A program made the position numbers and the translations under genes. Below the pieces are notes generated by a model, which was given only the letters and a program-made list of their open reading frames with translations, was not told the DNA's origin and did not search any database. DNA of 27,772 nt, from the IMG/VR virus record IMGVR_UViG_3300017746_004520, positions 1 through 27,772 of that record; one strand, 5' to 3'. Shown here piece after piece: positions 1 to 27,772 of this stretch (positions are counted from its first letter, which is position 1; every line of letters begins with the position of its first letter). The stretch is from a virus.

Positions 1-103
1 AAGTAGAATATCCATGTACAGGATAATTATTAACAACAGGAGTACCATTAGCACTAGGTAAAAATAGCCAATCATCTTTAGTAGTAAAAAAATTATCGCT
101 CAT
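1..103 (-). CDS. PP-loop ATP pyrophosphatase paralogue, N-terminal fragment (cut by window edge)
   Basis: Only the first 34 codons are inside the window (reads MSDNFFTTKDDWLFLPSANG, then TPVVNNYPVHGYST). They align with the start of the gene just upstream (MNNLWSTKNDWLAWY..., PVVNNY): shared x-TK-DW and PVVNNY positions at the same spacing. This indicates a tandem paralogue. The ATG overlaps the upstream stop as ATGA, so translation is probably coupled. The catalytic SGGxDS loop would lie beyond the window, so the family call rests on the N-terminal similarity alone. Confidence 0.6.
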   Translation of the reverse strand, partial: MSDNFFTTKDDWLFLPSANGTPVVNNYPVHGYST

Positions 104-1089
104 AAATCATACTTATCTACGTCAGTTTCAAAGGAGTATAAGTTAAAACGAACAAAATCATCCGTATAAGGTGAACTCATTGTATTATATAATTTAAGAG
201 CTTGAGTGTGAGAATGTCCCCAAAAATGCTTAAGAAAATTCATTTTATTACTGGATAGCATAGACCTATCATTTGCAAAATCAATTCGGGTCTTGGTTTC
301 AGGTTCATGAAAACTATCAGTAAACCAATCAAATGCCCCCAGTTTTTCCCTTAAAGGAAAACCTAATTCAGTATAGGCTAAGTTTTTAGCTTGAAATCGT
401 TTATGAAATTGTAAAACTAACTCTTGTCTGTGAACATACTCATAATATTCCCAAAGATGAGAAGAGTAAAAATTAAAAGGAATTATTTTCAATTTAAGAT
501 TAGATGTACGCTTAGATACCTCATTAAAAGTACCCCGGTCAGTTAGTATACCTCCAGAACATAAATTTTTATCTCTTGAAAACGTAAACATCATTGTAGA
601 GGTTACAAAAATAGAATTTGGATTTTGAGATTGATACTCTTGGTAAAGAGAATTAAACAAAAGTAAAGGAGCAGTTGCTATTTTATCCGTAAAATAGTTG
701 CCTTTCTTAACAAGATCTTTTACATCTTCATTAGTATAGTTACGCTCTATTATGTTAACAGGTATATTATACTTTCTTGCAAACTCTTCAACATAAAATT
801 GTTCTTTTTCAGGACGACCATTTAAAGAAGTCTTAAAATAAACATACTTTACAGGAAGGTCAGCGTTAGCAAATCCATAGGCTGCCTGCTGAGAATCAAT
901 ACCCCCAGACATAGATATTACAATATCACGGTCTTTGAAATCTTCATAGATTATACGAGCTTGAGTAGTTAAAGCATCAGATAAAGACTTCGAACCATCA
1001 TCGTTTAGAGAATAGTTGTTAACGACAGGAAGGTCATCTATATCATACCATGCTAACCAATCGTTTTTTGTGCTCCAAAGATTATTCAT
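100..1089 (-). CDS. PP-loop ATP pyrophosphatase (asparagine synthetase/NAD synthase-like fold)
   Basis: 329 aa. The P-loop motif SGGIDS is at residues 61-66, after a hydrophobic strand (DIVISM). This is the ATP-binding signature of N-type pyrophosphatases, which adenylate a carboxylate or carbonyl substrate before amidation or thiolation. No glutaminase domain is present, so an amine donor would have to be free ammonia or a partner. The C-terminal half has no motif I recognise. It starts in a TAATG overlap with the upstream gene and its stop overlaps the start of a paralogue (ATGA). It sits among carbamoyltransferase, SGNH and sulfotransferase genes, which suggests sugar or small-molecule modification. 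The exact substrate cannot be inferred. Confidence 0.75.
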   Translation of the reverse strand: MNNLWSTKNDWLAWYDIDDLPVVNNYSLNDDGSKSLSDALTTQARIIYEDFKDRDIVISMSGGIDSQQAAYGFANADLPVKYVYFKTSLNGRPEKEQFYVEEFARKYNIPVNIIERNYTNEDVKDLVKKGNYFTDKIATAPLLLFNSLYQEYQSQNPNSIFVTSTMMFTFSRDKNLCSGGILTDRGTFNEVSKRTSNLKLKIIPFNFYSSHLWEYYEYVHRQELVLQFHKRFQAKNLAYTELGFPLREKLGAFDWFTDSFHEPETKTRIDFANDRSMLSSNKMNFLKHFWGHSHTQALKLYNTMSSPYTDDFVRFNLYSFETDVDKYDL

Positions 1090-1487
1090 TATTTATACCC
1101 TATTTTGTTTGTGTGATTAAGTTTTTTATACGCGTTAGTAACTCTACTTAATAGTTTTTTAATTCTTGGACTTTTTAAGTTTAATTCATACTTTGTATGA
1201 TAATCTTGTTTATTTTCATATGATAAATTTTCTTCAAAAAATTCAAACTGCTCTACAGTAATATCAATTATTCTATCACCATCCTCAACCCAAGTGTGTA
1301 GTAAGCCATGTACCGTGCCTGTCATTAGCTTATATTGCTTGCCGGTACACAACCAAAAAATAATGGAGGATATACCACAAAAACCAAACATAGGGTGATG
1401 ACCTGGTTTTCTTTCAGATGGTAACAAATCATCACTTAAATTTTGTTTTATTAAACGTATTAAAAGATCTTCATTCACTTTTATCAT
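1089..1487 (-). CDS. Predicted papain/transglutaminase-fold protein (Cys-His-Asp)
   Basis: 132 aa from ATG at 1487. The open frame reaches a TTG at 1517, but those codons overlap the 43-aa gene upstream and look non-native. A possible triad is visible in canonical order: C37 (GFCGISS), H64 (LLHTWVEDGD) and D75 (RIIDITVEQF). The Cys-helix, HxW(V)E and (I)IDxTxxQF spacing is typical of small cysteine-peptidase/transglutaminase-like phage proteins. The first Met has no clear ribosome-binding site, so the start is uncertain. The family call is inference from motif spacing only. Activity could be proteolysis, deamidation or acyl transfer. Confidence 0.5.
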   Translation of the reverse strand: MIKVNEDLLIRLIKQNLSDDLLPSERKPGHHPMFGFCGISSIIFWLCTGKQYKLMTGTVHGLLHTWVEDGDRIIDITVEQFEFFEENLSYENKQDYHTKYELNLKSPRIKKLLSRVTNAYKKLNHTNKIGYK

Positions 1488-1602
1488 CTTTTGGAATATC
1501 ATAAATGAAGGGGTCAAGCTTCATTATCTCTTTTTTCTTCTTTTCAAACTCGCGATCAAACTTCCACATATGATATCTATCAAGCAACCATTTTAACAAC
1601 AT
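1471..1602 (-). CDS. Small basic/acidic phage protein (43 aa)
   Basis: 43 aa, starting MLLKWLLDRYHMWKFDREFE and ending DPFIYDIPKDDKSE. An in-frame ATG lies two codons upstream at 1608, but the strong ribosome-binding site GGAGGT (minus strand, about 1616-1611) is only 2 nt from it and 8 nt from the ATG at 1602, so 1602 is chosen. It has an amphipathic N-terminal helix, then a highly charged K/E/D segment. It overlaps the next gene downstream. Function unknown. I have an impression that small marine T4-like phage proteins often end in a similar DPFIY motif, but this is from memory and unverified. Confidence 0.6.
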   Translation of the reverse strand: MLLKWLLDRYHMWKFDREFEKKKKEIMKLDPFIYDIPKDDKSE

Positions 1603-2092
1603 GATCATTTACCTCCGGGGTTACACAAAGAGTTAATCTTGGCTCTTCGTCTAGATTGAATATGCGATGCTCAACACCGCTCTTAATTATATAACTCATG
1701 CCTTCTTTATAAGTATATTTTTTATCATCTTTAAATTCAATAAAACTATTATCAGTTTTAATAGAAGTAATAAAAGAAGGGCTAAAAGTATCTGTATCAG
1801 ACTTATCAACATGCCAAGGTATTTGATTTTTACCACTTAGTATTGATAAGTACATAGTATTAATTTTTCCTATTTTATTTTGTCTTTTAATAGTCTCAAG
1901 CCATTTTTCTATTGTAGGAAAGTGTTTTAACATAGGCGAAGCTACTGAATCATGAATTAAGTCAAAAGATTTCCAATGAGGCACAAAGTACCTTTCTGCA
2001 AAAAGATGATTTCCAAGTTTATAGAAATACATCACTCGCTGTACATCAACTCCTTCAAGTTTATGAATCTTGAGCTCTTTGCAGTTTATCAA
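1580..2092 (-). CDS. 2OG-Fe(II) oxygenase family protein
   Basis: 170 aa. The facial triad is visible: H94 and D96 (PWHVDKSD) and H142 (GVEHRIFN), with R152 (EEPRLTLCV) placed to bind the 2-oxoglutarate carboxylate. The fold should be a double-stranded beta-helix and the reaction an Fe(II)/2OG-dependent hydroxylation, possibly of an Asp/Asn side chain or a small molecule. The start is TTG at 2092, preceded by an AGGAG sequence at normal spacing. It overlaps the end of the nuclease gene by about 30 nt, so coupling is likely. Length is at the short end for the Asp/Asn hydroxylase family. Substrate unknown. Confidence 0.7.
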   Translation of the reverse strand: MINCKELKIHKLEGVDVQRVMYFYKLGNHLFAERYFVPHWKSFDLIHDSVASPMLKHFPTIEKWLETIKRQNKIGKINTMYLSILSGKNQIPWHVDKSDTDTFSPSFITSIKTDNSFIEFKDDKKYTYKEGMSYIIKSGVEHRIFNLDEEPRLTLCVTPEVNDHVVKMVA

Positions 2093-2735
2093 ACTCTGCT
2101 CTCCTATTCTTTAATAAGGGTAAAAAAGGTATAGCACTTTTTTCAAAAACAATCGGATCATCTCCATCAATAGTCATGATAATAGCTACATCTTGAATTC
2201 CAGTACCGTACATCTCATTATGTGCGACAGCGTACGCACAGCCTTGAATATAATAGTCAGTGATTTGTTTCTGGTTCTTTTTCTTTTTTGATGTTTTAAA
2301 ATCAATAATTGTAGGTTTACCTTTCCAAATACCGACCATATCAGTTCTACCTGCGTACCTATATTTATTAGACCAAAGAACTTGTTCTTGTCCCCAAATC
2401 TCTTCAACTCCGCGCTCTGTGGCTCTAATCAAATCGCGACTCATTTGCCTTACGTCGAGCCTCTGATGCATTAATTCGTCCCATACGTCTTCCCCGTTGA
2501 AATAACGTTCTGCAAATTCGTGAACTAAAGTGCCTCGATCTGTCGCTTCTTTGGAAACCCGTGCGGCTTCTTCTTCTCCTACTCGTTCTTTCCATTTCTG
2601 TAACCAAGTTTGATCTGAGGTTTTACCTAGAATAGTAGTAATAGATGGATAAGATCCATCAGGTGTGTGATAAGTTCTTCCACTAGGTAGAGTATCAGTA
2701 TCTACCTCAGTTATGTATTTGAACTTCTCTTTCAT
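2061..2735 (-). CDS. PD-(D/E)XK exonuclease, RecB/Cas4-like
   Basis: 224 aa from ATG 2735. An earlier ATG at 2774 would extend it 13 residues further into the carbamoyltransferase gene; neither has a strong ribosome-binding site. In 2774-start numbering: H85 in RGTLVHEFAERY, E130 (GQEQVLWS), D145 (YAGRTDMVG), D158-x-K160 (IIDFKTSKK) and a distal QxxxYA-like segment near 177-181. This is the order expected for RecB-type nucleases that bind two metals. Such genes in phages serve recombination, repair or host-DNA degradation. It is the only clear DNA-metabolism enzyme in this half of the window. Confidence 0.8.
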   Translation of the reverse strand: MKEKFKYITEVDTDTLPSGRTYHTPDGSYPSITTILGKTSDQTWLQKWKERVGEEEAARVSKEATDRGTLVHEFAERYFNGEDVWDELMHQRLDVRQMSRDLIRATERGVEEIWGQEQVLWSNKYRYAGRTDMVGIWKGKPTIIDFKTSKKKKNQKQITDYYIQGCAYAVAHNEMYGTGIQDVAIIMTIDGDDPIVFEKSAIPFLPLLKNRRAEFDKLQRAQDS

Positions 2736-4071
2736 AATCTTCAACGGTATTGACAATAGGTTTTCCTTTCGCATTTAAGCTTGTATTAATTAGTATAGGA
2801 TAACCATGTTGTCTTGTTATCTCTAATATTCTCCAAACATAAGCGTTTTTATTACGACTTATTACTTGAAGACGAGCTGATTTATCGTGAGTAGTAAAAT
2901 TACCTCCAATAATATCAGCAACAAATAACATATCATAACTAGGCTGATAAATTTTAAACCACGTATCAGCTTCTTCTTCTTGACATATAGGCGCATAAGG
3001 TCTCCACGAATCTGTCTCACGCTTTTTAATTTGATTTAGTTTTTCTATGTTATCATCTGTGGGGATACATAGCAAGCTTCGATTACCAAGCGCGCGAGGA
3101 CCAAACTCTGCTCTACCTTGAATAACTGGGACAATTTCACCCCTGAGCAGTCTAGCAGCTACTTCATCGGGAGTAATTCCGTTATCGTCTTTTACTCCTA
3201 GATAAGCATTTTCCCAATTAGGTCTACAAATTAAGGCGGCGGCGCCAAGCGCACATCCAGCATCTCCAGCAGCAGGTTGTATTGCAATGGAATCAAATCC
3301 TGAATGCTTTTTAATATTAGTATTAGCTACACAGTTAAGAGCGACTCCTCCTGCATAGGCTAAGTTTTTCATCCCAGTCTCTTCTTGTAACCAAGTAGCT
3401 AAAGATAAAAGTACGTTCTCAGTTACACGCTGAACAGAAGCAGCTACGTCCCAATCCAAAACGCCGTAACCAACACCGCGTTCAAGATTATGAAGTAAGG
3501 TATAATCTCCTTCTGCATTCCAATCGATAATTTTTTGATTTATCCAAGGCAGCCACTTAGGTTCTCCATAAGCTGCTGCTGCCATCACTTGAGACTCGTC
3601 AGAAAGAGGTTTAAGTCCCAAGAAACGAGTAGCACTAGAGTAAAATAAACCAATAGAGTTTGGATAAAGAAATCTTTTAATCCATTCAATTTTGCCATTA
3701 CGATAAACTCCTAAAGATGTTGAATACTTATTTCCGACCGTATCTACTACCATCACTGCGCACTCATACCAATCAGTCATAAGCACAGAACTCATAGCAT
3801 GAGCTTCGTGATGGTCTACTAAAATAGGTTGTGCTTTAGTTATTTTTTTAATCTCTGATTTAAAATCAGAATAGGTAGATTCTTCATAAAAAGCAGCAAA
3901 CTCAAAATCTTCCCACGCATTCTGCAACCACGATATGGTATTGATTGGAAATGACTTATCATATTTTTTACGAGTAAAGCGTTCTTCGTGAGAAGCTCCT
4001 AAAATATGAGTATCTTTTAATGCTGCTGCTGCACTATCGTGGTGATAGCAGCTGACTCCTAGTATGTTCAT
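2707..4071 (-). CDS. Carbamoyltransferase, NodU/CmcH/TobZ family
   Basis: 454 aa from ATG 4071; the TTG codon just before it is ignored because AGG lies about 9 nt upstream of the ATG. Counting from that TTG: HHDSAA at 11-16, the metal/carbamoyl-adenylate motif HHEAH at 88-92, the Kae1/TsaD-like nucleotide loop GGVALN at 242-247, and C-terminal FGPRALGNRS at 324-333 with INTSLNxKGKPIV near 429-441. The family uses carbamoyl phosphate and ATP to carbamoylate a hydroxyl of a sugar or antibiotic. It stops soon after the IVNTVED motif, so it may lack the short final segment other members carry. Neighbours suggest a glycan substrate. Confidence 0.85.
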   Translation of the reverse strand: MNILGVSCYHHDSAAAALKDTHILGASHEERFTRKKYDKSFPINTISWLQNAWEDFEFAAFYEESTYSDFKSEIKKITKAQPILVDHHEAHAMSSVLMTDWYECAVMVVDTVGNKYSTSLGVYRNGKIEWIKRFLYPNSIGLFYSSATRFLGLKPLSDESQVMAAAAYGEPKWLPWINQKIIDWNAEGDYTLLHNLERGVGYGVLDWDVAASVQRVTENVLLSLATWLQEETGMKNLAYAGGVALNCVANTNIKKHSGFDSIAIQPAAGDAGCALGAAALICRPNWENAYLGVKDDNGITPDEVAARLLRGEIVPVIQGRAEFGPRALGNRSLLCIPTDDNIEKLNQIKKRETDSWRPYAPICQEEEADTWFKIYQPSYDMLFVADIIGGNFTTHDKSARLQVISRNKNAYVWRILEITRQHGYPILINTSLNAKGKPIVNTVEDYEREVQIHN

Positions 4072-4609
4072 CAAAGTACCTATTAAATATTGAGGTTAAA
4101 TCTTTTTTAGTTTTGCCTAAGTAGTTAGGAGAACTTACAAAATCAACAAAAGCCCATCTGTAATTATCCACTACCGGTTGAATTCTATGAACCATAAAAC
4201 AAGGAAAATACATAGTCTTACCTGGTTTAGGGTATATTCTTGCTATGATCTTATCTGGTTCTGGAGCAGAAAAATCTGTCTGTAAAACTCTTTCATTTTT
4301 CGGATTCCAAGTACCTATTTCAAAAGGCTTACCTTCAGTAAGATAAACAATATGCGTCCAAAAACGACTTGCTCGTGATGAGGTAAGTCTTCCGTGAGTA
4401 TAATCTAGATTATCAAAATGCCACTCATAACCTTCGCCTGGTTTTAATAAAATTGCAACTTTATCAGCTACGTCACATCTCCATTGATGGCCGTATCTGG
4501 TGTAGTTTTTAGAGCAATAGTCTACTAACTTTGTAGAACTTTTAGCTATTGATTCTGAAAACCCGACAGTAACTGCGTCGGCCCATTCTGGGTCAATGTA
4601 ATCTTCCAT
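4034..4609 (-). CDS. 2OG-Fe(II) oxygenase
   Basis: 191 aa. Iron ligands are visible as H64-x-D66 (YEWHFDNLD) and H141 (VHRIQPV), with R151 (YRWAFVDF) as the likely 2-oxoglutarate anchor. The first motif follows a PGEGYEWH segment like that of prolyl-hydroxylase-type phage oxygenases. A GAGG lies upstream at slightly long spacing. The 3' end overlaps the carbamoyltransferase start by about 38 nt. It belongs to a different subgroup from the 170-aa oxygenase downstream. Substrate unknown; a peptide residue, nucleobase or sugar are all possible. Confidence 0.7.
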   Translation of the reverse strand: MEDYIDPEWADAVTVGFSESIAKSSTKLVDYCSKNYTRYGHQWRCDVADKVAILLKPGEGYEWHFDNLDYTHGRLTSSRASRFWTHIVYLTEGKPFEIGTWNPKNERVLQTDFSAPEPDKIIARIYPKPGKTMYFPCFMVHRIQPVVDNYRWAFVDFVSSPNYLGKTKKDLTSIFNRYFDEHTRSQLLSPR

Positions 4610-5181
4610 CTATCATAAACCTCTTTAGCAAGTAAGGGTGCGAATGCAAAATGTCCTTTTTGATTCATATGACCAGCGTACCCAGCATACTCACCCTCTT
4701 TCTTTGCAAAATCTCTTAAATATTGATTCCATATACAAGGATGCCCTTGTATCAATGGGTCTTCTATGACACAGGGTCGATAAATAGGAACAATCATAAG
4801 ATTATCTGGAGTACAAGTATTTAAAACAGACAATACGTATAATACATGAGTACGCCAGTACCATTTTAATTTAGTAAACTTTTTAAACCAAAGTTTCCTA
4901 GTCAAGTCTCCCCAAGGATCTTCTGCACCATACGGATAAGGTAATAGATATTTGTGCTCACCTGTAGGATCTGCCCTGTGATGATGCCCTACTAACCAGA
5001 TAACCTTAAAATCCTTGACAAGTTCGTTTCGTATGATAAAATCAGCTTGAACATCAATACTGGCTCCAGTTTCTTCCCAGCGATTTTTTAAGCCTAGTAT
5101 GTCAAATACCGTAAAGTTGGCCTCATCATTTTGCATAGACCAAGAATTACCCATAACAAAGATTTCATTATTAATGTACAT
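4546..5181 (-). CDS. SGNH/GDSL-hydrolase-like protein (first of three)
   Basis: 211 aa. Block I is GNSWS at residues 11-15 (Asp of GDS replaced by Asn), block III-like GHHHR at 65-69, and a block V-like segment HMNQKGH at 171-177. The nucleophile Ser and distal His are present, but the Asp usually three residues before that His is replaced (H171-M-N...). Esterase activity is therefore uncertain and it could act as an acyltransferase or binding protein. Its start codon lies inside the start region of the divergent neighbour (ATGTACAT, 5174-5181). A GCAGG lies about 8 nt upstream of the ATG. Confidence 0.6.
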   Translation of the reverse strand: MYINNEIFVMGNSWSMQNDEANFTVFDILGLKNRWEETGASIDVQADFIIRNELVKDFKVIWLVGHHHRADPTGEHKYLLPYPYGAEDPWGDLTRKLWFKKFTKLKWYWRTHVLYVLSVLNTCTPDNLMIVPIYRPCVIEDPLIQGHPCIWNQYLRDFAKKEGEYAGYAGHMNQKGHFAFAPLLAKEVYDRWKITLTQNGPTQLLSGFQNQ

Positions 5182-5827
5182 AGTAACCTGCGGAGATAGT
5201 TTTACAAAGGGTGAAGGACTTGAGAGTACTTCTCAAGCATATCCTTACCAGCTTCAAAAGTTATTAAAATCAGATAAATTAACTAACCTTTCTCAAAGTG
5301 GTGCGTCTGAATACCTTATTACAGCACAAATTGAGGAAGCTGTCAAGTTAAAACCTGATTTGATTGTAGTCGGTCATACTAGCGAGTATAGATGGCAAGT
5401 ATGGGACGCAAGAAATAATATAACTCAAGGATTCATAGTCGCAAACCATGTGCTTAAAAATGAAAAGTACTACAGAAACTGGATACTCTCTGAGCAAATC
5501 TTAGCTAATCGAAGATCAGAAGATAAAAAACACCAAGCTGCATGGCACGCAGCAGGAATGTTATATTACTCTGAAGAAGAACTAGTACACAGATTATGGA
5601 GTGGGGCTGTAGCAAAACAAATAATATTGTGTCAAAGAGCTAACATACCAATGATACATCATTGCTGTTTTCCCCATTTACATCCACTTCTAAAAGAACT
5701 TACTGAAGATTATATAGAGTATCATCTTGATTTAGCAAAACACAAGGACTTTGCTCCTGATAAATCTCACGCAGGAGCTAGAAGTCATTTAACGCTTGCT
5801 AAGAAAATCATCAATATGGTAGGCTAA
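5174..5827 (+). CDS. SGNH/GDSL-hydrolase-like protein (second of three, opposite strand)
   Basis: 217 aa from ATG 5174. The open frame runs back to 5099, but that part is antisense to the neighbour and precedes the conserved start. Motifs: CGDSFTKGEG at 6-15 (block I), SGAS at 42-45 (block II), VVGHTSEYRW at 65-74 (block III), and DKSHAGARSH near 196-205 giving an Asp-x-x-His pair (block V). The set is complete enough for an acyl-ester hydrolase or sugar O-acetylesterase. It is the only plus-strand gene in the left 9.9 kb. Its 3' end overlaps the convergent third SGNH gene by 39 nt. No ribosome-binding site is visible. Confidence 0.65.
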   Translation: MYIVTCGDSFTKGEGLESTSQAYPYQLQKLLKSDKLTNLSQSGASEYLITAQIEEAVKLKPDLIVVGHTSEYRWQVWDARNNITQGFIVANHVLKNEKYYRNWILSEQILANRRSEDKKHQAAWHAAGMLYYSEEELVHRLWSGAVAKQIILCQRANIPMIHHCCFPHLHPLLKELTEDYIEYHLDLAKHKDFAPDKSHAGARSHLTLAKKIINMVG

Positions 5828-6532
5828 AAGCTTATGTGCGTACCTGTTAGGATGTGCGCCATCAGGATAAAACATATCTGGATTATCATTCCAAAACTTA
5901 ATTTTACCTAATGAATGACTCAAAAGAGCATCTACACCGACTTTATCCTGTTCAATAAATTGCTCCAAGTATTTTATATCTCCAAAATATTCTGAATCTT
6001 TAAAATGAGGATAAAGAAATTCTGTGATACTAGGAATTTTGTAAAAACAATCAAAGCTATCTCTGATACGTTCAATACCTCCTACTAAAATTAACTTATC
6101 TTTATATTTTTCTAGGTTCCTATAAATATAGTTATTAATAAAGTTAATTTTGCGAAAAATATATGGGTCGCTATATAGTTCTGGATTCGCATCTTTCTTA
6201 AAGTTCACAAAACTTCTCGTAGCACAAGTTTTAACAAAAATGATATAATCAATCTCATCTAAATCATGTCTCTTCTTCAGCTTGTCTAGGGCAACTATGT
6301 CGCCCCAACCAGGAAGAGGACAATGTATAATCTTATATTTATCTGTATACGATAAATATTTTGAAAACGAGTGGTCTCTCGCATGAAAGTTTATATCATC
6401 GCCTTTAGATTTATCCCACTCTCCTGCAGACCAAGAATCGCCAGTTACGTAGATAGTAGTATGAGTTTTGATGGGGGGAGTGTAATGCCCCGATGCGTCA
6501 CGAGCAGGCATCCACCCACTCTTTAATTTCAT
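5789..6532 (-). CDS. SGNH/GDSL-hydrolase-like protein (third of three)
   Basis: 247 aa from ATG 6532, chosen because GAGGA (minus strand, 6545-6541) sits 8 nt upstream; an earlier in-frame ATG at 6574 lies deep in the previous gene. Motifs: TGDSWSAGEW at 30-39 (block I), PLPGWGD (block II-like), IIFVKTCATR (block III position) and PDGAHPN at 223-229 giving D224 and H227 of block V. This is the most canonical of the three SGNH proteins here. Likely role: hydrolysis or transfer of acyl groups on a glycan. It overlaps the upstream DsbA-like gene by 35 nt. Confidence 0.7.
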   Translation of the reverse strand: MKLKSGWMPARDASGHYTPPIKTHTTIYVTGDSWSAGEWDKSKGDDINFHARDHSFSKYLSYTDKYKIIHCPLPGWGDIVALDKLKKRHDLDEIDYIIFVKTCATRSFVNFKKDANPELYSDPYIFRKINFINNYIYRNLEKYKDKLILVGGIERIRDSFDCFYKIPSITEFLYPHFKDSEYFGDIKYLEQFIEQDKVGVDALLSHSLGKIKFWNDNPDMFYPDGAHPNRYAHKLLAYHIDDFLSKR

Positions 6533-6734
6533 CCCATTTTTCCTCTTCTTCTTCAAGAGAATTTTTGCGAACAATAGTAGCTACTTTAGTGATAGTAGCG
6601 ACAGGTAAGCCATACTCAGTTTTAATATCTTTTTTCAGCTCTGCAATAGATTCTCGAATTGATTCTGCTTGAATCATCAAGTCTACGATGCGTGAAATTT
6701 CTTTACGTACTTCTTGTTTTAGTGCTGCTTCCAT
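6498..6734 (-). CDS. dsbA: DsbA-like dsDNA-binding protein (T4 late-transcription accessory type)
   Basis: 78 aa from ATG 6734, preceded by GAGG in the tail of the sulfotransferase gene. The core IAELKKDIKTEYGLP...RKNSLEEEEEKWDEIKE matches what I recall of the T4 DsbA pattern: a basic helix with LIKDI, a short GL/GV turn, a K-N segment and a run of Glu. T4 DsbA is a small dsDNA-binding protein that associates with late promoter regions. The protein is helical, with a basic first half and an acidic tail. This is recognition by pattern, not alignment. It would be the only regulator in this gene block. Confidence 0.5.
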   Translation of the reverse strand: MEAALKQEVRKEISRIVDLMIQAESIRESIAELKKDIKTEYGLPVATITKVATIVRKNSLEEEEEKWDEIKEWVDACS

Positions 6735-6735
6735 T

Positions 6736-7368
6736 TTATTCCTCAAAGTTAAAAAGATTAAAGTCTGTATAATAGCGATCTGCTATTAAACTTTTTTGAC
6801 TACGACTGAGAGATATTTCCATGTTAGAAACATTAGCTCTTTCTAATGTACAACCATGAGCTTTTAACAAATGTGTTAGGCTAAATAAATCTTCGTCAAA
6901 GTCATATATTAATTTAGGTATTATAATAAAATTATCAGAACATAAGAAGCGATAAATGGGTTGAAAATGGTGATTACAGTCTTCTAAATCACGCTCATCG
7001 AGTAAATAATGTAAAAAATAATTTAGATTATGAACTCTAGATAAGTTTATATTAGGATCTAATTCTAAACAGCGTTCAGTGTCCCGGAGAGCAAAATGTT
7101 TATATAAGGCTAACAACCTGCGATAAGGAGAGCGAACAACTGAAAAGTTAAAGTTACCGTTAACTTCTGCATAACTCGGTGTTATGTAAGTTAAGTTTAA
7201 GTGATGATGTATGTAGTAGTAATCAGTAGAAGACTCATCAAATATTTTTTGCTTTGCAAGTGCGGCTTTTACAGCCGTACAACCACATTTAGGGACTGCC
7301 CAATAGTTTAATTTATAGTCTGTAAATTGAGTTATGTTAAAGAATTTACTTTTATCATACTTTTTCAT
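6736..7368 (-). CDS. Sulfotransferase (Sulfotransfer_2 type)
   Basis: 210 aa. The 5'-phosphosulfate-binding loop is PKCGCTAV at 26-33, and the 3'-phosphate motif RSPYRRLLALY is at 79-89. Both match carbohydrate sulfotransferases of the chondroitin 4-O/HNK-1 class, which move sulfate from PAPS to a sugar hydroxyl. No signal peptide or TM anchor is seen, so it should act in the cytoplasm on a precursor. GAGGGAG lies 7 nt upstream of the ATG, and it overlaps the glycosyltransferase gene upstream by 14 nt. No PAPS synthesis genes are in view, so PAPS would come from the host. An unusual phage gene. Confidence 0.8.
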   Translation of the reverse strand: MKKYDKSKFFNITQFTDYKLNYWAVPKCGCTAVKAALAKQKIFDESSTDYYYIHHHLNLTYITPSYAEVNGNFNFSVVRSPYRRLLALYKHFALRDTERCLELDPNINLSRVHNLNYFLHYLLDERDLEDCNHHFQPIYRFLCSDNFIIIPKLIYDFDEDLFSLTHLLKAHGCTLERANVSNMEISLSRSQKSLIADRYYTDFNLFNFEE

Positions 7369-8629
7369 CCAAAAACTCCCTCAAGTCTAACACTCTATTT
7401 TCAAAGTTTTTTTGATTATGTAAAAATATAGGCTCACAGCCATTTAATAACGACTTCATTTCAGAACTACTTGATTCAATTACTTTTTTAGCCTCAATAA
7501 AAGCTCTCATAAAACGTTCATAATCACTAGGTATTTGATCGTAAGTTTCATTAATCATTGGATGAAATGACTGATAACCCAGTTGATTAAACCATTTAAG
7601 TGTATCTCTTTGTCCAATAACAACAAAGGGCTTTTTAGAAGCTATATTTCTCCATATCTTTTCAGTTATTAAAGGCCAATCTATAACGTTATCAGAAAAA
7701 TACGCTTCTATAACTAAGTTAAAATCTATCGCCTCCATTGCTTTAGAAATAACTAAAAAATCATCTGTAGTATGATGTTTACCAGAAGTAAGTGGTTCAA
7801 TATTTAAATCTTTTAGTCGTGTATCATTACAATCATTTTGTAGAGCTTCATATGTCTCAGGAAGAAATTCTCCTTGAAAGTCAACACTTACTAAACCTTT
7901 TTTTAATAAATCGTTTTGTTCCAATAAAGTATTAATGAGTACAGCGCCAACATGTTTATCTGTGCGCTTATTAAGTAGTAAAAATCTTTTTTTAGGGTAA
8001 TCAAAGTGATATTTTTCAATTTCTGGAATATTAGGACTTTCATAATCTAGAGGAATATTGAATCTCAAATGTTTATTCTTACCTTTAGTTTCTAAAGTAA
8101 AAGTATTATGAGGGTCATACATATGCCTAGCACAGAAATGAAGTTCTAAAAAGCTAGGAAAACAGTGAATTCGATTATGATCTACAAATCGTTGATCACT
8201 AATATTCAGATGTAATCTGTCGTTAGGAACTTGAGTGCAATCATCTAAAGATGCTATAAGCTGTTCAATATCATAACGATTAGGAGGCTCCATAGAGGCA
8301 TCAATTATTACTCGTCCTTTCCCCTGTTTTAAAGAATTAATTACACGTTCATCTATATAAGACCAAAAACCAAAGTCTTCGTGAGGGTTATTAATAAGAG
8401 TTCTGATTTGAAGGTAGGGTTCTTGCATTAACACAGGATATATAAACGAATCAACTGTATCAATTTCGTCAGGTGAGATTATACGAATGTCAGGAAGAAA
8501 AAATTGAAACATCCACGGAATTTGTCTTTTATATTTATGACAATAGTGAATATCAGTTTTAAGATATCCAGTAAGATTAGGGAACCAAATATTTGGTTTC
8601 CATTCATGTTCATATACAAGATTTATCAT
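7355..8629 (-). CDS. Glycosyltransferase, GT10/exostosin-like C-terminal domain
   Basis: 424 aa. The C-terminal third carries DWPLITEKIWRNIASKKPFV near 319-338, then VIGQRDTLKWFNQLGYQSFH and INETYD. That is the nucleotide-sugar-binding pattern of GT10 fucosyltransferases and related GT-B enzymes (TEK...KPF...G...LGF.T...D..YD). The N-terminal half, which would bind acceptor, has no motif I know; a FLLLNKR segment near 216-222 starts the C-terminal domain. It begins in a TAATG overlap with the upstream gene and overlaps the sulfotransferase gene by 14 nt. The pair may act in sequence on one glycan. Confidence 0.6.
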   Translation of the reverse strand: MINLVYEHEWKPNIWFPNLTGYLKTDIHYCHKYKRQIPWMFQFFLPDIRIISPDEIDTVDSFIYPVLMQEPYLQIRTLINNPHEDFGFWSYIDERVINSLKQGKGRVIIDASMEPPNRYDIEQLIASLDDCTQVPNDRLHLNISDQRFVDHNRIHCFPSFLELHFCARHMYDPHNTFTLETKGKNKHLRFNIPLDYESPNIPEIEKYHFDYPKKRFLLLNKRTDKHVGAVLINTLLEQNDLLKKGLVSVDFQGEFLPETYEALQNDCNDTRLKDLNIEPLTSGKHHTTDDFLVISKAMEAIDFNLVIEAYFSDNVIDWPLITEKIWRNIASKKPFVVIGQRDTLKWFNQLGYQSFHPMINETYDQIPSDYERFMRAFIEAKKVIESSSSEMKSLLNGCEPIFLHNQKNFENRVLDLREFLDEKV

Positions 8630-8979
8630 TATACGATTTTAAAAGTTTCTCTTACTTTTTCCGGTCGTTTACGAATGAGCTTTCGTTGCTGAAGACTGCT
8701 CATAACTTCTGAAAATAGTTCTAAGCTTTGGTCGCCAGAAGGTACATACTGATTATTTACAGCACTTTTGATAATAAGTTTTTGATGAAGAATATTAAGG
8801 GCGGTGACTAAATTAGCTGAGCCAATGATGCGAGAACCTGTAAAGTCTCCTTCAGTGCGAGATCTTACAAGTTCCCAAGTATCGTTTTCCCAGATTTCTC
8901 CAGAATCATCATCAAACACTTCAATAGGCATTCCTTGGATAATTTTCCAGACTAATCCTGAAGCTTCAGATAGCTGCAT
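8629..8979 (-). CDS. Conserved-looking phage protein of unknown function (116 aa)
   Basis: 116 aa from ATG 8979 (MQLSEASGLVWKIIQG...). The open frame extends to 9048, but that extension is translated from a GC-rich repeat. AGGGAG inside that repeat lies 7 nt upstream of the ATG at 8979, which favours this start. The protein is mixed alpha/beta with a basic C-terminus (RKLIRKRPEKVRETFKIV) and an acidic patch near 20-32. No catalytic motif is visible. It ends in TAATG with the glycosyltransferase gene, so they are coupled. Confidence 0.6.
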   Translation of the reverse strand: MQLSEASGLVWKIIQGMPIEVFDDDSGEIWENDTWELVRSRTEGDFTGSRIIGSANLVTALNILHQKLIIKSAVNNQYVPSGDQSLELFSEVMSSLQQRKLIRKRPEKVRETFKIV

Positions 8980-8980
8980 G

Positions 8981-9025
8981 GGCTTGCTCCCTACGGTCGC
9001 AGATTTTAGGCACACGCTTTGCGTG
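8981..9025. repeat. GC-rich palindromic element, copy A
   Basis: Far richer in GC than its surroundings. It contains an imperfect inverted repeat (TTGCTCCCTACGGTCGCAG, 8984-9002) and a perfect hairpin CACGC-TTT-GCGTG (9013-9025). Positions 9009-9023 match copy B at 13 of 15 bases (GGCA[C/G]ACGCT[T/C]TGCG). It lies just after the stop of the 123-aa gene and supplies the AGGGAG ribosome-binding site of the next gene. Confidence 0.6.
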
Positions 9026-9028
9026 GAC

Positions 9029-9400
9029 TTATGAGGCGACCCAGTCATCGCGATGTGGTTGTTGATAGAACCAAGCTAGTGCAACTCCTACACCACGGCA
9101 GACGCTCTGCGAGCGTAGCGCTAAAACAAACTCACGTTTGAACTGTAACCAAGGATTGCGACAGTCTTTAACCGGCTGGAGTTGAGCTAGATCACGCTGG
9201 TTCCAATGCTGACAACGCTGTGCATATGCTGCCTCAACGTTAAGTGATCGTGTAGACTCATCGAGTCTTTTCTCTAATAGTGTGAACAGCTCTTGAAAAG
9301 CTTCGCTTTTCTCGCTATCACTTAGCTGTGAGATGCTAATGCGACGTGCGTTTCTAACTAAATCACGATATGCGTTCTTCGACACAAGCTTAAAATACAT
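9029..9400 (-). CDS. Unknown phage protein carrying an in-frame palindromic insert (123 aa)
   Basis: 123 aa, largely helical, with many Arg/Gln residues. AAGGT lies about 9 nt upstream of the ATG. No known motif. Residues of roughly LRSQSVCRG (near 95-103) are encoded by the GC-rich palindrome at 9097-9122. The flanking text EFVLA and VGVALAWFY reads naturally without them, so the element may be an in-frame insertion. The tail WFYQQPHRDDWVAS is aromatic and acidic. It is one of a run of four small unknown genes next to the divergent promoter region. Confidence 0.6.
   Translation of the reverse strand: MYFKLVSKNAYRDLVRNARRISISQLSDSEKSEAFQELFTLLEKRLDESTRSLNVEAAYAQRCQHWNQRDLAQLQPVKDCRNPWLQFKREFVLALRSQSVCRGVGVALAWFYQQPHRDDWVAS
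9097..9122. repeat. GC-rich palindromic element, copy B (in frame within a gene)
   Basis: Contains a perfect 6-bp hairpin ACGCTC-TGC-GAGCGT (9102-9116) followed by the palindrome AGCGCT (9117-9122). Positions 9097-9111 match copy A at 13 of 15 bases. In the minus-strand frame both copies read QSVC. Hairpin pairing is kept while sequence differs. Confidence 0.6.
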
Positions 9401-9463
9401 TTTTTATACCTTTATTAATAGCATGGTTTATGGGTAAGTGCAATTCAAAAAATATTATAATAA

Positions 9464-9778
9464 CTACTCATCATAAAGCGGTTCTAACATCTTAGGCGGT
9501 AGCGAAAATTTTCCTTTGCTCCAGAACTCTTTCTGAGAATAATAGTAGTTTGAAGTAATTGACCGCCAGTAAGCATTGATACGATGCACTGCACGATTAT
9601 ATTGATCATGAAAAGGAGCTGAATATATGTCTAACCTATTATGAGCTTGTTCCATCCATTCATGAGCTAACCACGGATTCCAACGAGCTACATTTTCTGC
9701 TTCATGAATTGTACGTCTTACTGACCAGTCTGCGTAGCCTACATTAGTTCCAAAGGGTACGGGTTTAGCGCGTGCCAT
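9464..9778 (-). CDS. Unknown phage protein rich in Trp/Tyr (104 aa)
   Basis: 104 aa, MARAKPVPFGTNVGYADWSV..., with a strikingly aromatic composition (repeated W, Y and H) and a histidine-rich middle (HEWMEQAHNRL, HDQYNRAVHRINAYW). No signal peptide or TM helix. I recognise no family. GGAG lies about 11 nt upstream of the ATG. It overlaps the preceding 63-aa gene by 14 nt. A 63-nt gap with no gene separates it from the 123-aa gene downstream; that gap holds a minus-strand TATAAT-like box near 9457-9462. Confidence 0.55.
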   Translation of the reverse strand: MARAKPVPFGTNVGYADWSVRRTIHEAENVARWNPWLAHEWMEQAHNRLDIYSAPFHDQYNRAVHRINAYWRSITSNYYYSQKEFWSKGKFSLPPKMLEPLYDE

Positions 9779-9956
9779 ATTTAACAGTCTCCATTACGTT
9801 ATTTAAATGGTTATAGTGGTCAACAATGTCTACAACAAATCGAGCTGCAAAGAACTCGCCATGAGTATAAAATAGATCTGTATACTCTTGCATAATGTCG
9901 GGGGCATGTTGATTGAGAAAAGTTTTAGCTTCTGAGAGGGTTGGTCTTTTGTGCAT
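9765..9956 (-). CDS. Small unknown phage protein (63 aa)
   Basis: 63 aa, MHKRPTLSEAKTFLNQHAPD..., mostly helical, with a His/Asp/Tyr-rich stretch (VVDIVDHYNHLNN). AAGGGA lies about 6 nt upstream of the ATG, a good ribosome-binding site. It is the first gene of the leftward block after the divergent promoter region and overlaps the 104-aa gene. No motif recognised. Early or promoter-proximal small phage genes are often host-takeover factors, but nothing in the sequence shows that here. Confidence 0.55.
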   Translation of the reverse strand: MHKRPTLSEAKTFLNQHAPDIMQEYTDLFYTHGEFFAARFVVDIVDHYNHLNNVMETVKYGTR

Positions 9957-9987
9957 AGTAGTCCCTTTTTATTGTTATAATGTATTT

Positions 9988-10017
9988 TATATAAAATTTT
10001 GCCAAATAGCAAGGCAA
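9988..10017 (-). promoter_or_regulatory. Candidate leftward sigma70-type promoter
   Basis: On the minus strand TTGCCT (10017-10012) and TATATA (9993-9988) are 18 nt apart, upstream of the first leftward gene (ATG at 9956). The region is the only sizeable gap between the divergent gene blocks. AT-richness makes chance -10 boxes likely, so this is tentative. Confidence 0.35.
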
Positions 10018-10042
10018 AGATTAGGTTAAAATGTGAAAGTTG

Positions 10043-10071
10043 TTGACTTGTCATATAATTATTGATACAGT
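10043..10071 (+). promoter_or_regulatory. Candidate rightward sigma70-type promoter
   Basis: TTGACT (10043-10048) and TACAGT (10066-10071) are spaced by 17 nt, which would start transcription close to the ATG at 10078. A better -10, TATAAT, is at 10054-10059 but lacks a good -35. Either would drive the rightward block with little or no 5' leader. Confidence 0.4.
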
Positions 10072-10077
10072 ATTGCT

Positions 10078-10266
10078 ATGTATGTAAATGAAAAAACACT
10101 TAAGATGGAAATGAGAGAAATGCAATCTACTATAAACGAGGTTGCTAACGATCTGGGAGGAGATATTCGCTATCTTCACCAAGAAATTACTGACCTTCGC
10201 AATGAACTAACTATGCTAAGGGCTGACGTAGATGAACTAAAGGAAAAATTAGATGCCAACATATAA
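10078..10266 (+). CDS. Short coiled-coil protein (62 aa)
   Basis: 62 aa, almost entirely one predicted helix with heptad-spaced hydrophobics (INEVANDLGGDIRYLHQEI, then LRNELTMLRADVDELKEKL), so a dimeric or trimeric coiled coil. No catalytic residues. The ATG at 10078 has no ribosome-binding site and lies next to the predicted transcription start. Internal Mets at 10105, 10111 and 10120 are alternatives that keep the coil. It overlaps the next gene by 14 nt. Possibly a small scaffold or inhibitor; function unknown. Confidence 0.6.
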   Translation: MYVNEKTLKMEMREMQSTINEVANDLGGDIRYLHQEITDLRNELTMLRADVDELKEKLDANI

Positions 10267-10537
10267 AGTAGTGTTATTTGCGGATGAATCTCAACCAACA
10301 CAAGTACAATACATGAAAAATCAGAGAAAAGCAATAGAAGAAGCAATTCCTGACCTTGTAGTTGAGGAAACTAATCAAAATGATCCTAGACTTAAGAGAC
10401 ATTCTAAGCAGTCCCGTGCAAACCGTCTACCTGCTATGCTAGTGCTAAAAGATGATTTTAAAGTGCAGATAAGAAATTTCAAACTAGATAATTCGCAAGT
10501 TATCACTTGGATCAAAGGAATTATGGGAATCTCCTAA
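10253..10537 (+). CDS. Possible thioredoxin-fold protein lacking the CxxC site (94 aa)
   Basis: 94 aa. The order YKVVLFADE / helix QYMKNQRKAIEEAIPD / strand LVVEETNQ / RLPAMLVLKDD / helix VITWIKGIMG fits a thioredoxin-like beta-alpha-beta fold with a cis-Pro loop (RLPAML). There is no CxxC, and in fact no Cys at all, so no disulfide activity is expected. AAGGA lies upstream within the coiled-coil gene. The fold is my inference. The stop is directly followed by the aminotransferase ATG. Confidence 0.45.
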   Translation: MPTYKVVLFADESQPTQVQYMKNQRKAIEEAIPDLVVEETNQNDPRLKRHSKQSRANRLPAMLVLKDDFKVQIRNFKLDNSQVITWIKGIMGIS

Positions 10538-11629
10538 ATGCCCAAGGCTGTTGCCTTCATACCTCACAAACGAAGAATAGAACGTCATCGAATAGATTAT
10601 CTTCGTGCTATTTCAGATAATATGGAAGATCCTTATCAAACTGAAGATGGTAGAGAAATGCGAGGAGTACAACTCGCACTAGCTAATAAGTGTACTGAAC
10701 TGAGCGGTGTTACTCACTGGCAATTTACAGACTGCTGTACAGATGCTCTCCAAATTTCAATTGCCGCTCTCACAAAACCTAATGACACAGTGATCGTTCC
10801 ATCTTATGGTTGGCGAGCATTTGCAAATGCAGTTGTATTTATGAATCGGCGTATACGTTTCTGTGATATAGATGCAACAGGCAATATAGATTTAAATCAA
10901 CTTGAAACTTTAATTAAAACAACACAGGCTGCAGCTGTAGTAATTGTTCATAATTTTGGTACAGTTGCGAGGGTTGACCAGATAGTAGATATCTGCGAAA
11001 CTCATGGAACTCATATTATTGAAGATGCAGCTCCTGCATTTTATATGGGAGAACCGTACTCATACGTCCCTGGTTCTATGAGTTCTACTGCATCTTTTTC
11101 TTTTGACTTTACAAAGTATCCAGGAACGCTCGGCTCTGGAGGTGCTATTTGTACTAACTCAGATGAAATTGCTGAACGAATCTACGAAATTTCAGCACAT
11201 GGCAGAGGTAGGGATAAGGCAATACATTGTGCAGGTACAAAATCATATATGGACATGACTTCGTGCGCTGTACTCCTAAAAGAAATTGAGTTGTTTGAGC
11301 AAAACCAGTATAGAGAGCGTCGAAGACAGATTGCTACTTGGTATAAAGACAATCTTCCCTATGGAAATATACCTGGAGAAAATTATGTTTGGGAGAGATA
11401 TACAATGAGTGTACCTTCCTTTGAAGTTGATGAGGTGCTTCAAAAACTTAACTCTGTAAAGTGTCTTGCACGAACATTTTTTAAAGAACCTCTTCATTTG
11501 CTACCGTGGCTTAATCCTGAAAAGGATGATTGTCCAAAAACTGTAGAGTTTTGTGCTTCTACTATTCATCTACCTTCTCATCATTATTTAACAGATGAGG
11601 AACTTGAAAGAATAAAGTCTGTGCTATGA
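10538..11629 (+). CDS. DegT/DnrJ/EryC1/StrS aminotransferase
   Basis: 363 aa, near the usual length for PLP-dependent sugar aminotransferases. The PLP lysine is K193 in SFDFTKYPGTLGSGGA, and the PLP-binding Asp is D163 in IIEDAAPAFYMG. The phosphate-binding loop is around TDCCTDALQISI (64-75). The family transfers an amino group, usually from glutamate, to a keto-sugar nucleotide. The ATG follows the previous stop directly and its own stop overlaps the next gene (ATGA). Substrate unknown; it could work with the SDR that follows or with the Fe-alcohol dehydrogenase 3 kb downstream. Confidence 0.85.
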   Translation: MPKAVAFIPHKRRIERHRIDYLRAISDNMEDPYQTEDGREMRGVQLALANKCTELSGVTHWQFTDCCTDALQISIAALTKPNDTVIVPSYGWRAFANAVVFMNRRIRFCDIDATGNIDLNQLETLIKTTQAAAVVIVHNFGTVARVDQIVDICETHGTHIIEDAAPAFYMGEPYSYVPGSMSSTASFSFDFTKYPGTLGSGGAICTNSDEIAERIYEISAHGRGRDKAIHCAGTKSYMDMTSCAVLLKEIELFEQNQYRERRRQIATWYKDNLPYGNIPGENYVWERYTMSVPSFEVDEVLQKLNSVKCLARTFFKEPLHLLPWLNPEKDDCPKTVEFCASTIHLPSHHYLTDEELERIKSVL

Positions 11630-12561
11630 AGATACTAATAACAGGCGGAATGGGTTTTATTGGAGCACACTTAGTAGCAGAATTAGGACAAACTCATGAC
11701 ATAGATATTTTAGACGGTTTTGATGAAAACTACGTAGGCTACAAATATATACATAGAGGGACAAAAGGTTTACAAGAAACTAATGAGATTGAAAAACGTC
11801 ATAGAAAACTAAATCTAAAGTATAGACTTGATTTAGTAAAAGGTAAATTCAATCAATACTATAGAAAATGGAGTTTTGAAGATATTCCAAGAGCAAATTA
11901 TGATTTAGTACTTAACTTTGGGGCTTTATCAGAAGCTATCTTATCTCAACATTTTCCAAAATTTACTTCAGATTCTATAGTGCAAGGATTAAATCTAATT
12001 AAATTGTACCTTCCTAAGACACCTGTCTTACATATAAGTAGTAGCATGGTTTACGGCACTTGGGAAGGAGTAATTGACGAGCAGTACTCTTTAGGAGCTG
12101 TAGACCATTACGGGGACAGTAAAATAAAGGCAGAAACTATCTGCGGAGAGAATGACGTAATTTTGCGACCTATACATGTTTATGGTATGGGAGATGGTAA
12201 ATTCTCAATCTGGATGAACATAGAAAGACAGATTGCAGCTGCAAAACCTGTTATGGTCGAGAGAGCTGGTTGTATTTACATAGACGATTTCGTTTTAGCA
12301 ATCAAAAATATTTTAGACAGATGGCGTCCTGGCATTTATAATATTTCATACACATTTACGAGAAACGCGGAAGCACTGACTAATATATATCCAGAGCCCT
12401 TTGACGTTCAGTATAAATCAGGACCAACTGGTAAACCAAGAGGGCTGCTAGATAATAGCAAACTAATAAATACATTTGATGTAAACTTAAAGTTTACAAA
12501 TTATGATGATACTGTGAGAGACTACTATAGAAAATATGAAAATTTTTGTGAGAAACAATGA
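11626..12561 (+). CDS. NAD-dependent epimerase/dehydratase (extended SDR)
   Basis: 311 aa. The Rossmann signature GGMGFIG is at 7-13. The catalytic triad is seen as S138-S140 (ISSSMVYG), Y162 and K166 (HYGDSK). This fits a nucleotide-sugar epimerase, dehydratase or reductase. The C-terminal half (NISYTFTRNAEALTN, RGLLDNSKL) is the substrate domain. It starts in ATGA with the aminotransferase, and its 3' end overlaps the bS21 gene by 26 nt. Which sugar it uses cannot be told from motifs alone. Confidence 0.8.
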   Translation: MKILITGGMGFIGAHLVAELGQTHDIDILDGFDENYVGYKYIHRGTKGLQETNEIEKRHRKLNLKYRLDLVKGKFNQYYRKWSFEDIPRANYDLVLNFGALSEAILSQHFPKFTSDSIVQGLNLIKLYLPKTPVLHISSSMVYGTWEGVIDEQYSLGAVDHYGDSKIKAETICGENDVILRPIHVYGMGDGKFSIWMNIERQIAAAKPVMVERAGCIYIDDFVLAIKNILDRWRPGIYNISYTFTRNAEALTNIYPEPFDVQYKSGPTGKPRGLLDNSKLINTFDVNLKFTNYDDTVRDYYRKYENFCEKQ

Positions 12562-12853
12562 TATTGGAAAAGCGCTTCGCATTTTAAAGAAAAAACTGCA
12601 TAATGAAGGTGTCATGAAAGAAGTGCGTGATAGGCGGCATTTCGTTTCAAGAGGTGAAAAATCCCGGTTAGCAGCTAAAGCAGGGGCTAAACGTTGGCAG
12701 AAAAAGCGACAAGATTTAGAAAAACAATTTATCCGTGAAGAGCGGAATATGCTAAGAAATAGTAGGAAAAATAAACGTAATGTTCAAAGACCTAACAAAG
12801 GTTCAAATCAACAGCGAACGCAACGTTACTCTGGCAATCAGAATAAACGATAA
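12536..12853 (+). CDS. rpsU: Ribosomal protein bS21 homologue with basic C-terminal tail
   Basis: 105 aa. Residues 1-58 match the bS21 pattern: a beta start KIFVRNNDIGKAL, then RILKKKLHNEGVMKEVRDRR, then a basic helix with AAKAGAKRWQKKRQ. bS21 binds the 30S head-platform region near the anti-Shine-Dalgarno end of 16S rRNA and helps initiation. Cellular bS21 is about 70 aa; here a further ~45 residues rich in R, N, Q and K form a disordered basic tail. Phage bS21 genes are known from marine phages. The start overlaps the end of the epimerase gene. A phage copy could exchange into host ribosomes and bias them to phage mRNA (inference). Confidence 0.8.
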   Translation: MKIFVRNNDIGKALRILKKKLHNEGVMKEVRDRRHFVSRGEKSRLAAKAGAKRWQKKRQDLEKQFIREERNMLRNSRKNKRNVQRPNKGSNQQRTQRYSGNQNKR

Positions 12854-13085
12854 TCATGTTCATAATCTAGTTTTTACTATCCAAACTTTTACTCACATAA
12901 TGAAAAAAGATGTTAATAAATGGTATGGCCCTATACATTCAAGAAATTGGTATCTACAAAAGTTTTCAGATCGTGTTAAGCTATTCTCAGAATCTTATGA
13001 ATATATCTACAGATTTACAATAGAAGAATGGAATACAGTAGTACAACAATATATAGCAGCTCTGCGTAAAAACAATCTTGCATAG
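12780..13085 (+). CDS. Unknown phage protein, start uncertain (up to 101 aa)
   Basis: The C-terminal 60 residues from MKKDVNKWYGPIHSRNWYLQ onward look real: aromatic, mixed charge, ending in helix EEWNTVVQQYIAALRKNN. The start is unclear. ATG 12780 overlaps bS21 by 74 nt but has AGGA about 12 nt upstream; ATG 12900 gives 61 aa without a ribosome-binding site. No family recognised. Confidence 0.5.
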   Translation: MFKDLTKVQINSERNVTLAIRINDNHVHNLVFTIQTFTHIMKKDVNKWYGPIHSRNWYLQKFSDRVKLFSESYEYIYRFTIEEWNTVVQQYIAALRKNNLA

Positions 13086-13107
13086 TCCTAAGTAGTTTTA
13101 ATATAAT
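13078..13107 (+). promoter_or_regulatory. Sigma70-type promoter, with adjacent T4-late-like box
   Basis: TTGCAT (13078-13083) and a perfect TATAAT (13102-13107) with an 18-nt spacer, upstream of the gene at 13131. A T4 late-promoter consensus TATAAATA follows at 13112-13119, but it sits only 11 nt before the ATG and would start inside the GGAGG site, so the sigma70-type reading is preferred. Confidence 0.5.
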
Positions 13108-13130
13108 ACCTTATAAATACGGAGGATTAT

Positions 13131-13379
13131 ATGAAAGCTTACAAAGGCACATTTAAAAAGAAAAATGGTGAATCTCGTGATATGGTTTTTGCAAGGCTAT
13201 ATGATTTACCAGAGAAGTTCCTTGATGAAAAAGTACAAGGAGCAGGTTCTGAGCAAAAATACCCAGAAGGTATGGAACTCGTTTGGGATCTAGAAGCAGA
13301 TAACTTTAGAATATTTAACTGGAGATCTGTAGACAACGACCCGAAAGAATTTGATATTGACGAAACACTTTTCAGATAA
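13131..13379 (+). CDS. Small SH3/Sm-like beta-barrel phage protein (82 aa)
   Basis: 82 aa. The pattern YKGTFKKKNGESRDMVFARLYDLP followed by EGMELVWDLEADNFRIFNW recalls a small beta-barrel family common in T4-like phages, often grouped with WYL_2/Sm-like SH3 proteins. The call is from memory of this pattern. GGAGG is 5 nt from the ATG. It is the first gene after a good promoter and lies between bS21 and the tmRNA. Role unknown; such barrels bind nucleic acid or protein. Confidence 0.55.
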   Translation: MKAYKGTFKKKNGESRDMVFARLYDLPEKFLDEKVQGAGSEQKYPEGMELVWDLEADNFRIFNWRSVDNDPKEFDIDETLFR

Positions 13380-13449
13380 TGAACCTTTTATTCTTGTAGA
13401 AACAGAAATTATAAATTTTGAAGAACTTAAAGCAGGTAATATTAACTTA

Positions 13450-13668
13450 ATGTACTACATTATTGAAATACATAATACAGAAAATGATGAAATAGGAGTA
13501 GTGACAGAAGAGATAGATGGTGAACAGATTATCAAAAAATTTGATACCTGGTCTAAGGCAAAGGCTATGTCTGGTACACTAAATAGAGATACCCCTGAAA
13601 ATCTCTCTACTCACATAGTAACCATTAATGAAACTGCTACAAAAGATAAAGAAGTGGATAACGATTGA
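13450..13668 (+). CDS. Small acidic unknown protein (72 aa)
   Basis: 72 aa from ATG 13450 (MYYIIEIHNTENDEIGVVTE...). The frame is open from a TTG at 13351, but that part overlaps the previous gene. The ribosome-binding site is weak (AGG about 15 nt upstream). Short beta strands are followed by FDTWSKAKAMSGTLNRDTPE. Very acidic. No family recognised. Overlaps the membrane-protein gene by 41 nt. Confidence 0.5.
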   Translation: MYYIIEIHNTENDEIGVVTEEIDGEQIIKKFDTWSKAKAMSGTLNRDTPENLSTHIVTINETATKDKEVDND

Positions 13669-14002
13669 CCATTGTGTTGATCTTGCCGTTGATATATTGT
13701 TAATTGTATGGGAAGTTATCAGTAGTCCAATACTTATAGCTATGCGTCTTATAAGGCACTTTGTAGGTGAGTGGATAACAGATAAAATTAAAGCAGGAGT
13801 GCGTAAAATAGCACACTGGTTTGAGCATAAAAGAGAGTATAGATTAAAAAACGGATATGGAATATTTCGTACATATTGGTGGTTAATTATTTCAAGTCCT
13901 ATAATTATATTTATCAGTATTTTTATTGTAGCTATACTGTCAGGATTACACGAAGGTTTAAATATAGCTTTCGAAGAAATTAGTGCTTCGTTTGAGGAGT
14001 AG
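13628..14002 (+). CDS. Small membrane protein, two predicted TM segments
   Basis: 124 aa. A first hydrophobic segment runs about 17-40 (DLAVDILLIVWEVISSPILI), a basic amphipathic loop spans 43-80 (IKAGVRKIAHWFEHKREYRL), and a second TM covers about 83-107 (YWWLIISSPIIIFISIFIVA). Both hydrophobic runs contain ISSP. There is no signal peptidase site. It could be an inner-membrane accessory such as a holin-like or superinfection protein, but no lysis gene is nearby. A 162-codon open frame on the opposite strand is taken as its shadow. The stop is followed at once by the tmRNA -10 box. Confidence 0.6.
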   Translation: MKLLQKIKKWITIDHCVDLAVDILLIVWEVISSPILIAMRLIRHFVGEWITDKIKAGVRKIAHWFEHKREYRLKNGYGIFRTYWWLIISSPIIIFISIFIVAILSGLHEGLNIAFEEISASFEE

Positions 14003-14008
14003 TATAAT
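14003..14008 (+). promoter_or_regulatory. -10 box for the permuted tmRNA
   Basis: Perfect TATAAT directly after the stop of the membrane-protein gene. Transcription would begin near 14014-14016, right at the tmRNA acceptor piece. The -35 region (about 13980) is poor, so it may depend on a phage factor or be incidental. Confidence 0.4.
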
Positions 14009-14013
14009 AGACG

Positions 14014-14049
14014 GACTGGACTCGGGGGCAGTACCCGACGGCTCCACCA
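14014..14049 (+). ncRNA. ssrA: Permuted tmRNA, acceptor piece (T arm, acceptor 3' strand, CCA)
   Basis: The 3' half of a tRNA-like domain: GGAC, T-stem TCGGG/CCCGA (14022-14026 with 14034-14038) closing a 7-nt loop GGCAGTA, then the acceptor strand CGGCTCC (14039-14045), discriminator A and encoded CCA (14047-14049). CGGCTCC pairs over all 7 positions with GGGGCCG at 14306-14312, which lies 257 nt downstream rather than upstream. The third pair is G-U, the alanine identity element of tmRNA and tRNA-Ala. This is the order of a circularly permuted tmRNA gene. The T-loop is non-consensus. The 5' boundary and the P2 pairing to the coding piece could not be fixed by eye. Confidence 0.85.
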
Positions 14050-14305
14050 TAAACACAGGAATAACACATGAAAGAATATATGTTAATAATCAGCATGTGG
14101 GGAAGTGATGGAAGCACAGAGCATTACATTGGTCAGATGGTTTTACAACAACCAATGAGTAAATCTCAGTGTGAGTGGATGATTGAGGATGAACAGTGGG
14201 GTGCAAGTTTTGATAATGAGTATTACTTCTTTGCTAGACACTGTATGCCAAAAGATTGTGCTGGAAAAGATTCCTGTGACTAAACACTATTGGTGTGTTT
14301 ATGAT
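14050..14305 (+). other. Intervening segment of the permuted tmRNA precursor
   Basis: 256 nt between the CCA of the acceptor piece and the 5' G of the coding piece. In known permuted tmRNAs this part is removed from the precursor to give a two-piece RNA, with the CCA end and the 5' end made by the tRNA-processing nucleases. Here most of it is filled by a 71-codon gene with its own AGGA. Confidence 0.7.
14068..14283 (+). CDS. Small unknown protein encoded inside the tmRNA intervening segment (71 aa)
   Basis: 71 aa. AGGA (14057-14060) lies 7 nt upstream of the ATG, and the stop is 22 nt before the tmRNA coding piece, so the gene fits fully between the two mature RNA pieces. The sequence is rich in aromatic and acidic residues (SQCEWMIEDEQWGASFDNEY) with four Cys (three in the tail, CMPKDCAGKDSCD), which could bind metal. 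No family recognised. The frame, ribosome-binding site and composition support a real gene. How it is translated from a precursor cut by RNase P and 3' nucleases is unclear; it may have its own longer mRNA. Confidence 0.65.
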   Translation: MKEYMLIISMWGSDGSTEHYIGQMVLQQPMSKSQCEWMIEDEQWGASFDNEYYFFARHCMPKDCAGKDSCD

Positions 14306-14477
14306 GGGGCCGAAATAGGATCGACAGACGTAATAAAAACAATGCCGAGAAGCAGGTGCGCAAGCGACCTCAACCGCAAGAAAACAAACAATTGCAAATG
14401 ATAATTTCGCAATCGAGGATTACCGCATAGCGGCATAATCTCACGGGGTATGGTTCCACCTAGCAACAGAACGGGCC
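14306..14477 (+). ncRNA. ssrA: Permuted tmRNA, coding piece (acceptor 5' strand, D-like arm, tag ORF)
   Basis: Begins GGGGCCGAAATAGGATCGAC, the conserved tmRNA 5' end. A PK1-type region with hairpin AGGTGCG/CGACCT (about 14353-14370) follows, then the resume codon GCA at 14394. The tag reads ANDNFAIEDYRIAA with stop TAA at 14436-14438. It has the ANDNFA start and AA end of alphaproteobacterial tags, the end being the ClpXP/ClpAP degron. The end of the tag folds as helix P5: GAG-ATTA/TAAT-CTC around CCGC-ATA-GCGG (14415-14442). The 3' end, after CAACAGAACGGGCC, is approximate. Function: rescue of stalled ribosomes and tagging of truncated proteins. Confidence 0.88.
14394..14438 (+). other. tmRNA proteolysis-tag reading frame
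   Basis: 14 codons plus TAA: A-N-D-N-F-A-I-E-D-Y-R-I-A-A. The resume codon is GCA. The first six residues match what I recall for the Caulobacter tag (AANDNFAEEFAVAA, counting the Ala from the charged tmRNA), and the AA end is the universal degron. Confidence 0.85.
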
Positions 14478-14500
14478 TTTATAACTCTTATGAGGACTAA

Positions 14501-15643
14501 ATGTTTAACTTCAATACAACCCCGCGACTTATCATTGGTGCAGATAGGTTAAAATTCTTAAGCACTATTCTATCAGACCTTGGTATCAGAAACCCTTTGA
14601 TTGTAACGGGTCCAAATCTTTCAAAAACAAATATAATTAGTAATGTACAAAAATATGTTAACACTAATAATGTCTTCTATAATATTGTACAAGATCCCAC
14701 TACTCAAAACGTTCATGATTGTGTAGCATACGGACTTGATAAAAAAGTAGATGGCATTATTGGGATAGGGGGCGGTTCGTCCTTAGATGTAGCTAAAGTA
14801 GCAGCAGTACTTTTAAAAGGTGAAGAATCTTTAGAAAATATTTGGGGGGTAGACAGTATAATGGGTTCAAGGCTACCTCTTATCCTAGTTCCTACTACTG
14901 CAGGATCTGGCTCAGAGGTTACTCCTGTATCTATTATCACAACAGGTAATACAACAAAAATGGGTATTGTTTCTCATAAAATCATACCTGACGCGGCTAT
15001 CCTTGATCCAGTACTAACCTTAACATGTAATCCTAAAATTACTGCGTATAGTGCTATAGACTCTATGGTTCATGCGATTGAAGCATATACATCAATTAAT
15101 CCAAATAATAATCCCTACTCAAAAATGCTAGCTATCGAAGCGTGTAAGTGGTTAGGTAAATCTACTAAAATTGCTATTACAGAACCCGAAAATTTAAAAG
15201 CAAGGGCAGATGTACAGTATGGTGCTATGCTAGCAGGACAAGCTTTCGGCAACTCACCTGTTGCTGCTGTCCATGCTTTAGCATACCCATTAGGAGGACA
15301 CTATAAACTACCACATGGTTTAACAAATACCTTGGTTCTTCCTGGTGTTTTAGCATATAATCAAGAAGTAGTAGATTATTCACCTCTAGCAGCAGCTTTA
15401 TTTCCTCATGACCAAGGAGAGGTATACTATCATAAAAGCGATGTTGTTGAAATAATGTGTAGAAACATACAAGAATTAGCTGAATTAGCTGGGATAAACA
15501 CTAAGATGAGACATTACGGAATCTCAAACGACTGTATTCCTATGCTAGCTGAAGAAGCAATGAAACAAGCAAGGCTTTTGGTTAATAACCCAAGAGAAAT
15601 TACGCAAGAAATAGCTGAAGATATTTATCAGAAAGTTTTGTAA
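14501..15643 (+). CDS. Iron-containing (type III) alcohol dehydrogenase
   Basis: 380 aa, full family length. The NAD(P)-binding motif GGGSSLDVAK is at 90-99 and PTTAGSGSEVT at 131-141. The four metal ligands are D187, H191, H258 and H272; the 4- and 14-residue spacings match E. coli FucO. It oxidises or reduces an alcohol/aldehyde pair. GAGGA lies 4 nt upstream of the ATG and about 15 nt after the tmRNA coding piece. It is the first gene of the sugar operon and ends in TAATG. In Shewanella a similar enzyme (KdnB) oxidises Kdo at C8 before transamination by KdnA, so with the DegT enzymes here a comparable route is possible, but not shown. Confidence 0.85.
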   Translation: MFNFNTTPRLIIGADRLKFLSTILSDLGIRNPLIVTGPNLSKTNIISNVQKYVNTNNVFYNIVQDPTTQNVHDCVAYGLDKKVDGIIGIGGGSSLDVAKVAAVLLKGEESLENIWGVDSIMGSRLPLILVPTTAGSGSEVTPVSIITTGNTTKMGIVSHKIIPDAAILDPVLTLTCNPKITAYSAIDSMVHAIEAYTSINPNNNPYSKMLAIEACKWLGKSTKIAITEPENLKARADVQYGAMLAGQAFGNSPVAAVHALAYPLGGHYKLPHGLTNTLVLPGVLAYNQEVVDYSPLAAALFPHDQGEVYYHKSDVVEIMCRNIQELAELAGINTKMRHYGISNDCIPMLAEEAMKQARLLVNNPREITQEIAEDIYQKVL

Positions 15644-16272
15644 TGTATAAGACATATATTCTAGGTAATGGTGGTTATGCTCAAGAATGCTTTGAGCAAT
15701 TCGTACTAGGTAGAGTTGTAGAAGATTTTGGAGGATTTATTATCCTAAAAGAGGGTAAAGCAGTTCTTATTAATGATGAAGGTATTAATAATTTTACTTA
15801 TCCTAAAGAATCTGCATTCATTCTAGGCACTGGTCACCGTAAATGGCGTAAAGTATTCTTAAACCATTTATTTGGTTATTATGAACAGGATATTAATCAT
15901 TTTCCAAATATAGTAGCTAATGAAGCACACTTATCTCAAACCTCTATTCTGGGCATAGGTAATGTACTTAATTGCTTTGCCATGACTAATGCTAATGCTT
16001 CTTTAGGTAATTTTAATCTTTTAAACTGCTATGCATCAGTACACCACGATGTTAAAATGGGAAGTCATAATATCTTTACTACTTACGCAACTATTCTTGG
16101 ATACTGTAGCGTAGGAGATGACAACTGGTTGGGTAATGCTGTTACTGTAACTTCTAATACCAATATTGGTGACGATAACACTCTTAGTTCTGGAGAGCAC
16201 TTATTTGAAGATATGAGTACTCGTCAGTTTTTTAAACACGGTATTGTTACGGAGAAACCAGAAAAACAATGA
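15643..16272 (+). CDS. Hexapeptide-repeat acyltransferase, PglD/NeuD-like
   Basis: 209 aa. The N-terminal strand-loop YILGNGGYAQE (4-14) matches the nucleotide-sugar-binding start of PglD/NeuD-type O/N-acetyltransferases. Left-handed beta-helix repeats follow (LGIGNVLN, ASLGNFNLLN, VKMGSHN, CSVGDDNW, TNIGDDN). The conserved catalytic-His region is SVHHDVKMG. The likely job is acetylation or formylation of the amino sugar made by the DegT enzymes. Coupled to its neighbours by TAATG and ATGA overlaps. Confidence 0.75.
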   Translation: MYKTYILGNGGYAQECFEQFVLGRVVEDFGGFIILKEGKAVLINDEGINNFTYPKESAFILGTGHRKWRKVFLNHLFGYYEQDINHFPNIVANEAHLSQTSILGIGNVLNCFAMTNANASLGNFNLLNCYASVHHDVKMGSHNIFTTYATILGYCSVGDDNWLGNAVTVTSNTNIGDDNTLSSGEHLFEDMSTRQFFKHGIVTEKPEKQ

Positions 16273-17039
16273 TTATTTTCTTTAGAAGTTGTGAAGCAAA
16301 TTTAAAAGCAGGATCTCTCGGCGATGAAGTTACTGGTGACGGTATCCGTTGGAACGGTAAACACAAACTAGAAATCATTCGTAAATGTTATCTTTCTATT
16401 CAGCACAGTCTCGATGAACGTGATTTAATCATAATAATTGATGATAGAACTACTCAAGAAACACTTGATTGGATGAGAGAGAATACCAAAGCACATTTTA
16501 GAATACACCCGATAACACCCTTACCCGAGCTAAGAGCTAAAGACCCTTATCCTAATTACCATCCCGTAATGGCTAATTCTTGTCCAGAACTGATGGAACA
16601 TATCGTCGCTGTAGCAGAAACAAACCCAGACGAAATTATTTACATATGTGAGGATGATTACCTACACCTTTCTCATGCCATACCTGCACTAAAAGCTTTA
16701 TTTAAGACAGGTTACAATGGCTTTTATGCACCGCAAGATTATCCAGATAGGTATACTTTAGATTCTAGTAGAATTTGCGAGGTTCATATGGGACCGTACG
16801 GGCATCTTAGGTCTATCCCTAGCGCTACTTTAACAGTCGCGGCTAAAGGTTCTACGTGGTTACAATATAAGTATGAGCTACTACGGGCGGGAGCTTTTGC
16901 AGATGATACTTGGACATGGAAAGCTTTTAAACAAGTTGGGTGCTTATGCCCAATTCCAGGACACTCTACCCACTTACAAGAAGGATGTCTTACTCCTGTT
17001 GTAAATTGGGAATCACTTTACGAGTCTATTAACATATGA
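16269..17039 (+). CDS. GT-A-fold glycosyltransferase-like protein
   Basis: 256 aa. A strand IIYICEDDYLHL at 123-134 holds EDD, the position of the metal/UDP-binding DxD in GT-A enzymes. Conserved acceptor-side segments such as SIPSATLTVAAKGSTW and FADDTWTWKAF follow. No TM segments. Overlaps both neighbours as ATGA. Donor sugar unknown. The call is moderately supported because only the DxD region is diagnostic. Confidence 0.55.
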   Translation: MIIFFRSCEANLKAGSLGDEVTGDGIRWNGKHKLEIIRKCYLSIQHSLDERDLIIIIDDRTTQETLDWMRENTKAHFRIHPITPLPELRAKDPYPNYHPVMANSCPELMEHIVAVAETNPDEIIYICEDDYLHLSHAIPALKALFKTGYNGFYAPQDYPDRYTLDSSRICEVHMGPYGHLRSIPSATLTVAAKGSTWLQYKYELLRAGAFADDTWTWKAFKQVGCLCPIPGHSTHLQEGCLTPVVNWESLYESINI

Positions 17040-18013
17040 CTTTTATTCTCAAAAAATATCTCGATATAGACTTATTTCAAAAGTACTTAATTCCTGCACA
17101 AGAAAGTAATCAATTTTCTAATTACGGAAACGCTGTAAAAATGCTGGAAAAGAGAGCACGTGAAATGCTTAAGATTGACGACTCTAAGGCAGTTATTGCG
17201 ACCTCTAGTGGTTCAGCAGCTATCTCTGGTATTATTTACGCTATTGACAGAGAAGCAGGAGAGGGATCAAAAGTAGCTACGCAATCTTTTACTTTCCCTT
17301 CTAATGTGCAGGGGGGAGCCATAGGATCGTTACCTGTAGATTTTGATGTTTCTTTGAATATTGACGTGACTAATCCACACTTAATTGAATATACTGACTT
17401 AGTTATTGTAACTAATTGTTTTGGTCATTTACAGAATATTGATCTTATCTTACAAACACTAAGCGATAAAAGTATAGTATTTGATAATGCTGCAAGTCCT
17501 TATTCATTTTGGAAGGGTACTAATAGTTGTAATTTAGGAATCGCTTCTTACATTTCTTTACACCATACAAAACCAATTGGGTTTGGAGAAGGCGGCTTAA
17601 TTATTATAGATAAAAAATACGAAAAATATGCAAGGGCAAGTATCAATTTTGGTATTATGGATGACGAACCTGTAAATGACAGAGGAGGAAACTTTAAAAT
17701 GAGTGAGGTTTCAGCAGCTGCAATTCTTCAATGGTGGGATCAGTTTAATATAGATGATCTACAACAAAAATACTTAGATAATTATTACAATAAAAGATAT
17801 GAATTTGGGCAGGTAGAAGGAGATCTTTACCCCCATAGAGCTGATGAAGATGATATATTTTTTCCAAATTGTTTTCCCTTTATTCATCAGCAACCAACGA
17901 CAGCGGCAAATGATGAGTATGAGAGAAAATACTACAAACCAGTTGCTTCTCAACCTATTACTGATGCTTTATATGATAGAATAGTATGTTATGGAATAAG
18001 CCCTAATGATTAA
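17036..18013 (+). CDS. DegT/DnrJ-family aminotransferase, short form
   Basis: 325 aa, shorter than the usual ~370-400. PLP Asp D150 (IVFDNAASPYSFW) and Lys K179 (LHHTKPIGFGEGG) are in place, and TSSGSAAISGI (56-66) is the phosphate loop. The C-terminal domain is reduced and ends PHRADEDDIFFPNCFPF...YDRIVCYG, as in DegT substrate-binding regions. Full catalysis is plausible. It lies between a glycosyltransferase-like gene and an RmlB-like dehydratase, whose 4-keto product would be a natural substrate. Confidence 0.78.
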   Translation: MTFILKKYLDIDLFQKYLIPAQESNQFSNYGNAVKMLEKRAREMLKIDDSKAVIATSSGSAAISGIIYAIDREAGEGSKVATQSFTFPSNVQGGAIGSLPVDFDVSLNIDVTNPHLIEYTDLVIVTNCFGHLQNIDLILQTLSDKSIVFDNAASPYSFWKGTNSCNLGIASYISLHHTKPIGFGEGGLIIIDKKYEKYARASINFGIMDDEPVNDRGGNFKMSEVSAAAILQWWDQFNIDDLQQKYLDNYYNKRYEFGQVEGDLYPHRADEDDIFFPNCFPFIHQQPTTAANDEYERKYYKPVASQPITDALYDRIVCYGISPND

Positions 18014-18977
18014 AATTGCAGTAGTAACTGGCTGCGCTAGTTTTCTAGGAACCGCCTTTACCACAAAACTTCTAGAAAATGGATGGTACGTATATGGAAT
18101 AGATAAACTAACTTATGTTGCAAATGATAATATTGTAAAAGATTTTGAGAATAGGTATCCAAAATTTAAATTAATTGTTGAAGACATATGTAGTATTAAA
18201 TGGTTACCAGAGTGTGATGTAATATTCAATTTTGCTGCTGAATCAGATGTTGATAATGGAAATAAAAATTGTAAAAACTTTATACATTCTAATATAGATG
18301 GTGTAAGAAACTTACTAGAGATAGTCAACTCAAGGATTGTTACAAAAGCTTATAAACCTCTTTTCTTTCAAATTTCTACAGATGAAGTTTATGGAGATTT
18401 AATTAGCGGAACATTTGATGAAAATTCTAATCTTAACCCTTCAAATCCTTATGCAGCTACTAAAGCCTCTGCTGATTTACTGATTAAAACTTGGGCTAGA
18501 ACACATGGATTAGAATACATTATTGCTAGACCTTCTAATAACTTTGGGCCTAATCAATATCCTGAAAAACTTATTCCTTTAGCGGTCAAACAATTATCAA
18601 GAGGTAATAAAATTAAGTTACACAATCAAGGAAAGCCTATTAGAACATGGACGCACTCAGAAGATACCGCAGCCGCTTTGTTAGTTTTGTACGAATACGC
18701 GGAAAGAAACAAGGTATATAATATATCGTCTGAGTACGAACAATCTAACTTTGATACTGTAAGGAAGATTATTAATTCATATTTTTTAGGTACTATCAAA
18801 AGAGAGGTACCCGATATCGAAAAACACGTAGATTTTTCACATAACAGACCAGGGCAAGATGTTAGGTACGCAATATCTTGTAATCCCTTAAGAACTTTAC
18901 AATGGCGACCACATAAAGTTTTTGATATTGAAATAACTAAACTAGTAGAAAATTATAAAAAAGGATTTATATGGTGA
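18006..18977 (+). CDS. dTDP-glucose 4,6-dehydratase-like SDR
   Basis: 323 aa. The NAD loop is variant (GCASFLG at 9-15 instead of GGAGFIG). RmlB hallmarks are present: ISTDEVYGD (123-131) with the T-D-E dehydratase residues, Y149-x3-K153 (PYAATKASAD) and RPSNNFGPNQYPEKLIP. The family removes water to give a 4-keto-6-deoxy sugar nucleotide. The position next to a DegT aminotransferase fits amino-deoxy-sugar synthesis. It overlaps the epimerase gene start by 7 nt. Sugar substrate (dTDP-, UDP- or CDP-linked) not determined. Confidence 0.82.
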   Translation: MIKIAVVTGCASFLGTAFTTKLLENGWYVYGIDKLTYVANDNIVKDFENRYPKFKLIVEDICSIKWLPECDVIFNFAAESDVDNGNKNCKNFIHSNIDGVRNLLEIVNSRIVTKAYKPLFFQISTDEVYGDLISGTFDENSNLNPSNPYAATKASADLLIKTWARTHGLEYIIARPSNNFGPNQYPEKLIPLAVKQLSRGNKIKLHNQGKPIRTWTHSEDTAAALLVLYEYAERNKVYNISSEYEQSNFDTVRKIINSYFLGTIKREVPDIEKHVDFSHNRPGQDVRYAISCNPLRTLQWRPHKVFDIEITKLVENYKKGFIW

Positions 18978-19978
18978 TGAGAGTATATATTACAGGAGTA
19001 GGCGGATTATTAGGAAGCTGTTTAGCAAGGTATTTAATAGGACAAGGCCACTATGTAGGTGGAATTGATAATATGATAGGTGGCGTAGAAGGTAATGTAC
19101 CTAATGGAGTAGATTTTACCCACGGTAATATCACTGATACAAAGTTGATAAAAGAATTGACTGAAGGATATGAAGTAATATTTCATGCAGCTGCTTTACC
19201 TTACGAAGGATTAAGTGTTTTTGCTCCTGCAATAGTTACAGAATCTATAGTTTACGGAACAGTGTCAGTTGCTTCTGCCGCTATACACAACAATGTTAGA
19301 TTACTAATAAATTGTTCCTCAATGGCAAGATATGGAGATCAGATACCTCCTTTTACGGAAGATATGCCTACTAATCCTGTAGACCCTTATGGTCTAGCTA
19401 AGATCCAGGCCGAACAACACCTTGAAATGCTAAGTAATATACATGGTTTAAACTACGTTACAGTAGTTCCGCATAACGTGATTGGGGTCGGGCAACGATA
19501 CTTTGATCCTTTTAGAAATGTAGTAGGAATTATGATTAATCGCTGTTTACAAGGTAAGCCTATAGTAGTATATGGGGATGGAGAGCAGCAGAGGTCTTTC
19601 TCTAACGTAACAGATTGTATTCTAGCAGTTTATAAAATTATGCAATCAGATAGAGATATTTGTGGACAGGTGTATAATATCGGTCCTGATGATAATGAAA
19701 TTTCCATCAAGCAGTTAGCCTATAAGGTAGGCCACCATTGTGAAAAATACCCATCACTAGAGCATTTTCCAGACAGACCTCAAGAAGTAAAGAATGCATA
19801 TTGTTCTTCCGGTAAAATTAGAAAAGAATTTAATTATAATGCGGCTATCAAAATGGATCAAACTATTAAAGAGATGGTAGACTGGATTAAACCCCAAGTA
19901 AAAGACTTTGAATATCATTTAGACTTAGAGTTTATTACAGATAAAACCCCAAAAACTTGGACAGATAGGTTAATTTAA
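18971..19978 (+). CDS. NAD-dependent epimerase/dehydratase (GalE-like SDR)
   Basis: 335 aa from ATG 18971; a second ATG at 18977 is also possible, and AAGGA (18961-18965) suits either. GVGGLLG at 9-15, SSMARYG at 116-122 (S-S of the active site; the usual VYG is ARYG), and Y140-x3-K144 (DPYGLAKIQAE). A C-terminal extension YHLDLEFITDKTPKTW follows the SDR core. Probably epimerises a UDP-sugar. Its stop overlaps the small 52-aa gene (TAATG). Confidence 0.8.
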   Translation: MVMRVYITGVGGLLGSCLARYLIGQGHYVGGIDNMIGGVEGNVPNGVDFTHGNITDTKLIKELTEGYEVIFHAAALPYEGLSVFAPAIVTESIVYGTVSVASAAIHNNVRLLINCSSMARYGDQIPPFTEDMPTNPVDPYGLAKIQAEQHLEMLSNIHGLNYVTVVPHNVIGVGQRYFDPFRNVVGIMINRCLQGKPIVVYGDGEQQRSFSNVTDCILAVYKIMQSDRDICGQVYNIGPDDNEISIKQLAYKVGHHCEKYPSLEHFPDRPQEVKNAYCSSGKIRKEFNYNAAIKMDQTIKEMVDWIKPQVKDFEYHLDLEFITDKTPKTWTDRLI

Positions 19979-20136
19979 TGTTGAGTAGTACTGATTGGGC
20001 GATATTAGTAACATTTAGAAAAGAATTAGAGGCGTTGAAGGCGCTCTATATCTACCCAAGAGCAGACATACAAACAGTTATAATATATATGGAAAAAAGA
20101 ATAAAAGATATAGAAATGAAACAAAATGACAGTTAA
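19978..20136 (+). CDS. Small unknown protein (52 aa)
   Basis: 52 aa, MLSSTDWAILVTFRKELEAL..., one amphipathic helix followed by a second (IQTVIIYMEKRIKDIEMK). It starts in a TAATG overlap with the epimerase and overlaps the next gene by 11 nt, the same arrangement as the neighbouring genes, which supports it being real. No motif. Confidence 0.5.
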   Translation: MLSSTDWAILVTFRKELEALKALYIYPRADIQTVIIYMEKRIKDIEMKQNDS

Positions 20137-20866
20137 AATTATTACTCCATACGTATTTGAAAACGAAATTAAAAATCATAAAAATACATTCTGGGAACTA
20201 GACGTACACTATGATTGTGATGTCGCTGGTATAGGATGTGATCTAATGTTTCAAAAAATGTGGAATCAATTTCCTAACGATGACATATTTATTTTACACG
20301 CTGACATGGCACCTCACCATGACGGGTGGTTTGAGGAGGTGCTAGATTATGTCGATAAATATCCAGAAGCAGGAATGTTTGGTTGTTTGTTATTGTACCC
20401 AGCAAAAAACGAGGATAGCGAATATTTCGTACAGTGCGCAGGAGGAAAGTTCACAGACAATCGACCAGATCACTTTGGAAGTGGGCTCATACTTGAAAAC
20501 AGGACAACCTTTAAGGAGCAACTTGAAACTGATACAGGACAGTACGATACCACGAGAATGGTCGCCTGGACAACATTTGGAGGTTGTTACCTCAGAAGGG
20601 AATTTCTCAATTCCGTGGGCGACTTTGACCCCTCCTTTGAATGGACATACAACAGAGATGTCGATTACTGCCTGTCTGGAAGAAAAGCTGGTTTCAGCAT
20701 CTATCAGATTCCTGTACGACTCCTCCACCATGAATCCAGAGATACTAAAAGATTGAAGGATGAGAATAAATCAGCTATGGAAATGAGAAACCTGGAGCGT
20801 CTACAGACGAAATGGGCAAACTCAAAATTTTACAAAACGCTGGACAAGGAGATAAAAAGTGAGTAA
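20126..20866 (+). CDS. Family 2 glycosyltransferase
   Basis: 246 aa. HAD at 58-60 in IFILHADMAPH is the DxD-type metal site. The strongly conserved GT2 acceptor block is TFGGCYLRREFLNSVGDFDP then YNRDVDYCLSGRKAGFSIYQ, ending LLHHES. Complete GT-A domain, no TM. Codons in the second half (about 20560-20830) use more G/C at third positions than neighbours, which may mark recent acquisition. GTG of the next gene overlaps its end. Confidence 0.8.
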   Translation: MTVKIITPYVFENEIKNHKNTFWELDVHYDCDVAGIGCDLMFQKMWNQFPNDDIFILHADMAPHHDGWFEEVLDYVDKYPEAGMFGCLLLYPAKNEDSEYFVQCAGGKFTDNRPDHFGSGLILENRTTFKEQLETDTGQYDTTRMVAWTTFGGCYLRREFLNSVGDFDPSFEWTYNRDVDYCLSGRKAGFSIYQIPVRLLHHESRDTKRLKDENKSAMEMRNLERLQTKWANSKFYKTLDKEIKSE

Positions 20867-21089
20867 AGTGTTTATAAGTAAAAAAGAATTAGAAGAAGCG
20901 GTGTTGCGAAAGAAAAATAAAATGACTCCCTTCTTATTCATTTTTGTATGGTTTTATGCAATTGTTTGTATATTCACACTACTTCCAGTAGTATTTTTGT
21001 GGTTTGCATTTACATTATTAGTTATCGTTGCGTATTTACCGTTTTATTTTATAGATAAAGTTTTATTTGAGAGGAAAGAGTATGAGTAA
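20859..21089 (+). CDS. Small membrane protein, two TM helices (76 aa)
   Basis: 76 aa from GTG 20859; AAGGAG lies 7 nt upstream and decides this start. A charged N-terminus (KKELEEAVLRKKNK) is followed by one long hydrophobic stretch (about 23-67) that likely forms two TM helices with a tight turn near LLP, then a charged end (ERKEYE). No family recognised. May anchor glycan enzymes at the membrane (inference only). Confidence 0.6.
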   Translation: MSKVFISKKELEEAVLRKKNKMTPFLFIFVWFYAIVCIFTLLPVVFLWFAFTLLVIVAYLPFYFIDKVLFERKEYE

Positions 21090-21828
21090 ACTAAATCACG
21101 CTTGGGTTAAGGCAGCCCTTGAGCAAGCTGATAATGAAAGATCTAAAATATCTGAACGAGAAAGAGAATTACACGGACTATCTTCAACACGATTGAAGTG
21201 TCTCATCAATAATCTCTGTGCAGCAGAAAAAACAAACTACTTAGAGATCGGAGTATATAAAGGATCGACTATTATATCTGCCGTCATGGGAAATGATGTC
21301 AAAGCTGTAGGTGTTGATAATTTCATGTATGATGAGAGAGAACCTAGAAAATGGGCTCCCGAAGGTGACATTTGGTATAACGTAAAGTCTCAAATGGAAG
21401 CAAACATACAAAGGTACAATCTCCACCCTGAAACCAAAATTCCAGGGTCAATAACTCTTGTTGAAAAATCTTTTGAGGAAGTAGATTGGGTTAAACAACC
21501 TAAGTTTAATGTATGTTTATTCGATGTCTCTCCCCTAAACCAAAAAGTGTATGATGATTTTTTTGAAAAAGTTATAGTCTCTTTAACACAAGAATGTGTA
21601 GTAGTATTCACTGGTCAATCAAATGCCCAACACGCTGACGAGCTTAACAAAAGTTTACTTCGTCATCAAGACAAGTTAGACATTCAGTATAGTGAACTAA
21701 GAATATCTGGAGGATTAGCCGATGCCACTAGATACTATAGTGGAGCTAGGATTGTTGGTATTAAGAAAAAGTCCGGTTCATTTATTAAGAAACCTTCAGC
21801 ACCAAAGGCTAATACAACTGTAAAATGA
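21082..21828 (+). CDS. Class I SAM-dependent methyltransferase-like protein
   Basis: 248 aa from ATG 21082, with GAGG about 9 nt upstream; the frame is open a little further back. Motif I is YLEIGVYKGS (53-62) and the post-I acidic residue lies in AVGVDNF. A motif IV-like strand is FNVCLFDVSPLN. This resembles Methyltransf_24-type enzymes that methylate sugars or small molecules. The Lys/Ser-rich tail after about 230 looks disordered. Next to GT genes it may O-methylate a glycan. Confidence 0.65.
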   Translation: MSKLNHAWVKAALEQADNERSKISERERELHGLSSTRLKCLINNLCAAEKTNYLEIGVYKGSTIISAVMGNDVKAVGVDNFMYDEREPRKWAPEGDIWYNVKSQMEANIQRYNLHPETKIPGSITLVEKSFEEVDWVKQPKFNVCLFDVSPLNQKVYDDFFEKVIVSLTQECVVVFTGQSNAQHADELNKSLLRHQDKLDIQYSELRISGGLADATRYYSGARIVGIKKKSGSFIKKPSAPKANTTVK

Positions 21829-22214
21829 TATATGCCGCATACGGTACTAATCTTTGTGTAAAAAGAATGAAAAGCATATGTCCAGATGCTTTATTCTTAG
21901 GGTCGAAGATCATTAATAACTGGAAACTTGTTTTTAATAAGCTTCCAAACCTTATACCAGAAGAAGGATGTAACTGTGGTATAGGTCTTTGGGAAATAAG
22001 CTTAGAGTGTGAAAAAAATTTAGATAAATGGGAAGAAGGATACTTCAAAGATTATATTACAGACGAAAAATTTTTAATATACAGAATGAAAAAACCAGGA
22101 TTATCTCTCCCTGATAAAAAAGTTTTAAATTACGTCAAAAAAGGTTTTGAAGATTTTAACCTACCTACAGAATTACTAACAGAAGCCTTAAAAGCTTCAA
22201 TCAAAGAGGATTAA
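21825..22214 (+). CDS. Gamma-glutamylcyclotransferase-like protein
   Basis: 129 aa. YAAYGTNL (3-10) matches the YGSNL substrate loop. CPDALFLG follows, and GLWEISLECEKNLDKWEEGY holds the Glu (E71 of EEG) at the site of the GGCT catalytic acid. The fold converts gamma-glutamyl amines to 5-oxoproline. It overlaps the methyltransferase as ATGA. In other gene clusters the fold also acts on sugar- or antibiotic-linked gamma-glutamyl groups, which protect an amine during synthesis. Confidence 0.65.
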   Translation: MIYAAYGTNLCVKRMKSICPDALFLGSKIINNWKLVFNKLPNLIPEEGCNCGIGLWEISLECEKNLDKWEEGYFKDYITDEKFLIYRMKKPGLSLPDKKVLNYVKKGFEDFNLPTELLTEALKASIKED

Positions 22215-22220
22215 CTAAAT

Positions 22221-23075
22221 ATGAAAAAGAAGTCAGCAATTAGCCTGATTAGCTATGACGCAAATCGTTTCTTAGCAGATAGTATTAAAAAGTACTATGG
22301 TTATGTGGATGAAATTGTTCTTGGTATAGATAAAGACAGAATTACTTGGAGTGGTAACAACTTTACTATCGATGAAAATGAACTTTGGTCTGAATTACAA
22401 AAAATTGACACTGAAGGCAAAATATCTATTATTGAAGAAGATTTTCATAAATCTAAAATAGCAATTGAGAACGATAACTATGAAAGAAATTTTTTAAAAG
22501 CTCAGTGTAGTCATGACTGGATTTTCTCATTTGATGCAGATGAGATGTTAGTTAATCCTAAAGAATTTTTTTATGATTACTGTCCTATAGTAGAAAACTA
22601 CTATAATAAAGTTGATATTTTAATGACCTGGGCTACTCCTTATAAGACGGTAGAAGATGAGGCAGGAGAATCTTTTTGTTTATTCATTGCAAACGAAGAT
22701 GATACTCCTTTTTTTGGAGAAAACCAAGGAGTTGTGACCTCAAAAGATAGTACTTACACCTATGCTAGATGGACAGATAAATCAGCAGGAGGAACAGCTA
22801 ACAGAGTACGTTCTCCTCTTGTCGCCGTTCATTGGAGTCTGTGTAGGCCTGACAGTGAATTACACGAAAAAATTAATAATATCGGACATTCTGACATTGT
22901 AGAAAAAGATCCTTTTTATCAAATATGGTCTCAGGTAAATATCAATAACTATCACGAACTTCATAATTTTAAAACATCTGGATTAGGAGAAGCTCAGTGG
23001 CCTAAGTTGAGAGCCATTCCTACTAATGAAGTAGAAAATTATGTCAAAGAACATGTTACAGGAGCCTATCAATGA
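22221..23075 (+). CDS. Family 2-like glycosyltransferase
   Basis: 284 aa. N-terminal LISYDANRFLADSIKKYYGY is typical of the GT2 'silent-to-active' helix region, EIVLGID is strand 2, and DAD at 105-107 (WIFSFDADEML) is the DxD. Later conserved residues include ANRVRSPLVAVHWSL. AGAGGA lies upstream of the ATG. No TM segment. Overlaps the GT4 gene (ATGA). Confidence 0.7.
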   Translation: MKKKSAISLISYDANRFLADSIKKYYGYVDEIVLGIDKDRITWSGNNFTIDENELWSELQKIDTEGKISIIEEDFHKSKIAIENDNYERNFLKAQCSHDWIFSFDADEMLVNPKEFFYDYCPIVENYYNKVDILMTWATPYKTVEDEAGESFCLFIANEDDTPFFGENQGVVTSKDSTYTYARWTDKSAGGTANRVRSPLVAVHWSLCRPDSELHEKINNIGHSDIVEKDPFYQIWSQVNINNYHELHNFKTSGLGEAQWPKLRAIPTNEVENYVKEHVTGAYQ

Positions 23076-24235
23076 GAATAGAGATAGTAGGAAAATTCTA
23101 TGATAATCATTCGCTATCAATTATCAATAGAAAATTAGCCATTGGTCTCAGCATATCAGAGAATATGGATGTTTATATTACACCACTAGATTCATTTGAT
23201 CCGGTGCACAAACTTTCAAAGAGGCAAGCAAGAATTATAAAGAATCTTGAAGCAAAAGAGCAGCCTGAACCACCAGAAATACAAATTAGACATTGCTATC
23301 CCCCAGTATGGGCTTGGCCAGTACATGAAATGACAAAAGTTATTTATATCCAGCCCTGGGAATATGGAAAAGCTCCTTTTGAGTGGCAATATAAGTTTGA
23401 AACCTTTGCAGATGCGTTAATAGTGCCAAGTAATTATATTGCATCAGTATTTAAACAAGGCGGGTTAGATCCTAATAATATCTTTGTAGTACCTAACGGT
23501 TTTGACGATGCTATCTTCAATAAAGAAGAAGCAGAGGAGCACCCACTTATCAAAAAAGATAGATTTAATTTTGTATATGTAGGAAATACTCAGTGGAGGA
23601 AGGGCCTAGATATTATGCTTAACTCTTGGAGTAAAGTTTTTAAAAAATATGATAAAACTACTCTCATCATCAAAGATAATCCTGCAATTTACGGTAAAAA
23701 TAATGCTATCAGTGAAATCATTAAAATGCAGTATAAAACAGGATGCGCTGAAATTATTTATATTGATGATGCTTTGTCAGATAAAGAAATGGCCCAACTA
23801 TTTAAATTAAGTAAAGCTGTCGTACATCCATATAGAGCAGAAGGTTTTGGTATGCATATTCAAGAAGCTTTTGCATGTGGTTGTATTCCTATCGTATCAG
23901 CAGATGGCCCAACCGAAGATTTCCTTCCTTCTGACATAGGGTTTAGGATTAATGTAGAGCAAAAACCTATAGATATCATGGCGGATAATATATTTGCTGC
24001 TAAATCAGGGGATGCTATGACTATGATGAGCAGTCACTCGTTTGCTAATGAACCTTCTGGACAGCACCTAGAAAAAATTCTACAATATGTGTATCATCAT
24101 CATGATAAAAACGTTATGTTAGATGCCGTAAATAATGTTGAATTAGAAAATACGTGGGACAATGTTATAAACCACTATATAAAGGCGATTGAAAATGTCC
24201 ATTCCAGAAACAAAGTTAACAGATTCAGAAATTAA
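23072..24235 (+). CDS. Family 4 (GT-B) glycosyltransferase
   Basis: 387 aa. The retaining-GT motif E257-x7-E265 lies in AEGFGMHIQEAFACGCIPIV, with PSNYIASVFKQGG and VPNGFD in the linker and GNTQWRKGLDIML beginning the donor domain. Transfers a sugar from a nucleotide donor with retention. It is the last clear GT in the sugar operon. Its end overlaps the Fe-S carrier gene by about 40 nt. Confidence 0.85.
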   Translation: MRIEIVGKFYDNHSLSIINRKLAIGLSISENMDVYITPLDSFDPVHKLSKRQARIIKNLEAKEQPEPPEIQIRHCYPPVWAWPVHEMTKVIYIQPWEYGKAPFEWQYKFETFADALIVPSNYIASVFKQGGLDPNNIFVVPNGFDDAIFNKEEAEEHPLIKKDRFNFVYVGNTQWRKGLDIMLNSWSKVFKKYDKTTLIIKDNPAIYGKNNAISEIIKMQYKTGCAEIIYIDDALSDKEMAQLFKLSKAVVHPYRAEGFGMHIQEAFACGCIPIVSADGPTEDFLPSDIGFRINVEQKPIDIMADNIFAAKSGDAMTMMSSHSFANEPSGQHLEKILQYVYHHHDKNVMLDAVNNVELENTWDNVINHYIKAIENVHSRNKVNRFRN

Positions 24236-24737
24236 TCAGTTTTTTGCTGATTTAGAAGCTCAAGCAGATAAGGATGAAGTATCTCGTCTTGCACAACAAG
24301 TGTTAAATAAACACAAAATGCAAGAGCCTACTCTTGAAGAAAAAGTATTATCTGATTTTCACGGTCACGCACCTATAATAGAGTCAGAATACGAAGGGCA
24401 GCTTCCTAAACTCACTGCAAAAGCTAAAATTTATATACTCTCTAATCTAGAGCCTGGGCAGATGTTTAGGTTTGGGGTGTCTGGTGGTGGTTGTAGTGGT
24501 TTTAACTACCTGTTCGATGTAGCAGAAGAACTTGAAGATGATGATATTAAGTTTTGTGATGATCCCCCCTCTGTTGTTGATCCTGAAAGTATAAAGTTTT
24601 TGTATGGAAGCACCATAGATTTAGTTACAAGTGGTATGAATAAACAATTATCAGTAGAAAACCCAGGAGCTAAAGCCTCTTGTGGGTGTGGGACTAGTTT
24701 TGCTTATGATGAAGAGCTTTTGGATATGTACCCATGA
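24195..24737 (+). CDS. A-type Fe-S carrier (HesB/IscA-like) with N-terminal extension
   Basis: 180 aa from ATG 24195. The C-terminal domain (about 71-180) has the three cluster-binding cysteines C100 (GGGCSGF), C163 and C165 (ASCGCGTSF); the spacing equals that of IscA. The family receives and delivers [2Fe-2S] or [4Fe-4S] clusters. Residues 1-70 are a helical, charged extension absent from cellular IscA (~107 aa). Such genes are known in marine phages. Its partner here is unclear; no Fe-S enzyme is seen in the window. ATGA overlap with the next gene. Confidence 0.85.
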   Translation: MSIPETKLTDSEINQFFADLEAQADKDEVSRLAQQVLNKHKMQEPTLEEKVLSDFHGHAPIIESEYEGQLPKLTAKAKIYILSNLEPGQMFRFGVSGGGCSGFNYLFDVAEELEDDDIKFCDDPPSVVDPESIKFLYGSTIDLVTSGMNKQLSVENPGAKASCGCGTSFAYDEELLDMYP

Positions 24738-25366
24738 CAGATTATAATTGGATCACTAAAGAAAGTAAACTTCCTTGGTTGGTCTTAGATATTGACGTTC
24801 CTTATAAAGAAATGCATGCAGAGGCAGTTGCTCTTAAAGAAGAGTTTGTAGCTCACAGAGATCAAGATTATGGTGGTGGGTACAGACACCAAGGGTGGAG
24901 AAGTCTTTGTGTTCACGGTATAGATGCTTATAAAACTAATCATTATGATCAATATGGTTTTAAAAACAACGATGAAGTCCCTTACTGTTGGACAGATATA
25001 TCAGAACGTTGTCCAGTCACTGTAGATTTCTTTAAAAATAAGTTTCCGTATAAAAGATATCATAGATTGCGCTTTATGTTATTAGAGCCGGGAGGTTTCA
25101 TAACCCCCCATGAAGATACTGACAAAAACGTGCTATCTCCTGTTAATATTGCTCTCAATACTCCAAAAGATTGTATGTTTAAGATGAAGGGTCATGAAGG
25201 ATTCGTACCCTTAACTGACGGCAAAGCAGTGTTATTAGACGTAGGAAATACTCACGCTGTATATAATAAAAGTAATGAAGATAGATACCATATCATAGTT
25301 CATGGTGTTAAAACTAAAGAGTACGAGGATTTGGTAGAACGCAGCTATGCGAAAAATGGGAATTAA
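24734..25366 (+). CDS. Asp/Asn beta-hydroxylase-like 2OG-Fe(II) oxygenase
   Basis: 210 aa. RLRFMLLEPGGFITPHEDTD carries H126 and D128 (plus E127), NTHAVYNKSNEDR carries H174 and R184, the 2OG anchor. The pattern LxPGxxxxxHxD...HxxxN...R is typical of PF05118-type hydroxylases. The reaction would be hydroxylation of an Asp/Asn or a related small substrate. It directly follows the Fe-S carrier by an ATGA overlap. Confidence 0.8.
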   Translation: MTDYNWITKESKLPWLVLDIDVPYKEMHAEAVALKEEFVAHRDQDYGGGYRHQGWRSLCVHGIDAYKTNHYDQYGFKNNDEVPYCWTDISERCPVTVDFFKNKFPYKRYHRLRFMLLEPGGFITPHEDTDKNVLSPVNIALNTPKDCMFKMKGHEGFVPLTDGKAVLLDVGNTHAVYNKSNEDRYHIIVHGVKTKEYEDLVERSYAKNGN

Positions 25367-26723
25367 TAAAAACTACGTTGTAGGTATATATGATGACTCT
25401 AAATTTAGTTTTCATATGTCACGAGGACAAAAATTCAAAGAAATAACCGAATTTTTTACTCGATTTAAATACTTCGGACCTATAGTCGTAGGTAAATCAG
25501 TTAATGAAGTTTTAGATAAAGCTTGTGAACAAGGTGTTGATTACTGTATAGTCCAATCTGTTGGACATATCATCAAAGATGCTTTCTTTTTTAGGCACAT
25601 AGAGAAGTGGATCGATAGACAAAACTTTTTTGTAACAGGTCACATCATGGATAAAAATTCAAAAAATATTAATAACCCAGAAGGCAAAGAGGGGTATTAC
25701 GGACTCCATAAACAGTGTATTTTAGTTAATTTAGATTACTATAAAAAGTTTGATCGTCCTGTTTTTGGAGATAAAAATTCTACGAAAGATGAAACAGTCG
25801 CAAAAGCTAAAAGACATGCTAAGGATATTCATGACGATTATACTCCTTTATCTCTAGCTCCTACTCAGGAGTCTACTATTTGTACTCCTCTTGTAGATGG
25901 ATGGAATTTTATAAATACTAGTCTTGAAAATGGGTTAATAGTGTATAATTTTCATCCTAAAATAAGAGATCATAAACAGTATCTTTATCCTACCTCTAGT
26001 GCAGAAGAGCTTTCTCAACAACTCTCTTGGATTATTAATATTGTAGAATACGCACCTACTTGCGTCTTTTTTTGGAATACAGAGAATTATAAAGATCTTA
26101 AATATGTTAGTATAGAAAAACCCATTAAAAAACTATATTCAGTTGCCGCTAGTTTTAAACCTAATATGATACTTAATACTTATGGTTTTGAAGATGACTC
26201 AGAAGTAGTATTTTTTGACTATAGTAAACAAGCTCTCGCATTTAAGAAACTCCTTTTAACTCACTGGGACGGAGAAGACTACCCTGGATTTTTGAGTTGG
26301 GCAGAACAAAAATATAGTATTAATGAAACTAAAGGAGCAGAAACAGAGACTAACACTCGGCAAGGACTATGGGAACGAGAAATTAGTTGGTGGGGAAATG
26401 AAAAAGCCATCAAAGAACACTGGGATAGGTATAAAAAACTAAAACACGAGTTTATTCACGTTGATATTTGTGAAAATCCTCAGCATGTAACATCCCAAAT
26501 TACCCCAGATGATAATTCAGTGATATGGTGGAGTAATGCATTTCATACAGTTAATGCTCAATACCTAAGAGGTTTACAAGGGGTCACAGATTGTTATAAT
26601 AAATGGTTAGAACAAATAGCTAATAAAAATGATAGTCTTTACATATTCGGTAAAGATTGTTTAGATAAACCAGTAGAAGGTGGGACATTAAAGGAGTATT
26701 TAAATGGATATAGAAAGACTTAA
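25347..26723 (+). CDS. Large protein of unknown function, possible glycosyltransferase-like N-terminus
   Basis: 458 aa; ATG 25347, or 25356 three codons later. The N-terminal 160 residues alternate strands and helices like a GT-A fold (NYVVGIYDDSKFSF, YCIVQSVGHII, VTGHIMDKN, CILVNLDYYKKF), but no DxD is visible. A middle segment (CVFFWNTENYKDLKYV) and the C-terminal VIWWSNAFHTVNAQYLRG look like a second domain. No family recognised. It overlaps the hydroxylase gene, so co-expression is likely. Confidence 0.55.
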   Translation: MRKMGINKNYVVGIYDDSKFSFHMSRGQKFKEITEFFTRFKYFGPIVVGKSVNEVLDKACEQGVDYCIVQSVGHIIKDAFFFRHIEKWIDRQNFFVTGHIMDKNSKNINNPEGKEGYYGLHKQCILVNLDYYKKFDRPVFGDKNSTKDETVAKAKRHAKDIHDDYTPLSLAPTQESTICTPLVDGWNFINTSLENGLIVYNFHPKIRDHKQYLYPTSSAEELSQQLSWIINIVEYAPTCVFFWNTENYKDLKYVSIEKPIKKLYSVAASFKPNMILNTYGFEDDSEVVFFDYSKQALAFKKLLLTHWDGEDYPGFLSWAEQKYSINETKGAETETNTRQGLWEREISWWGNEKAIKEHWDRYKKLKHEFIHVDICENPQHVTSQITPDDNSVIWWSNAFHTVNAQYLRGLQGVTDCYNKWLEQIANKNDSLYIFGKDCLDKPVEGGTLKEYLNGYRKT

Positions 26724-26904
26724 ATTATTTAAAAGTGAAGAAGATATCAAGTCGTTTGCTAAAGTAAATGGTTACGGAGATAAAGGTATCGAAAAACTTA
26801 TTATTGATTGGAAAGTGGCTCTCGTAGCCCCTACAAAAGAGATAAAAAAAGGTAAGAAAAAGTTTGGAATCTTAAGTAGTAATGATTATTCGTCCAAAGA
26901 CTAA
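26704..26904 (+). CDS. Small lysine-rich protein (66 aa)
   Basis: 66 aa with AAGGAG 7 nt upstream of the ATG. The start overlaps the large unknown gene by 20 nt. An N-terminal helical segment (DIERLKLFKSEEDIKSFAKV) is followed by a basic tail (KEIKKGKKKFG). Function unknown. Confidence 0.55.
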   Translation: MDIERLKLFKSEEDIKSFAKVNGYGDKGIEKLIIDWKVALVAPTKEIKKGKKKFGILSSNDYSSKD

Positions 26905-27475
26905 ACTAGACTTTGATAACAGCTGGTTAAATACATTAAAGTTTGAAGAGCATTCAGACTATGATTTAGCAGGTCATGTAAGTGCTATCGCTGTTAAAAG
27001 TGAGTCGGGAAAAGTGTTTGATTTTTATAGGTCTGATCCCCTAGAAATGCCTAAAGATTTTAAATATACTGCTTTATACAACAAAATCGAGGCAGTCAAA
27101 AAACTAGCAGACTTTTTTCAAATAGAGACCACTAGAGTAAGAATACACCGACAGTTACCTGGCCAAACAATCCCTATGCATACGGATGATAATAATATTA
27201 AAGCCACTGATTCAGGTCACTACAGACTAAGAATGTTAACTGCATTATCGGAAAGTGAAGACTTTATTTATAGGTTCTCGATAGACAACGAAATAGAAGA
27301 ATATTCTCTTAAAAAGGGAGAAAGTATTATATTTGATCCAGATAAAGTGGCTCATGGTATGATTAACAAATCTAAAACAGATATCAGATACTGTTTCGTT
27401 CAGATATTTAAGGCATACCCAATATCAAGCTGGACAAAAAATTTTATTAACGAAGAAATAACAATAATGCTATGA
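26882..27475 (+). CDS. Asp/Asn beta-hydroxylase-like 2OG-Fe(II) oxygenase (second in this block)
   Basis: 197 aa. RIHRQLPGQTIPMHTDDNN carries H100 and D102, PDKVAHGMINKSKTDIR carries H158 and R169. Same order as the 210-aa oxygenase 1.5 kb upstream, with low residue identity, so an old duplication or separate acquisition. Probable Fe(II)/2OG hydroxylase; substrate unknown. Overlaps both neighbours. Confidence 0.75.
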   Translation: MIIRPKTKLDFDNSWLNTLKFEEHSDYDLAGHVSAIAVKSESGKVFDFYRSDPLEMPKDFKYTALYNKIEAVKKLADFFQIETTRVRIHRQLPGQTIPMHTDDNNIKATDSGHYRLRMLTALSESEDFIYRFSIDNEIEEYSLKKGESIIFDPDKVAHGMINKSKTDIRYCFVQIFKAYPISSWTKNFINEEITIML

Positions 27476-27750
27476 ATAAAGATTTTGGTACAGCTTTTCA
27501 CAAACCTAATGGTAACGCAGTAAAAGTTACAGTAAACGAATTTAGAGAAAAATTATACCTCCACATAAGAGAATATACTATGGATGGAGATACTGGTCAG
27601 TGGTTCCCTACTAAATCAGGTTTTTCAATACCTGCTGATGAAGTTAGTTCGCTAATACCCTTGCTAGAAGATGCGAGTGATTTAGTAGCTAAAAGGTTCA
27701 TCTGGAATACACAACTAGAATTAGAATTGGAGAATGATTATGAGTATTAA
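27472..27750 (+). CDS. PC4-like ssDNA-binding protein
   Basis: 92 aa. AVKVTVNEFREKLYLHIREY followed by WFPTKSGFSIPADEVSSLIP fits the transcriptional coactivator PC4/Sub1 fold: curved beta sheet (VKVTV, LYLHIREY, then K-G-x-S/F-I) and a helix (PADEVSSLIPLLEDA). PC4-like proteins in bacteria and phages bind ssDNA and can bear on transcription or repair. ATGA overlap with the oxygenase. No other regulator is in this half. Confidence 0.65.
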   Translation: MNKDFGTAFHKPNGNAVKVTVNEFREKLYLHIREYTMDGDTGQWFPTKSGFSIPADEVSSLIPLLEDASDLVAKRFIWNTQLELELENDYEY

Positions 27751-27772
27751 AGCTTGGAGCGATGAGCAAGAA
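27740..27772 (+). CDS. Start of a gene cut by the window end
   Basis: ATG at 27740 with GGAG 7 nt upstream, reading MSIKAWSDEQE before the window ends. Overlaps the PC4-like gene stop by 11 nt. Too short to identify. Confidence 0.4.
   Translation, partial: MSIKAWSDEQE

Follow-up and report, generated by a model that had tools for sequence, protein, structure and literature searches.

The intervening sequence of a phage two-piece tmRNA as a probable cassette site for small protein genes

The stretch cut out of a split tmRNA is usually deemed discarded RNA. The locus analyzed here, a permuted tmRNA gene on a virus record, raises the question of whether that stretch can instead carry a gene of its own. 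As set out below, the comparison of this locus with its relatives suggests, at a probability of roughly three in four, that the intervening sequence (IVS) of phage two-piece tmRNAs is a cassette site for small phage protein genes.

The tmRNA and the gene between its pieces

The window, that is, the whole stretch of DNA analyzed, is a virus record of 27,772 bases with phage-type genes, including an exonuclease (phrog_298, E 9.9e-61) of a family matched in 953 phage records. Among 20 related records, 4 carried the T4-type capsid gene gp23 and 6 a terminase above the cut-off, the terminase family also matching 6 of 14 control genomes of cells; related records with neither capsid nor terminase may be fragments, and some may not be viral. 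The tmRNA has metabolic genes around it: Pfam families were matched at 2707–4074 (Nol-like carbamoyltransferase), 14501–15643 (iron-containing alcohol dehydrogenase family) and 24189–24737 (Fe-S carrier-type protein), and the product of 10538–11629 is presumably aminotransferase-like, judging from its sequence.

Working from the letters alone, the first-pass annotation had proposed a permuted two-piece tmRNA at 14014–14477 and had named Infernal and ARAGORN as checks. Scanning with cmscan detected RF01849 alpha_tmRNA at 13934–14480 on the plus strand (111.6 bits, gathering score 50, E 5.7e-30, model positions 1–355) and RF04321 tmRNA_permuted at 13985–14438 (97.3 bits, gathering score 47). Both matches are significant and each covers both pieces, which bears out the proposal and its coordinates, even with several model pairs of the P2 helix non-standard in the Rfam alignment. 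ARAGORN reported nothing in the window; it reported a tmRNA in 7 of 10 related loci (L007–L009, L011–L013 and L015). The parts of the tmRNA gene are as follows.

14018–14049, plus strand: tmRNA acceptor (3′) piece, with GGAC, T arm (14022–14038) and acceptor strand (14039–14045); its 5′ end is approximate, the Rfam match running from 13934 and the P2 strand from about 14012
14046–14049, plus strand: end of the acceptor piece, A at 14046 and CCA at 14047–14049, read from the sequence
14050–14305, plus strand: IVS of 256 nt, presumed to be removed as in known permuted tmRNAs
14306–14480, plus strand: tmRNA coding (5′) piece, from the Rfam match, 3′ end approximate
14394–14438, plus strand: tag reading frame ANDNFAIEDYRIAA with its stop, by translation

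The acceptor strands 14306–14312 and 14039–14045 pair at 7 of 7 positions and include the G3-U pair, just as had been annotated. The tag that had been described is likewise present: its frame (14394–14435) reads ANDNFAIEDYRIAA, ends in AA and is closed by a stop at 14436–14438. The hairpin over the tag end and stop is present in the minimum-energy fold, that of a whole precursor folding only slightly better than shuffles (z −1.10). The acceptor stem, the T arm and a short P2 emerged when the two pieces were refolded jointly; since 9 of 300 mononucleotide shuffles reached the same stability, the joint fold is modest evidence. The Rfam match is the main evidence for the tmRNA.

An alpha-type permuted tmRNA on a virus record thus stands, whereas the alphaproteobacterial host that had been read from it does not follow: according to the accessible text of PMC9004378, an alpha-type tmRNA is also carried by phage Melnitz, whose host is an OM43 methylotroph, so the type is no proof of such a host. 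The phage control over ribosome rescue that was also suggested is plausible as a putative role. SmpB was matched neither in the window nor in the 20 related records, some of which may be fragments, and use of the host SmpB is therefore assumed. That result would also suit a decaying or decoy tmRNA, whose tRNA-like domain would compete for SmpB and whose insert would reflect a loss of function. The window tmRNA scored below both bacterial tmRNAs scored alongside with Rfam (111.6 versus 202.9 and 247.7 bits), so its function could be altered, and there is a precedent in mycobacteriophage DS6A, whose tag-less tmRNA-like RNA inhibits the host tmRNA, as the accessible parts of PMC11915505 and PMC4131195 describe. 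Nevertheless, of 162 viral and isolate loci, 119 yielded a tag, with an AA end in 115 of the 119 (a simple motif gave none in the remaining 43). In a search that accepted only loci with at least 6 acceptor pairs, all 7 form in 130 of 131 loci, and the fifth position shows exchanged pairs. We consider decay or a decoy role improbable and proceed with a tmRNA that would work with host SmpB.

As comparison with relatives shows, the 256-nt IVS between the CCA (14049) and the 5′ G (14306) holds a conserved 71-codon gene, which the first-pass annotation had overlooked. The features of the insert are given here.

14050–14057, plus strand: 5′ arm TAAACACA, prolonging the acceptor stem by 8 of 8 pairs with 14294–14301; conserved in viral IVSs
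14057–14060, plus strand: Shine-Dalgarno-like AGGA, from the sequence, overlapping the end of the 5′ arm; this class of motif recurs before other IVS open reading frames (ORFs)
14068–14283, plus strand: 71-codon gene of family D, MKEYMLIISMWG..., from relatives, purifying selection and predicted fold
14281–14287, plus strand: second copy of TAAACAC, a direct repeat of 14050–14056, at the end of the gene, from the sequence
14294–14301, plus strand: 3′ arm TGTGTTTA of the acceptor-stem extension, from pairing and the joint fold
14302–14305, plus strand: TGAT before the tmRNA 5′ end, complementing ACCA with one mismatch; conserved

TAAACAC thus flanks the window gene on both sides. Searching viral contigs, we found relatives of the window ORF in 25 loci. 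The closest, L002–L006, are 76% identical and come from loci in which no tmRNA was matched. Of the 10 loci L007–L016, 8 carry a permuted tmRNA (L007–L009, L011–L013, L015 and L016); in these eight the family D homologue stands free, about 1.04 kb upstream of where the Rfam match begins. In L007, a 280-aa ORF on the minus strand (3042–3884) lies between the free-standing family D gene and the tmRNA; from its GGGIGLTRM motif we take it to resemble a class II aminoacyl-tRNA synthetase.

The ORF could be a chance frame in a structured spacer: shuffled IVSs yield such frames in 31 of 146 cases on average, and the window ORF matched 0 families in Pfam and PHROGs. However, the window ORF and its free-standing homologue in L002 differ at 26.2 of 33.0 synonymous but only 25.8 of 180.0 nonsynonymous sites (p=4.4e-13), while the same comparison in the two other frames is flat (p=0.85 and 0.80). 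Such frame-specific purifying selection indicates that the window ORF is a protein gene, and, together with the conserved free-standing homologues, it refutes a chance origin for this gene, which we rate as very improbable; chance is possible for single short ORFs elsewhere.

AlphaFold predicted a beta-beta-alpha-beta-beta fold for the window protein (pLDDT 85.8). This model had no match at E<=0.001 in PDB or BFVD, and the sequence search accompanying the fold searches returned no solved relative at E<=1. A second family of IVS proteins, family A, has a similar predicted topology, yet the profiles of families A and D are not alike (probability 0.5). In the isolated window IVS, the Shine-Dalgarno region (14050–14062) is predicted to pair with the ORF end at 14270–14278 (CACAGGAAU/AUUCCUGUG), an alternative to the acceptor-extension stem that is not significant (z −1.48, 15 of 200 shuffles as good).

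Intervening sequences across viral contigs and bacteria

Viral loci were collected with a core pattern (at least 120) and with patterns for longer IVSs (31, 7, at least 120, and 2), one of the 7 loci from one longer-IVS pattern proving to have a short IVS. The core-pattern sample was drawn without regard to IVS length. Among the matches listed for it, 113 of 120 loci had both pieces; their median IVS was 80 nt, 41 IVSs measuring 100 nt or more and 21 of them 150 nt or more. An IVS ORF was defined as at least 27 codons covering at least half of the IVS. With a looser pattern, 33 of 114 core-sample loci carry one, among the matches listed. The pooled set comprised at least 309 viral loci with 221 distinct IVSs, 146 of them at least 100 nt long, among the matches listed; it is enriched for long IVSs and for family A, and some contigs are counted twice.

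Among the matches listed, a substantial ORF occurs in 121 of the 146 distinct viral IVSs of at least 100 nt, and dinucleotide shuffles of the same IVSs gave 31.3 ± 4.8 (maximum 42 in 100 runs). For IVSs of at least 150 nt, the figures were 70 of 74 among the matches listed versus 13.7 ± 3.1 in shuffles (maximum 20). In an earlier, smaller set, in which each IVS was taken singly, the ORF was longer than in shuffles at p<0.05 in 56 of 72 IVSs and at p<0.01 in 31. Since shuffles alone give 31 of 146, some of the short IVS ORFs must be chance.

After tmRNA-encoded residues had been trimmed, the 121 IVS ORFs fell into 40 clusters, 17 of which have at least two members. Frame-specific purifying selection was detected in family A (p=2.7e-7, the +1 frame also giving 0.0088), family C (4.5e-8), family D (7.3e-11 in addition to the value above), family E (1.3e-7 and 9.2e-8), family F (8e-6) and one family B pair (2.9e-12); the other family B pair showed no significant selection (p=0.072). 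Ten IVS proteins from other loci were scanned, of which that of L171 is a PGDYG protein above the cut-off and one resembles DUF2061 just below it. The family A protein had no structural match in PDB at E<=0.001. In phage records, tblastn of family B, C, D and E IVS proteins gave no match, and family A matched only four Melnitz records. A Shine-Dalgarno-like motif precedes 81 of the 121 IVS ORFs, lying wholly within the stem in 34. Furthermore, the 379-nt IVSs of L409 and L410 hold a second frame ahead of the family E gene, each frame being preceded by AAAGGAGATT, as if cassettes could stack. Misassembly was considered and rejected, the same IVS genes recurring in several contigs and an isolate genome also having an IVS ORF. 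In the open-licence PMC literature we found no description of a protein gene in an IVS.

By sequence comparison, IVS genes appear rarer in the bacteria examined, where IVSs are mostly short. The pattern for IVSs of 201–261 nt gave 31 viral loci, whereas a collection spanning 84,980 species yielded 6 bacterial loci, and only 2 of the 6 have a truly long IVS (201 and 251 nt), with frames of 37 and 31 codons. It is worth noting that this bacterial control sees exact-core tmRNAs only, which 21 of 142 alphaproteobacterial genomes have; 20 of the 21 IVSs are at most 67 nt, and the remaining genome, with 201 nt, was the chosen centre of the draw. RF04321 was matched in 359 of 385 alphaproteobacterial genomes, but the 201-nt case is absent from the matches listed, which are bounded by score, so a long IVS can be hidden. 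The three longest spans among the matches listed (351, 332 and 289 nt), read by eye, have IVSs of 165, 115 and 92 nt. The first holds no ORF and the second a frame of at most 28 nt; the third has an ATG frame over nearly its whole length that continues into the tmRNA and starts one nucleotide after the CCA, with no room for a ribosome-binding site within the IVS. The tmRNA of Rickettsia tamurae (L193 and L220) has a 251-nt IVS with a long inverted repeat, which we take to be perhaps a Rickettsia palindromic element.

Paired arms, cassette exchange and the placement of stops

The two ends of the viral IVSs are complementary. When the first nucleotide after the CCA is set against the fifth before the tmRNA 5′ end and the count runs inwards, 7 or all 8 of the possible arm pairs form in 170 of the 182 distinct viral IVSs that measure 60 nt or more. 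When 5′ arms were combined with the 3′ arms of other IVSs, only 46.5 ± 4.8 did so (maximum 58 in 500 runs), a control in which sequence relatedness remains. The fifth pair of the stem varies, each of the four Watson-Crick combinations being frequent there (CG 54, TA 44, GC 37, AT 16). TGAT ends 173 of 217 distinct viral IVSs, and because it pairs with ACCA but for one position, the acceptor stem and its extension are almost continuous in the window. Of the bacterial IVSs examined, many of them too short for the comparison, only a few showed a stem of this kind. The paired arms would hold the acceptor end together whatever the length of the loop, so that inserting or exchanging a gene would be harmless to the tmRNA.

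That genes differ on the same tmRNA body became evident from 230 distinct combinations of body and IVS, the body being 34 nt of the acceptor piece plus 200 nt of the coding piece. L271 and L280 have identical 234-nt bodies but unrelated IVS genes and different arms, and the same holds for L100 or L366 compared with L138. Pairs of empty and occupied sites were also found: L126 (IVS of 26 nt) and L379 (137 nt) with bodies 98.7% identical, L011 (24 nt) and L007 (202 nt) with 97.4%, and L154 (37 nt) and L119 (239 nt) with 95.7%. The L007 insert lacks a full frame started by ATG, so it may be decayed or use another start. For the window itself, the nearest tmRNA relative in the set is 78% identical over the first 200 nt of the coding piece, and this lack of a near relative precludes an empty-site comparison.

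The whereabouts of family A were followed in the loci of the best 80 of 185 relatives. By regular expression, 23 of these genes lay inside an IVS, 29 upstream of a tmRNA (101–586 nt before its CCA) and 28 in loci where no tmRNA was found. An Rfam scan of 20 of the 28 placed 5 inside a tmRNA and left 15 without one, so that, for the best 80 of 185, the final counts are 28 inside the IVS, 29 upstream and 23 without a tmRNA found (15 scanned with Rfam, 8 by regular expression only). In two of the loci without a tmRNA, L235 and L277 (2910–3001 in each), a tRNA-Thr precedes the family A gene, which begins 15 nt past the CCA of that tRNA and so mirrors its start behind the tmRNA CCA in other loci; in L277 there is also a tRNA-Leu further on, at 3196. 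Because family A (23 of 80, best 80 of 185) and family D (L002–L006) occur without a tmRNA, the genes of these two families are independent of the IVS position.

These locations bear on whether the IVS is simply a tolerated spot, transcribed and open to insertions that do the RNA no harm, with no functional link between protein and tmRNA. The large number of unrelated families (40 clusters), the free-standing family A and D genes with or without a nearby tmRNA and the two family A genes directly after tRNA-Thr are what such a spot would produce. On the other hand, family A lies with a tmRNA, in two positions, in 57 of 80 loci (best 80 of 185), and the placement of stops, which is uniform within families (see below), suggests more, although shared ancestry can explain both of these points. 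A tolerated spot is a serious contender as to the link, to which we give somewhat less than even odds.

Returning to the cassette site, we propose the following course of events. Acceptor piece and coding piece would be transcribed as one RNA, with the IVS between them contributing a gene and a ribosome-binding site of its own. The paired IVS ends would lengthen the acceptor stem, so that the precursor folds as a tRNA-like substrate with the gene looped out; cuts at the CCA and at the 5′ G would then free the two pieces, and these would function together with host SmpB like any ordinary tmRNA. The small protein would be made from the precursor, from the excised IVS or from both, and cassettes would be exchanged together with their own matching arm pair, probably by recombination in the conserved tmRNA flanks. 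Sequence comparison shows the tmRNA itself, the conserved gene, the paired arms and the presence of different cassettes on one and the same tmRNA body; processing, translation, SmpB use, the route of recombination and any regulatory link are what we infer.

The placement of stops raises the further question of a regulatory link. The TGA of TGAT, one nucleotide before the cut, serves as the stop in 44 of the 121 ORFs; another 38 stop within the tmRNA coding piece and 39 inside the IVS. Taken together, 82 of the 121 have their stop at the expected RNase P cut or past it, so that excision would leave these with a nearly or wholly stopless message; the window gene, whose stop lies 22 nt before the cut, is not among them. 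Placement is uniform in family A (16 of 16), family E (17 of 17) and family F (10 of 10). In E. coli, arfA is a known precedent of tmRNA-linked feedback of this kind. By analogy, maturation of the tmRNA might leave the excised IVS as a (nearly) nonstop message, to be tagged by that very tmRNA; the small protein would then arise chiefly from the precursor or at times of scarce rescue capacity. The stops at the TGA of TGAT or inside the coding piece and their uniformity in families A, E and F would suit such feedback, but 39 of 121 ORFs, the window gene included, end inside the IVS, and borrowing a conserved TGA would give the same pattern with no regulation at all, so that feedback is doubtful. 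Equally speculative is a two-way RNA device built on it, in which the transcript could be matured to a tmRNA or read as a message, the excised message could become a nonstop substrate of that very tmRNA, and small phage proteins, possibly serving host takeover or modulating rescue, might be gated by rescue capacity.

In many viral contigs, the cut-out of a split tmRNA is a compact slot for conserved small genes that seemingly change while the surrounding RNA stays the same. It offers a route to small phage proteins that annotation overlooks, as well as a natural setting where RNA processing of the tRNA type and translation of an mRNA meet on one molecule. It also makes testable the translation of excised tmRNA spacers and the regulation by a tmRNA of its own cargo.

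Comparison with known systems

The phage-borne two-piece tmRNA itself is already published (PMC9004378): in the accessible text, 53 of 133 distinct phage tmRNAs are two-piece, 50 of these coming from marine or aquatic phages. That text, in which the word "intervening" occurs 0 times, makes no mention of an IVS ORF. Melnitz is the nearest likeness, a phage with a permuted alpha-type tmRNA whose 142-nt IVS holds a 54-codon ORF, 41 codons of it within the IVS. Its record has no CDS annotated there, and since the ORF matches others largely in tmRNA-encoded residues, it was given no family. Melnitz differs in a glutamine riboswitch that Rfam detects downstream and does not detect in the window. In pelagiphage Mosig the IVS measures 43 nt and holds no gene of this kind, and several other isolates with IVSs of about 98–111 nt have no convincing gene.

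Cellular permuted tmRNAs (RF01849 and RF04321) share with the window the gene order, the acceptor and T arm, the G3-U pair and a tag ending in AA; in contrast, the cellular IVSs examined are mostly short and gene-free, and the regular long stem was not seen in most of them.

Protein genes inside tmRNA genes are also known from group I introns, 36 of 883 intron forms carrying a homing endonuclease according to the accessible part of PMC11915505. Such a gene, too, is missing from the mature RNA, but the intron interrupts the T loop and splices itself out, whereas the insert described here sits between the two pieces of a permuted gene. An intron with its endonuclease was rejected: the two tmRNA families were all that Rfam matched, both across the window at gathering score and in 13600–15000 up to E 1, and no endonuclease was matched by the window ORF (PHROGs and Pfam) or named in the match descriptions of the ten other IVS proteins.

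IVS cargo as such has a parallel in the tRNA-Ala or repetitive element reported in the IVS of permuted tmRNAs in the accessible part of PMC11915505. That cargo is an RNA gene or a repeat, found in one sequence each, whereas the viral IVSs compared here carry many families of protein genes.
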